The translations under genes and the position numbers were made by a program. From an uncultured SAR86 cluster bacterium (GTDB lineage Bacteria; Pseudomonadota; Gammaproteobacteria; Magnimaribacterales; AG-339-G14): 52,760 nucleotides of DNA. The notes beneath the pieces were generated by a model that was not told the DNA's origin, did not search any database, and saw only the letters and a list, made by a program, of their open reading frames with translations. The stretch spans positions 1-52,760 of the forward strand of contig CABZAV010000004.1 of assembly GCA_902523885.1 (NCBI GenBank). Reading direction: 5' to 3'. The first letter of the stretch is position 1, and the number at the start of each line of letters is the position of its first letter. Below are positions 1-52,760 of this stretch, one piece after another.

Positions 1-87
1 TGGTCAGAAATTTTTATCTGTATCTTGGTTATTTCACCTATTTATTTTTTAGTAAGATTGGCTAAGAAAAAATATATGCCTAAGTAA
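1..87 (+). CDS. C-terminal end of a membrane protein (partial)
   Basis: An open frame runs in from the left edge and stops with TAA at 85-87. The 28 visible residues form one hydrophobic stretch (FICILVISPIYFLV) followed by a basic tail (RLAKKKYMPK), which is the usual end of a polytopic inner-membrane protein with a cytoplasmic C-terminus. The family cannot be told from so little. The rhodanese gene starts 1 nt after the stop, so the two are probably co-transcribed. Confidence 0.6.
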   Translation, partial: WSEIFICILVISPIYFLVRLAKKKYMPK

Positions 88-88
88 G

Positions 89-454
89 ATGAAAACATTT
101 ACAGAAATACTAAATGAAGCTGCAAAAGAAGTTAATGAGATTGATATTTTTCAATTAAAAAAACTTCTTGATGAAGATTATCAATTTAAATTGATAGATA
201 TTAGAGAAGATAATGAGCTCTTAAATGGCAAAATTAATTCTGCACAACATATTGGTAGAGGAGTATTGGAAAAAAATATAGAAGCTAACGTCCCTGATAG
301 AGAAGAAGAAATAATTTTATATTGCGCAGGAGGAGTGAGATCTGTCCTAGGATGTAAATCGTTACAAGATATGGGATATAAGAAAGTCTATTCATTAAGG
401 GGAGGCGTTGGAGAATGGATAAATGCCGATTTTCCGCTAGTCCCTAATGATTAA
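89..454 (+). CDS. Rhodanese-domain protein
   Basis: A single-domain rhodanese of 121 residues. It has the CDC25/rhodanese start LIDIREDNELLNGKI and the active-site loop CAGGVRS (about residues 79-85), whose cysteine would carry a persulfide, then the closing GGVGEW. Single-domain rhodaneses usually move sulfane sulfur in the cytoplasm; the acceptor here is unknown. About 20 residues before the domain look helical rather than like a signal peptide. It follows a membrane-protein gene by 1 nt. Family certain, role not. Confidence 0.9.
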   Translation: MKTFTEILNEAAKEVNEIDIFQLKKLLDEDYQFKLIDIREDNELLNGKINSAQHIGRGVLEKNIEANVPDREEEIILYCAGGVRSVLGCKSLQDMGYKKVYSLRGGVGEWINADFPLVPND

Positions 455-469
455 GTTGTATGAAAAACT

Positions 470-487
470 GAAGACTTGTGTCTTTTT
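470..487 (+). terminator. Weak candidate terminator after the rhodanese gene
   Basis: AAGAC (471-475), loop TTGT and GTCTT (480-484) form a 5-bp stem running into a short T tract. The stem is AT-rich and the tract only five T's from 483, so this could be chance in such DNA. Confidence 0.3.
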
Positions 488-502
488 GTATTAAAATAAG
501 AT

Positions 503-1963
503 ATGGAAAACGAATTTGATGTAGTTGTTGTTGGTGCGGGAATTTCCGGAATCGGAGCTGGGGCTCATTTGAATTTAAAATGTCCTGATCAAAGCTATGT
601 AATTTTGGAAGGCAGAGAAAAATTTGGAGGAACGTGGGATCTATTCAAATACCCTGGAATAAGATCAGATTCTGACATGCACACTCTTGGGTATTCGTTT
701 AAACCTTGGGTGCATAAAAAATCCATCGCCAATGCACCAGCAATTATGGAATACCTTGAAGAGACAATTGATGAATACGAATTACACCAACATATTAGAT
801 ACAATCATCACGTTGAAACAGCCAATTGGTGTCCTAAAGAAGGTAAATGGATAGTTTCAGTCACTGACAAAGTTAATAACAAGGAAATTACTTTTAAAGG
901 CAAATTGCTTTACATGTGTTCTGGATACTATAAGTATGCTCACGGATATGAGCCAGAATTCAAAGGATCAGAAAATTTTGAAGGGCAGATTATCCACCCT
1001 CAGAAATGGTCAGAAGATGTTGAGTATGAAAATAAAGAAGTTGTAGTTATCGGAAGTGGAGCTACTGCTGCAACTTTGGTTCCTGAATTGGCAAAAAAAA
1101 CGAAACATACAACTATGCTTCAAAGATCTCCTACTTATTTTGTTTCTGCTCCCGATGAAGATTATTTAGCTAACAACCTAAGAAGGTTTATTCCTGACAG
1201 ATTGGCTTATTTTTTAATAAGAATAAGAAACATTTCTTGGCAACGATTCTTTTTTAAGAGAGCAAGAGCTTATCCTGAACAAGTAAAAGAGCGAATTCTT
1301 AACATGGTCAAAGAAGAACTGCCTGAAGATATTGTAAATGAACATTTTACCCCTTCGTATAATCCTTGGGATCAAAGAATATGCCTCATACCAAATAGTG
1401 ATTTTTTTGAGTCTATCAAGGCTAAGACTGCCTCTGTTGTTACCGATCATATTGAAAAAATAGAAGAGAAAGGTATCAGGTTGAAATCAGGAAAGTTTTT
1501 GCCGGCAGACTTAATCGTTACCGCAACTGGTTTAATATTGGAATCTTTTGGTGGAGTTAAAATGAGTGTTGATGATAAACCTATTGAAGCTTCCGATACT
1601 TATACATACAGAAGTCTTATGTATAGTGGCATCCCCAATCTTGTAAGTTGTTTCGGTTATATTAATGCCTCTTGGACATTGAAAGCTGATCTTACAAGTG
1701 AATACGTTTGTCGTTTAATTAAACATATGAAGAAAAATGATTTTGAAGTTGTATGTCCAAAATTTGAAGTTGATATTGAAGAATCTGATGATTTTTTAAA
1801 TGGTTTTTCATCTGGTTATATTAAAAGAGCTGCTGATGCTCAACCAAAGCAAGGTAAAGAGAAACCTTGGATTAATCTTCAAGACTACTTCAAAGACTGG
1901 ATAGATATAAAGTACAAGAAGTTGGATGATGGTTATCTTAATTTTTCTAAATTAGAAAAATAA
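503..1963 (+). CDS. FAD-dependent Baeyer-Villiger-type monooxygenase
   Basis: A 486-residue class B flavin monooxygenase. The N-terminal FAD fold has GAGISG (11-16) and the ERxxxxGGTW-like segment GGTWDLFKYPGIRSD. The Baeyer-Villiger fingerprint FxGxxxHxxxW is present as FEGQIIHPQKW (about 159-169), with Ser where the consensus has Pro/Asp. A second Rossmann motif, GSGATAA (about 184-190), binds NADPH. Such enzymes insert oxygen next to a ketone or oxidise N/S atoms; the substrate cannot be inferred. Length is normal for the shorter cyclohexanone/hydroxyacetophenone-type enzymes. It stands alone between rhodanese and rlmN genes. Confidence 0.9.
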   Translation: MENEFDVVVVGAGISGIGAGAHLNLKCPDQSYVILEGREKFGGTWDLFKYPGIRSDSDMHTLGYSFKPWVHKKSIANAPAIMEYLEETIDEYELHQHIRYNHHVETANWCPKEGKWIVSVTDKVNNKEITFKGKLLYMCSGYYKYAHGYEPEFKGSENFEGQIIHPQKWSEDVEYENKEVVVIGSGATAATLVPELAKKTKHTTMLQRSPTYFVSAPDEDYLANNLRRFIPDRLAYFLIRIRNISWQRFFFKRARAYPEQVKERILNMVKEELPEDIVNEHFTPSYNPWDQRICLIPNSDFFESIKAKTASVVTDHIEKIEEKGIRLKSGKFLPADLIVTATGLILESFGGVKMSVDDKPIEASDTYTYRSLMYSGIPNLVSCFGYINASWTLKADLTSEYVCRLIKHMKKNDFEVVCPKFEVDIEESDDFLNGFSSGYIKRAADAQPKQGKEKPWINLQDYFKDWIDIKYKKLDDGYLNFSKLEK

Positions 1964-2032
1964 AAATTTAGAACAATTTTAACAAGGCGTTTCCATGGCC
2001 TAGGATTTTCTCCAAATCATAATTCTCAAAAA

Positions 2033-3154
2033 ATGAACTCTACAAACCTCAAAAAGACCAACATTTTAGGTAAAACTCTGCCTGAGATGGAAGAGCTCTT
2101 GGTTAATCTTGATCAGAAGTCATACAGAGCTAAACAAATTTTAAAATGGATTCACCAAAGAGGAATTTGTAATTTTGATGATATGACAGACTTGTCCAAA
2201 GAATTAAGAAATATTATGCAAGACAATTTTATCATTGAAGCGCCTAAGATTTCTTACGAAGAACTTTCTGAAGATGGAACAAAAAAATGGATTTTGGATG
2301 TAGGAAACCAAGATTCCGTAGAGATGGTTTTAATTCCAGAAGGTAAAAGAGCAACACTATGTGTTTCTTCTCAGGTAGGGTGCGCTATAAATTGCAGTTT
2401 CTGTGCAACTGGCAAACAAGGATTCTCAAGAAATTTAGAAGTATCGGAAATAATTGGACAACTATGGCTAGCGGCAAACTCATACGGCATCCCAAGAACG
2501 GCCAGCGATAAAAATATTACCAATGTGGTGATGATGGGAATGGGAGAGCCTCTTCATAATTTTGATCCCGTGGTTGCAGCAATGAATATCATGCTTGATG
2601 AAAATGCATATGGCCTTTCTAAAAGAAAAGTGACTTTGAGCACCTCTGGTTTGGCTCCTGAAATTAATAAATTAGGCAAAGTATCAGATGTTTCATTAAC
2701 TATATCTTTGCACGCTCCCAATGATGAACTTAGAAATACTTTAGTACCTGTCAATAAGAAGTATCCAATCCAATTATTATTAGATGCTGTCAAGAATTAT
2801 GTAGAAGGATGTAACGATAGAAGAATCACGACTATTGAATACATACTGATCGATAAGGTAAATGATACTTTAGAGTTAGCTAAAGAATTAGCAGATTTAC
2901 TTACGCAGATTAAGTGCAAAATAAATCTAATACCTTTCAACGAATTTAACGAATCTGATTATTTGCAACCTTCGGGTAACAGAATAAGAAAGTTCAAAGA
3001 TTATCTTGTCAAAAGAGGATATGTCACTACCATAAGATCAACGAGAGGTGACGATATTATGGCGGCTTGCGGACAATTAGTTGGTCAAGTAAATGATAAG
3101 ACTAGAAGAAAAGAAAGAATTCAAAGAGCAAAGATTGAAGCTCAAAGTATTTAG
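2033..3154 (+). CDS. rlmN: Dual-specificity 23S rRNA/tRNA adenine C2 methyltransferase RlmN
   Basis: A radical-SAM enzyme that methylates A2503 of 23S rRNA and A37 of some tRNAs. The 4Fe-4S triad CxxxCxxC is Cys117, Cys121 and Cys124 (CAINCSFC), followed by ATGKQGF. The near-C-terminal Cys346 in MAACGQL matches the methyl-carrying cysteine of the family. Length (373) is normal. The ATG start gives the usual helical N-terminus. Its TAG stop interlocks with the stop of the convergent hflX gene in TTAG at 3151-3154. Confidence 0.97.
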   Translation: MNSTNLKKTNILGKTLPEMEELLVNLDQKSYRAKQILKWIHQRGICNFDDMTDLSKELRNIMQDNFIIEAPKISYEELSEDGTKKWILDVGNQDSVEMVLIPEGKRATLCVSSQVGCAINCSFCATGKQGFSRNLEVSEIIGQLWLAANSYGIPRTASDKNITNVVMMGMGEPLHNFDPVVAAMNIMLDENAYGLSKRKVTLSTSGLAPEINKLGKVSDVSLTISLHAPNDELRNTLVPVNKKYPIQLLLDAVKNYVEGCNDRRITTIEYILIDKVNDTLELAKELADLLTQIKCKINLIPFNEFNESDYLQPSGNRIRKFKDYLVKRGYVTTIRSTRGDDIMAACGQLVGQVNDKTRRKERIQRAKIEAQSI

Positions 3155-4452
3155 GAAACCTTAGAGATAGATTCTTCTGTTTCCACTAAATGAAATTCTT
3201 TATTTTCCATAAATTCTTTTAAGAGTTTTATTCCCATCGTCACAGATAAGTAAATTTGATCAGTAGAGTTTTTTTCTTCTTTGACACAACCTAAAGCAAA
3301 TAACCGTGATCTTAATTTACCAGCAGATGAATCAATTGAAATCCAGCCTTTAAAAATTCCTTCATTAAAATGATCATTTATTTTTTCTTTTAGATTTTCA
3401 ATACCTACATCTTTAGTTGCAGATACCCAAGACTCAAAATCATTTACTTTTGGAATAATAAATTTTTCTAAATCAATTAGATCGCATTTATTATTGACAA
3501 CTAGTTGAGGGATAGAATCAGCATTTAAATCCTTTAATAGTTTATTTACTTGTGAGATCTTAAAAGCTGAATCAGGATCAGAAGCATCAACAACGTGCAA
3601 AAGGAGATCTGCCGATCTTAATTCATCTAATGTTCCTTTAAAAGACTCAATTAATTGAGTAGGTAAGTCCGATATAAAACCAACCGTATCAGAAAACAAG
3701 ATTGAATCTATCCCTGGTGTTGTATTCTTTCTAGTAGTTGCATCTAGTGTTGCAAAGGGTTTGTCAGCTGCGTAAAGATTTTGTCCTGTTAATTTATTAA
3801 ACAATGAAGTTTTGCCTGCATTGGTATAACCAATGAGAGATACCAGTTTATTTTTGCTCTTCTTTCTAGAGTAACGATTTACTGATCTTTGACTATGAGA
3901 TTTATCTAATTTTTTATTGATTGATTTAATTCTATTAGAAATTAATCGACGGTCGGTTTCTAACTGAGTTTCTCCCGGGCCTCTTAAACCAATTCCTCCT
4001 TTCTGTCTCTCTAAATGACTCCATCCTCTGACAAGTCTTGTCGAAAGGTGATTGAGTTGTGCTAACTCAACTTGAAGTTTTCCAATGTGACTAGATGCTC
4101 TTCTTGCAAAAATATCTAAAATCAAACCAGTTCTATCTAGCACTCTAGCGCCCAGAAATTTTTCTAAGTTTCTTTCTTGAGAAGGAGATAGATCATGATT
4201 AAAAATAACTAGTTCAGCCTTTTTAGCTTGGACAATATTTTTTACTTCTTCTGCTTTTCCTTGTTTTAAGTAAAATTTTGCCGAGGGCCTATCTTGTTTT
4301 CCTGTAACCTCACCAAAAATTTCTGCACCCGAAGATAAGGCAAGCTCTTTAAATTCAGAGAGAGAATTTGTTTGGGAATTTTTAGTTTTTAGTTTGAAGA
4401 GTTCGATTTGAACTAGAATAGCGTTTTGCGTAAATTTTTCACGATCTTGCAT
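3151..4452 (-). CDS. hflX: Ribosome-associated GTPase HflX
   Basis: HflX splits stalled or stress-arrested 70S ribosomes. It has an N-terminal HflX domain, a glycine-rich linker (GGIGLRGPGETQLETDRR) and a GTPase domain with P-loop GYTNAGKTSL, switch DTVGFISDLP and NKCD. The frame stays open to 4554, but I place the start at ATG 4452 (433 residues): the extra 34 residues do not look like HflX and would overlap the divergent glycosyltransferase gene. The 22-bp gap between the two starts holds a palindromic -10 element. The usual hfq partner is not adjacent. Confidence 0.94.
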   Translation of the reverse strand: MQDREKFTQNAILVQIELFKLKTKNSQTNSLSEFKELALSSGAEIFGEVTGKQDRPSAKFYLKQGKAEEVKNIVQAKKAELVIFNHDLSPSQERNLEKFLGARVLDRTGLILDIFARRASSHIGKLQVELAQLNHLSTRLVRGWSHLERQKGGIGLRGPGETQLETDRRLISNRIKSINKKLDKSHSQRSVNRYSRKKSKNKLVSLIGYTNAGKTSLFNKLTGQNLYAADKPFATLDATTRKNTTPGIDSILFSDTVGFISDLPTQLIESFKGTLDELRSADLLLHVVDASDPDSAFKISQVNKLLKDLNADSIPQLVVNNKCDLIDLEKFIIPKVNDFESWVSATKDVGIENLKEKINDHFNEGIFKGWISIDSSAGKLRSRLFALGCVKEEKNSTDQIYLSVTMGIKLLKEFMENKEFHLVETEESISKVS

Positions 4453-4458
4453 GCAAAG

Positions 4459-4466
4459 ATTATAAT
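4459..4466. promoter_or_regulatory. Palindromic -10 box shared by hflX and the glycosyltransferase
   Basis: ATTATAAT is its own reverse complement, so it contains TATAAT on both strands. On the plus strand TATAAT at 4461-4466 has TTCACG at 4438-4443 (17-bp spacer) and the glycosyltransferase ATG starts 9 nt after the box. On the minus strand TATAAT (4464-4459) lies 6 nt before the hflX ATG; its -35 is poor. Both messages would be leaderless or nearly so. Confidence 0.55.
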
Positions 4467-4474
4467 GCAGAATA

Positions 4475-5539
4475 ATGAAAAAGGATGAGTTTTCTAAAAT
4501 AGAGCTGCTTATTGGAAATTCTAGTAGAAAATTTTCAGGTGGAACATCTATCATGCTTCAACTTCTTGATTATCAAGAAAAACTTAAACCGCTTGTTGTT
4601 GTAGGAAAGCACTATGTACCTGAGCATATTCGAAGTATATCTTTCTTTAATTTTTTAAAAATCGCTAGTGCTGAAACTACAAACGGAAAATCAAGAATTT
4701 TTTATGCCCGAAGAAATGATGAAATGATCCAAGCTTTAATTGCTAAATGGTTTTTTGGTGCAAAGTTAAAGGTAATTTTTTCATCATCTGCACAGAGAAC
4801 TCATACTAAATTTACGAAATGGTTAATGCAAAAAATGGATGCACTAGTTAGCACTTCAAACAGAGCTGCTTCGTATTTAACATCCAGAAAAGTAGATCAA
4901 GTTATACCACACGGTATAGATGTTAATAGATTTAAGATGCCTGAAGATAAAGACAGTATTTGGAAATCTTTAGGTTATCCAGGAGATTTTGGCATTGGTA
5001 TTTTTGGCCGAGTAAGGCATTCAAAAGGTATAGATATCTTAGTTGATGCAGGCATAAATCTTTTACCAAACTATCCTGAAGCTACCATCATTATTTGTGG
5101 TGAATGTGTCTCTACTGACTATTTATACAAACAAAAAATGATGGATAAAATTAAGGCTGCCAAATTAGAGGAAAGAATATTATTTATAGGCAAACAGTCT
5201 TTTGATGATCTACCAAAACTTTTTCAAGGTATGAAAGTTGTAGCTGCCTTAAGTCGAAATGAGGGCTATGGGTTAACTCCGCTTGAAGGAATGGCTTCTG
5301 GAGCGGCAGTAATTACAAGCGAAGAGGGCGCATGGAAAGAAATCATCAGAAATGGTGTTGATGGGTTTTGTATCCCAACAGATAATTTAGAACTTACAGA
5401 GCTAAAACTAGAAGAATTAATATCAAATAATGACAAAACAAAAGAGATGGGACTTAATGCTAACAAAAATATAGTGGAAAATTATTCAATTGAAGATGAA
5501 GCTAGAAAAATTATTGAATTTGCTGAAACCATAAACTGA
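4475..5539 (+). CDS. GT4-family glycosyltransferase
   Basis: A 354-residue GT-B fold enzyme of the glycosyltransferase group 1 (GT4) family. The C-terminal donor-binding half is clear: GIFGRVRHSKGIDIL, IICGE, then the E-x7-E region NEGYGLTPLEGMASG that contacts the nucleotide sugar, and VDGF. The N-terminal acceptor half has no signal peptide, so it acts in the cytoplasm, likely on lipopolysaccharide or another surface glycan. No other glycan genes adjoin it, so donor and acceptor stay open. It shares a 22-bp bidirectional promoter region with hflX. Confidence 0.85.
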   Translation: MKKDEFSKIELLIGNSSRKFSGGTSIMLQLLDYQEKLKPLVVVGKHYVPEHIRSISFFNFLKIASAETTNGKSRIFYARRNDEMIQALIAKWFFGAKLKVIFSSSAQRTHTKFTKWLMQKMDALVSTSNRAASYLTSRKVDQVIPHGIDVNRFKMPEDKDSIWKSLGYPGDFGIGIFGRVRHSKGIDILVDAGINLLPNYPEATIIICGECVSTDYLYKQKMMDKIKAAKLEERILFIGKQSFDDLPKLFQGMKVVAALSRNEGYGLTPLEGMASGAAVITSEEGAWKEIIRNGVDGFCIPTDNLELTELKLEELISNNDKTKEMGLNANKNIVENYSIEDEARKIIEFAETIN

Positions 5540-5549
5540 TATCAACTCA

Positions 5550-5873
5550 ATGGAAAAAGGAAAAGTTTTGTTTAATGAAAAGTGCAGTATTTGTAACTTT
5601 GAAATAAAACATTATAAAAAGCGTTCTTCGTTAAACTTTGAAGACTGCAGCGCAATGGAAGATAAATATCTAAAAGCATTATATGTTCAATTTTCTGATG
5701 GAACTGAATTAAAAGGCGTCGATGCCTTTATCTATGTCTGGTCTAATACAAAAGGCTATAACTGGTTAGCAAAAATAACCAAGTTACCTATAATCTTTCA
5801 AATAGCAAAATTTTGTTATAGACCTATTGCATTTGCTATATTTTGGCGTTTTAAAATATTCGGTAAAGTTTAG
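5550..5873 (+). CDS. DCC-family (DUF393) thiol-disulfide oxidoreductase-like protein
   Basis: A 107-residue protein with the DUF393/DCC N-terminus: VLFNEKCSICNFEIKHYKKR, where CSIC replaces the common CPVC, and later GTELKGVDAFIYVW, matching the family's G-x-D-A segment. The fold is thioredoxin-like and presumed to do redox work, but no reaction is established. A short hydrophobic C-terminal part (FAIFWRFKIFG) is usual. It starts 10 nt after the glycosyltransferase and is probably co-transcribed with it. Confidence 0.8.
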   Translation: MEKGKVLFNEKCSICNFEIKHYKKRSSLNFEDCSAMEDKYLKALYVQFSDGTELKGVDAFIYVWSNTKGYNWLAKITKLPIIFQIAKFCYRPIAFAIFWRFKIFGKV

Positions 5874-5892
5874 CTTCTCAAAGTTTTTCTAT

Positions 5893-5898
5893 TAGAAT
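5893..5898 (+). promoter_or_regulatory. -10 box of tRNA-Val(GAC)
   Basis: TAGAAT lies 13 nt before the mature tRNA 5' end. It sits inside a 12-nt string, TATTAGAATATA (5890-5901), that recurs exactly in front of tRNA-Pro (51639-51650). No convincing -35. Confidence 0.45.
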
Positions 5899-5911
5899 AT
5901 ACATCCAATTT

Positions 5912-5988
5912 AGACGTGTAGCTCAGTTGGTTAGAGTATCTCGGTGACATCGAGAGGGTCGGTGGTTCGAATCCACTCACGTCTACCA
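5912..5988 (+). tRNA. tRNA-Val (anticodon GAC)
   Basis: A complete 77-nt cloverleaf. Acceptor AGACGTG pairs with CACGTCT; D arm GCTC/GAGT; anticodon stem TCTCG/CGAGA with loop GTGACAT giving anticodon GAC (reads GUC/GUU); T loop TTCGAAT; discriminator A and encoded CCA. The membrane-protein gene begins 21 nt after CCA with no room for its own promoter. Confidence 0.97.
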
Positions 5989-6009
5989 CTTTTTACAAGG
6001 GAGATTTTC

Positions 6010-6264
6010 ATGTTTGAGTTAAGCATATTTAATACAGCGCAAATATTTGACCAAATATTCGCTTTCGCTTGTATATATTTACTTACAAGTTTAAGTGCAA
6101 AAATTCGTTTTTATGGATTTGTAATAGGTTCATTAGGATTTATTCCTGGCTCTTATCTATTAATTGTTACTGAGTTATGGTGGTTATTAGCTGCAACTCC
6201 GATATGGATTTATATTAATTATCGCGGATTAGTTAATAACTGGAGAGAGTTTAGGTCGACTTAA
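6010..6264 (+). CDS. Small membrane protein of unknown function
   Basis: An 84-residue protein with about three hydrophobic segments: IFAFACIYLLTSL, GFVIGSLGFIPGSYLLIV and WWLLAATPIWIYI, ending in a charged tail. I chose ATG 6010 because it follows a good Shine-Dalgarno (AAGGGAG, 5997-6003); the longer open frame upstream is only the tRNA read through. It is downstream of tRNA-Val and likely shares its transcript. No family recognised beyond a small inner-membrane protein. Confidence 0.75.
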   Translation: MFELSIFNTAQIFDQIFAFACIYLLTSLSAKIRFYGFVIGSLGFIPGSYLLIVTELWWLLAATPIWIYINYRGLVNNWREFRST

Positions 6265-6307
6265 AACTTAATTTCCTTATAACCATCATCTCATTTATTA
6301 TTTCAGC

Positions 6308-6823
6308 ATGAATAAGTTATTGGAAGGATTTTTGCGCTCAGATCATGCGGGAGAGGTTGGCGCTGTCTATATTTATAAAGGCATTCTTACTATCGCCAAA
6401 GATCCAGAACTAGTTGAGTTTTCAACTCGTCACTTAGCTACTGAAAAAGAGCATCTCCGAAAAATAGAGGAAGTATTGCCAGTTGATAAACGTAGCAGGC
6501 TAGTAGGTTTGTGGAAAATAGCCGGTTATTTACTTGGATTTTTGCCTGCTTTGATCAGTTCAAAAATAGTTTTTGCGACCATTGAAGCTGTTGAAGCTTT
6601 CGTTGAAGAACACTACGAAGACCAATTGAAGTATTTACGAGCTCAAACTAACCCTGATAATACTCTAATCGATCTTTTGCAATCCTGCCAAGATGATGAA
6701 ATAGAACACAAACTTGAATCAGGCCATAAAAAGCAACTTACCCCTGGTTTCTTTCTAAAAATTTGGATCAAAATTGTTGGAGGCGGTTCAGCTTTTGCCG
6801 TTAAGGTCGCAAAAGTTATTTAA
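6308..6823 (+). CDS. coq7: Demethoxyubiquinone hydroxylase Coq7
   Basis: A di-iron monooxygenase that adds the penultimate hydroxyl in ubiquinone synthesis. Carboxylate and histidine ligands are visible: Glu16 (AGEVGA), the ExxH pair Glu46/His49 (TEKEHL), Glu in EEHYEDQ and EIEH near residues 131-134. A central hydrophobic segment ([13 protein letters not shown]) accounts for membrane attachment. Length 171 is typical of short bacterial Coq7. It implies an aerobic, ubiquinone-using organism. The CPXCG gene follows by 5 nt. Confidence 0.95.
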
Positions 6824-6828
6824 GGCTT

Positions 6829-7026
6829 ATGAGTTTTCATGAGCTTGTCGAAAAAGATATTACCTGCCCATTTTGTTGGGAGTTAATTCCAATTTTAGTT
6901 GATCCAAGTGAATCACAAACTTATACCGAAGATTGTTCAGTTTGCTGCCATCCCATTCTTATTAAAACAGAAATATTTGGCGAAGATATTTCTATTTTAG
7001 CGACTCAAGAAGACGAAGGATTTTAA
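6829..7026 (+). CDS. CPXCG-motif cysteine-rich small protein
   Basis: A 65-residue protein with ITCPFCWE near the start and [10 protein letters not shown] in the middle, the two cysteine pairs of the CPXCG-motif family (usual form CPYCGE, then EDCPVCCRPI). Here Trp replaces Gly in the first knuckle. It presumably binds zinc; no function is known. It starts 5 nt after coq7, with AAGG from that stop region as a weak ribosome site, and precedes the SOS box of umuDC. Confidence 0.85.
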
Positions 7027-7061
7027 TTATCTTTTAGTTGCAATCTAAAACATTTTAAATA

Positions 7062-7081
7062 TACTGTATATATATACAGTA
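7062..7081 (+). promoter_or_regulatory. LexA (SOS) box in front of umuD
   Basis: TACTGTATATATATACAGTA is a perfect 20-bp palindrome and identical to the E. coli LexA consensus. It ends 12 nt before the umuD ATG, so its central TATATA can double as the -10 region and LexA binding would block transcription directly. It implies that an E. coli-type LexA is encoded elsewhere in this genome. Confidence 0.95.
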
Positions 7082-7093
7082 AAAATAATTTAG

Positions 7094-7522
7094 ATGAATG
7101 TTAAAAATTTAGGCCATCTTGCCGACTCAAATAAGGACTCAACCAAGATTCCAATTTTCACTGAGCAAGTAAAAGTTGGTTGGCCAAGTCCAGCGGATGA
7201 TTACGTAGAACGACCAATAGATTTAAATGAATATTTAGTCAGCAATGCAGCAGCTACTTATTTAGTTAGAGCTAGCGGTGATTCGATGATTAATGCCGGT
7301 ATAAATGATGGAGCTATATTAGTAGTAGACAGAAGCGTAGAACCCCAGCATGGTAAGATAGTCATTGCTTCGGTTAACGGTTCTTACGCTTGTAAAAGAT
7401 TGCAATTATTTCCAGAACCATTTTTATTATCTGAAAATATAAAGTATCCACCTATAAAAATAGAAAAAGACGAAGACCTTGAAATTATGGGAGTTGTCTT
7501 AGCTGCAATAAACCAATTTTAG
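7094..7522 (+). CDS. umuD: DNA polymerase V accessory protein UmuD
   Basis: A self-cleaving subunit of the SOS translesion polymerase. The Ser-Lys dyad is Ser64 (ASGDSM) and Lys101 (YACKRL), with the same 37-residue spacing as E. coli Ser60/Lys97. The cleavage region VGWPSPADDYVE aligns with the E. coli CGFPSPAADYVE, so the expected cut is Val28-Gly29 instead of Cys-Gly. Length (142) matches E. coli (139). It lies 12 nt after a perfect SOS box and 8 nt before umuC. Confidence 0.95.
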   Translation: MNVKNLGHLADSNKDSTKIPIFTEQVKVGWPSPADDYVERPIDLNEYLVSNAAATYLVRASGDSMINAGINDGAILVVDRSVEPQHGKIVIASVNGSYACKRLQLFPEPFLLSENIKYPPIKIEKDEDLEIMGVVLAAINQF

Positions 7523-7530
7523 CTTAATAC

Positions 7531-8793
7531 ATGTTTGCTTTAGTTGACTGCAATAGTTTCTATGCCTCCTGCGAACGCGTTTTTAGACCTGATTTAAAAA
7601 ACAAACCCGTTGTTGTGTTATCTAACAATGACGGTTGCGTAGTTGCCTTATCGAAAGAAGCCAAGAATTTAGGTATTAAAATGTGCGATCCTTGGTTCAA
7701 AATCGAAAAGGAATATAAGCAAAAGGGAGGAATTGCTTTTTCCTCAAATTACGAACTGTATGCAGATATTTCATCTAGGATTATGGATATTCTTGAACAA
7801 CTATCTCCGCGTGTTGAAATTTATAGTATCGATGAAGCTTTTTTAGATCTATCTGGAGTTAGTAATTGTTTAGATTTAGATATTTTTGGCAGAGATTGTT
7901 TAGAGACCATAAAAAAATGGACAGGCATGCCAGTTAGAGTAGGAATCGGTCCCACAAAAACTTTAGCCAAAGTCGCTAGTTTTGGAGCAAAAAAATATCC
8001 TAAAACTAATGGTGTCGTAGATTTGTCTTCAAAAGATAGACAAACTAAATTGATGAAATTAATGCCGGTAGAAGAAGTTTGGGGTGTTGGCAGAAAAATA
8101 CATCGACATTTAAATGGTATAGGGATTAAGAATGCCTATGAATTATCGCAATTAGATCTTAATTTTATTAGGAGTAAATTTAATATAGTTTTAGCTAAAA
8201 CAGTTAGAGAATTAAGAGGGGAAGTTTGTATTGATTTAGAAGAAGAAGCGCCTACAAAAAAGCAGATTGTCGTGAGTAGAACTTTCAATAGCCGTGTAAC
8301 AAACTTAAAAATGTTACATGAAGCTGTTAGCGATTATGCAGCTCGAGCAGCTGTAAAATTGAGAAGAGAAAAGCAGACTTGTAAAGTTTTATCTGTGTTT
8401 ATTAGAACTAATCCATTTCGAAAACAGGATATACAACACAGAGAAATTGTTTCAGTGCCTTTTATTCTGCCAACCAATGATTCAAGAGATTTAATTAAAG
8501 CTGCAAAGCAGGGCATGGATAGAGTTTATAGAGAAGATTTTCAATATAACAAAGCAGGGATAATGCTAAGTGATTTTTATGATGAAGGAGTTTCTCAGTT
8601 AGACTTATTCAACACTCAAGAACGAAAAGAGCTTGATAAAAAATTAATGCAAACCATTGATAAAATAAATCGTACTAGTTTAGGGCCAATAACTTTCTTA
8701 GCTCAAGGAATAAAAAAAGAATGGTCTATGAAGCGAGAAATGCAATCTCCTAGATATACAACAAGTTGGAATGATTTGCCTAAGGTTAGCTAA
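7531..8793 (+). CDS. umuC: DNA polymerase V catalytic subunit UmuC
   Basis: A Y-family translesion polymerase of 420 residues (E. coli 422). It starts with [13 protein letters not shown] carrying the first catalytic Asp; [12 protein letters not shown] holds the catalytic Asp-Glu pair; the helix-hairpin-helix region ([14 protein letters not shown]) and little finger follow. The late segment VSQLDLFN resembles a beta-clamp-binding motif (QLxLF). It makes an SOS-regulated operon with umuD. Its TAA stop interlocks with the pyrB stop (CTAA, 8790-8793). Confidence 0.96.
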
Positions 8794-9818
8794 GACTTAT
8801 TAGAGAACCAGTCAACAGAAGAAGCAGAATCTTCGATTTTATCGGCTACTCCTAAAATCAGACAAAATAGAGCCATCCTAATTAAAAGCCCATTATCAGT
8901 TTGTCGATAAATAGCCAAATTAGGATTTTGATTTAAGTCGTCATCTAATTCATTAGCATCCTTTCTAGAATCTCTAGGTAAAGGATGCATGATAACGGTA
9001 TTAGGTTCACAGTTTTTTGTATAAATTTCTTGATTAAGAGACATAAGACCTTTGTATTTATTTGCCTCAGAAACATTATCAAAACGTTCTTCCTGAATAC
9101 GAGTCATGTAAATAATGTCTACATCTGCAATTCCTTCCTTGATATCTTGAGTCTCAAAAATAGAAATATTTTTTTTCTTAAACTCGCTTATTAGAAAATC
9201 AGGAAGTTTAAGCTTGTCAGGTGAAACAAGTTTTATGGAAATATTCGTATAGAGCATAAGAATTTTACATAATGAGTGAGCAGCTCTTCCAAATTTTAAG
9301 TCTCCAATAAGGGCAATACGCGCTGTATCTATCTCTTTGCTATGAGACTCTAACTCTTTTTTTATTGTGAATAGATCCAAAAGAGCCTGACTGGGATGCT
9401 CGTTATCGCCATCTCCACCATTTATAACCGGGACCCTAGATGCTTCGGCAAATTCTGCAACCGAACCGGCTAGCGGATGTCGCATGACAATTACATCACT
9501 ATAACCACTCAAGACTCTCGAAGTATCATACAAAGATTCTCCCTTTGCTAAAGAAGTTGCTTCTATCTCTGTTGTTTCTCTAACTTCTCCACCCAGCATG
9601 TTAAATGCACTTCCAAAACTTATTCTGGTTCTGGTGCTAGGTTCAAAAAACATATTGCTTAAAATAGCCCCTTGAAGAACCCTGGTAATTTTTTGACGTG
9701 ATGCGAAAGGAAAAAGAGAATCAGCAGTTTTAAATATTAAATCTATATCCTTCCTATTAAACTGATCTATGGAGAGGATATTACTGCCTAGAAACTCCAT
9801 TGGCGTGAATTCTATCAC
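8790..9818 (-). CDS. pyrB: Aspartate carbamoyltransferase catalytic chain
   Basis: Joins carbamoyl phosphate and aspartate in pyrimidine synthesis. It carries the carbamoyl-phosphate site FEPSTRTR, then [32 protein letters not shown] and HPLPR. The open frame begins at a GTG (9818); an in-frame ATG at 9800 (MEFLGSNIL) is an equally good start and would give 336 residues. Neither has a clear Shine-Dalgarno. No regulatory-chain gene (pyrI) or pyrC-like partner is adjacent. Confidence 0.95.
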
Positions 9819-9885
9819 TATACTTCAAAATAAAGATATAAATATTAATAAGATTTAAGTATTTAAAAAAAAACTATTTTTCTTG

Positions 9886-9891
9886 TATTAT
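9886..9891 (+). promoter_or_regulatory. -10 box of the HNH gene
   Basis: TATTAT ends 6 nt before the HNH ATG at 9898; TTAAAA at 9863-9868 gives a 17-bp spacer. Transcription would begin at or next to the start codon, so a leaderless message is expected. Confidence 0.4.
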
Positions 9892-9897
9892 AAAAAT

Positions 9898-10413
9898 ATG
9901 TCGAAGGATTGTTTAATTTTGAATGGAGACGGAAGGCCGCTTAGTTACTTCCCACTATCCTCTGTAGATTGGAAAACTGCAGTGAAACTGGTGATTACAA
10001 GAAACGTAATAATAATAAAAGAGCATGAAGATTGGACTGTAAGATCGCCTTCGATTTCGTTTAAGGTACCAAGCATTGTAATGCTTAGAAAATTTCATAA
10101 GTTTTCAAAGAAGGTTAAATTTTCTAGATCAAATGTTTTTTTAAGAGACATGTTTACATGTCAATATTGCAATGACGTATTTGAGAAGAAGGAATTAACA
10201 ATTGATCATGTTATTCCTAAAAGCAAGGGCGGTGTTACATCTTGGGAAAATGTTACTACCTCATGTAAAAGTTGTAATCTAAAAAAAGCAGATAGTATTC
10301 CAAAAGTTTTACCCAGAGTAGGAAAGCCTTCTCATAGACAATTAATCAGAGGTCAGGAAAAAGCAAGCGGCCAAAAAATTTCACCTGATTGGCAAGAATA
10401 TATTGTTGCCTAG
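9898..10413 (+). CDS. HNH endonuclease-family protein
   Basis: A 171-residue protein with an N-terminal part typical of chromosomal HNH proteins (LILNGDGRPLSYFPLSSVDW) and a C-terminal HNH fold: CQYC (zinc), DHVIPKSKGG (metal and catalytic His), WENVTTSCKSCN (second zinc pair and the Asn). An upstream TTG at 9883 is open, but ATG 9898 starts the conserved part. Homologues of this layout are common, stand-alone and non-phage; their target is not known. Its TAG stop interlocks with the DsbD-like gene (CTAG). Confidence 0.88.
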   Translation: MSKDCLILNGDGRPLSYFPLSSVDWKTAVKLVITRNVIIIKEHEDWTVRSPSISFKVPSIVMLRKFHKFSKKVKFSRSNVFLRDMFTCQYCNDVFEKKELTIDHVIPKSKGGVTSWENVTTSCKSCNLKKADSIPKVLPRVGKPSHRQLIRGQEKASGQKISPDWQEYIVA

Positions 10414-12428
10414 TAATCTTTTTTTAAATATTCAATTACCATTTTTTCGGTCAAGACTTCAGGCAATATAATTGGTTTTTTATTTTTTGAGGGATAAAAA
10501 ACATATAGAGGAATTCCGCTTCTGCCATATGACTCTAGTAAATTAAAAATTTCGTCATTTCTATTCGTCCAATCAGCTTTAATGTAAGAAATCTTTTTTG
10601 TATTAATTAAGTTATTAAAAGCCTCTCCATTAAGTGCTACTTTTTCATTAACTTTACAAGTGATACACCAATCTGCTGTGAAATTTAAAAATACTGGTCC
10701 TTCGCTTATCTTTTTATTTAATTCAGAGACAGAAAAAATCTCCTCTTTACTTGTTAATTCAATATCTTTCATCGGAAGTAAATATAAGATACCTATTAAA
10801 GAAAGAAAAATTAATGGAATATTAATTTTGCTGTTTGAAGAAATTAAATTATTAAAGTTATTTAAACCAATTAATATCAATATGATGCTAATTCCCAATA
10901 CAACTTTTAGTAGATCAATTTCAGAAACCTGATTACTTAATACCCACAATAACCAGAGTGCAGTTAGACTCATCGGAATAGCCATAAATTTTTTAAAACT
11001 TTCCATCCACTGTCCTGGTTTAGGTAAAAATTGTAGTAAATTTGGCTGAAAGCTAAGTATCAAGTAAGGGAAACAAAATCCTAATCCTAGAGATAAAAAA
11101 ATCAAAAATGAGTAGATGCTAGGCTGAATAAGAGCAAAACCAATCGCAGATCCCATAAATGGCGCTGTGCAAGGCGTCGCTACTAGGACTGCAAGAAACC
11201 CAGTGCCAAAAGAACTGCTGTAACCATTTGAAGCGGTCATTAAATTACCTAAGCGAGTAAAAGCAGAGCCAAAAGCAGTAGAGGAAATAAATAAGCCACT
11301 CATAAACACAAATAAATATATTAATGAGGTAACAAAGATTGGGGACTGTAATTGAAATCCCCAACCAATTTGTTCACCGCTGTTCCTTATCAAAAGTATA
11401 ATTAATCCAATAGCAAGAAAAGTAATTAGTGTCCCAGCAGAAAAGACTAATCCATGTTTTTTCACTTCCAAAGGATTCTCAGAAATTTCAAGAAAATTTA
11501 AAATTTTTAAAGAAATGACAGGAAAGACACAGGGCATTAAATTTAAAATTAGACCTCCTAGAAAAGCAAAAATGATTGCTAAGAAAGGAGATAAATTACC
11601 AAAAGTAGATTTTTTTGGTAATTTGGTCTCAAATTGATAAGAAGTTTTAGACGATGTTCCTAGGAATTGAATTAATCCAGATACATTTGCAAAAGTATCG
11701 CTAGAGTCTAATTTGATCGAGGATATTGATACGCTATTATCATTTCTTTCTATTATTTGGTCTTTTGAATAATCAATCAATCCATATTCATCTGGAAAAA
11801 AAATAATTGCATCGTTTGCATGTTTTACAGGAAGCTCAAAAGAAAGAACCAAGCTATCGTTTATATAAGTTGCACTAATATTTTTTTTAAAAATTTTTGG
11901 AACATCTTTGTTAAAAGACTCATTCATTTCTAATGTATTTAAATTAGTAATAGGATTTCTAGTAATATTAGTTTTAATAAAGGTTTCTTGTGGCAAACAA
12001 ACGTCAGCACATGCTAACCACTTGGTAGATAGAGAAATTTCTGAATTTTCATTTATTCTTTCAGACGAACTTAATTTAAAAAAAACAGTTACTTCATCGT
12101 TATATCCGAAGGTCATTAAAGGTGGATAAGGAATTTTTTCGGGTTGTGGCCAAAAAGGACCCTCAATTTTAAAACCATCGGGTAAGGTCCATTCAAATGA
12201 AGCCTTCTCGCCAGAGTCACCAGGATTTTTCCAGTAAGTATGCCAACCTGGATCTAATTTAAATTTTACGCCAAGCAGATATTCTTGATTCGATTCTGAA
12301 GATTCAACACCATAATATATTTCAGCACTCGAATTTGATGCATAACCAATGCTCCCTGCATTGGACAATGAAGAATATAATAAAAATAAAAAGAATTTTA
12401 AAAAAATAAAACTTTTACGAATTGCCAT
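10410..12428 (-). CDS. DsbD/ScsB-like transmembrane protein-disulfide reductase
   Basis: A 672-residue electron conduit from cytoplasmic thioredoxin to the periplasm. Layout: signal peptide (1-24); periplasmic DsbD-alpha-like domain with WHTYWKNPGDSG and the pair CADVC; a polytopic DsbD membrane domain with the redox MPCVFPV and TPCTAPF; and a C-terminal thioredoxin domain with Cys588/Cys591 (DWCITC). The N-domain is closer to the ScsB/thiol:disulfide type than to classical E. coli DsbD, so I give no symbol. It starts inside the 3' end of yqgE (14-nt overlap) and is probably coupled to it. Confidence 0.9.
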   Translation of the reverse strand: MAIRKSFIFLKFFLFLLYSSLSNAGSIGYASNSSAEIYYGVESSESNQEYLLGVKFKLDPGWHTYWKNPGDSGEKASFEWTLPDGFKIEGPFWPQPEKIPYPPLMTFGYNDEVTVFFKLSSSERINENSEISLSTKWLACADVCLPQETFIKTNITRNPITNLNTLEMNESFNKDVPKIFKKNISATYINDSLVLSFELPVKHANDAIIFFPDEYGLIDYSKDQIIERNDNSVSISSIKLDSSDTFANVSGLIQFLGTSSKTSYQFETKLPKKSTFGNLSPFLAIIFAFLGGLILNLMPCVFPVISLKILNFLEISENPLEVKKHGLVFSAGTLITFLAIGLIILLIRNSGEQIGWGFQLQSPIFVTSLIYLFVFMSGLFISSTAFGSAFTRLGNLMTASNGYSSSFGTGFLAVLVATPCTAPFMGSAIGFALIQPSIYSFLIFLSLGLGFCFPYLILSFQPNLLQFLPKPGQWMESFKKFMAIPMSLTALWLLWVLSNQVSEIDLLKVVLGISIILILIGLNNFNNLISSNSKINIPLIFLSLIGILYLLPMKDIELTSKEEIFSVSELNKKISEGPVFLNFTADWCITCKVNEKVALNGEAFNNLINTKKISYIKADWTNRNDEIFNLLESYGRSGIPLYVFYPSKNKKPIILPEVLTEKMVIEYLKKDY

Positions 12429-12972
12429 ATTGTGAACTTACTGTAGTCAGATCAAATCCCGCTAATTTTGAAGTTTTATTGATTTTTTCGATAGCCGGCG
12501 TATTAAATATAATATCTTTATCAGCAGGAGTTATTAACCACGATCCTTTAAGAATCTCTTTTTCTAATTGACCTTTGCTCCAGCCAGTGTAGCCAAAAGA
12601 GACTAAAAATTCTTTAGGCCCATTATCATCTAAAATACTTTTAATTAAATTGATATCAGTAGAAATTGAAAGTTTATCGTTTATAGATATTAATTCTTCA
12701 AATCTACTATCTTTTGAATGGATTATATAAACAGTCATTGGCTCAACTGGACCACCAATAACTATTTTTTCTTTATTTAACTTTGCTTCTATCTCTTCGC
12801 TTGCGGATGAAAAAAAATCCTTAAGTCTAATTTCAACTGTTCTATTTATGATGATGCCAAACGATCCTTCTTCATTATTTTCACAAAGGTAGATTAGAGT
12901 TTTTGAAAAATAATCTTTATTGTTTTCGGAGTTACAAAAATAAAGAAACTTATCTTTTAAATTATTATTCAT
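12415..12972 (-). CDS. yqgE: YqgE/AlgH family (UPF0301) protein
   Basis: A 185-residue cytoplasmic protein with the UPF0301 features GSFGIIINR near the start, GGPVEP in the middle and FGYTGWSKGQLEKEI followed by GSWL near the end. Biochemical function is unknown; in pseudomonads AlgH affects alginate expression. The gene overlaps the downstream DsbD-like gene by 14 nt and is divergent from nadA with a 50-bp gap. A TATAAA-like box on the minus strand sits just before its ATG. Confidence 0.92.
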   Translation of the reverse strand: MNNNLKDKFLYFCNSENNKDYFSKTLIYLCENNEEGSFGIIINRTVEIRLKDFFSSASEEIEAKLNKEKIVIGGPVEPMTVYIIHSKDSRFEELISINDKLSISTDINLIKSILDDNGPKEFLVSFGYTGWSKGQLEKEILKGSWLITPADKDIIFNTPAIEKINKTSKLAGFDLTTVSSQYGNS

Positions 12973-13022
12973 TATGCTTATTTATATTAAACTAAAGAAT
13001 TCTTGTAGAATCCTCCATAGAA

Positions 13023-14066
13023 ATGAATGATACATCAACAAATACTGTTTCAGATGAGTTATTTGAGCAACATAAAACTCGCTTAAGTGATCCTCAATCG
13101 TTATCTCCAAAAGATGTCGATTCACTTAAAGACTCTATAAAGAAACTGTTAGATCAAAATAATGCAACCTTAATTGCTCATTACTATGTGGATAGTCACA
13201 TTCAAGCCCTGGCAGAAGAAGTAGGGGGCTGCGTATCAGATTCTCTTGAAATGGCTAAGTTTGGAAAAAAATCTGATGCCGAATTATTGGTAGTTGCTGG
13301 TGTCAAATTTATGGGGGAAACAGCAAAGATTCTAAGTCCTGAAAAAAAGGTCATAATGCCAACATTAGAGGCTACATGTTCATTAGATATTGGCTGTCCA
13401 GCAGAAGAATTTAAAAACTTTTGCTCTCAATATCCCGATCGTGAAATAGTTGTTTACGCGAATACATCTGCAAAGGTAAAAGCATTAGCAGATTGGGTTG
13501 TTACATCAAGCATTGCTGTAGATGTGATAGATCATCTAGATAGTTTAGGTAAAAAAATTATTTGGGGACCAGATAAACACCTGGGAAGTTATATTCAAAC
13601 AAAAACAAATGCAGACATGGTTTTGTGGAATGGTTCTTGCATCGTTCATGATGAATTTAAATTTGATGGTTTAAAGAAAATGAAAGCAATTCATCCTGAT
13701 GCTGAGGTTTTAGTTCATCCAGAATCACCAAAGGAAGTAGTTAGCATTGCTGATATGGTTGGCTCAACTAGTCAGATTTTAAAAGCAGCAAAAGATTCAT
13801 CAGCAAAAAAATTTATCGTAGCTACCGATAAAGGAATTTTCTACCAATTAATTAAAAATAATACTGATAAAGAATTTTATGAAGCTCCTACGGCTGGCAA
13901 AGGAGCAACATGTAAAAGCTGTTCACAATGCCCTTGGATGGGGTTAAATTCTCTAACTAATTTACAAGAGGTTCTTCAGAATTTGGATAATGAAATAATA
14001 GTAGATTCTGACGTTTCTAATTTAGCTAATAGATCATTATCGAAAATGATTAATTTTACTAACTAA
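13023..14066 (+). CDS. nadA: Quinolinate synthase
   Basis: Condenses iminoaspartate with dihydroxyacetone phosphate to quinolinate using a 4Fe-4S cluster. Recognised by [41 protein letters not shown], the conserved [19 protein letters not shown] and the C-terminal [13 protein letters not shown]. Length (347) equals E. coli NadA. It is followed after 4 nt by nadC, so this operon covers two steps of de novo NAD synthesis; nadB is not in the window. Confidence 0.97.
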
Positions 14067-14070
14067 AACA

Positions 14071-14901
14071 ATGATCGATAAAAAGATCTTAATTAAAAGT
14101 GTTAAAAATGCTTTGAAAGAAGATTGTGTAAACAAAGACCTAACCCATAAAGTTTTAGGCAAAGAAGCTTTAAAAAAAATTAATGCTTTCTTAACAAACA
14201 AAGAAGAACTGGTTCTTTCAGGAATTGATTGGTTTAATCATTCATTCAAGCTCATAGACAATTCAATCAAAGTTAAATGGTATTTTAAGGAGGGTGATGT
14301 TATTCCTCCTAATCAAGAAATATGTAAAGTATCAGGAACAGCAAAAACAATTTTATCTTCTGAAAGAACAGCAATAAATTTTATTCAATTTATGTCAGGC
14401 ATTTCTACCAAAGCTAAATCATACTTACATATTTTAAATAATAAAAATATTCAGCTTTTAGATACTAGAAAAACGCTACCTGGATTGCGTTATGAACAAA
14501 AGTACGCAACAAAAATAGCAGGCATTAAAAATCATAGATTTAGTCTCTCTGACGGAATGATGTTGAAAGACAATCATCTTAAAACTTTAGGTGGAGTTGA
14601 TTTAATAAACTATAAACACGATCAAACAAATAAATTTTTTTTTGAAATCGAAGTAAAAAAAATAAATGAAATAGAACCAGCAATTTCACTCAAGCCGGAT
14701 ATTTTGATGTTTGATAATTTTTCTTTAAATCAAATAAAAAAAGGAATAAAAATTGTCGATCAAAGAGCAAAGATAGAGGTGTCGGGCTTAAAGAATGAAA
14801 AAGATTTAACCAAACTTTCGCAGTTAAAAATTGACTTCATTTCAATGGGTGATCTCACGAAGAATATTAAATCTATAGACTTTTCACTTAATATTGTATG
14901 A
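14071..14901 (+). CDS. nadC: Nicotinate-nucleotide pyrophosphorylase (carboxylating)
   Basis: Converts quinolinate and PRPP to nicotinate mononucleotide. Conserved pieces: EDCVNKDLTHK at the start, SGISTKAKSY, LDTRKTLPGLR, NHRFSLSDGMMLKDNHL, EVEVKKINE-like EIEVKK and MFDNF. Length (276) is typical. It lies 4 nt after nadA and overlaps the lipoprotein gene downstream by 4 nt (ATGA), so all three are probably one transcript. Confidence 0.97.
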   Translation: MIDKKILIKSVKNALKEDCVNKDLTHKVLGKEALKKINAFLTNKEELVLSGIDWFNHSFKLIDNSIKVKWYFKEGDVIPPNQEICKVSGTAKTILSSERTAINFIQFMSGISTKAKSYLHILNNKNIQLLDTRKTLPGLRYEQKYATKIAGIKNHRFSLSDGMMLKDNHLKTLGGVDLINYKHDQTNKFFFEIEVKKINEIEPAISLKPDILMFDNFSLNQIKKGIKIVDQRAKIEVSGLKNEKDLTKLSQLKIDFISMGDLTKNIKSIDFSLNIV

Positions 14902-15626
14902 ATTTTTTTAAAAATTTTATTTACATGATTTCTATGTTGATCATAGTTAATTCATGTGCGGAAGAAATCATATTTGAAGATAAATATCCAAATAAAAATT
15001 ATTTAGAAATAAGTTTTTGTTCTTTTATAAATAATTCTTCTGTTTCAAGTTTGTCTGAAAATTTAAACGATTTAAATAAGCTAAACGATTCTTATCTAGA
15101 CGAAAAAGTTTTAACAACTTTTTATCTTGATCCTCTGTTTGAAACAGAGACATATGATTTTATTTGGTTTGATATGTTTTCTTCAAAACTTCTTTATTTG
15201 GAATATGAAAATTTGTTTAAAAGAATTAAAAAATATATTAATTGGAATAATGATTTTTCAGAAAAAGTTGACTGTAATGGGAATAATAAGCAATTATTTT
15301 ATAAAGTGTATGAAAAAAACGTCATACTAGATTTTTCAGAAAAATTTATAAAAAATGTGAGCTTTTGTAAATTTTTACCAAACGTAAACTTATTTGATCT
15401 TGAACAATTTTTAGAAAATGATTTCCCATTTAGTTCTCAATTAAATATTTTGATTTCTGAATCCGAGATTGAGAATTTTAATTTTGTTCTTGATGAAAAC
15501 CATTATGAGGTAAAAGATTATCAAACTGCTGCTTCTCAAATAGGATACCTTGCTAGTTGTAATGAAGAAATTTCTGACTCTTTTTTAAATGGGTTAAAAT
15601 TCGATGTCTATCCTATTTATAACTGA
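14898..15626 (+). CDS. Putative lipoprotein with two diverged repeats
   Basis: A 242-residue protein starting with a hydrophobic leader and a lipobox-like IVNSC (Cys20), so likely a lipoprotein. The rest looks like two copies of one 85-115-residue unit: each begins with (I/V)SFC(S/K)F (Cys41 and Cys156) and ends near a second cysteine (Cys126 DC and Cys220 SC) before an aromatic tail (FYKVY, FDVYPIY). Between them lie leucine-rich and aromatic-rich parts such as YDFIWFD. I do not recognise a named family. It is translationally coupled to nadC by ATGA, but nothing ties it to NAD. Confidence 0.65.
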   Translation: MNFFKNFIYMISMLIIVNSCAEEIIFEDKYPNKNYLEISFCSFINNSSVSSLSENLNDLNKLNDSYLDEKVLTTFYLDPLFETETYDFIWFDMFSSKLLYLEYENLFKRIKKYINWNNDFSEKVDCNGNNKQLFYKVYEKNVILDFSEKFIKNVSFCKFLPNVNLFDLEQFLENDFPFSSQLNILISESEIENFNFVLDENHYEVKDYQTAASQIGYLASCNEEISDSFLNGLKFDVYPIYN

Positions 15627-15654
15627 GAAATAAGATATTAACTGCCTCTTTGTT

Positions 15655-15660
15655 TATAAT
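15655..15660 (+). promoter_or_regulatory. -10 box of the serine hydrolase gene
   Basis: TATAAT ends 6 nt before ATG 15667, so the start of transcription falls at or next to the start codon. I see no good -35. Confidence 0.4.
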
Positions 15661-15666
15661 TAAATT

Positions 15667-16992
15667 ATGAAATTTCAATTAAAAATACTGACTATTCTTT
15701 TCTTATTAGTTTTTACAATTCCAATAAAGGCAAATGAAGATTCTTATAATTTTTCATCGCTTTCCAATTTTTTACAGAAAGAAGTAAAGAAAGGGAGATA
15801 TCCGGGATTTTTAACTTTAATTCAGAAGGATGGAAAAATTATTTATTCTGAAGTTTTAGGCTACAACGATATAAAAAATAAAACATCTTTAAAGAGAGAT
15901 TCGTTATTTAGAATTTATTCAATGACAAAGCCAGTTACAGGAGTAGCTCTTATGATTGCTGTGGATAAAGGTCTTTTAAAACTCTCTGATCCCGTATCTA
16001 AATTTATCTCTGAATTTAAAAATACGAAAGTGCTATTGAGTAATAATAAAACTGAAAATCTTGAGAGAGAAATAACGCTCTTAGATTTAGCAACTCACAC
16101 ATCAGGACTTGCTTATACTTTTACTGTAAAAGGGAAATTACAAGATATTTATCTTGAAGAGAAAATTTATCCTTACTTTGCACTCGATTCTCTCAATAAC
16201 GACTTAAAGCCCGACAAAATCTATAAAAATATTTGCAGTTTTAGTAAAAAGGTTGCTTCTGTGCCCTTGGCACATCAGCCCGGAGAAAAATGGACCTATT
16301 CTATTGGAATGGATATTTTAGGTTGCGTCATTGAGAAAGCTTCGAATAAAAGTTTTGGCGATTTTTTAAAAGCAAACATATTTGAGCCTCTTGATATGGA
16401 AGATACATTTTTTAGGGTTCCTGAAGACAAAAGAGAGAGAATGACAAATTTATATGCACACCATAATGCTTTCAGAGCATTCAATGTAGATATACCTATC
16501 GAATTAAAGGGCAAAAAACAAAAAATGCTCTTGGTAGATTCTCCTGATAACAGTCTCTTCTATAAGGAAGTAAAAGTTGAAGATGGCGGTTCTGGGTTGG
16601 TTTCAACTGCAGATGATTATCTAAATTTTGCAGAAATGCTTCTTAACAAAGGTGTTTATAAAGGTAAAAGAATACTATCAGCCAATTCTTTCAATACTTT
16701 AATTAGTAACCAGTTGGATGAAAACAACTCTATCTTTCCTGGATTAGGTCAAGGTATTACTTTGGGAGTTGTTTTAGATAGTAAAAAAATCCGTCTTAAT
16801 AGAGGAGATAATTCTTTTTTTTGGGGAGGAGCGGCTAAAACTAAATTTTGGGTTGATCCAAAGAATAACGTAACAGTTGTTCATATGACTCAATTGATTG
16901 GTACTCCAAGAGATCTAACTAATCAAATTGACAAAAGGATCTACAGAGAAATTAATAGATTTGAAAAACTTAATAAAAAATCAGGATATTAG
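15667..16992 (+). CDS. Class C beta-lactamase-like serine hydrolase
   Basis: An exported 441-residue hydrolase of the beta-lactamase/transpeptidase superfamily (EstB-like). It has a signal peptide (LTILFLLVFTIPIKANE), the nucleophile motif SMTK in YSMTKPVTGVAL, a Tyr motif YSIGMD where YxN is standard, and the late GGAAKTKFWVDP that is typical of this esterase-like branch. It is more likely an esterase or peptidase-like enzyme than an antibiotic resistance protein. Its 3' end overlaps the start of recX. Confidence 0.88.
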   Translation: MKFQLKILTILFLLVFTIPIKANEDSYNFSSLSNFLQKEVKKGRYPGFLTLIQKDGKIIYSEVLGYNDIKNKTSLKRDSLFRIYSMTKPVTGVALMIAVDKGLLKLSDPVSKFISEFKNTKVLLSNNKTENLEREITLLDLATHTSGLAYTFTVKGKLQDIYLEEKIYPYFALDSLNNDLKPDKIYKNICSFSKKVASVPLAHQPGEKWTYSIGMDILGCVIEKASNKSFGDFLKANIFEPLDMEDTFFRVPEDKRERMTNLYAHHNAFRAFNVDIPIELKGKKQKMLLVDSPDNSLFYKEVKVEDGGSGLVSTADDYLNFAEMLLNKGVYKGKRILSANSFNTLISNQLDENNSIFPGLGQGITLGVVLDSKKIRLNRGDNSFFWGGAAKTKFWVDPKNNVTVVHMTQLIGTPRDLTNQIDKRIYREINRFEKLNKKSGY

Positions 16993-17407
16993 AAAAAAAC
17001 TATTAGATCTTCTTTCTAGAAGAGAACATTCTAAATACGAACTTTTAACTAAATTAAAACTTAGAGTCGAATCTAAGAGTTCTTTAGAAGAAGAAATCAA
17101 TAAATTAAGCACAGAAAACTTACAAAGCGATCTCAGGTTTTCAGAATCATATATACGATCAAGGTATAATTCAGGTTTTGGTCCGACAAGAATAAAATAT
17201 GACTTATCAGTTCGTAGAGTTAAAGAATCAGTTGTTTTAAATGCTTTCAATGAAATTGATTTAGATTGGGTAGAAAAATTAAAAAAAGAAAAAATAAAAA
17301 AATATGGCAATTCTTCATCGGAAAATATGCAAGAATTATCTAAGAGAATAAAATTTTTCATTCAGAGAGGCTTTGAAAAAGAAATGATTAATAAAGTTAT
17401 AAATTGA
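16928..17407 (+). CDS. recX: Regulatory protein RecX
   Basis: RecX blocks RecA filament growth. The protein has its helical repeats: LLSRREHSKYELLTKL, then RFSESYIRSRYNSGFGPTRIKYDLSVRRV and a third repeat KFFIQRGFEKEMI. There is no ATG; candidate starts are TTG 16928 (159 residues) and TTG 16961 (148 residues). Either overlaps the serine hydrolase by 32-65 nt in another frame. It is not next to recA but ahead of dnaX-recR, and its TGA overlaps the dnaX TTG start (TTGA). Confidence 0.85.
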   Translation: MTKGSTEKLIDLKNLIKNQDIRKKLLDLLSRREHSKYELLTKLKLRVESKSSLEEEINKLSTENLQSDLRFSESYIRSRYNSGFGPTRIKYDLSVRRVKESVVLNAFNEIDLDWVEKLKKEKIKKYGNSSSENMQELSKRIKFFIQRGFEKEMINKVIN

Positions 17408-18876
17408 GCTATCAAGTATTAGCACGGAAATGGAGACCAAAGCTTTTTAGTGAGGTAGTAGGACAGGATCATGTTGTTCAAGCTTTAAAAAACTCGATAC
17501 TCGACGAAAAAGTAAATCAAGCTTACATATTTAACGGCACTAGAGGTGTAGGAAAAACCTCCATTGCACGAATTTTAACCAAAGCTCTTAATTGCGAAAA
17601 ACATATAAAAGGTGAACCCTGTGACAAATGCGATCATTGTCTTGCATTGAACGAAAATTCTTTAATAGATTTCCAAGAAATAGATGCTGCCTCTAGACGG
17701 TCTAGAGAAGAAACAATGAATTTATTAGAAACGGTTCCTTATTTGCCTGCTTCCTCTAGATATAAAGTGTATTTAATAGATGAGGTTCACATGCTTACTA
17801 AAGAAAGTTTTAACGCTCTTTTAAAAACTTTGGAGGAACCTCCGCCTCATGTTATTTTTATGTTTGCCACCACAGAAATAGATAAAGTTCCAGCTACGAT
17901 ATTATCTAGGTGTTTGCAGTTAAATTTAAGACTTTTGTCTGAAGAAGAGATTACCAAACAATTATCCAAAATATTCAAAGAAGAAAAAATTTCTTTTGAT
18001 GATGAATCTTTAAAGATAATTTCTAAATCTGCTTCTGGAAGCATGAGGGATGCTCTAACAATTTCAGAAAAAGTTGTTTCTTATTGTAGTGGCAAATTAA
18101 AAAAAGAAGATGTACAAACACTTTTAGGAATTCCTAGCGAAGAAAAAATCTTTACATTATTAGATATCCTTAAAGACAAAGATTCGAAAGGTCTTTATGA
18201 GTTTTTTGAGAATTTTGATGAAAATGATTCTTGTCAAAATTTATTAGAATCGTTAATGAAATCAATACAAGAAATTTCCTTGATGCAGTTCAGCCCTGAC
18301 AAAGAATCAAATTTATCTAATTATGCAGAGATGAGTCCTGAATACTTGCAATTGATTTATCAAATAGGATTATCTAACAAAATGTATTTTGAAACGTCTA
18401 GTGACCCTAAAGGATTGTTATCTATGACTCTGATCAAGATGATTGCTTTTTGTCCTGAAGAAAAAAAAAATTTTAAACCAAGCAATTTAAATTCTATGAA
18501 AGATGACAGTCTTTTTGATTGGGATATCGTTTTAAGAAAAATTGATTTATCAACTCTACTTAATCAGGTTTTATCTTTTTCGTCTGCAAAAAAAGATAAA
18601 AAAAATTTAATAATTTCTCTGCCGAAGGAAAAAATTGAAAGAATAAATGATGAATATAAAAAAGAAATAGCATCAAGTTTAAATATTTATTTCAATGAAA
18701 TTTTAGAAATATCCTATGATTCAAATGTAGATTTAAATAAAACTCCAGCATTCATTAAAGAAAAATTAGATTTAAAAAATTCAAGTGAGGCAGTTGAGAT
18801 GATTACTAATGACGAAGGTTTTAAAAAAATAAGTTCTGAATTTAAGACTGATATAAAAAATATTAGTAAAAAATGA
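17404..18876 (+). CDS. dnaX: DNA polymerase III gamma/tau clamp-loader subunit
   Basis: ATPase of the clamp loader. The TTG start at 17404 is fixed by homology: it gives SYQVLARKWRP, the standard DnaX beginning. Walker A GTRGVGKT (45-52), zinc cysteines 64, 73, 76 and 79, Walker B DEVHML and the sensor region ILSRC are present. Total 490 residues, shorter than E. coli tau (643), mostly through a shorter C-terminal part. After codon 352 lies a run of ten A's (18461-18470); a -1 shift there gives stop TAA at once and a 357-residue product. It overlaps recX by 4 nt and recR by 4 nt. Confidence 0.96.
   Translation: MSYQVLARKWRPKLFSEVVGQDHVVQALKNSILDEKVNQAYIFNGTRGVGKTSIARILTKALNCEKHIKGEPCDKCDHCLALNENSLIDFQEIDAASRRSREETMNLLETVPYLPASSRYKVYLIDEVHMLTKESFNALLKTLEEPPPHVIFMFATTEIDKVPATILSRCLQLNLRLLSEEEITKQLSKIFKEEKISFDDESLKIISKSASGSMRDALTISEKVVSYCSGKLKKEDVQTLLGIPSEEKIFTLLDILKDKDSKGLYEFFENFDENDSCQNLLESLMKSIQEISLMQFSPDKESNLSNYAEMSPEYLQLIYQIGLSNKMYFETSSDPKGLLSMTLIKMIAFCPEEKKNFKPSNLNSMKDDSLFDWDIVLRKIDLSTLLNQVLSFSSAKKDKKNLIISLPKEKIERINDEYKKEIASSLNIYFNEILEISYDSNVDLNKTPAFIKEKLDLKNSSEAVEMITNDEGFKKISSEFKTDIKNISKK
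18461..18470 (+). promoter_or_regulatory. Candidate slippage/frameshift site in dnaX
   Basis: Ten consecutive A's, read in frame as GAA AAA AAA AAT TTT. A -1 slip reads AAA TTT TAA and stops at 18474-18476; a +1 slip stops at 18488-18490. Both would release a protein with the ATPase and collar domains but without the tau tail. Confidence 0.5.
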
Positions 18877-19481
18877 AAATAAGTGAAAACATAGAAGCAT
18901 TAATAAATGCTTTAAAAATATTACCCGGCGTAGGACCTAAAACAGCAAAAAGGATGGCATTGAATCTATTGAGCACAAACAAACAAGGAGCTGAATTAAT
19001 TTCAAGTTCAATAAATATTGCTTTGGATACAATAAGACCCTGTCAATGTTGTGGAGTTATAAATGATTTAGAAATATGTAATATTTGTTCCAGCAAGACA
19101 AGAGATGATGATTTATTATGCATTGTAGAATCAACTTCAGATTTATTCTCAATCGAAGAAACGAGAGAATTTTCCGGAAAATATTTTGTGTTAAATGGCT
19201 TGCTGTCTCCAATTGAAAATGTAGGGCCCGATGATTTAAGAATTTCTAAATTAATTGAGATCTGCGAAGAAAGAAATGTAAAGGAAGTTATAATTGCTTT
19301 AAATTCTACATTGGAAGGTGAAGCAACTAGTTATTATTTATTAGATAAATTAGAAAAAACAGATATTAAAATTTCAAAACTCGCTCAAGGAGTTCCCGCA
19401 GGAGGAGATTTGAATTATGTTGATAATAACACTCTGAAACAAGCCTTTTCTTGGAGAAGAGAATTAGAAAAAAATAAATAA
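18873..19481 (+). CDS. recR: Recombination mediator RecR
   Basis: Part of RecFOR, which loads RecA at gaps. It has the N-terminal helix-hairpin-helix [13 protein letters not shown], a zinc finger [16 protein letters not shown] and a Toprim domain beginning [15 protein letters not shown] with [13 protein letters not shown]. Length 202 matches E. coli (201). Start ATG overlaps dnaX by 4 nt (ATGA). The ybaB gene that usually separates dnaX and recR is absent. Confidence 0.97.
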
Positions 19482-19486
19482 TTTAT

Positions 19487-20059
19487 ATGGCTATAAAATC
19501 AGATAAATGGATAAAAGAAATGTGCAAGGAAAATCAAATGATTTCTCCTTTCATAGAGTCTCAAATAAAGTTAGACAAAGAAGCAGACAGAAAATTGATA
19601 TCATTCGGTTTATCCAGTTATGGTTATGATGTTAGATGCTCAAGAAAATTTAAAATTTTTACTAATATCAACTCTGCTACGGTAGATCCAAAAAATTTTG
19701 ATTCAGATAGCTTTGTTGATTTTGAAGGTGATGAATGTATCATTCCGCCAAACTCTTTTGCTTTAGCTAGCACAATAGAATTTTTTAAAATTCCTAGGAA
19801 TGTTTTAACTATTTGTCTTGGCAAATCTACATATGCACGGTGTGGAATCATAGTAAATGTTACGCCTCTAGAGCCTGAATGGGAGGGCCACGTAACTCTG
19901 GAGTTTTCTAATACAACTAGCTTGCCTGCAAAAATTTATGCCGAAGAAGGTGTTGCACAAATGTTATTTTTTCAGTCAGATGAAGAATGTGAGGTAAGTT
20001 ACAAAGATAGAGGTGGAAAATATCAAGGTCAAGAAGGAGTTACTCTTCCAAAAGCTTAG
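19487..20059 (+). CDS. dcd: dCTP deaminase
   Basis: Makes dUTP from dCTP for thymidylate synthesis. Recognised by [16 protein letters not shown], the substrate site [26 protein letters not shown] (split here as [11 protein letters not shown] and PLEPEWEGH), and the closing [13 protein letters not shown]. Length 190 is typical. It begins 5 nt after recR. Its last 20 nt overlap the end of the convergent DUF3108 gene. Confidence 0.97.
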
Positions 20060-20750
20060 ATTGAAGATTCCAAGTTAAGTCTTGAGAACCAAAATCTTGA
20101 TAAATCTTATAGGTTGTGTAATTTTTTAGCGGATCAAACCAAAGAGTAAATCCTTTATCATCATCACGAATTTCACTAAATTTTATTTTATTTGCATCCG
20201 TAACTCGGTCAGTATCTAAACTGTTTTTCATTTGAAATATTTTTTCTTTGATTTTTCCTTTATCTAAATAATTGAATTTTATATCTAATGGTAATTCTTT
20301 GTTCGTTAATGATAATTTAGATTGGATTTGCAGAGTTAGATTATCGAAGAATCTGCAATCAGAATAATTTTCGCAGTTAAAAGGTATCGTTCCTTTTTCT
20401 TTGTTGTATTCATAAGCAATTTCATTTTTATCATAATTAACTATAAAAGATTGTTTTTCCCTTCTAAATCCTCCGAAAGCTCTAGTTTTTCTAAAAGCAT
20501 TCAATAGAAAAACTTTATTTTCTTCAATTCTAAAGGTAGCTTCTTGTGTAACTTGAAAGATGGAATGTTCTATTTTTGAAGACATCTTCCATACATTGTT
20601 TTCAACATTTTCTAATGATTCTTCAGCGGAATTTTTTCCTGAATTATAAAAAGTAGAGTATTCTTGCAAGTTGAATGCGCCTATATTGCAAGAAGAAAGA
20701 AGAAGAAAACTAAAAAATAATTTCTTTACTTTTTTGATCCGACTTTCCAT
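20040..20750 (-). CDS. DUF3108-family exported protein
   Basis: A 236-residue protein with an N-terminal hydrophobic leader ([18 protein letters not shown]; possible lipobox LSSC) and the DUF3108 pattern: [35 protein letters not shown] and DLTWNLQS at the end. Function unknown. Its place behind purM-purN is a standard gammaproteobacterial arrangement, which supports the family call. It starts inside purN (41-nt overlap), so translation is coupled. Confidence 0.82.
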
Positions 20751-21354
20751 TTATTAAAATATTTTCCTTATGTAAGACTATTTTCTTTGATGCTATTAGA
20801 CTACAAATTTGAGGTAAAAGTTTGTGTTCAATTTCATGCGTCTTAGCTAATAATGAATCGTAATTATCATTATCTTCAACCTTAAATTTTGAAAATCCTA
20901 TTATTTTGCCAGTATCTAGACCTTCATCCACCAAGTGAACGGTCGCTCCATGAAATTTATCTTTATTTTCTAGAACTTTCTCATGTGTATTTAATCCTGG
21001 ATATTTAGGTAAAAGTGAAGGATGTAAATTAATGATTTTATTTTCATATGTTTTTATAAACTCTCTGCCCAAAATTCTCATAAAACCAGCAAGAACAATT
21101 AAATCAAAATCTATTTTTTTTAAATTATTACTCAAAGATAAATCAAATTCCTGTCTATTTTTAAAGTTTTTGTGATCTAAAGTTAAAGTAGGAATATTGT
21201 TTTGCGAAGCTCTTTTTAAAGCATAGACATTTGGATTATTGGAAAATACTAGCTCTATCTCATATGGACAGTCTAAATTTTTACTAACATCTATTAAAGC
21301 TTGTAAGTTAGAACCATTTCCCGAAACAAAGACAGCTATCTTAAATTTCTTCAT
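20710..21354 (-). CDS. purN: Phosphoribosylglycinamide formyltransferase 1
   Basis: Third step of purine synthesis, formylating GAR with 10-formyl-THF. Motifs: IAVFVSGNGSNLQALID (phosphate and GAR binding), FSNNPNVYALKRA, GFMRILG, the catalytic stretch NLHPSLLPKYPGLNTH and HGATVHLVDEGLDTGKII with the catalytic Asp. Length 214 matches E. coli (212). It lies 9 nt behind purM. Confidence 0.97.
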   Translation of the reverse strand: MKKFKIAVFVSGNGSNLQALIDVSKNLDCPYEIELVFSNNPNVYALKRASQNNIPTLTLDHKNFKNRQEFDLSLSNNLKKIDFDLIVLAGFMRILGREFIKTYENKIINLHPSLLPKYPGLNTHEKVLENKDKFHGATVHLVDEGLDTGKIIGFSKFKVEDNDNYDSLLAKTHEIEHKLLPQICSLIASKKIVLHKENILINGKSDQKSKEIIF

Positions 21355-21363
21355 TTTTAAAAT

Positions 21364-22407
21364 TCAATTAATATTTAATAAAGAATTTCCTTTTTTTAAA
21401 TTAGAGCATGCGCCAATAATTTTATAACCGATTCTTAATTTAATAAGTATTTTTTTTGTTTTTTCTAATTCATTTTCACTAATTACGATGACCATGCCAT
21501 TACCGCAATTAAATGTATTTAACATTTCTTCATCAGATAAGTTAGATGCTTCTTGTATAAGTAAAAACAATTTTTTATTGAAATTAAATAAGGAATTCTT
21601 AAAAAGATTAATTTCAATTTTTTCGGGGATTATTCTTTTCAAATTACCAATAAGTCCTCCACCAGTAATATGAGCTATTGCTTTTAAATTTATATTTTTT
21701 TGTAATTCAAGAATCTCTTTTACATATATTTTTGTTGGATGAAGTAATATTTCACCTAAATTTTTACTTCCCATTTTTGTTTTTAAATTTAATTTTTTTC
21801 TTTTTATTAATTCCCTTATAAGAGAAAAACCATTCGAATGAAGCCCTGAGGACTTTAGCGAAATTAGTAAATCACCATTTTTTAATTTGTTTTTCCTCAA
21901 AATATTTTTTTTCTCAACAACTCCAACGCTAAATCCAGCAAGATCATATTTTTCTTTAGGAAATGCATTTGGATGCTCAGCAGTTTCTCCACCTATTAAA
22001 GAACAGTTTGCAATTTCACATCCCTTAGCTATGCCTTTGATTATTTCTTTGGCTTTCAATAAATTAATTTTTTCTGTTACTAGATAATCTAGAAAAAATA
22101 GAGGCTCTGCACCACAGGTAATAAGATCGTTTACACACATAGCAACTAAATCTTCACCAATTGTAGAGTGATTTTTCATGAGTTCTGCTATTTCAATTTT
22201 AGTTCCTACTCCATCAGTAGCACTAACAATCAATGGGTCTTTATATCTCTTTGGTATTGAGGTAATTGCTGAAAATCCACCAATACCCTCCATGATTTCT
22301 TGCCTGCTAGTCTTTTTAGCAAAAGGTTTAATTAGATTAATTAAAGCATCACCTTTTTTAATATCAACACCAGAAGTTTTATAAGATATTTTATTTTTTT
22401 TGGACAA
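21364..22407 (-). CDS. purM: Phosphoribosylformylglycinamidine cyclo-ligase (AIR synthetase)
   Basis: Closes the imidazole ring in purine synthesis. Conserved: SYKTSGVDIKKGD at the start, GGFSAI, ATDGVGTKIEIA, DLVAMCVNDLITCGAEPLFFLDY, SLIGGETAEHP, SGLHSNGFSLIR and AHITGGGLIGNL. Length 347 is standard. First gene of a purM-purN-DUF3108 operon on the minus strand, divergent from the DUF2066 gene. Confidence 0.97.
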   Translation of the reverse strand: MSKKNKISYKTSGVDIKKGDALINLIKPFAKKTSRQEIMEGIGGFSAITSIPKRYKDPLIVSATDGVGTKIEIAELMKNHSTIGEDLVAMCVNDLITCGAEPLFFLDYLVTEKINLLKAKEIIKGIAKGCEIANCSLIGGETAEHPNAFPKEKYDLAGFSVGVVEKKNILRKNKLKNGDLLISLKSSGLHSNGFSLIRELIKRKKLNLKTKMGSKNLGEILLHPTKIYVKEILELQKNINLKAIAHITGGGLIGNLKRIIPEKIEINLFKNSLFNFNKKLFLLIQEASNLSDEEMLNTFNCGNGMVIVISENELEKTKKILIKLRIGYKIIGACSNLKKGNSLLNIN

Positions 22408-22427
22408 GATAAACCTATTGACGGAAT

Positions 22428-22458
22428 TTAAAGAAAATTACCTGAATAACATTATAAT
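22428..22458 (+). promoter_or_regulatory. Promoter of the DUF2066 operon
   Basis: TTGACG at 22428-22433 and TATAAT at 22453-22458, spacer 19 bp (18 if TTATAA is read). The box ends 11 nt before ATG 22470, so the leader would be about 4-5 nt with no room for a Shine-Dalgarno. Confidence 0.5.
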
Positions 22459-22469
22459 TCAATATCAGT

Positions 22470-23465
22470 ATGAAACCGTTAATAAAAAATCTTTATCTAT
22501 TTATTTTTTTGAGTTTTTTTTCGACTTATATTTTAAGTTCTTTTCCAAATGAACATGTAATTATTCTGGATGATGAAAAATCAAATACAAATAATTCTCT
22601 TAGAAAGGCTATAGATATATCTTCCATCAGAATTTTAGGAAGTAGAAGCGAATTCGACCAGCAAAGATATTTAATAAGAAATTTACTTCCTCAAACTTAT
22701 GTTAAGTCTTATGAATTTATCAATTCAAATAAGATAAAAATCATAGTAAACGCAAAACTTTTAAGAAAAAAGTTTTTAGACAGTAATCTTTCAATTTCTC
22801 TTGAAGAAAGATCTTCTATAGCTGCTTGGATTCTATGTAAAACAGACCTAAATTCTAAAAATGAATATGATTTGTTGAATAATAAATGTAAAGAATTTAA
22901 AAAGGAATTATTAAAATTTTCAAACGAACGAGATACAAAATTAATATTCCCAATCTTAGATTCAAATGACCTTAATTTTTTAAGTTTAGAACAAAAAGAA
23001 GAAAGGGCGAATAGCTCTTATATCAATAATAGATATTTAAGCGATGAATCTTTCTATTGTGAAATAACTTTAAAAGAAGAAAATTGCTATAAAACATATT
23101 CTTCAAAAAGCAAAAAAATAGATTTCTCAAAGAAGTACACATCAAAAAGTATCTATGATCTAACTGCAGATTCTCTCCAGAAAAAGAAAAAAGTTTATCT
23201 CAACAAAAAAACTTTTAAACCCGTTTTTATTCGTATTTCTAATATAAAATCAATTGAAGAATACGATTTAGTTTCCCAAGAGTTAGAAAATATAATTTTT
23301 TTTGATGATCTTTCTCTTAATAAGCTTAATAACAATGATGTTATCTTTTCTTCTAATCTTTTAGGGAAGATAAGTGATATTGAAAAACTTTTTAAAAATA
23401 ATTCATCGTTCAATATTAATTCTATTAACTATGAAGAGATTTTTTTAGAGTTTAATCCAATATAA
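22470..23465 (+). CDS. DUF2066-like exported protein
   Basis: A 331-residue protein with a signal peptide (LYLFIFLSFFSTYILSS). The early part (SLRKAIDISSIRILG, LPQTYVKSYEF, KIKIIVNAKLLRKKFLD) matches the beginning of DUF2066 proteins; the rest is lysine- and asparagine-rich and hard to place. The call rests largely on context: in gammaproteobacteria a DUF2066 gene sits between purM and the CDP-alcohol phosphotransferase/hda pair, as here. Function unknown. Confidence 0.65.
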   Translation: MKPLIKNLYLFIFLSFFSTYILSSFPNEHVIILDDEKSNTNNSLRKAIDISSIRILGSRSEFDQQRYLIRNLLPQTYVKSYEFINSNKIKIIVNAKLLRKKFLDSNLSISLEERSSIAAWILCKTDLNSKNEYDLLNNKCKEFKKELLKFSNERDTKLIFPILDSNDLNFLSLEQKEERANSSYINNRYLSDESFYCEITLKEENCYKTYSSKSKKIDFSKKYTSKSIYDLTADSLQKKKKVYLNKKTFKPVFIRISNIKSIEEYDLVSQELENIIFFDDLSLNKLNNNDVIFSSNLLGKISDIEKLFKNNSSFNINSINYEEIFLEFNPI

Positions 23466-23466
23466 A

Positions 23467-24012
23467 ATGTTAAGAGTATTACCTAATTTACTTACAATTT
23501 TCAGATTTTTCTTGGTTTATCCAATTGTCTTATTTATTCTTGATAATAATTTTTTGTGGGCGATTCTTTTATATATCTTGGCTGCAATTACAGATTTTTT
23601 TGATGGATCAATAGCTAGGAAATATGATCTTGTAAGCGAATTTGGCAAAATTGCTGACCCAATTTCAGATAAAACATTGATATTAGGAGCCTTAATATCC
23701 TTATCTTTAATTGGAGAGATAGATTCAATAATGGCCTTTATAATTCTAGGAAGAGATGTTTTTGTAATTGTTGGTTTTATTTTAGCTTCTCTTTTAGTGA
23801 AAGATTATGAAGTTAGACCTCACTTTTCAGGAAAATTAAATGCACTATTTTTAATGGTCTACTTAGGGTTAATAATTATTAATGCCTCAGGATATTTTAT
23901 ATTGAAAGAAATAATTACTTTTCTAGAAATTCTTTTAATAGTTACCATTATTTTAAGTATTTATAATTATCTAAAATATCCTGGAAGAGCAGTTTTTAAG
24001 CAAATTTTTTAA
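23467..24012 (+). CDS. CDP-alcohol phosphatidyltransferase-family protein
   Basis: A 181-residue polytopic membrane enzyme with the family signature DG-x2-AR-x8-G-x3-D-x3-D, seen as DFFDGSIARKY then EFGKIADPISDK. About five hydrophobic segments follow. Such enzymes move a CMP-activated phosphatidyl or alcohol group in phospholipid synthesis. The branch next to hda is usually annotated as PgsA-like, but the product cannot be decided here. It begins 1 nt after the DUF2066 stop. Confidence 0.88.
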   Translation: MLRVLPNLLTIFRFFLVYPIVLFILDNNFLWAILLYILAAITDFFDGSIARKYDLVSEFGKIADPISDKTLILGALISLSLIGEIDSIMAFIILGRDVFVIVGFILASLLVKDYEVRPHFSGKLNALFLMVYLGLIIINASGYFILKEIITFLEILLIVTIILSIYNYLKYPGRAVFKQIF

Positions 24013-24016
24013 ACTT

Positions 24017-24682
24017 ATGATTCAGACAACTCTTAATTTAAGTCTTAACTATAAAATTCATTTCGATGATATTAAAAGTTTGAGTTTTTGCGAAGAAGTA
24101 AGAAATAAATCCAATGACTTTTTATCATCTGATAATCATTGTTTAATTTTTAAGGGAGATGAGCTTATAAATTCCTATATTTTTCAGGCTTTATACAATA
24201 ATTTAGAAAAAGATTATAAATGCATATTTATTTCTATGAGAGATAATAAAAGTAGAGTCTTAAAAGATTTAGATAGTTTTAGTCATATTTTTATTGATTC
24301 AGTTAATGAATGCTTTGAAAATAAAATTTCTGAAATTGATTTGTTCAATCTCTACAATTCATCAAAAATTAATAATTCTAAATTAATACTGAGAGAAAAT
24401 TCATTAATTCAGAAAAATATTCTTTTACCTGATTTAAAATCTAGAATAAATTCAAATATAGAGCTAGTGATACCCAGATTAACTGATAAAGATAAGAAAC
24501 ATATAATAGAAATTGAATTAATAAAAAGAGGATTATCTATTAAAGAAAAAAACTTAGATTTTATTATGAATCATAGTTCAAGAAATCTAGAAACATTACA
24601 AATACTAGTAAACAAACTCGACAAACTTACTATGGAAAGAAAACAAAACATTTCTATTCCTCTTATAAAAGAGCTTATTTAA
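24017..24682 (+). CDS. hda: Hda-like DnaA regulatory inactivator, degenerate
   Basis: A 221-residue DnaA-related AAA+ protein. The second half resembles Hda: LLPDLKSRI (E. coli LPDLASRL), then a helical end closing with IPLIKEL. The N-terminal clamp-binding peptide, normally QLxLPL, is LNLSLNY here, and the P-loop region is GDELINSY (47-54), lacking GKT and also the GxxGxGRSH form of E. coli. Hda with the clamp stimulates ATP hydrolysis on DnaA. Position after the phosphotransferase gene supports the call. Whether it still binds nucleotide is uncertain. Confidence 0.7.
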   Translation: MIQTTLNLSLNYKIHFDDIKSLSFCEEVRNKSNDFLSSDNHCLIFKGDELINSYIFQALYNNLEKDYKCIFISMRDNKSRVLKDLDSFSHIFIDSVNECFENKISEIDLFNLYNSSKINNSKLILRENSLIQKNILLPDLKSRINSNIELVIPRLTDKDKKHIIEIELIKRGLSIKEKNLDFIMNHSSRNLETLQILVNKLDKLTMERKQNISIPLIKELI

Positions 24683-26429
24683 TTGAACAACTTATGCAGT
24701 CTAATCTTAAATCTATTATATTTTTTTCCAAAAAATAGAATTCTTCAAATAAGAAATTTTTCAAACTTAATTCCTTAGAAAAAAAGTTTAAGATGGACTT
24801 AAAATTAAAAATATTACTTCTTACAAAATCTAAAAAAGTTTGTTCAAAATTTAAATATTCAACTTCAATTTCTTCATTTCCGATTATTTCTTTTAATCGA
24901 TTTAATGCTTCTGATTGAGTTCCTAATTTGTCAACAAGCCCATTGTTTAAAGCTTGTGTTCCAGTCCATATTTTCCCATTTGAAATTTCTTTAACTGATT
25001 CTGTATCAATTTTCCTGCCGTCAGAAACAAGTTCAATAAAATCTAGATAAGCTCTATCTACATAATTTTGAATATAATTCTTTAAATTTGAATCTGGATT
25101 TGAAATAAGAGAAGGATTAAATTCTGTTGTGCTTATTCCGTCGTATTCAACACCATAACTTGACAAAGCATCTTCGATTGAAGGTAGTAAAGCAAAAACA
25201 CCTATTGAACCTGTCACAGACAGAGGGGTAGCCCAAATCTCATTAGCATTTGCAGATATCCAATAACCTCCAGAGGCAGCTACGTCTGAAATTGACACAA
25301 TAAAAGGTATTTCCAGTTTTTTTAAATTAAGAAGTTCTTGCCTGATGACTTCAGAGGCAAAGCCACTACCACCAGGAGAATTCACTCTCAAAAGTAAACC
25401 TTTTATTTCAGGATCATTAGAAATTTCTCTAATTTTTCTTGCAAAGAATTCACTAGCAATTTGATTTTCTTGAAAAGAACCATCTATTATTTCTCCATAT
25501 GCATTGAGTATTACAATTTTCTCGCTTATTGATTCAGATGATTTTTTTGACTGAAAGTAGGACTCAAGGCTTAGAATTTTTGGATTGGCGCTTTCATTGT
25601 TTTGATCGAGATTGTTCAAATCTGAAAAATAATTGCGCAGTTCAACTCTATTTAATATTTTATCAACCAGTCCATACTTTTTTGCTTTTTCAGCAGCAGT
25701 TAAATTTATATCTAAGTTATTAAAATTATTTATAAAATAATTAATTTCGATATTTAGATTTTTTCTATTTTTATTTATCTCCAAAAGCCAGTTATTCCAT
25801 AGATCGGTTAAAAAAACTTTTGACTGTTTTTTGTCTTCGATTGACATTTCAGAATTAGTAAAAATTTCAGTAGCTGATTTGTAGTCTCCAGCAACAAAAG
25901 TATTCACATTTATTTTATTGTTAATTAAAAATTCCTTTAAATAGATCTGATACTTCTTAAATCCTTCCAAATAAACCACACCAAAAGGATTCAGTATTAT
26001 TTCGTTAGCATATGAAGCTAACAAATATTGCGACTGTGTTAAAAAATCTCCATAAGCAATGACTTTTTTTCCTTTTTCTTTAAGGAGATTTATTGATTTA
26101 CCAACTTCATAAGCCGAAACAGAAGAAATGTTAAGATAAGAGAGATCAATGAAAATAATTTCAACATCACTGTCTTCAGATGCAATTTCAAAAGCCTTAA
26201 CAACTTCATATATCGTTAAGTTACTTTGAGGATTTAAATATGAGGAGTTTTTATCCGATATATCACTAGTTTTAAGACTTAATATATGACCTTTAACATC
26301 TACACTATCATCTGTAAAAAAAAGAAATATAAATAGACCTATGAGAAAGATTGTTAAAAAAATAACAAAAAAGAAATTTATAATTATTTTTCTTATGAAA
26401 TCTAATCTATCTAAAATTTTAGTGAACAT
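24675..26429 (-). CDS. sppA: Signal peptide peptidase SppA, 67-kDa type
   Basis: A 584-residue membrane-anchored serine protease that degrades cleaved signal peptides. An N-terminal anchor (FFFVIFLTIFLIGLFIFLFF) is followed by two ClpP-like halves. The catalytic Lys lies in the first half (GDYKSATEIF, about residue 183) and the nucleophile Ser in the second (DVAASGGYWIS, about 385), as in E. coli SppA; LRVNSPGGSG forms the oxyanion region. Its 3' end overlaps hda by 8 nt tail to tail. Confidence 0.95.
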   Translation of the reverse strand: MFTKILDRLDFIRKIIINFFFVIFLTIFLIGLFIFLFFTDDSVDVKGHILSLKTSDISDKNSSYLNPQSNLTIYEVVKAFEIASEDSDVEIIFIDLSYLNISSVSAYEVGKSINLLKEKGKKVIAYGDFLTQSQYLLASYANEIILNPFGVVYLEGFKKYQIYLKEFLINNKINVNTFVAGDYKSATEIFTNSEMSIEDKKQSKVFLTDLWNNWLLEINKNRKNLNIEINYFINNFNNLDINLTAAEKAKKYGLVDKILNRVELRNYFSDLNNLDQNNESANPKILSLESYFQSKKSSESISEKIVILNAYGEIIDGSFQENQIASEFFARKIREISNDPEIKGLLLRVNSPGGSGFASEVIRQELLNLKKLEIPFIVSISDVAASGGYWISANANEIWATPLSVTGSIGVFALLPSIEDALSSYGVEYDGISTTEFNPSLISNPDSNLKNYIQNYVDRAYLDFIELVSDGRKIDTESVKEISNGKIWTGTQALNNGLVDKLGTQSEALNRLKEIIGNEEIEVEYLNFEQTFLDFVRSNIFNFKSILNFFSKELSLKNFLFEEFYFLEKNIIDLRLDCISCSIK

Positions 26430-26467
26430 TAAACGGATGATATCTGAAGTTAATAAAGTTTGAAATT

Positions 26468-26911
26468 ATGAAATTAAAAAAAATATCAGTTTATGCATTT
26501 ATTTTCTTATTAGTTGGTTGCGCTAAACCTGATTTAATCACGAGCGATGATAAAAAAATTTTTTTAGATGATTTAAAAGGAAAATGGGTAGTCATCAATT
26601 ATTGGGCAGATTGGTGCCCACCTTGTATAAAAGAAATTCCAGAATTGAATAAACTAAATGCAAAATATAGTAATGAATTAAATGTTTTCTTATTTAATTT
26701 TGATAGGTTAGAGGGAGAGGAATTAGAAACTCAATTAAAAAAGATTAATGCTGAAGTTCCTTCATTAATAACCGATCCTCAAAATATTTATAGCTACACG
26801 ATTCCAGAATCTTTACCTGTTACTTTTGTTATTAATAAAAAAGGTGAATTAAGCAATATTCTTCAAGGCCCACAAACTCTTGAAGAAATGGAAAAGGTCC
26901 TTAATCTTTAG
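26468..26911 (+). CDS. TlpA-like thioredoxin-fold lipoprotein
   Basis: A 147-residue protein with a lipobox (FLLVGCAKP, Cys18) and a TlpA/ResA-type thioredoxin domain: WVVINYWADWCPPCIKEIPEL with the CPPC active site and the cis-proline segment SLPVTFVINKKG. It probably reduces periplasmic disulfides and could draw electrons from the DsbD-like protein of this genome, which is inference. It is divergent from sppA with a 38-bp gap. Confidence 0.9.
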   Translation: MKLKKISVYAFIFLLVGCAKPDLITSDDKKIFLDDLKGKWVVINYWADWCPPCIKEIPELNKLNAKYSNELNVFLFNFDRLEGEELETQLKKINAEVPSLITDPQNIYSYTIPESLPVTFVINKKGELSNILQGPQTLEEMEKVLNL

Positions 26912-27695
26912 TTAGAAAAAATTCTGGATTTAACTTTTCTCCTATGAAGATTACTTCAAAATGCAAATGTGGACCTGTTACTCTTCCAGTTGCGCCCATA
27001 AATCCAATTAATTCTCCTCTTTTAACCAGATCACCCTCATTGACAAGAATCTCTGCAAGATGTGAATAAGAAGTTTTAAAATCAAAACCATGATCAATGA
27101 AAATATTTTTTCCTCTGTAAAAGAAATCTCTAGCTAAAATGATTAATCCTGATTCAGCAGCATAAATTGGAGTTCCATTTGAGGCTGCTATATCTAATCC
27201 TAAGTGTGGATTTCTAGGAATATTATTTATAAAGCGTTTTACTCCATATTCGCTTGAAATTATTCCAGAAGCAGGAGTGTGAAGAGGAAAATCTATATTT
27301 TCGGAATAAAATTTAGATAGAATCTTTTTCTTTAAAATTTCGGATTCAATTTTTATTCTTTTTAAATCTTCATTAGAAATATTATTAAATTTCCTTTCTT
27401 TAATAACAATTTTTGATTCTCTAAACATCCTATTATTAAGTATGACTCCATCATTGATATAAATCGAACTGTCAGAAAAAAAAGAAATAGGTGAAATTAT
27501 TTTTTTTACAGCTCCTTCGTAGCAAGAGATATTTTTTTTAAAAATATTCCTTTCTTTCTGAATAGAATTAAAAGTATTTTTAATTAATCCTCCTTTTTCC
27601 ATAACAGAGGCAGGAAAATTACACTGAGGAGAATATGAAACCTTATTAGCGCAGCTAAGTAGACTGAGAAATAATATAAGTAAAACCTTAATCAA
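26901..27695 (-). CDS. M23-family peptidoglycan endopeptidase (lipoprotein)
   Basis: A 264-residue protein with a lipobox-like LLSC (Cys15) and a C-terminal LytM domain: the metal ligands HLGLD (HxxxD) and HLHFE (HxH), with the intervening GTPIYAAESG and HLAEI. All zinc ligands are present, so it should be an active endopeptidase on cell-wall peptides at the periplasmic face. Its start overlaps xseA by 8 nt; its 3' end overlaps the TlpA-like gene by 11 nt. Confidence 0.92.
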   Translation of the reverse strand: MIKVLLILFLSLLSCANKVSYSPQCNFPASVMEKGGLIKNTFNSIQKERNIFKKNISCYEGAVKKIISPISFFSDSSIYINDGVILNNRMFRESKIVIKERKFNNISNEDLKRIKIESEILKKKILSKFYSENIDFPLHTPASGIISSEYGVKRFINNIPRNPHLGLDIAASNGTPIYAAESGLIILARDFFYRGKNIFIDHGFDFKTSYSHLAEILVNEGDLVKRGELIGFMGATGRVTGPHLHFEVIFIGEKLNPEFFLTKD

Positions 27696-29043
27696 TTTTA
27701 GTGATCTTCGACTCTATTTCTGAATCGGCAACTACTGAAGAAATTATGTCTCCAATTTTTAAATTTTTTGAATCTCTGATTATTCTCTGTGATGATTTGA
27801 TTTTAGTAATTGAATATCCTCGAGCTAATATTTCTAAGGGACTGAGAGCTTCAAGTTCCTTGACTATTCCTTTAAAAGTCTCTTTTTTAATATTCACTAT
27901 ATTTTTTGAAAGAACTTTTAAACTTTTCTCTAGCGTAGAAATTTGATTATTTACAGTATTAATATAATTCTTAGGATTTAGTTTTTTAATGGTAAGAATA
28001 TTCCGTTCAATAAGATATTTTTTTTCAGTAACAAATGAGTTCAATAAATATTTTAGTTTATTACTTAATTCGTCAGTTCTTAAAGAATCTTCTTTTAATT
28101 TTGTTTGCGGATTTATTAAACTTTTTGAAGTCATTTCTAAAGAGTTACTCAAAATTAAAAGTTTAGAATTAAGCTCTTTTTTTAATTGGCTTTTATATAA
28201 AGTTATTGAATCTATTATGTTCACAAAGAACCCACTTAAGATTTCTGCTGCCGACGAAGGAGTGGGCGCTCTCAAATCACTGACAAAATCACAAATTGTA
28301 AAATCTGTTTCATGACCGATAGCACTAATCACAGGAATTTCGAATTCATGAATTTTCCTCGCAAGTTTTTCGGAATTGAAACTCCATAAGTCTTCTAAAG
28401 AACCTCCGCCTCTTGCAATTACAACCACATCTATTTTTTCTTTTTTATGTAATTTAAGAATTTTTTCAAATGAATCAATAAGGTTAATTTCTGATCCTTC
28501 GCCTTGGACTAGACTTGGTATTAAGTAAACTTTCATTAGGGGAGCTCTTCTTGAAAGTACATTTTTGATATCCTGAATAACAGCTCCATTTGGAGAAGTT
28601 ATAACAGCGATATTTTTAATTAATTTTGGAATTATTTTTTTGTGCTCTGCATCAAAAATACCTTCTTCTGTTAATCTTTTTTTTAAATCTTCAAAGTTCT
28701 TAAGCAAAACTCCTTCACCAGCATATTCAATTTGATCTACTTGAAATTGGTAAGATCCTCTAGCAACGTACATGGATACGTTTCCTTTAAGAATTAAGTT
28801 GTCACCATCTAAAGGCTTTTTATTTATTGAGCTATTTCTAAATTTAAACATTACGCATTGAATTTCAGAGTCTTTATCTTTAATTTTGAAATACCAATGG
28901 CCGGAATCATATGATCTAAAATTTGATACTTCTCCTGTTACCCAAACAGAAGAAAAATCATTCTCTAATAGTTTTTTTGCTGAGGTATTGAGTTCAGTAA
29001 CAGAGATAATATTTGTATTTTTCTTTTGAACAAACTCTGACAT
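27688..29043 (-). CDS. xseA: Exodeoxyribonuclease VII large subunit
   Basis: A 451-residue nuclease subunit degrading single-stranded DNA. N-terminal OB fold (VWVTGEVSNFRSYDSGHWYFKIKD in part: WVTGEVSNF and GHWYFKIKD), catalytic domain with ITSPNGAVIQDI, VVIARGGGSLEDLW, ISAIGHETDFTICDFVSDLRAPTPS in part, followed by a coiled-coil rod and the tail LARGYSI. No xseB is in the window. Divergent from the EamA gene, 30-bp gap. Confidence 0.96.
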   Translation of the reverse strand: MSEFVQKKNTNIISVTELNTSAKKLLENDFSSVWVTGEVSNFRSYDSGHWYFKIKDKDSEIQCVMFKFRNSSINKKPLDGDNLILKGNVSMYVARGSYQFQVDQIEYAGEGVLLKNFEDLKKRLTEEGIFDAEHKKIIPKLIKNIAVITSPNGAVIQDIKNVLSRRAPLMKVYLIPSLVQGEGSEINLIDSFEKILKLHKKEKIDVVVIARGGGSLEDLWSFNSEKLARKIHEFEIPVISAIGHETDFTICDFVSDLRAPTPSSAAEILSGFFVNIIDSITLYKSQLKKELNSKLLILSNSLEMTSKSLINPQTKLKEDSLRTDELSNKLKYLLNSFVTEKKYLIERNILTIKKLNPKNYINTVNNQISTLEKSLKVLSKNIVNIKKETFKGIVKELEALSPLEILARGYSITKIKSSQRIIRDSKNLKIGDIISSVVADSEIESKITKID

Positions 29044-29073
29044 TAATGCAGTATAGCGAATCTATTTAAAAAT

Positions 29074-29967
29074 ATGACTACCAGAAAGTTAAATATTATT
29101 CCTATTACCCTAACCTGTATTGGAGGCTGTTTAATTGGCTTAGCTCCGATCTTTGTAAGATTTAGTGAAATAGGACCTTCTTTCACAGGTTTTTACAGAT
29201 TCTTATTTGCAACAATTTTAATTCTTTTTTATGGAATTTTTACAAATAAAATTAAAGTTTTAACCTTAAAAGAGTTATTAGTCATAAGTATTCCAGGATT
29301 ATGTTTTGGCACAGATATTGCTTTGTGGCATTCATCGATAGTTTTTACTTCAATTGCTCATGCAACATTATTTGTTAATACGGCTCCTCTTTATGTTTGC
29401 ATACTTGGGTTCATAATATTTAAGGATAAATTAAACAACCTTTTTTTAATTTCCTTATTCATTAGTTTGATGGGTGTTTATGTTTTAGTAAGTAACAACC
29501 CAAGTTTTAGTGGATCATATTTTTCTTTTGGTGATTTGTTAGCTTTATTAGCTGCATTTTTTTATGCAGGTTATTTATTATCTGTAAATAAGCTTTCAAA
29601 TAGATTCAACACATTTAATTTAATATTTTATTCTTCACTTTTTGCATGCATTCCTTTCGGAATAGCATCACTTTATGAGCTTGATAATCCAATTCCTTAT
29701 TCAGTATTTGGTTGGTTTAATTTTTTAGGTCAAGCCATTTTTGTTCAGATTTTAGGACAAGGATTAGTTATATATGGGTTATCAAAAATTAGACCGCAAC
29801 TTTCATCATTATTATTATTGTTTCAACCTATTACAGCAACTATTCTGGGAGCTTATTTTTTTTCAGAGATGTTATTAATTGGACAACTCATAGGTGTTAT
29901 TATTCTGTTAATTGGTATTTACTTTGCCGGTTTGAGTGAGAGATTGAGAGAGATTAATGAAAAGTGA
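29074..29967 (+). CDS. EamA/DMT-family permease
   Basis: A 297-residue inner-membrane carrier with about ten hydrophobic segments in two EamA repeats: the first opens GGCLIGLAPIFVRFSEIGP, the second LLALLAAFFYAGYLLSVNKLS. The hallmark end of each repeat (LFQPITATILGAYFFSE) is clear. Such drug/metabolite transporters usually export small metabolites. Its 3' end overlaps the AtuA-family gene by 11 nt, so it probably belongs to the catabolic operon; substrate unknown. Confidence 0.9.
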   Translation: MTTRKLNIIPITLTCIGGCLIGLAPIFVRFSEIGPSFTGFYRFLFATILILFYGIFTNKIKVLTLKELLVISIPGLCFGTDIALWHSSIVFTSIAHATLFVNTAPLYVCILGFIIFKDKLNNLFLISLFISLMGVYVLVSNNPSFSGSYFSFGDLLALLAAFFYAGYLLSVNKLSNRFNTFNLIFYSSLFACIPFGIASLYELDNPIPYSVFGWFNFLGQAIFVQILGQGLVIYGLSKIRPQLSSLLLLFQPITATILGAYFFSEMLLIGQLIGVIILLIGIYFAGLSERLREINEK

Positions 29968-31729
29968 TTCAATAAGAATAGCAAATTGCAGTGGATTTTA
30001 TGGAGATAAATTATCTGTTGCTAGAGATATGATTGAAGGGGGGCCTATTGACGTTTTAACTGGTGATTATTTAGCAGAACTAACGATGACCATTCTTTAT
30101 AATCAAAAGCTTAAAAGGGGAGAACAACATGGTTATGTAGGTACTTTTTTAAAACAATTTAGAGATATAGCAAAATTAGCTCAAGAAAAAAATATAAAAG
30201 TTGTCACAAATGCAGGGGGCCTGAATCCTTCATCTATGGCTGAATCGGTTAAAGAAATTATCGATGAATTGAATTTAGATTTGAAAGTGGCTCACATTGA
30301 GGGCGATGATTTAATGCCAAGAATCGATGAACTATATCAGGGCGGCGAAAATTTAATGAATATTGATAAATCATTAGATTTACAAAAATATGAAAAAAAA
30401 CCAATTACTGCCAATGCCTATCTGGGAGCATGGGGAATAAAAGAAGCTTTAGATAATGGAGCAGATGTAGTTATCTGTCCAAGAGTAACAGACGCTGCTG
30501 TCGTCATAGGTCCAGCAGCATGGAAATATAATTGGTCACGTGATCAATATGATGAACTTGCTGGAGCTCTTGCTGCAGGGCATATAATTGAATGTGGAGC
30601 TCAAGCTACTGGAGGTAATTATTCTTTTTTTCAAGAGGTTCCTACCTTTGATAATATTGGATATCCAATTGCAGAAATATATGAAGATGGTAGTTTTGTA
30701 ATCACAAAACATGAAAATACTGGCGGATTAGTTTCAGTAGGTACAGTTACTGCTCAGTTGCTTTACGAGATAAGTTCACCGGCTTATTTAAATCCAGACG
30801 TGATTAGTCATTTTGACACTTTAGAAATTACTCAAGAATCAAAAGATAGAGTTTTAGTTACCAATAATCGAGGAAGTAGTCCTACCAAAACTCATAAAGT
30901 TTGCATTAACTTAGTAGGAGGTTTTAGAAATGGGGTTGAATTGCTTCTCACAGGTTTAGATATCGAAGAGAAATCTAAATTAATAGTCGACCAAATATTT
31001 AAATCTGTTGGTGGCCAAGATCAATTTGATAAAGTTGATATTCAATTACATAGAACTGATAAAGAAAATCCAATTTCAAATGAGGAAGCTCAAGCTTTTT
31101 TAAGGATAGATGTGATGTCTTCAAATCCAGATCTTGTTGGAAGGTTGTTTAATGCAAAAATTGTTGAATTAGCATTAGCAAATTTTCCTGGATGGACTGG
31201 AAGAAGTGGAGTCGTACCTAATGGAGCTTATATTGAATATTGGCCCGCATTAGTAAACAGTAAATTCATAAAAGAGCACATACATGTTGATGGAAAGATT
31301 ATAGATATCATTCCAACCAGTCAGTTAAATCTTGAAGAAAAATATTACCAAAAAATTCCATATGAAAATCCAAAAATTAGTATCGATAATTTAAAAGAAG
31401 ATTATTTTGGAAAGATTTTTGGAACTAGATCTGGCGATAAAGGGGGCTGCGCAAACTTAGGGGTATGGGCTAAATCGCAAGAGGCATATTCTTTTTTATT
31501 TGATTTCTTAACTGTAAAAAAGCTTAAAGAACTTTTACCAGATTTGGAAAAATTTGAGATAGATAGATTTGAATTACCTAATATTTATTCCTTAAATTTT
31601 TATGTTCACGGCATACTTCAAGATGGTGTATCTTCATCAACTAGAATGGATGGACAGGCAAAATCATTGGGAGAATACTTAAGAGCAAAAAAGATAAATT
31701 TCCCTGAACAATTATTAAAACAAATATGA
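29957..31729 (+). CDS. AtuA-family (DUF1446) protein
   Basis: A 590-residue protein of the acyclic terpene utilisation AtuA family. The N-terminal domain has IANCSGFYGDKLSVARDMI, DVLTGDYLAELTM, TNAGGLNPSSMA and ADVVICPRVTDAA; the C-terminal domain has GTRSGDKGGCANLG and an acidic, glycine-rich end. In pseudomonads AtuA is required for citronellol/geraniol use, but its reaction is not established. It is followed by enoyl-CoA hydratase, SDR and a saccharopine-dehydrogenase-like gene and faces carboxylase genes, the usual AtuA company. Confidence 0.9.
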   Translation: MKSDSIRIANCSGFYGDKLSVARDMIEGGPIDVLTGDYLAELTMTILYNQKLKRGEQHGYVGTFLKQFRDIAKLAQEKNIKVVTNAGGLNPSSMAESVKEIIDELNLDLKVAHIEGDDLMPRIDELYQGGENLMNIDKSLDLQKYEKKPITANAYLGAWGIKEALDNGADVVICPRVTDAAVVIGPAAWKYNWSRDQYDELAGALAAGHIIECGAQATGGNYSFFQEVPTFDNIGYPIAEIYEDGSFVITKHENTGGLVSVGTVTAQLLYEISSPAYLNPDVISHFDTLEITQESKDRVLVTNNRGSSPTKTHKVCINLVGGFRNGVELLLTGLDIEEKSKLIVDQIFKSVGGQDQFDKVDIQLHRTDKENPISNEEAQAFLRIDVMSSNPDLVGRLFNAKIVELALANFPGWTGRSGVVPNGAYIEYWPALVNSKFIKEHIHVDGKIIDIIPTSQLNLEEKYYQKIPYENPKISIDNLKEDYFGKIFGTRSGDKGGCANLGVWAKSQEAYSFLFDFLTVKKLKELLPDLEKFEIDRFELPNIYSLNFYVHGILQDGVSSSTRMDGQAKSLGEYLRAKKINFPEQLLKQI

Positions 31730-32517
31730 GTCAAAAAAAGCTATCTCTGAAGGGTTTGAATTTTCAAGCAACTAAAATTGAAGAGAATAAAAATATACTA
31801 ACAATTACCTTAAACCGTCCTGAGAAGAAAAATGCCCTGAATAATGTCATGGTAAATGAAATTTGTTATGCGTTAGCATATGCAAAACAAGAAAGATCAG
31901 TAAGAGTAATAATTATTGCAGCAGAGGGAGATATTTTTTGTGCAGGTGCAGACTTAAGAAGAGTGGAGTCTGAATCAAACGTTCCTAAAATAGAAGGAGC
32001 TGATGATATAAGTTTAATGTTAAGACATTTGTACAAGCCTGTAATTTGTAAAATTCAGGGTTCTGTCTTAGCAGGAGCGTTATTGATGGTAACTAATTCA
32101 ACTCATGCTATTGCAATCAAAGAAGCAAAGTTTTCAGCACCAGAGATTCTAAGAGGACTTTGGCCTCACATGGTGATGGCTGGATTGTTCAGAGTAATGC
32201 CTAAGAGAGCTGGCTTGGATTTTATAATGAGAGGGCAGTCGATCGATGCATCTAAAGCCAAAGAGTGGGGTTTGATAAATGATTTTGTTGAAAAAGAACA
32301 ATTAGATGAGCATGTAAAAAATCTATCGGAAGAATTATCTAATCTAGCTCCCAGTACAATGCAATTTGGCTTAGAAGCATATGAAAAACAAGATGCAATG
32401 GCTTTTGATGAAGCATTACCATTTCTGCAAAAACAGATAGCTAAAACTTTTGAAGGGCCAGATGCCAAAGAAGGAATAGCTGCATTTTTAGAAAAAAGAA
32501 AACCAAATTGGGATTAA
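31726..32517 (+). CDS. Enoyl-CoA hydratase/isomerase-family protein
   Basis: A 263-residue crotonase. CoA-binding and oxyanion-hole segments are visible: LNRPEKKNALNN, FCAGADLRR and KIQGSVLAGAL. In typical hydratases the two catalytic residues are Glu; here the region LAGALLMVTN and PEILRGLWPH keeps one Glu, so hydration may use a single acid or the protein may act differently. It overlaps the AtuA gene by 4 nt (ATGA). In Atu/Liu pathways this position hydrates the carboxylated glutaconyl-CoA. Confidence 0.88.
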   Translation: MSQKKLSLKGLNFQATKIEENKNILTITLNRPEKKNALNNVMVNEICYALAYAKQERSVRVIIIAAEGDIFCAGADLRRVESESNVPKIEGADDISLMLRHLYKPVICKIQGSVLAGALLMVTNSTHAIAIKEAKFSAPEILRGLWPHMVMAGLFRVMPKRAGLDFIMRGQSIDASKAKEWGLINDFVEKEQLDEHVKNLSEELSNLAPSTMQFGLEAYEKQDAMAFDEALPFLQKQIAKTFEGPDAKEGIAAFLEKRKPNWD

Positions 32518-32521
32518 TTCA

Positions 32522-33538
32522 ATGTCATATACAAAACCAAATTTAAAAAGTAAACATTACGACAATTTGTTCAATTCTTTACCTTCACTTGAGGGAAAAA
32601 CCATCGCGATTACAGGTACTACTTCTGGAACTGGATATGTCGCTGCGAATGCATGTGGAAAACTTGGTGCAAAGGTTTTACTTTTAAATAGACAATCTGA
32701 AAGATCTGTAAAATCGTATGAAAGTCTTAAGGAGAATACTCCAAATGGAGATTTTATAAAGATAGAATGTGATCTACAAAATTTTAATTCAGTTAAAGAA
32801 TCTACTAAAAATATTGAAGAATCTGCAAGAGAAGGATTAGATGTTCTTTGTAATAATGCTGGAGTAATGGCACTAGAAGATATTGCAACCATAGATGGAT
32901 ATGATGTACAAATGCAAACCAATCACCTTTCTCATTTTTTATTAGTAAAACTTTTATTTCCTTTATTAAAAAAAGCAGAATCTTTGAGAGGTGAAGCAAG
33001 AATAATTAACCATTCAAGTATTGCGAGAAAACAACCATCAAAGATTTTAAAATCTGCATATTTAGAAAAAAATGGTGGGAATTTAGGTGGTAATGGCACA
33101 AGCATAATGGGAGGAGCTAGGTGGTTAAGATACAACCAAACCAAGCTCGCAAATGCTGCTTTTACAGCTGCTTTGCATCATAAATTAAGTGCTACGAATC
33201 TTAATATAAAGGCAATTGTTGCTCATCCAGGATTAGCTGAAACTGATCTTCAAACTACAACAGTTAAAGATGGTGGCATGGGAAAATGGATGACTCGACA
33301 AATGATGAAGTTAGGACAATCAAGAGAAGATGGAGCCCTTGGAATTCTCAAATCTATTGCCGATTCATCTATCAATTCTGGAGACTTTGTTGGCCCTGGT
33401 ATGGGCGGAATGTTTTCGGCCATAAAAGGAGAGGCAAAAGCTTATCCTCTTGAAAGTTTTTATGACAATGAAGAAGTAAGAAATCTTTTATGGTCTAAAA
33501 GTTGCCAAGCTATTGGTCAAGAATTTTCTATTAAATAA
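32522..33538 (+). CDS. Short-chain dehydrogenase (retinol-dehydrogenase-like)
   Basis: A 338-residue SDR, longer than classical ones. Cofactor motif TGTTSGTGYVAA with the sequence LLLNRQ after beta-2, which favours NADP; NNAGVMAL; active-site Tyr and Lys in RYNQTKLANAAF; HPGLAETDL after it. The layout resembles the retinol dehydrogenase/protochlorophyllide reductase-like group acting on hydrophobic alcohols or aldehydes. Four nt after the hydratase gene, one-nt overlap with the next; substrate unknown. Confidence 0.88.
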   Translation: MSYTKPNLKSKHYDNLFNSLPSLEGKTIAITGTTSGTGYVAANACGKLGAKVLLLNRQSERSVKSYESLKENTPNGDFIKIECDLQNFNSVKESTKNIEESAREGLDVLCNNAGVMALEDIATIDGYDVQMQTNHLSHFLLVKLLFPLLKKAESLRGEARIINHSSIARKQPSKILKSAYLEKNGGNLGGNGTSIMGGARWLRYNQTKLANAAFTAALHHKLSATNLNIKAIVAHPGLAETDLQTTTVKDGGMGKWMTRQMMKLGQSREDGALGILKSIADSSINSGDFVGPGMGGMFSAIKGEAKAYPLESFYDNEEVRNLLWSKSCQAIGQEFSIK

Positions 33539-34683
33539 TGAAAGTATTAGCTTTAGGTGGAAGCGGAGGAATGGGCAGATTTTCTTCCTTTGCCATTTCT
33601 AATTATCCTAATATTTCAAAAGTTACTATTGCTGATTTAAATGAGGCCAATGCAAAAGAATTTTCGAGTCATTTTGATGATAGGTTCGCTGGAATTGGAC
33701 TAGATGTAACTGATAAAGAACACCTTGAGAAAGTAATGTCGGACCATGATATTGTTATGAATACAACCGGGCCATTTTTTAAATTTGGCTTACCTATTCT
33801 AAAGTCAGCAATAAAATGTAAATGTCATTATTTTGATATTTGCGATGATTGGGAACCAACAGAGGAGATGCTTAAATTAAACGATGAAGCTTTAAAAAAT
33901 GATATCACTGCTATTGTCGGCTTAGGCGCTAGTCCGGGAATTAGCAATCTGCTGGGTCTAAAAGCTATGAATGAGCTTGATGAAGCTGAATCGATAATAA
34001 CTGGTTGGGACGTGAGTAGTGCAAAACCTGAAGATGAGTCTTCTCAAAAGGGAACCAACGCAGCAATGGAACATGGTTTACAACAAATATCTGGTGAAAT
34101 TAAAGTTTACAAAGATAAAAAATATAAGCTAACCAAGCCACTGGAGAAAATTAAAATTCATTACCCTGGTCGCGGTAATCATGATGCCTTTATTTTTGGT
34201 CATCCAGAGGCAATTACTTTTCCTCATCATTTTAATGATTTAAAAGAATCAGTTAATGCTTGTCATGGGAGTAAACAGAGTAATATTTATATTATTAAAA
34301 TCTTAAGATGGCTTCTCGATAAAAAAATAATTAGTTTTAAACAAGGAGCTTCTTTGTTGGAATGGTTGGAAAGAAAAATTGGTACTCCAAGTATTGAAAA
34401 GCAGATTGAGGGATTACCATCAATTTATGGTTTAGCAAGAGGTCTTAAAGACAATAAAAATGCATCAGTTGCTGTTACCTTGTCAGAAGAAGAGCTTTCA
34501 AACTCATGGGGGATGGGAGCAATTACCGGATTCCCTCTCGCTTTTGGATTAAAACTTTTATTGGAAAACAAGATTAACAAAAAAGGGGTATTTGCGCCGG
34601 AGGGTGGAGCTATAAATCCCGATGATTTTTTTTCTTTGCTAACAGATCATCCACTTTCTGTATCTAGATCTTGGGAGACCTAA
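33538..34683 (+). CDS. Saccharopine dehydrogenase-like NAD(P)-binding oxidoreductase
   Basis: A 381-residue oxidoreductase with an N-terminal Rossmann fold (LALGGSGGMGRFSSFA, VTIADLNEANA, VMNTTGPF) and the saccharopine-dehydrogenase-type middle (HYFDICDDWEPTEEM, VGLGASPGISNLLGLKA). Members outside lysine metabolism have varied or unknown substrates, including enzymes on lipid intermediates. Its start codon shares one base with the SDR stop; its TAA interlocks with the carboxylase stop in CTAA (34680-34683). Confidence 0.85.
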   Translation: MKVLALGGSGGMGRFSSFAISNYPNISKVTIADLNEANAKEFSSHFDDRFAGIGLDVTDKEHLEKVMSDHDIVMNTTGPFFKFGLPILKSAIKCKCHYFDICDDWEPTEEMLKLNDEALKNDITAIVGLGASPGISNLLGLKAMNELDEAESIITGWDVSSAKPEDESSQKGTNAAMEHGLQQISGEIKVYKDKKYKLTKPLEKIKIHYPGRGNHDAFIFGHPEAITFPHHFNDLKESVNACHGSKQSNIYIIKILRWLLDKKIISFKQGASLLEWLERKIGTPSIEKQIEGLPSIYGLARGLKDNKNASVAVTLSEEELSNSWGMGAITGFPLAFGLKLLLENKINKKGVFAPEGGAINPDDFFSLLTDHPLSVSRSWET

Positions 34684-36599
34684 TCAAGGACAACTAAAGT
34701 CTGTCCATTTTCAACTTGATCATTTTCTTTAATCAATACTTCTTTAATTTTTCCATTATCTGGCGCCAAAACCTTATGTTCCATTTTCATTGCTTCTAGT
34801 ATTACTAAAGTATCGCCTTTTTTTATATTTGATCCTTTCTTAATCTTTATTTCTACAACTTTTCCCGGCATGGGCGCAGTAAGCCCACCTTTTATTGCTT
34901 CTTCCTGAGTAATATTAAATTTCGGCAAAATTTTAAATAACAAATTTCCTTTATGTGTTTGAATGAGAAGCAAATCATCGTCCATGGTAATTTTAGATCG
35001 ATATCTAACATTAGATATTTCCACATCAATAAAATCTTCATACCAATCAAATATTCTAATAACTTCACTTTCTTCACTAATAAAACTTCCATCTTTTAAT
35101 GACTTATATTTCACCCTGTATTCTTGATCTTCAAGCGATAACTTGACTTCTTGGTAAGGGAGTCTTGCATTATTCCAACCAGACTGAATATTTTGTAAAA
35201 CCATCGCTTCACTTCTATTTTTGCCTTGTATCCACAAAGCACCAACTTTTGCAAAATTAAAAATTTCTTCTTCTGTTAAATCAACTTCAGATTTTAAATT
35301 AACTCTCTCAACAAAATCAGTAGTTGTATCTCCCTCCAAATACTCTTTGGATCTTAAAATTGAGATTAAATAATCTCTATTTGTTTTCATTCCACCAAAG
35401 TGACTATTTTCCAATGCAAGAGCTAGTTTGTTGGCTGCTTCAACTCTAGTTTCTCCAAAAGAAATTACTTTTGCTAACATAGGATCAAAATTAGCAGTTA
35501 TATTTGAACCGCCTTCAATTCCGACATCCCAACGAACTAATGGATCATCACTTGGCTCAAAAGCTATCATTTTACCTGTCACTGGAAGGAAATCATTTCC
35601 AGGATCCTCAGCATAAAGCCTTACTTCAATTGACGAGCCATAAAAATCTATGTCTACTTGTTCATAACCTAATTCTTCTCCAGATGCTATTCTTAATTGT
35701 TCTTTCACCAAATCTATTCCGGTGACTTCTTCAGTAACAGGGTGTTCAACTTGTAGTCTTGTATTTACTTCTAAAAACCAAAATTCTTTAGTTTTTTCAT
35801 CCACCAAAAACTCTACCGTTCCGGCTGATTCGTATTTAAGTTTCGAAGCTAGCTTTATTGCTGCTTCTCCCATTTTTTCACGCATTTCTTCATCAACCAT
35901 GGGGGAAGGTGATTCTTCTACAATTTTTTGATGACGTCTTTGAATGGAACATTCTCTTTCACCAAGATGAACAATATTTCCAAAAGCATCTCCTAATATT
36001 TGTATTTCTATGTGCCTCGATCTTTTAATATATCTTTCTAGAAATACTCTTTTATCACCAAAACCACCTTCAGCTTCTCTTTGCGCAGCTTTGATAGACT
36101 CTTTCAAGTCCTTTGCCTTTTCGACGATACGCATTCCTTTCCCACCACCTCCGGCAGCAGCTTTCACAAGTATTGGATATCCAATGGAATTAGCTTTTTT
36201 AGGATCTGAAGTCATTGGTAAAGTAGGAACGTTTGCTTTTATTGCAATTTCTTTTGCAGTTAATTTGTCTCCCATTTTTTTTATGGCATTTGAAGAAGGA
36301 CCAACCCATTTAATATTTAATTTTTTAACTTGATTGGCAAAAGCTGCATTTTCAGATAAAAAACCGTAGCCAGGGTGAATTGCGTCTGAATTTGATTTAA
36401 GAGCTATATCTAAAATTTCTTTTGAGTTCAAATAAGAATCAGAAAGTTTAAAAGCTTGATCAGCTTCTCTAACATATGGTGTGTCTTTATCAGCTTCTGT
36501 ATAGATTGCAACACAACTTATGCCCATGTCATGCGCACTAGAAATAATCCTACTAGCGATTTCTCCTCTGTTGGCAATAAGGAGTTTTTTGATGGTCAT
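34680..36599 (-). CDS. Acyl-CoA carboxylase alpha subunit (biotin carboxylase + BCCP)
   Basis: A 639-residue subunit that carboxylates biotin. ATP-grasp biotin carboxylase first (LLIANRGEIASRI, KAAAGGGGKGMRIV, ERECSIQRRHQK, EFLEVNTRLQVEHPVTE split as EVNTRLQVEHPVTE), a linker/BT domain, then a C-terminal biotinyl domain with the acceptor lysine in EAMKMEH. Size and layout match 3-methylcrotonyl-, geranyl- or propionyl-CoA carboxylase alpha chains; the acyl substrate is set by the beta chain. It overlaps that gene by 4 nt. Confidence 0.93.
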   Translation of the reverse strand: MTIKKLLIANRGEIASRIISSAHDMGISCVAIYTEADKDTPYVREADQAFKLSDSYLNSKEILDIALKSNSDAIHPGYGFLSENAAFANQVKKLNIKWVGPSSNAIKKMGDKLTAKEIAIKANVPTLPMTSDPKKANSIGYPILVKAAAGGGGKGMRIVEKAKDLKESIKAAQREAEGGFGDKRVFLERYIKRSRHIEIQILGDAFGNIVHLGERECSIQRRHQKIVEESPSPMVDEEMREKMGEAAIKLASKLKYESAGTVEFLVDEKTKEFWFLEVNTRLQVEHPVTEEVTGIDLVKEQLRIASGEELGYEQVDIDFYGSSIEVRLYAEDPGNDFLPVTGKMIAFEPSDDPLVRWDVGIEGGSNITANFDPMLAKVISFGETRVEAANKLALALENSHFGGMKTNRDYLISILRSKEYLEGDTTTDFVERVNLKSEVDLTEEEIFNFAKVGALWIQGKNRSEAMVLQNIQSGWNNARLPYQEVKLSLEDQEYRVKYKSLKDGSFISEESEVIRIFDWYEDFIDVEISNVRYRSKITMDDDLLLIQTHKGNLLFKILPKFNITQEEAIKGGLTAPMPGKVVEIKIKKGSNIKKGDTLVILEAMKMEHKVLAPDNGKIKEVLIKENDQVENGQTLVVLD

Positions 36600-38227
36600 A
36601 ATCTAAATACTCCAAAACCCTCTGAGCCTTTTACTTCTTTATTATTTACTATCGAAAGACACATTCCTAAAATATTTCTTGTGTCTCTAGGATCGATTAT
36701 CCCGTCGTCGCTCAAAACACTTGTCGCTTTTAGGGCAACCGATGCCTTGTCATGTCCAATCTGCTGATTTTTTACAATCTCAGCATCAGCTTTCTCATCA
36801 AATTTAATTCCTTTTCTCGCTGCTTGTCCTCTTCTAACTATAGACATTACTCCTGCAATTACTTCTCCGCCCATGACAGCAATTTTTGCAGTAGGCCATA
36901 AAAATGTAAAAGAATTACCAAATTCTCTTCCTGACATAGCATAGGTGCCGGCTCCATAGGAATTTCCAATAATGACAGTTAAATGCGGTACATTAGAATT
37001 TGAAACAGCATTAAGCATTTGGGCTCCTTTTTTAATTGATCCATCTTGCTCATAGTCTTTTCCAACCATGAATCCTGTTATGTTTTGTAAAAACACAAGT
37101 GGTATATTTCTTTTGTTACACAACTGAATAAAGTGTGCTGCTTTTTGAGAAGCATCTGGAAATAACATTCCATTATTTCCTAAAATTCCAACTGGATAAC
37201 CATGAATTGAAATGAACCCACAAATCAATGTTGGGCCAAAAAGGGGTTTAAACTCTTCAAATTGAGAGCCATCAGCTATTCGACCTATTATTTCTCTTAT
37301 ATCAAATGGAGTTTTTAAACTAGGCTCCACTATTCCAAGCAAATCTTCTTGGTCATAAAGCGGGGGTTTTATAGAAAATCTCGGCTCATTACCTTCTTTA
37401 ACCCAATTTAAATGAGACATTACTTCTCTAGCAATTCGAATCCCATCCAAATCATCATCAGCCAAATATTCAGCCAGTCCAGATTTTTCAGCATGCATTT
37501 TTGCTCCACCAATGTCTTCTCTGCTTGATATCTCACCAGTGGCCATTTGAACTAAAGGTGGTCCAGCTAAAGCGACATCTGCTTGATCCTTAACAAAAAT
37601 ATTATAGTCAGACATACCTGGTTGATAAGCTCCTCCAGCTGTAGCAGTTCCAAACGTTACCGTTACTGTAGGTATATTTAATTTTGAAAGCTCAGTTATT
37701 TCATAAAATTGTCTTCCAGATTCAGCGAAGTGTCCCATAGCTCCTGCAGACATTGCTCCTCTTGGTCTTAAATCTCCCCCAGCGGATTCAACAAATTGGA
37801 TAAATGGAATTCTGCAGTCTCTAGCAATGGCCATAGATCTCATCCATTTCTTTACAGAATAATAATGCATTGCTCCTGCTAAAACAGTTGGATCATTTGC
37901 AAAAATAATACATTCAATTCCAGAACAAACACCGATGCCAGCTACTGCTCCACCACCAACAGGGTAATCAGATTTGTATCCTGCAAGACCGCTTATTTCT
38001 AAAAAGGGACTATCAGGATCTAAAAAATTAAAGATTCTTTCTCTAACTGGAAGTTTGCCTCTGGCAGCCAATCTTTTTTGGTGATCTGGTCCTCCTCCGG
38101 CTTCGGCTTCATCTAAAAGGATATCTATTTCCTCCAACATTCCGATCATAGACTCTTTATTTTTTTTGAACTCTTCGGATGTAGTTTGTAATTTAGATTT
38201 GAATATCTGAGATTCTAATTTATGCAT
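36596..38227 (-). CDS. Acyl-CoA carboxylase beta subunit (carboxyltransferase)
   Basis: A 543-residue carboxyltransferase of the AccD/PccB/MccB class. Typical parts: GGGPDHQKRLAARGKLPVRER in the N-terminal region (GGPDHQKRLAARGKL), oxyanion loops GTATAGGAYQPGMSDY and NSYGAGTYAMSGREF, and GILGNNGMLFPDASQKAAHF. The acyl-binding loop reads VESAGGDLRPRGAMS rather than the DSGGANLP of methylcrotonyl-CoA carboxylases, so I leave the substrate open among branched, isoprenoid or other acyl-CoAs. First gene of the alpha/beta operon; context argues for the AtuA pathway. Confidence 0.9.
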   Translation of the reverse strand: MHKLESQIFKSKLQTTSEEFKKNKESMIGMLEEIDILLDEAEAGGGPDHQKRLAARGKLPVRERIFNFLDPDSPFLEISGLAGYKSDYPVGGGAVAGIGVCSGIECIIFANDPTVLAGAMHYYSVKKWMRSMAIARDCRIPFIQFVESAGGDLRPRGAMSAGAMGHFAESGRQFYEITELSKLNIPTVTVTFGTATAGGAYQPGMSDYNIFVKDQADVALAGPPLVQMATGEISSREDIGGAKMHAEKSGLAEYLADDDLDGIRIAREVMSHLNWVKEGNEPRFSIKPPLYDQEDLLGIVEPSLKTPFDIREIIGRIADGSQFEEFKPLFGPTLICGFISIHGYPVGILGNNGMLFPDASQKAAHFIQLCNKRNIPLVFLQNITGFMVGKDYEQDGSIKKGAQMLNAVSNSNVPHLTVIIGNSYGAGTYAMSGREFGNSFTFLWPTAKIAVMGGEVIAGVMSIVRRGQAARKGIKFDEKADAEIVKNQQIGHDKASVALKATSVLSDDGIIDPRDTRNILGMCLSIVNNKEVKGSEGFGVFRL

Positions 38228-38300
38228 TCTTCTCCTAAAACGGATAAAAAATATGCCTGATTTTTATAGATATGTCCATTTTGATTTTATCTTGTGTATG

Positions 38301-38306
38301 TATAAT
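38301..38306 (+). promoter_or_regulatory. -10 box of tRNA-Val(TAC)
   Basis: TATAAT lies 14 nt before the tRNA. It is preceded by TATG, giving TATGTATAAT, a 10-nt string repeated at the tRNA-Asp promoter (40101-40110). No clear -35. Confidence 0.55.
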
Positions 38307-38320
38307 GCCATCAATAATTA

Positions 38321-38396
38321 GGGCGATTAACTCAATTGGTAGAGTGCCACCTTTACACGGTGGAAGTTACAGGTTCAAGTCCTGTATCGCCCACCA
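38321..38396 (+). tRNA. tRNA-Val (anticodon TAC)
   Basis: A complete 76-nt cloverleaf: acceptor GGGCGAT/ATCGCCC, D arm ACTC/GAGT, anticodon stem CCACC/GGTGG with loop TTTACAC giving TAC (reads GUA and probably GUG/GUU by wobble), T loop TTCAAGT, discriminator A and encoded CCA. With tRNA-Val(GAC) this window holds both usual valine isoacceptors. Confidence 0.97.
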
Positions 38397-38458
38397 CAAT
38401 TCCTAAATAGTTTTCCTAGAAGTCATTAAATATTTACATTTAAATGATAAATTAAGAT

Positions 38459-40054
38459 ATGGATAAAAATAGAAGACTATTTTTAAAAGGGTTAACCTTT
38501 TTTTCATTGGCTTTACCGTTAAAAATTTATCCTTTTCCAAAAGAAAATAAATTTGTTTCTTTTAAGCATGGAGTAGCTAGTGGAGACCCAACTCAGTCTA
38601 ATATAATTTTGTGGACAAAATTATCAGATGTTCAGGCTAATACTGCTCTAGTAAGTTGGCAAATTTCTGAATATAAAAATTTTAGTAGCCTTATTGCTCA
38701 AGGAAAAACGAGAACTAATTCTTTTAAAGATTTCACAGTAAAGGTAGATGCAAAGATTCCGAAAAAATATAATGGATTAAAAATTTATTACCGGTTTAAA
38801 GTTGGGAACAATATATCTGATATTGGAACAACCTCTACCTTACCCATAACAAATCCAGAAAAATTTAATATAGCCTTCTGTAGCTGTTCAAATTATCCAG
38901 CGGGATATTTTAATGCCTATAGAGAAATAGCACTCAATAAAAAAATTGATCTTGTATTGCATCTTGGAGATTATTTATATGAATATTCTTCTGATGGGTA
39001 CGCTTCTGAAAATGCAAAGTTAATGGGAAGGGAAGTTTTTCCTAAAAATGAAATTTTAAGTTTGGAAGATTATAGAAAACGACATGCTACCTATAAAAAA
39101 GATAAAGATCTTCAGTTACTTCACTCTAGCAAACCAATGATTGCTGTTTGGGATGATCACGAAGTTTCTAATGATAGCTGGAAAGAAGGGGCTGAAAACC
39201 ATTCTCCTGACGAGGGTTCTTTTAGCAAAAGAAAAGAATATGCTATCCAGGCTTACTTTGAATGGATGCCAATTCGAGAAAAAAATAATAAAAAACATAT
39301 ATGGAGAAATTTTACTGTCGGAAACCTTTTTAATTTGATGATGCTTGATACTCGATCAGCAATGAGAGACAAGCAATTGAATATTGAAGAATATTTTCAA
39401 GATTCAAACTTTGATCATAAGAATTACTTAAAAGATTTAGAGAAGCCAAGAAAATTATTAGGCAAGGATCAATTTAAGTGGATTAAGAGAAAAAATAGCG
39501 ACAAATTCAGATGGTCTATTTTTGGACAACAAATATTAATTGGACCCAAATATCTACCAAAAATATTCAAAGATGTAGATAAAAATAATTTTCCAAAATA
39601 TCTTCATAAATACATATCACTAGCTGGAAAGGAAATACCTTACAATACTGATCAGTGGGATGGATATCCTAAAGAGAGAGAAAAGTTTTATAAATCAATT
39701 CAATCTTCTCAATCAAACTTAATATTAGCTGGAGATTCTCATAATTCTTGGATTTCTAATCTATATAGCAAACAAAAAAAATTTGTTGGAATAGAAATTG
39801 GAGCTCCCTCCATATCATCTCCGAATTTTGTAGATGCTTTTGGAGATATGGTAGATCCAATTGATAAATCATTCATAGAAACAAATAAAAATTTAATTTG
39901 GACAAATGGAAAAAATAAGGGCTATGTGGAATTAGAAATTTATTCAGAATTTGTAGAGGTAAAATTTAATTATGTATCTACGGTTAAATCCAAAAGATAC
40001 AATAAACTTGAACCAATTTCTTTTAAAATTAACCATAACAAACCTATGATTTAA
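38459..40054 (+). CDS. PhoD-family phosphodiesterase/alkaline phosphatase
   Basis: A 531-residue exported metallophosphoesterase. The N-terminus has a twin-arginine signal (NRRLFLKGLTFF), expected because PhoD folds around Fe/Ca in the cytoplasm. Then the PhoD N-domain (FKHGVASGDPTQSNIILWTK) and catalytic domain: HLGDYLYEY, DDHEVSNDSW, DTRSA, FGQQILIG and AGDSHNSW supply the metal ligands. Likely role: releasing phosphate from diesters outside the membrane. It lies alone between two tRNA genes; I see no Pho box. Confidence 0.92.
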   Translation: MDKNRRLFLKGLTFFSLALPLKIYPFPKENKFVSFKHGVASGDPTQSNIILWTKLSDVQANTALVSWQISEYKNFSSLIAQGKTRTNSFKDFTVKVDAKIPKKYNGLKIYYRFKVGNNISDIGTTSTLPITNPEKFNIAFCSCSNYPAGYFNAYREIALNKKIDLVLHLGDYLYEYSSDGYASENAKLMGREVFPKNEILSLEDYRKRHATYKKDKDLQLLHSSKPMIAVWDDHEVSNDSWKEGAENHSPDEGSFSKRKEYAIQAYFEWMPIREKNNKKHIWRNFTVGNLFNLMMLDTRSAMRDKQLNIEEYFQDSNFDHKNYLKDLEKPRKLLGKDQFKWIKRKNSDKFRWSIFGQQILIGPKYLPKIFKDVDKNNFPKYLHKYISLAGKEIPYNTDQWDGYPKEREKFYKSIQSSQSNLILAGDSHNSWISNLYSKQKKFVGIEIGAPSISSPNFVDAFGDMVDPIDKSFIETNKNLIWTNGKNKGYVELEIYSEFVEVKFNYVSTVKSKRYNKLEPISFKINHNKPMI

Positions 40055-40104
40055 AATTTTAATTTTAATAAAGAAATAATTTAAATTTTCTTCTTTCATC
40101 TATG

Positions 40105-40110
40105 TATAAT
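40105..40110 (+). promoter_or_regulatory. -10 box of tRNA-Asp (and probably panD)
   Basis: TATAAT, again within TATGTATAAT, 12 nt before the tRNA. panD has only 13 nt between it and the tRNA, so this promoter probably drives both. Confidence 0.5.
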
Positions 40111-40122
40111 CTCAATTTTTGT

Positions 40123-40201
40123 GGACCGGTAGTTCAGTTCTGGTTAGAACGCCGCCCTGTCACGGCGGAGGTCGCGGGTTCGAGCCCCGTCCGGTCCGCC
40201 A
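40123..40201 (+). tRNA. tRNA-Asp (anticodon GTC)
   Basis: A 79-nt tRNA. Acceptor GGACCGG/CCGGTCC, D arm GTTC/GAAC with a slightly large loop (AGTTCTGGTTA), anticodon stem CCGCC/GGCGG with loop CTGTCAC giving GTC, T loop TTCGAGC, discriminator G (required by AspRS) and encoded CCA. Much more GC-rich than its surroundings, as expected for a tRNA. Confidence 0.97.
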
Positions 40202-40214
40202 CTTTTATTTGAAA

Positions 40215-40541
40215 ATGTTAATAACAGTTTTAAAAGCAAAGATTCACCGAGTGCCTGTAACCCATACAGAAAAAGACTATGAAGGATCTTGCGCAATTGA
40301 TCTAGACTATTTAGAACAAACCGGAATAAAACCAAATGAACAAATACATATTTATAATCTAAATAATGGAGAAAGATTAATTACTTATGCATTCGAAGCT
40401 GAAAGAGGCTCCAAAATAATTTCTATGAACGGAGCAGCAGCTTTAAAAGCCACAGTTGGCGATCTTGTAATTATTGCAGCTTATGGTCAAATTGATGAAA
40501 ATGAAGAACATAAACCAAAAATATTAAAAATAAATTCTTAG
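40215..40541 (+). CDS. panD: Aspartate 1-decarboxylase proenzyme
   Basis: Makes beta-alanine from L-aspartate for pantothenate synthesis. The proenzyme cuts itself between Gly and Ser to form the pyruvoyl group; the site is YEGSCAID (residues 22-29). Other PanD marks: [12 protein letters not shown] and [22 protein letters not shown] chose ATG 40215 (108 residues); the longer frame reads through tRNA-Asp. E. coli PanD is 126 residues, so the C-terminus is short. panB/panC are not adjacent. Confidence 0.95.
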
Positions 40542-40552
40542 GGAGAGTAGCA

Positions 40553-41356
40553 ATGAAATTAGATGAAATTTTTTCAGTAAAAGGCAAAGTGGCTTTTGTA
40601 ACTGGAGGATCAAGAGGTATCGGTGAAATGATAGCTTCAGCTTATTTGGCCAATGGTGCAAAAGTATACATATCAGCACGAAAGGCAGATGCGTGTGATG
40701 CCAAGGCAATAGAACTTTCGGAAAAATATTCAGCTGAATGTATTTCCATTCCAGGCGACGGTTCAACAATGGAAGGTATTGAGAAACTTGTTGAGGAGCT
40801 TACAGCTTATGAATCAAAACTTGATATTTTGGTAAATAATGCTGGCGCTTCATGGGGCGAGCCCATCGATGAGTTTGCTGAAAAAGGCTGGGACAAAGTA
40901 ATGAACATCAATGTGAAAGGTCTTTTTTATATGACACAAAAATGTTTACCTTTATTAAGACCTGCGGGAACCAGAGAAAATCCAGCTAGAGTTATTAATA
41001 TTGGTTCAATAGATGGAATAGGAACACCAGTATACGAAAGTTATGTTTACAGTTCTTCAAAAGCTGCCGTGCATCATTTGACAAGAGTATTGGGAGCAAG
41101 ATTAGTAAAAGAAAATATACTTGTAAATGCAATTGCTCCTGGGGCTTTCCCAAGTAACATGCTTGGTTCGGCAGTTGGCCATGATTACAGTTACATTGAA
41201 AAAACTAATCCTGTAAAAAGAATTGGAACAGCAGAAGATATTGGAGGGTTAGCGCTTTATCTTTCATCAAGAGCGGGTTGTTATACAGTAGGAGAAACCA
41301 TTACTTGCGATGGCGGAGCTGTTTGTGCATCAGGCCATGCACTAATTACTGAATAA
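40553..41356 (+). CDS. Short-chain dehydrogenase, RhlG-like
   Basis: A 267-residue classical SDR. Cofactor site TGGSRGIGEMIA, NNAGASWGEP, catalytic Ser in INIGSIDGIG, Tyr-Lys in YVYSSSKAAVHHLT, and APGAFPSNMLG. The long insert between strands and the PGAFPS segment resemble RhlG-type NADPH-dependent 3-oxoacyl reductases, but members of this group act on various ketones. A strong Shine-Dalgarno (GGGAGAG, 40541-40547) precedes the ATG, 11 nt after panD. Confidence 0.87.
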   Translation: MKLDEIFSVKGKVAFVTGGSRGIGEMIASAYLANGAKVYISARKADACDAKAIELSEKYSAECISIPGDGSTMEGIEKLVEELTAYESKLDILVNNAGASWGEPIDEFAEKGWDKVMNINVKGLFYMTQKCLPLLRPAGTRENPARVINIGSIDGIGTPVYESYVYSSSKAAVHHLTRVLGARLVKENILVNAIAPGAFPSNMLGSAVGHDYSYIEKTNPVKRIGTAEDIGGLALYLSSRAGCYTVGETITCDGGAVCASGHALITE

Positions 41357-41381
41357 AAAAACCCCGCCGAAGCGGGGTTTT
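41355..41381 (-). terminator. Strong intrinsic terminator on the minus strand
   Basis: On the minus strand CCCCGC-TTCG-GCGGGG forms a perfect 6-bp GC stem closed by the extra-stable C(UUCG)G loop and extended by four A-T pairs, followed by seven T's in all. On the plus strand only four T's follow, so the element is oriented to end minus-strand transcripts: the putative sRNA and perhaps the DASS gene. It may also stop the plus-strand SDR gene less well. Confidence 0.9.
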
Positions 41382-41557
41382 AAAAATACGCATCTCAGCT
41401 ATATTTTTCTAATAACGGTCGAAACGGTTATTAGTCGGAATAAGGGTAAACCCTTGTCAGATGGTAACCCCTGAAATTCCTGATAAATTGTTAATATTAA
41501 TTTTTGATCACCTCCTGCACAGGGTAAATTAAAAGAATGCTAAATTTAGAGACCCTG
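41355..41557 (-). ncRNA. Candidate structured small RNA of about 200 nt
   Basis: A 266-bp gene-free gap holds, on the minus strand, a -10 box (41569-41564), a hairpin starting at the predicted +1 (CAGGGT/ACCCTG plus AAATT/AATTT, 41556-41519), an open stretch with AGGAGGTGATC, then three hairpins (AAGGG/CCCTT; CTAATAAC/GTTATTAG; AAAAATA/TATTTTT) and the strong terminator. No ATG-started ORF of size fits. It does not look like 4.5S, 6S, tmRNA or RNase P RNA. It could instead be the long 3' UTR of the DASS transporter mRNA. Confidence 0.4.
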
Positions 41558-41563
41558 ATATTA

Positions 41564-41569
41564 ATTCTA
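41564..41569 (-). promoter_or_regulatory. -10 box of the candidate sRNA
   Basis: TAGAAT on the minus strand, the same hexamer used before tRNA-Val(GAC), tRNA-Pro and tRNA-Arg here. Transcription would begin near 41557, at the base of the first hairpin. The -35 is weak. Confidence 0.35.
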
Positions 41570-41622
41570 AATTAGCGACATAAAATTAAATATTACTCCT
41601 ACTTTCTTCAAGTAACAATTAC

Positions 41623-43062
41623 CTAAATTAGATTTGGAATAAGAAAATAAGAGATTATAAAAACATACAAAATACTAGAGACATTGATGAATATTCCAGC
41701 TCTAACCATTTTTTGAATTGGAATTAAATTTGATGCATAGACAATAGAGTTTGGAGGAGTAGCCACAGGTAACATAAACGCACAACTTGCTGAAATTGTT
41801 AATGGCAAAATAAGCAGAAGGGGATCTATACCCATATTCAATCCTACACTAGCAACGACGGGCAAAAATGTAATCGTAGTTGTTAAGTTGCTTGTTAACT
41901 CAGTAAGGAAGACAACCATGACAATTACTGTTAATAAAATTATCCAAAAATAAGTTTCAGATGGAATTAAAGATGCTAACCATAAAGCCAATCCTGAATC
42001 ATTTACGACATATGCCAGAGCCATACCTCCACCAAATAAAAATATTAGACCCCAAGGAAAGCCGCTTTGCACGTCATCCCATATAAGTAGTTTATTTTTA
42101 TTTTTGCTTTCATTTATAAAAAAAAGCGAGACAGCTCCGGTGATAGCAATTACTGAATCATCTAACAATGATAGGCCTGGCAAGTTATCAATCAATTGTC
42201 TAAATATCCAAAAAAAGGCAGTGATTAAGAAAACCACTATCACTTTTTTTTCTTCATTTGACATTGGACCAAGTTCTTTTAGCATTGAATTTAATTTTTC
42301 TTTTGATTCTTGAGTAGCAGAAAAATTTACTGGAAAAATTATGCGAGTGAGAAATATCCAAATTAATGGCCCTAGACCTAATGTGATTGGCAAGCCGATT
42401 GATATCCAATTTGCGAAACCTATATCATAATCGTAATTATTACTGGCAAATTGAATTAACACTCCATTTGGTGAAGTACCAATTGGCGTAGCAATTCCTC
42501 CAACAGAGGCCGCATAGGCTATTCCCAAAAGCAAACAAAGTTGAAAATTAAATTTTTGATTATCACTAATGTCATTCACTGTATCACTTATAACTTTTAT
42601 TACTGATATTCCAACTGGCAGTAGCATGATTGCAGTAGATGTATTCATTACCCACATGCTCAAAACAGCACTAGCGACCATGAAAGAAGCCACAATGCCA
42701 CGAGAGTTTAGACCACTAAATTTAAGAATATTTAAAGCAACTCTTTTGTGAAGATTCCATTTTTGAATGGCAAGGGCAATAATAAATCCACCTGCAAAAA
42801 GAAATTGAACCTTGTTCATATATTCTCGACTAATTACGGCTATTTCCTCCACACTAAGTAGAGGAAAAAGAATTAATGGCATTAATGCAGTAACCTGAAG
42901 TGGAATTGCTTCAAAAGCCCACCAGACGCCCATCAATAAAAATACAGCAGCTGTAACTCTTCCCTCTGAAGATAAACCCTCTGGATTGGGCAAATACAAA
43001 ACTAATAAAAAAGAAATAATTCCTAGCCAAAACCCAATTGTCTTTAAATCTATAGATTGCAT
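41623..43062 (-). CDS. DASS (SLC13) family sodium/carboxylate symporter
   Basis: A 479-residue inner-membrane transporter with about 11 hydrophobic segments. It has both SNT-type substrate/sodium motifs of the family: GIATPIGTSPNGVLIQFA in the first half (about 190-205) and LPVATPPNSIVYAS in the second. Members import di- or tricarboxylates or sulfate with sodium, which suits seawater. The exact substrate is unknown. Its stop is followed by a 266-bp gap with a putative sRNA. Confidence 0.92.
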   Translation of the reverse strand: MQSIDLKTIGFWLGIISFLLVLYLPNPEGLSSEGRVTAAVFLLMGVWWAFEAIPLQVTALMPLILFPLLSVEEIAVISREYMNKVQFLFAGGFIIALAIQKWNLHKRVALNILKFSGLNSRGIVASFMVASAVLSMWVMNTSTAIMLLPVGISVIKVISDTVNDISDNQKFNFQLCLLLGIAYAASVGGIATPIGTSPNGVLIQFASNNYDYDIGFANWISIGLPITLGLGPLIWIFLTRIIFPVNFSATQESKEKLNSMLKELGPMSNEEKKVIVVFLITAFFWIFRQLIDNLPGLSLLDDSVIAITGAVSLFFINESKNKNKLLIWDDVQSGFPWGLIFLFGGGMALAYVVNDSGLALWLASLIPSETYFWIILLTVIVMVVFLTELTSNLTTTITFLPVVASVGLNMGIDPLLLILPLTISASCAFMLPVATPPNSIVYASNLIPIQKMVRAGIFINVSSILYVFIISYFLIPNLI

Positions 43063-43124
43063 TTTATGTGTAAAAGAAAAAATAAATAATATCAGCTAAA
43101 CTATGAATTTAATTTAAATATTTT

Positions 43125-43997
43125 ATGACAAAGTATGTTCTTTCTTTAGATGGGGGAGGAGTTCGGGGTTTAGCATCAGCTAATTTTTTAAGAAAATTAG
43201 AATTTGAAATGCATAAGCCGCTATTGGAAAAATTTGATTTAGTTTGTGGTTCTTCAACAGGAGGAATTTTAGCCATAGCCCTATCAGTTTTAAAATTGAA
43301 TGGGTCTCGTTTAGTAAATATTTATTCCTCAAGAAATCTAAAAAAAATTTTTAGTACTTCAATGCCAAGGGTTATAGGCCCTAAATATGGAGGAAGAAGA
43401 AAAAATAATGTGCTTAGAGAATATTTTGGCTCTTTGACATTAGCTGAAGCTGAAACTCCGGCAATTGCTGTTTCATATGATCTAAAAAATAGATCAACTA
43501 GACTTTTTAAAACCTTCGTGGATAAAGACTTGGAAGCTTGGAAAGTTGCATCTGCCACCTCAGCTGCTCCAACCTTTTTTCCTGCTATAAAAATTAATGA
43601 TAATTGGTATATAGATGGTGCAATCTCATCAAATAATCCAGTTTTAATTGCTTATGCTGAAGCGAAGAAACTATGGCCTGAAGAAAATATAAAAATATTA
43701 AGTATTGGCACTGGTTATGATGATAAGCCATATAAAGGAAAGAAAACTAAAAATTGGGGCATATTTTCATGGTTAAGAGGAGGCATTATTCAGGTACTTA
43801 TGGAATCAAACAGCGAACATTTAATTGCCGAATCATTATTCAAAGATAATTATTTAAGGATCAACTCCAAATTGGATTCCGTAGACTCAGAAATTGATAA
43901 TTCTTCAGATCATAATTTAGAGGAATGTTTAAAAATGGGAGATCAGTGGTGGGATCAATTTGGGTTTGAAACTTTAGATTTTTTAATAACAAATTAA
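43125..43997 (+). CDS. Patatin-like phospholipase
   Basis: A 290-residue lipid acyl hydrolase. The oxyanion motif DGGGVRG (9-15), nucleophile elbow GSSTG with Ser44, and the catalytic Asp164 in YIDGAISSNNP make a complete Ser-Asp dyad. There is no signal peptide, so it acts in the cytoplasm or at the inner membrane face. It lies 2 nt before gpsA, so a link to phospholipid turnover is reasonable. No nucleotide cyclase or effector partner adjoins it, so no sign of an antiphage role. Confidence 0.92.
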   Translation: MTKYVLSLDGGGVRGLASANFLRKLEFEMHKPLLEKFDLVCGSSTGGILAIALSVLKLNGSRLVNIYSSRNLKKIFSTSMPRVIGPKYGGRRKNNVLREYFGSLTLAEAETPAIAVSYDLKNRSTRLFKTFVDKDLEAWKVASATSAAPTFFPAIKINDNWYIDGAISSNNPVLIAYAEAKKLWPEENIKILSIGTGYDDKPYKGKKTKNWGIFSWLRGGIIQVLMESNSEHLIAESLFKDNYLRINSKLDSVDSEIDNSSDHNLEECLKMGDQWWDQFGFETLDFLITN

Positions 43998-43999
43998 TC

Positions 44000-45004
44000 A
44001 TGAAAGAATTTTCAGTTGTTGGAGCAGGATCTTGGGGCACAGTTTTATCCAATTTATTAGCTTTGAATGGCCACAAAGTAAAAATTTGGACAAAAAATAA
44101 TTCTATTTATGAAGAAATACTAACAGCAAATAAAAATTCTAAATATTTGCCAAATTTACATCTTTCAGAAAATGTAACTCCAACTTTAGATTTAGAAGAG
44201 TGTTTTGGTGAAGAAAAGACTGTAATTATAGCAATCCCTTCAGAGGGCATAAAAGCAATTTCCAAAGAAATAAAAAACTTACACCTTGCTTCCAATCGAT
44301 ACATTCTTGCTTCAAAAGGAATTGATTTGAAAACCTTTGAGACAATGTCTGAAACTTTATCAAAAGGAGCAAATATAGAGTCATATAAAATTTTAGTATT
44401 ATCAGGACCAAATCTGGCAGAAGAGGTTTCAGAAAATTTTTCTACAGCCTCAGTTCTAGCTGGAGAGAATTTGGAAGAAGCAAAAAAACTTTCAAATTTT
44501 TTTAATAATAAAACTTTTAAAATCTTTTTAAGCTCAGATAAAAAAGGAGTTGAACTAGCTGGAGCATTGAAAAATATTTATGCTATTTCAGCCGGTCTTT
44601 CCGATGGACTGGGTAGTAAATCAAATACTAAAGCAATGCTTTTAACTAGAAGCCTTTCTGAAATGACAGAACTATTCATCAAGTTAGATGCTAATCCAGC
44701 AACCCTTCTTGGTTTAGCCGGTGTGGGAGATTTATTTGCTACTTCAAGCTCTTCTAAAAGCAGGAATTATTCTTTAGGTTATTATTTAGGAAAAAACATG
44801 TCTCCAAAAGAGGCTTTGTCTGAAATAGGACAGGTTGTTGAAGGCATTAATACTCTTAAGACTGTATTCAATAAAAAAAATGAATTAAATTTAGCAATGC
44901 CTATCGTTGATATTTTATACCAAATTGTTTTTTCTGGTATGGATTCAAAAGATTGCTTTGCTAATATTTTTCTTGAGAGTAATAATATAGATAGTAAATT
45001 CTAA
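44000..45004 (+). CDS. gpsA: Glycerol-3-phosphate dehydrogenase [NAD(P)+]
   Basis: Makes sn-glycerol-3-phosphate for phospholipids. N-terminal GAGSWGTVLSNLLALNGH binds the nucleotide; SKGIDLKTFETMSE, LSGPNLAEEV, the catalytic Lys in GALKNIYAISAGL and AGVGDLFATSSSSKSRN are all GpsA marks. Length 334 is typical. It is the second gene of a patatin-gpsA-DUF4389 group with spacers of 2 and 3 nt. Confidence 0.97.
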   Translation: MKEFSVVGAGSWGTVLSNLLALNGHKVKIWTKNNSIYEEILTANKNSKYLPNLHLSENVTPTLDLEECFGEEKTVIIAIPSEGIKAISKEIKNLHLASNRYILASKGIDLKTFETMSETLSKGANIESYKILVLSGPNLAEEVSENFSTASVLAGENLEEAKKLSNFFNNKTFKIFLSSDKKGVELAGALKNIYAISAGLSDGLGSKSNTKAMLLTRSLSEMTELFIKLDANPATLLGLAGVGDLFATSSSSKSRNYSLGYYLGKNMSPKEALSEIGQVVEGINTLKTVFNKKNELNLAMPIVDILYQIVFSGMDSKDCFANIFLESNNIDSKF

Positions 45005-45007
45005 TAT

Positions 45008-45331
45008 ATGATGAAAGACCAAGAAAAAAGTGCCGAAAACTTATCGATTGATACAGCAGTATTAACTGAGAATATTAAAGAACCATCGATTTGGGTTAAT
45101 TTCTTTTTAAAGGTAATCTATTTGATTTTTCTAAACTTTATTGTTCCTTTTTTGGGTTTCATTACTTTATTGCAATTATTGTTTAGTATTGCTTCAAAAA
45201 AACCTAATGAAAATCTTGTTTCTTTTTCAAAAAAAATAAGTAGTTATATTTATCAAATCATCAACTTTATAACTTATAGTTCTGACGAAAGACCATGGCC
45301 GTTTAATTCATTTCCAGAATCATCAGATTAA
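45008..45331 (+). CDS. DUF4389-family membrane protein
   Basis: A 107-residue protein with a charged N-terminal tail, one long hydrophobic region (FFLKVIYLIFLNFIVPFLGF and on to LLQLLFSI) and the DUF4389 end: KKPNENLVSFSKKISSYIYQI, FITYSSDERPWPF. The family is a common proteobacterial membrane protein of unknown function. It starts 3 nt after gpsA. Confidence 0.85.
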   Translation: MMKDQEKSAENLSIDTAVLTENIKEPSIWVNFFLKVIYLIFLNFIVPFLGFITLLQLLFSIASKKPNENLVSFSKKISSYIYQIINFITYSSDERPWPFNSFPESSD

Positions 45332-45360
45332 TTGAAATCACCATACTTTAAACATATAAT
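45332..45360 (+). promoter_or_regulatory. Promoter of folE
   Basis: TTGAAA (45332-45337) and TATAAT (45355-45360) with the ideal 17-bp spacer, beginning right after the DUF4389 stop. It predicts a leader of about 37 nt for folE. Confidence 0.65.
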
Positions 45361-45403
45361 CCTTATTTTTTATTACTTTTAAATATAAAATTAAGATTCT
45401 GTT

Positions 45404-45973
45404 ATGACAAAACCCACAGAAGAAGAAGCACTTAAAGCAGTAAGAACTTTGCTTGCATTTACTGGTGATGACCCTGATAGAGAAGGATTAATTGAAACGC
45501 CTGATAGAGTAGTTAGAGCATATAGAGAATTTTATGCTGGCTATGAAGTAGATCCTGAAGAAATTCTTTCTAAAACTTTTGAAGAAGTTGAAGGTTACGA
45601 CGAAATGGTCATCGTAAAGAATATTAGAGTTGAATCCCATTGTGAACATCACATGGTTCCTATTTTGGGTATGGGACACATTGGGTATATTCCAAATAAA
45701 AGAGTTGTGGGAATTAGTAAATTAGCCAGAATTATTGATGTTTTCGGCAAAAGATTACAAACTCAAGAAACTATGACAGCTCAAGTTGCAGATACTATTA
45801 ATAAAGTATTACAACCAAAAGGAGTTGGAGTGATTATTGATGCAGCACACCAATGCATGACTACAAGAGGAATTCATAAAACAGAAACTAGTACAGTAAC
45901 TAGTAGAATGTTAGGTGATTTTAGAGATCCTGCGACCAGAACAGAATTCTTAAATTTAGTAAAATCTGATTAA
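45404..45973 (+). CDS. folE: GTP cyclohydrolase I
   Basis: First step of folate/tetrahydropterin synthesis. Zinc ligands and active site: ESHCEHHMVPILGMGHIGYIP in part (SHCEHHMVPI), then RVVGISKLARIIDVFGKRLQ and DAAHQCMTTRGIHK with the third zinc ligand Cys. Length 189 is normal for the short type. It is preceded by a well-formed promoter and followed after 9 nt by the Maf gene. Confidence 0.97.
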   Translation: MTKPTEEEALKAVRTLLAFTGDDPDREGLIETPDRVVRAYREFYAGYEVDPEEILSKTFEEVEGYDEMVIVKNIRVESHCEHHMVPILGMGHIGYIPNKRVVGISKLARIIDVFGKRLQTQETMTAQVADTINKVLQPKGVGVIIDAAHQCMTTRGIHKTETSTVTSRMLGDFRDPATRTEFLNLVKSD

Positions 45974-45982
45974 AACTAATTT

Positions 45983-46579
45983 TTGAGTAATATTTCTTTA
46001 TTAAAGCCTTTAATAATTGCTACAAAATCCGAAATTAGAAAAAAAATCTTTTCTGATTTCAATTTGAACGTAAGTTTTATTGCTTCAGAAGTTGATGAAG
46101 ATTTAATAAAAGAAAATTTTCAATTTAAAAATTATTACGATCTAGCTATAGAATTAGCTTCCGCTAAAGCTCTCGAAGTTTCAAAAAAAAATCCTGATAA
46201 CTATGTTTTGGGAGTTGATCAAGTTTGTGAATTTAATAATGAAATTCTTAACAAACCTGGAAACAAAGAAAAATGTATTAATACTCTACAAAAGTTATCT
46301 GGTAATACCCATTTTCAAAATTGTGGGATGGCCATTGCTTTCAATGACAATATTATTTGGACCTCATATGATGTAGCAAAATTAACTATGAATGAACTTT
46401 CTTTAAAAGATATTGAAAATTATATTTTGAAGGATACTCCATACATGTGTTGTGGCAGTTATAAATACGAATTAAATGGAAAGGATTTATTTTCTGAAGT
46501 TGAAGGATCAATTTACACAATTCAAGGATTAGATATTGATTCTTTATTGATGTATTTAAAACAAAATAAATTTATTTGA
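45983..46579 (+). CDS. Maf-family nucleoside triphosphate pyrophosphatase
   Basis: A 198-residue Maf/HAM1-like protein. The start is TTG 45983; no ATG occurs until far into the domain. Family marks are present but loose: IIATKSEIRKKIFSDF (usually SxSPRR), VLGVDQVCEFNNEILNKPGNKE with the catalytic Asp, and YMCCGSYKYELNG with GSIYTIQG. Such enzymes hydrolyse modified or canonical NTPs. The weak SxxR loop means specificity cannot be judged. Confidence 0.82.
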   Translation: MSNISLLKPLIIATKSEIRKKIFSDFNLNVSFIASEVDEDLIKENFQFKNYYDLAIELASAKALEVSKKNPDNYVLGVDQVCEFNNEILNKPGNKEKCINTLQKLSGNTHFQNCGMAIAFNDNIIWTSYDVAKLTMNELSLKDIENYILKDTPYMCCGSYKYELNGKDLFSEVEGSIYTIQGLDIDSLLMYLKQNKFI

Positions 46580-46613
46580 GATTTCTTTCAAAAATGAGTA
46601 CTGTTTGAGATAT

Positions 46614-47516
46614 ATGAAAAATTTTCAAGATAAAGTTGCTGTTATAACTGGATCTGGTTCAGGAATGGGAAGGGAACTAGCTATTGAGTTAGCTCAAGCA
46701 GGTGCAAATATTGCGTTGGTTGAATGGAATGAAGAAACGCTAAATGAAACAGCAGAACTATTAAAGTCCTATAATGTTGGAGTATCAAAACACATAGTTG
46801 ATGTAAGCGATAAAGAAGCAATTTATGCGCTACCCAATCAAGTAATTGAAGAGCACGGCTCAGTAGATATGGTGTTTAATAATGCCGGCGTTGCTTTGTC
46901 TTCAACAATTGAGGAATCAACAGATGAAGATTGGGATTGGGGTTTGGGAATCCTTCTACATGGAGTTATTAATGGAACAAGAGCTTTCTTGCCCCATCTA
47001 AAAGAAAGACCCGAGGCTGCCATTGTAAATACTTCTTCGATTTTTGGCCTGCTAAGTGTACCTACCCAATCTATATACCATGTTGGTAAATACGGAGTGA
47101 GAGCTTTTACAGAGAGTTTGGCTTTGGAAATGAAAATGGAAAATTCACCTGTCGAAGTATATTCTGTTCATCCTGGTCATATTGGTACCAATATAGCTAA
47201 CATTGCTGCAGAAAAAGGAAAAATGGAATTTGATGCAGAAGAAATGGAGAAAAGGCCAAATATTTTTGGACCAAAAGCTAAATCTATTGAAGAAGTTGGT
47301 CAATTATTCAAAAGCAACGCACCAGTAAATGCCAATACTGCTGCAAAGATTATCCTTAATAATATAAAAAAGAAAAACAAAAGGATATTGGTTGGCGCTG
47401 ATGCCCATTGGTACGATCGAATTCAAAGGCTTTTTCCAAAAAAATATATTTACTTTTTACCTTTTGTTTCACTAATAAGAGGGTGGTTTCCCAAAGACAA
47501 ACCTTTAGATAGATAG
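46614..47516 (+). CDS. Short-chain dehydrogenase
   Basis: A 300-residue classical SDR with a C-terminal extension. Cofactor motif ITGSGSGMGRELA, Glu after beta-2 (LVEWNEET) which favours NAD, NNAGVAL, catalytic Ser in NTSSIFG and Tyr-Lys in YHVGKYGVRAFTE; HPGHIGTNIAN follows. The extension ends in a hydrophobic/basic stretch (RLFPKKYIYFLPFVSLI) that may touch the membrane. The open frame begins at TTG 46605, but ATG 46614 is the better start. Substrate unknown. Confidence 0.88.
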   Translation: MKNFQDKVAVITGSGSGMGRELAIELAQAGANIALVEWNEETLNETAELLKSYNVGVSKHIVDVSDKEAIYALPNQVIEEHGSVDMVFNNAGVALSSTIEESTDEDWDWGLGILLHGVINGTRAFLPHLKERPEAAIVNTSSIFGLLSVPTQSIYHVGKYGVRAFTESLALEMKMENSPVEVYSVHPGHIGTNIANIAAEKGKMEFDAEEMEKRPNIFGPKAKSIEEVGQLFKSNAPVNANTAAKIILNNIKKKNKRILVGADAHWYDRIQRLFPKKYIYFLPFVSLIRGWFPKDKPLDR

Positions 47517-47517
47517 T

Positions 47518-49170
47518 TTATAAATCGATATCTTTATAATTAGATATAGATATTTTTTCTTTTGTAATTTTCAGATCTTCTATTGGATCAAGAATTTCTT
47601 CATTAAAACGGTAAATAAGATCATATTTTCCATTAATGCTTTCTTCGAGATAAGTAGCTCTCTTTTCTTCAGTTGCAGCAAGTTTTGTTTCATAATTTTT
47701 TAAATCTTTTTTATTTATTTTCGATTTAATAAAACTTGGGCTCACTACACCGCAAGATCCATTGTTCCCGCCAAAACCTTTGGCATTTAAATAGATTGCG
47801 TCTATTTTTTTTACATCAACTTCTTTAGATTTTAAGCAAAAATCTAAATTATCGGATAACACATCATCTGCCAGTTTTTTTGTTGTGTTAATCCCGGGAA
47901 TCAAACCATGATTCCATATTCCTATAGCTGTCATTAATTCGTCTCCAGCTGCAGGCCCCATGGTATGACCCAACATGCCTTTTAGAGCTGTAACCTTCCA
48001 ATTTTTTAATTCAAAACCTTCAGCAACTCTATTTAAAACATCAGACTCAGTGCTGCGATTTTGAAAGGTGCCCGTTCCATGCGCAATAACAATACTATCT
48101 TGGATAGAACATCCTAGTTTTAATGTATTGGAAATAGATTGAGCCATAGTTACATAATTGCCAATTCCAGGAGAACTAATCGATTTTTTGAATCCATCTG
48201 CATTTATTGCAACATCTGTAAAACCACCAAGTATCTTGAGTCCGTTTGTTATGGCAAATTCTAAAGTAGTTACAGCTACAAATTGAGCAGCTTCTCCTAG
48301 AATCATTCCGGCATTATCCCCAAAGGGTCTACAAGCATTTTGATGAATCACTTCTTTGGAATGTTTATCATTATTTCTGATCTGCATTTCTAAAATCTTT
48401 TTGTCATCTGCAATTCCTGTCGTAGCTAAAAAACCATCTGTTATTTCGGGATTAATAGGTGCTTCTGCAGATCCTACAATTGAGAAATCCAGTTCTTCAT
48501 TTTTTATTCCCTTTAGAGCCAAATCCAAGTTATAAAGAAAAGTTGCACAAGCGCCTGCTACAGTGCCTGTTTTTCCTAAAGAGCCTAATACATATGCATT
48601 TATGAAATCTGCAGACATACCAATCAAAGACATTGATAAATGTTTGGAACTTGCTCTCTTTCCAATTTTCCTTGATTGCAAAAGTCCTCCCATTCCATCA
48701 TAGTCTAGTTGTCCTATTGCAGGACCTGAAAATACACCTACTTTTTTTGGATCCAACATTGGTTTTAATTCAGTATCCCAATCTTTGCCAAGATTCTTCA
48801 AACAATCAGTAACACCAAAAATAGTCATTTGAATTCCTTTTGGATGTTGTCTCGAGTTATACATCTTCGAAAGATTAATGCCTTCAGGAAGTTGACCTGC
48901 TGCATTAACATTCATGACATCTTTCATGAGCAATTCAGGATCAAAAAGATCTGAATTTATCTTTCTAACTAATGTTTTTTTTAAAATATCTTTTTCTGAT
49001 GAAATTTCAGAGTTTGTTAAAGAATTTAAGTCTTTTAATAATAATTCTTTAGATTGTGTATCAAGGCTATCTAATACAAGTCGTTTGTACGAAAAATCAA
49101 AAGATGACCTTCCAGCTGAGTTTATTCCCCCAACACTACATATCACAGGAAATCTCTTAAAATCTTGCAT
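47518..49170 (-). CDS. Beta-ketoacyl-ACP synthase, FabY-like
   Basis: A 550-residue thiolase-fold condensing enzyme. Catalytic Cys in AGACATFLYNLDLAL (about residue 206), His in AHGTGTFQN (about 362) and His in LGHTMGPAAG (about 398) form the KAS I/II triad. The length and the extra N- and C-terminal parts resemble FabY of Pseudomonas, which can start fatty acid synthesis in place of FabH; that match is from memory of the family. It lies 1 nt from the convergent SDR gene and is divergent from the acyl-CoA synthetase. Confidence 0.85.
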   Translation of the reverse strand: MQDFKRFPVICSVGGINSAGRSSFDFSYKRLVLDSLDTQSKELLLKDLNSLTNSEISSEKDILKKTLVRKINSDLFDPELLMKDVMNVNAAGQLPEGINLSKMYNSRQHPKGIQMTIFGVTDCLKNLGKDWDTELKPMLDPKKVGVFSGPAIGQLDYDGMGGLLQSRKIGKRASSKHLSMSLIGMSADFINAYVLGSLGKTGTVAGACATFLYNLDLALKGIKNEELDFSIVGSAEAPINPEITDGFLATTGIADDKKILEMQIRNNDKHSKEVIHQNACRPFGDNAGMILGEAAQFVAVTTLEFAITNGLKILGGFTDVAINADGFKKSISSPGIGNYVTMAQSISNTLKLGCSIQDSIVIAHGTGTFQNRSTESDVLNRVAEGFELKNWKVTALKGMLGHTMGPAAGDELMTAIGIWNHGLIPGINTTKKLADDVLSDNLDFCLKSKEVDVKKIDAIYLNAKGFGGNNGSCGVVSPSFIKSKINKKDLKNYETKLAATEEKRATYLEESINGKYDLIYRFNEEILDPIEDLKITKEKISISNYKDIDL

Positions 49171-49228
49171 GTAATTTTTTTTTAAATTAACTTATAAACC
49201 TAATATTACATTATTTAAAGGAGAGGAC

Positions 49229-50770
49229 ATGCATCCAGGAATAAATGGACCTAAATATAAAGATAAACCAGCAGTTATTATGGCGGGTAGTGGAGACGTA
49301 ATAACTCATCAAGAGTTAAATGAATTATCTAATCAAGGCGCACAATTATTTAGATCTTTAGGTTTGAAACCTGGAGACAGTCTAGCTTTTATGATGGAAA
49401 ATCATAAATTATTTTTCCCCATTGCATTTGCAGCTTATCGAAGCGGTCTAAAATATACAGCTATAAGTTGGAGACTGCAGGCTAGTGAAGTTGAATATAT
49501 TATTAAAGATTGTGGTGCAAAAGTTTTCATCACAAGTAAGTTTCTTGAAGAATCTGCTCAGTCTTTAGCTAACTCTTTGGAAGGAGTTCACAAATATATG
49601 CTTGATGGAATAACAGATGACTTCAAATCCTATGAAAAAGAAATAGATAACATGCTTAAGACACCAATAGAGGATGAGTGTCAAGGAGCTGCAATGTTAT
49701 ATTCGTCTGGAACAACTGGAAAGCCAAAAGGCGTTAGTCGTGAAGTAAATTTAAGTCCTCTTCCTTATAAAGCAGATGAAGATGATTTAGGTCTTACTCG
49801 AGTTGTTCAAGGATTGTATTCTGCCGATGAAGATTCGATTTATTTGTCGCCAGCTCCTTTATATCATTCAGCACCAATGGGCTTCAATACAGGATTTCTT
49901 GCTTTAGGAGCAACAAGCATCATTTTAGAGAAGTTTGATCCTGAAGCCGCACTAGCAGCTATCGAAAAATATAAAATTACTCATAGCCAATGGGTTCCAA
50001 CAATGTTTATAAGATTTCTAAAAAGCGACCATGAGATCATAAATAAGTATGATTTATCATCACATCGAATAGCTATTCATGCTGCAGCACCATGTCCAGT
50101 AGAAGTAAAAGAAAAAATGATAGATTGGTGGGGTCCAATTATCCATGAATACTACGCAGGCACAGAATTTAATGGATTTGTGGCATGTAATTCTGAACAA
50201 TGGCTTTCTCACAAAGGAACAGTTGGGCAGTCGTTATTGGGCCCAATACATATTTTAGATGATGATCAAAATGAAGTGCCTATAGGAGATGAGGGAACAA
50301 TTTATTTTGAAGGCCCTACTGCTAATGGTTTTTCTTATCATAATGACAAAGAAAAAACTAAAGGAGCTACCTCGAAACAAGGTTATACAACATTAGGAGA
50401 CATAGGATATTTAGATGAAGAAGCTTTTCTTTATTTAACCGACAGGAAGGCTTTTATGATTATTTCTGGAGGGGTTAACATTTATCCAAAAGAGACTGAG
50501 GATACATTAATTATGCATCCTAAAGTTGCTGATGTTGCAGTATTCGGAGTTCCAAATGAAGAAATGGGTGAAGAAGTAAAAGCGGTAGTCCAGCCTGAAG
50601 ACACGAGTCTTGCAGGAGATGATTTAGAAGCGGAACTTATGGCGTATTGTCGAGAACACATTTCTCATGTTAAATGCCCAAAATCAATAGATTTTAGAGA
50701 AGAGTTGCCTAGACACCCAACTGGGAAGCTCTATAAAAGACTTTTAAAAGATGAATACTGGAAAAGTTAA
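49229..50770 (+). CDS. AMP-binding acyl-CoA synthetase
   Basis: A 513-residue ANL-superfamily ligase that activates a carboxylic acid through an acyl-AMP. P-loop-like [14 protein letters not shown] (about 153-166), core motif YYAGTEFNG, the hinge [20 protein letters not shown] with catalytic-loop Asp, GGVNIYPKE and the C-terminal lysine in PTGKLYKR. The chain length of its substrate is unclear. A strong Shine-Dalgarno (AAAGGAGAGG, 49217-49226) precedes the ATG. Its TAA interlocks with folD in TTAA. Confidence 0.92.
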
Positions 50771-51612
50771 TTTAGACTCAATTGATTTTCACAACTTTCT
50801 AAAGTCTGCATTATTAAGGTATTAATGGTCATTGGTCCAACACCACCTGGAACAGGAGTGTAAGCAGATGATCTTGAAATGACACCCTCAAGATCAATAT
50901 CGCCACATTTTTCAGGATGATATCCAGCATCAACAACAACAGACCCGTCTTTTATCCATTCTGATTTTATAAATTTAGGGATTCCAACAGCGCCAACTAC
51001 AATATCGGCTTTAGAAATTATTGAGGGTAAATCTTCTGTTTTTGAGTGACAAATTGTTACTGTTGCATTTGCATTGAGAAGCATCATTGCCATCGGCTTA
51101 CCCAGAATCGGACTTCTTCCTACCACAACAGCATGTTTACCGCTTAATGGTATTTTGTAATATTCAAGTAGTCTCATAATTCCATAAGGAGTACATGAGC
51201 CATAAGCTTTTTCTAACATTGTCATTTTGCCAAATCCTAAACTCGTTACACCATCGACGTCTTTGTTTATTTTAATTGCATCAAAACATAATCGTTCATC
51301 AATTTGAGAAGGAGTAGGATGTTGTAGAAGAATTCCTGACACTTCTTCGTTATCATTTAAATTATTGATTGTTTTTAATAAGTCACTAGTAGAAGTTTCT
51401 TGGGGTAACTCCACCTTAATCGATTTCATTCCAATTCTTTCGCAGGCATTTCCTTTCATTTTTACATAAGTCTCAGATGCAGGATCATTTCCTACTAAAA
51501 TTGTTGCTAAAACAGGGATTATTCCAGATTTATTCTTAATTAAAGTAACTCTTTTTTTAAAATCTTCTTCGGCCTGAAACGCCAAATCTTTTCCATTTAG
51601 TATAATTGTCAT
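50767..51612 (-). CDS. folD: Bifunctional methylenetetrahydrofolate dehydrogenase/cyclohydrolase
   Basis: Interconverts methylene-, methenyl- and formyl-THF and so feeds purN. Catalytic region [17 protein letters not shown] with the active Lys, [33 protein letters not shown], the NADP site [17 protein letters not shown] and the end [18 protein letters not shown]. Length 281 is typical. Single gene, divergent from the tRNA cluster. Confidence 0.97.
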
Positions 51613-51641
51613 TTGTTGTTATGATACCACCGCTTCATTAT

Positions 51642-51647
51642 TAGAAT
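51642..51647 (+). promoter_or_regulatory. -10 box of tRNA-Pro
   Basis: TAGAAT within TATTAGAATATA (51639-51650), identical over 12 nt to the tRNA-Val(GAC) promoter. Only 7 nt separate it from the tRNA 5' end, so the transcript may begin at the mature end. Confidence 0.45.
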
Positions 51648-51654
51648 ATAGTTT

Positions 51655-51731
51655 CGGAGTGTAGCGCAGCCTGGTAGCGCGCCTGCTTTGGGAGCAGGAT
51701 GTCGGGGGTTCGAATCCCTCCACTCCGACCA
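51655..51731 (+). tRNA. tRNA-Pro (anticodon TGG)
   Basis: A complete 77-nt tRNA: acceptor CGGAGTG/CACTCCG, D arm GCGC/GCGC, anticodon stem CCTGC/GCAGG with loop TTTGGGA giving TGG, T loop TTCGAAT, discriminator A, encoded CCA. First of the tRNA cluster before tig. Confidence 0.97.
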
Positions 51732-51789
51732 TACTTTTAGTTTATGTGAAAAATTGTTAAAGTATTTTTACCAAGTAGGGGGAGCAACA

Positions 51790-51855
51790 CTCTCGGTTGC
51801 TCAACTTGGAAGAGCATTTCTGTAAAGTTACGGGTTTGATCCCCTGGCCGAGAGA
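51790..51855 (+). pseudogene. Decayed tRNA-like element
   Basis: A 66-nt element with a perfect 7-bp acceptor (CTCTCGG 51790-51796; CCGAGAG 51848-51854), discriminator A, a perfect D stem GCTC/GAGC with a normal GG-bearing loop, and a T-loop-like TTTGATC on a 3-bp stem. The part between D arm and acceptor is 32 nt, about 8 too short, with no 5-bp anticodon stem (it reads ATTTCTGTAAAGTTAC), and CCC replaces CCA. The CTGTAAA string recalls tRNA-Tyr. I read it as a tRNA remnant. Confidence 0.55.
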
Positions 51856-51895
51856 CCCTAATAGTTAATTACAAGACTAATCTTTTCCTTTTAGA

Positions 51896-51901
51896 TAGAA
51901 T
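51896..51901 (+). promoter_or_regulatory. -10 box of tRNA-Arg/tRNA-His/tig
   Basis: TAGAAT 12 nt before tRNA-Arg. tRNA-His follows 5 nt after tRNA-Arg and tig 15 nt after tRNA-His, so one promoter may serve all three. Confidence 0.4.
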
Positions 51902-51913
51902 ACTCTTCTGATT

Positions 51914-51990
51914 CTCCTGGTAGCTCAGCTGGATAGAGCATCTGCCTTCTAAGCAGAGGGTCGCAGGTTCGAATCCTGCCCAGGAGGCCA
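51914..51990 (+). tRNA. tRNA-Arg (anticodon TCT)
   Basis: A complete 77-nt tRNA: acceptor CTCCTGG/CCAGGAG, D arm GCTC/GAGC, anticodon stem TCTGC/GCAGA with loop CTTCTAA giving TCT (reads AGA/AGG, the frequent Arg codons in such AT-rich genes), T loop TTCGAAT, discriminator G, encoded CCA. Confidence 0.97.
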
Positions 51991-51995
51991 TTAAT

Positions 51996-52072
51996 GGTGG
52001 GCGTAGCTCAGTTGGTAGAGCACTGGTTTGTGGTACCGGTTGTCGTGGGTTCAAGCCCCATCGTCCACCCCA
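51996..52072 (+). tRNA. tRNA-His (anticodon GTG)
   Basis: A complete 77-nt tRNA including the extra G at position -1 that pairs with C73, the identity element of tRNA-His. Acceptor GTGGGCG/CGTCCAC (one G-T pair), D arm GCTC/GAGC, anticodon stem CTGGT/ACCGG with loop TTGTGGT giving GTG, T loop TTCAAGC, encoded CCA. Confidence 0.97.
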
Positions 52073-52087
52073 TTAAAGGAAATTATT

Positions 52088-52760
52088 ATGTTTGGATTGA
52101 ATAAGAAAAAAACTGAAAACAAATTATCTTTAAAACTAGAAAGTAAATTATTACAAGATCAATTTAATAAAAAAATACTTCAACAACAAAAAGATTCAAA
52201 TTTAAAAGGATATAGAAAAGGAAAAGCTCCTAAGGATGTCATTGAACAATATTACGGTGATCAAATTACAGCCCAGATAATTTATGAAGAAATGGCAAAT
52301 ACTTTCTACAAGAAAATATCTGAAGAAAAAATATCTGTCGTAGGACAGCCAGCTTTAAATCCATTATCAATGGATATAAAAAAAGATATTAAATTTGATG
52401 CTATCTTTGAAGTTTATCCTGAATTTTCTTTAAAAAAGTTCTCTGCAATTAAATATAAAAAACCCATTGCAACTCTTAAAGATTCAGATTTAGATAAATC
52501 TATCCTAGAAATGCAGAAAAGATTTGGAAACCTAGAAAAAGTAGAAGAGGCTGTGACTGATGGTTTGTATACAAAAGTTGACTTTGAAGGTTATTTGAAC
52601 GACGAATTATTTGAGGGCGGTGCAGCAAAAGATTATCTTATAGAAATTGGTTCTAACAATATGATTCCGGGTTTTGAAGAGGGTTTAATAGGCTTAAATG
52701 TAAATGAAGAAAAGGAATTAAAGTTGTCATTTCCAGATGACTACCATGCTGAAGACCTAA
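52088..52760 (+). CDS. tig: Trigger factor (5' part, runs off the window)
   Basis: First 224 residues of the ribosome-bound chaperone and prolyl isomerase. The N-terminal domain has the ribosome-docking signature as GYRKGKAPKDVI (standard GFRKGKAP), and the FKBP-type domain starts at VDFEGYLNDELFEGG with IPGFEEGLIG. An AAAGGA ribosome site lies 7 nt before the ATG. It is 15 nt after tRNA-His, probably on the same transcript. In most proteobacteria clpP-clpX-lon follow. Confidence 0.93.
   Translation, partial: MFGLNKKKTENKLSLKLESKLLQDQFNKKILQQQKDSNLKGYRKGKAPKDVIEQYYGDQITAQIIYEEMANTFYKKISEEKISVVGQPALNPLSMDIKKDIKFDAIFEVYPEFSLKKFSAIKYKKPIATLKDSDLDKSILEMQKRFGNLEKVEEAVTDGLYTKVDFEGYLNDELFEGGAAKDYLIEIGSNNMIPGFEEGLIGLNVNEEKELKLSFPDDYHAEDL

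Follow-up and report, generated by a model that had tools for sequence, protein, structure and literature searches.

The gap between an SDR gene and a DASS transporter gene in the 52,760-nucleotide stretch of DNA analysed here (the window) holds, with high confidence, a real gene for a structured RNA, judging from its sequence and that of its relatives. Comparison of related loci shows a conserved 5' H-type pseudoknot, a multi-hairpin 3' part and a terminator, and a translated frame can be assigned to the RNA with good confidence, with AUU as the probable initiation codon. The reading that we favour, to which we give a probability of about 0.5, is that this stand-alone structured RNA of about 225 nt would offer a docking site to the 30S ribosomal subunit and would be slowly translated. 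We hold ribosome docking with moderate confidence, and any exact cellular role, be it sequestration, sensing or peptide production, with low confidence. A first-pass annotation of the window had proposed that the minus strand carries a new small RNA gene, and this is supported by compensatory changes in the stems, by a single match in each matching genome, and by occurrence in four SAR86 families (f1 to f4) and in a second lineage. That annotation lacked the 16S-complementary AGGAGGUGAUC and the 14-codon frame; the RNA appears not to be simply non-coding, its micro-ORF being very likely translated. The features of the gene are the following.

41355..41582, minus strand: whole RNA gene, about 225 nt, the conserved stretch from the -10-like box to the terminator, with a predicted 5' end
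41590..41618, minus strand: probable promoter, TTGTTA at 41618-41613, 17 nt, and TAATAT at 41595-41590, from sequence reading and the aligned -10-like box
41566..41576, minus strand: pseudoknot helix S1, 5' strand, GCTAATTTAGA, overlapping the TAGAAT of the first-pass annotation; alignment and crossing-helix scan, with S1 covariation in relatives
41539..41550, minus strand: pseudoknot helix S1, 3' strand, TCTAAATTTAGC, with one bulged base; alignment and crossing-helix scan
41552..41557, minus strand: pseudoknot helix S2, 5' strand, CAGGGT; crossing-helix scan; outer pair C-G, G-C or A-U by family, AGAG/CUCU in f4
41520..41525, minus strand: pseudoknot helix S2, 3' strand, ACCCTG; crossing-helix scan
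41506..41516, minus strand: AGGAGGTGATC, Shine-Dalgarno element, complementary over 11 nt to the usual 3' end of 16S rRNA, with a predicted duplex of about -21 kcal/mol
41457..41501, minus strand: micro-ORF, ATT at 41501-41499, 14 codons ININNLSGISGVTI, stop TGA at 41459-41457; comparative frame analysis
41437..41480, minus strand: closing helix P_a, GGAAT/ATTCC, 41480-41476 with 41441-41437, enclosing P_b and P_c; covariation count
Inside P_a, minus strand: hairpin P_b, CAGG at 41473-41470 and TCTG at 41461-41458; covariation count, varying on one side only
Inside P_a, minus strand: hairpin P_c, 41455-41451 with 41446-41442; consensus structure
41409..41434, minus strand: hairpin P_d, CTAATAACCG/CCGTTATTAG, with double changes in 6 of 7 pairs
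41382..41408, minus strand: hairpin P_e, with a conserved AGYTGAGATRC end and double changes in 6 of 6 stem pairs, f1 and f2
41355..41381, minus strand: intrinsic terminator, C(UUCG)G loop and T-run; terminator scan

The gap and its flanks are as they had been described, with the SDR gene at 40553-41356 on the plus strand, the DASS transporter at 41623-43062 on the minus strand, and 266 bp between the ends of the two ORFs (41356 and 41623) in the ORF list. The GC-rich terminator with its C(UUCG)G loop and T-run also lies where it had been placed, at 41381-41355 on the minus strand (one found, against a mean of 0.2 in shuffles). The beginning of the gene has to be revised. The TAGAAT box (41569-41564) that had been taken for a promoter is not conserved as one in the alignments, and four of its six bases lie inside the S1 5' strand. 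A -10-like box sits 26 nt further upstream, at 41595-41590, which puts the likely start near 41582 instead of near 41557 and the length at about 225 nt. Pairing does occur where a hairpin at the start had been proposed, as half of the pseudoknot and not as a stand-alone hairpin. The -10-like box is mostly TAATAT or TAAAAT in f1 (aligned over 27 f1 loci) and TATAAT in many f3 loci, and its spacing is similar in f2-f4 and the second lineage. The promoter boxes of the window hold 8 of 12 consensus bases, and a consensus scan with a threshold of 9 listed none. The RNA would be independently transcribed.

The stretch 41355-41570 folds better than its shuffles (z -3.43, 0/200), and the stretch 41380-41560, free of the terminator and the 5' end, folds weakly better (z -1.44, 17/200 shuffles). 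Single-sequence folding, being weak without the terminator, was rejected as proof, which is supplied by comparison. The search of related genomes with a covariance model, the check that had been suggested for this gene, found the stems kept and their strands co-varying. In aligned f1 and f2 loci both strands of the stems change together. In the core helices 96.9% of cells are paired (slid controls, 29-51%) and 103 cells carry double changes, against 31.0 in shuffles, with a number of pair types not clearly above shuffles (71/500 as high). One pair of P_a changes from U-A to C-G and the other 4 of its 5 pairs are invariant; by eye, the second lineage has a counterpart of P_a in GGGAGC/GCUCCC. 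Hairpin P_e was seen in f1 and f2 and not in the visible f3 and f4 rows of the alignment.

For the pseudoknot, helix S1 was counted separately in three sets, with strong covariation in the first and less in the other two. Among 18 f3 sequences it is 99.3% paired, with double changes in 8 pairs and 31 double-change cells against 8.6; in a 14-sequence f3 subgroup it is 97.8% paired, with 5 double-change cells against 1.5 and pair types not above shuffles (423/500 as high); and in the second lineage it is 95.5% paired, with 17 double-change cells against 6.9. The lower value of 76.9% for 32 pooled f3 sequences arises because two f3 geometries are offset by one column. S2 is near-invariant within groups, so that its support consists of changes between families. 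A pair of crossing, compatible helices is present in 38 of 38 representatives scanned (L097 gave no row). For 18 of the 38, no more than 0-1 of 40 shuffles reached its simple energy score, and in some this score was no better than chance (22/40 shuffles for L041, 18/40 for L093), and in a few representatives the top-scoring S1 is a different helix. RNAalifold proposed extra helices (columns 68-70/237-239 in alignment A1, 2-5/11-15 in A2) that are in competition with S2 and with the 16S complement, for which reason the models were built without them. L053 was excluded from A1 and A2; A3 comprises 32 of 54 unique f3 5' ends, those in one length register; and A7 comprises 23 of 30 second-lineage loci, with L271, L276, L278, L286, L288, L296 and L298 excluded as near-duplicates, N-bearing, cut or hard to align.

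The conserved GGAGGUGRUC lies inside an 11-13-nt complement of the usual 16S rRNA 3' end. It is kept in 31 of 31 best-scoring loci and in 35 of 36 further loci fetched by model match; the slice for the 36th, L100, was empty, and L100 carries the motif in the set of 78 stretches described below. In pattern-selected sets, the second-lineage loci included, its invariance is by construction, and the covariance model of the core (R1) was also trained on it. The window's own assembly has one GGAGGTGRTC site, within the RNA, against 4 sites for a control pattern, and no 16S tail was met among the GGAGGTGRTC sites of that assembly. Of 8 other SAR86 genomes, 6 show the 16S tail, which reads GGATCACCTCCT and then AA or TAA; in the other two, the f4 genomes G045 and G048, no GGAGGTGRTC site is a 16S tail, so that a match to their own 16S is not demonstrated. 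These eight genomes contain 25 other GGAGGTGRTC sites, and of the 20 fetched, 6 are the 16S gene antisense and the rest are coding by eye (one case tested). The predicted duplex with a 16S tail sequence supplied by hand has an energy of -20.8 to -25.5 kcal/mol, against -7.3 to -8.9 kcal/mol for two short Shine-Dalgarno sequences supplied likewise. Folding predictions leave the complement partly paired, with a probability of being unpaired of 0.00-0.58 over 24 representatives (0.15 in the window) and an opening cost of 0.4-9.4 kcal/mol (4.6 in the window). This predicted pairing counts against docking; it could also be a switch.

Downstream of the complement, the layout is constant. In 78 of 78 unique motif-selected stretches it is followed by 2-4 nt, ATT or ATC, exactly 14 codons and TGA, and the 14-codon frame is found in 35 of the 36 loci fetched by model match. 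The sole length changes among the 78 stretches fall in the 2-4 nt between the complement and the start, as expected of a Shine-Dalgarno spacer. The 72 unique frames from SAR86 and L137 contain no in-frame stop, against a mean of 87 in column permutations (0/2000 as low), whereas the other two frames contain 61 and 127. The absence of stops is significant over codons 4-14 (P 0.001) and over codons 4-7, the most variable (P 0.0035). N-bearing sequences were excluded from the permutation tests, and L298, which is cut, from the stop counts. Synonymous change in the frame is not in excess (0.22 against 0.21 permuted, P 0.34), and therefore the peptide sequence is not visibly selected.

In the second lineage, 19 of 23 unique sequences have the stop at codon 15, 3 have it at codon 16, and 1 has none within 54 nt. 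The stop is TAG in 10, TAA in 7 and TGA in 5, and its fixed position has a P of 0.004; stop absence over codons 1-12 is not significant alone in this lineage (P 0.19). Exceptions to the frame are L267, with 21 codons, and three members with 15. Stop codons interchanged at one place are hard to explain without translation, and we regard this as the best sign of it. A conserved frame with a Shine-Dalgarno element, as expected of a translated small RNA, is thus found. A GTG within the 16S complement was considered as start and rejected, being out of frame in several families.

When 151 relatives were searched at the DNA level, 63 had matches; the long ones, in f1 and f2, span the gap, and many of the short ones cover no more than the terminator. 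R1 matched 137 of 203 genomes of the SAR86 order, with one match apiece, a weakest E-value of 0.0086 and matches in all four families, and 36 of the 40 high-quality genomes. It gave no match in 66 of the 203, or in 4 of the 40 good ones; the f4 genome G045 is among those without a match, and a motif search found no RNA-like site in it either. A motif pattern scan of named genomes found 113 stretches. Across the class, with filters that lose weak matches, R1 matched 2 of 274 genomes, both SAR86, and two pattern scans of viral contigs gave 0 matches. A possible second copy in G043 (C1:443964) was rejected, as it lies antisense within a coding frame that we read as CcmC.

The second lineage was first seen as an R1 match, L137 (labelled SAR86 NORP90), in a genome of 3.6 Mb. 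The listed order-mates of L137 span 1.7-6.5 Mb, against 0.8-1.8 Mb in the SAR86 order, and the lineage is therefore taken as another order. A sequence model, R2, matches 44 of 137 genomes of the family of L137, the weakest near E 0.01. Over the order of G474 it matches 4 of 244: the matches in G474 and G611 are real, and those in G524 and G586 were rejected for want of the motif. All 30 fetched second-lineage loci, a motif-selected set, carry GGAGGTGATCCCAT[CT]A, and the pseudoknot strands, the promoter-like box and the terminator are visible in nearly all of them (L298 is cut). SAR86 bacteria are among the commonest in the surface ocean. A single-copy RNA present in all four SAR86 families searched and in a lineage with larger genomes points to a basic cellular role. 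The genes around it are arranged as follows.

INDEPENDENCE: f1, DASS upstream and convergent SDR downstream (window and 3 loci)
f2 neighbours: other upstream genes; downstream gene convergent in 3 of 6 loci, differing co-directional genes in 3 of 6
f3/f4 neighbours: co-directional EamA-like gene downstream in 7 of 7 loci read, Pfam-tested in one
Second-lineage neighbours: DUF6164-like gene upstream in 14 loci read (by eye; Pfam-tested in one); downstream ORF convergent in 12 of 14

In the f2, f3 and f4 loci that were read, neither flanking gene is thus that of f1. Since the neighbours change between lineages, a role as 3' UTR or leader cannot be general. The first-pass annotation had offered a long structured 3' UTR of the DASS mRNA as its alternative. 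In f1 the RNA does lie about 40 bp past the DASS gene on the same strand, and we find this reading barely credible, since the f2, f3, f4 and second-lineage loci that were read have other genes upstream and the -10-like box, promoter-like in its sequence, persists between gene and RNA. It is also quite improbable that the RNA is a leader or attenuator in which translating the micro-ORF would govern terminator formation and, with it, the reading of the downstream gene. The co-directional EamA-like gene of the 7 f3/f4 loci would fit such a role, and the odc1 and uORFC motifs, structured RNAs with short uORFs, are proposed as cis-regulators in the accessible part of PMC8632094. However, the gene beyond the terminator is convergent in the window and in 3 of 3 f1, 3 of 6 f2 and 12 of 14 second-lineage loci, with the RNA equally conserved, and the co-directional genes of the other 3 f2 loci differ from one another.

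The preferred reading of a docking RNA would work as follows. The 5' pseudoknot and the 3' multi-hairpin domain would flank an open stretch of about the size of the 30S footprint; S2 ends a few nucleotides before the 16S complement, and P_a, with which the 3' domain opens, begins at frame nucleotide +22. The open stretch would present the long 16S complement together with AUU or AUC at normal spacing, and the 30S subunit would dock there. The long Shine-Dalgarno element would hold the subunit, while AUU and AUC are poor starts proof-read by IF3, and for this reason translation is expected to be slow. The RNA may then serve to hold or gauge free 30S subunits or the state of initiation, and translation of the short frame would be a step of release or read-out rather than the production of a specific peptide. 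In Staphylococcus aureus, according to the accessible part of PMC13009471, infC and ccpN start at AUA and cvfC1 at AUU, each with a predicted extended Shine-Dalgarno sequence, and in poor medium reporters with non-canonical starts were expressed at about 10% of the AUG level. An extension of the docking reading, bold and in our judgement unlikely to hold in full, makes this RNA a ribosomal counterpart of 6S RNA: it would mimic an ideal translation start, capture free 30S subunits by a grip of 11-13 base pairs at an AUU or AUC that IF3 discriminates against, and release them on translation of the 14 codons, so that in streamlined marine bacteria initiation would be braked or gauged globally. 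If docking is true, one could ask directly whether the ribosome, like RNA polymerase, has RNA decoys or sensors in bacteria.

Other readings take the frame, the complement or the structure as the purpose. That the RNA is a tiny mRNA, made for its 14-residue peptide (I[SN]I....G..G... in SAR86, INSQSIKGASGY.. in the second lineage) with structure that only tunes expression, is unlikely in our view. In its favour are the fixed length, the fixed stop with its interchanged codons, the mostly kept Ile 1, Ile 3, Gly 8 and Gly 11, and about 12 residues that are nearly constant in the second lineage. The reading is opposed by the lack of synonymous excess, by the coincidence of the conserved codons with paired or near-invariant RNA positions, by the free variation of the last two residues in the second lineage, and by the few residues (I1, N/S2, G8) common to both lineages. 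By pairing with the tail of 30S subunits, free or precursor, the RNA might instead protect the 16S 3' end or mark defective subunits. An almost unchanged complementarity of 11-13 nt, longer than a Shine-Dalgarno needs, speaks for such a guard, but this role leaves the start codon, frame and stop at fixed positions unexplained, and we consider it improbable. A regulatory small RNA of known mode, titrating CsrA or pairing with mRNAs, seems more improbable than either of these. Three AGGA-like motifs can be seen by eye in f1 and f2, and 11 of 13 genomes tested have CsrA, but the GGA motifs do not recur in hairpin loops of the consensus structure, and no CsrA match was obtained in the f3 genome G041, where both the RNA and its 16S complement are kept (one genome, in which assembly loss is possible).

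As had been judged by eye, no familiar RNA was recognised: with Rfam 15 no family reached its gathering cut-off in the window or in 8 second-lineage loci, and all matches were sub-threshold. At E<=5 there were 33 of these, and the best two by E-value on the RNA's strand, istR and STnc100, align through the terminator. No description of this RNA was found in a literature search mainly of open-access titles and abstract openings. The RNA class, which we take to be real, is thus apparently uncatalogued, and an RNA with a complement of the 16S tail as its least variable part, joined to a non-AUG micro-ORF, is one for which we found no Rfam match or literature counterpart.

Some known systems resemble it in part. 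6S RNA mimics a promoter. Like 6S RNA (RF00013), the RNA would be a stand-alone structured molecule imitating a nucleic-acid substrate, here, as proposed, a translation start, and holding a central machine; 6S RNA is nonetheless a separate gene in these genomes, with no RF00013 match at the RNA locus and the match of the window's own genome on another contig (at E<=1 there are matches in 39 of 41 genomes, of which 21 exceed the cut-off). With tmRNA (RF00023) it shares a pseudoknot followed by a short internal reading frame, but RF00023 does not match at the RNA locus and has a full-score match elsewhere (C1:228036 in the window's own genome), and no tRNA-like domain was seen in this RNA. Spot 42/SpfP, SgrS and RNAIII are likewise small RNAs with a short translated frame. 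They pair with mRNAs through seed regions, whereas the near-invariant element of this RNA matches 16S rRNA. In infC, cvfC1 and ccpN an extended 16S complement also directs a non-canonical start, and these are, in the accessible part of PMC13009471, ordinary protein genes, unlike a stand-alone structured RNA with 14 codons. The odc1 and uORFC motifs, as far as the accessible part of PMC8632094 describes them, are structured RNAs enclosing a short uORF (11 residues without length variation in odc1) and sit upstream of the gene thought to be controlled, whereas this RNA has no constant downstream gene.

Several further observations were made. The 6S RNA of the window's own genome (G000:C1:113656-113827) scores 43.1 bits against the Rfam cut-off of 46.4, and standard annotation would therefore miss it there. 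CsrA was matched in 11 of 11 f1/f2 genomes tested and not in G041 (f3) or G042 (f4), which suggests a possible loss of CsrA within SAR86. The 16S tail reads CCTCCTAA in the f1 genomes G008 and G009 (loci L244 and L247), against CCTCCTTAA in the f2/f3 genomes read, a change that adjoins the anti-Shine-Dalgarno core, and in the f4 genomes G045 and G048 the 16S 3' end may differ or be masked. The end of P_e, AGYUGAGAURC (41402-41382 in the window), is conserved in f1 and f2 and was not seen in f3 and f4. Second-lineage loci such as L291 have a conserved box, GCTCCCATAMGTAG, between the ORF and the terminator, whose GCTCCC can pair with the GGGAGC of codons 7-9. In f3/f4 loci (L093-L096, L103 and L107, for example) the ATG of the EamA-like gene lies within a few bases of the terminator, and the place expected for the Shine-Dalgarno sequence of that gene is taken up by the 3' arm, GGGGG or similar, of the terminator hairpin; some f3 g15 loci look different at this junction.
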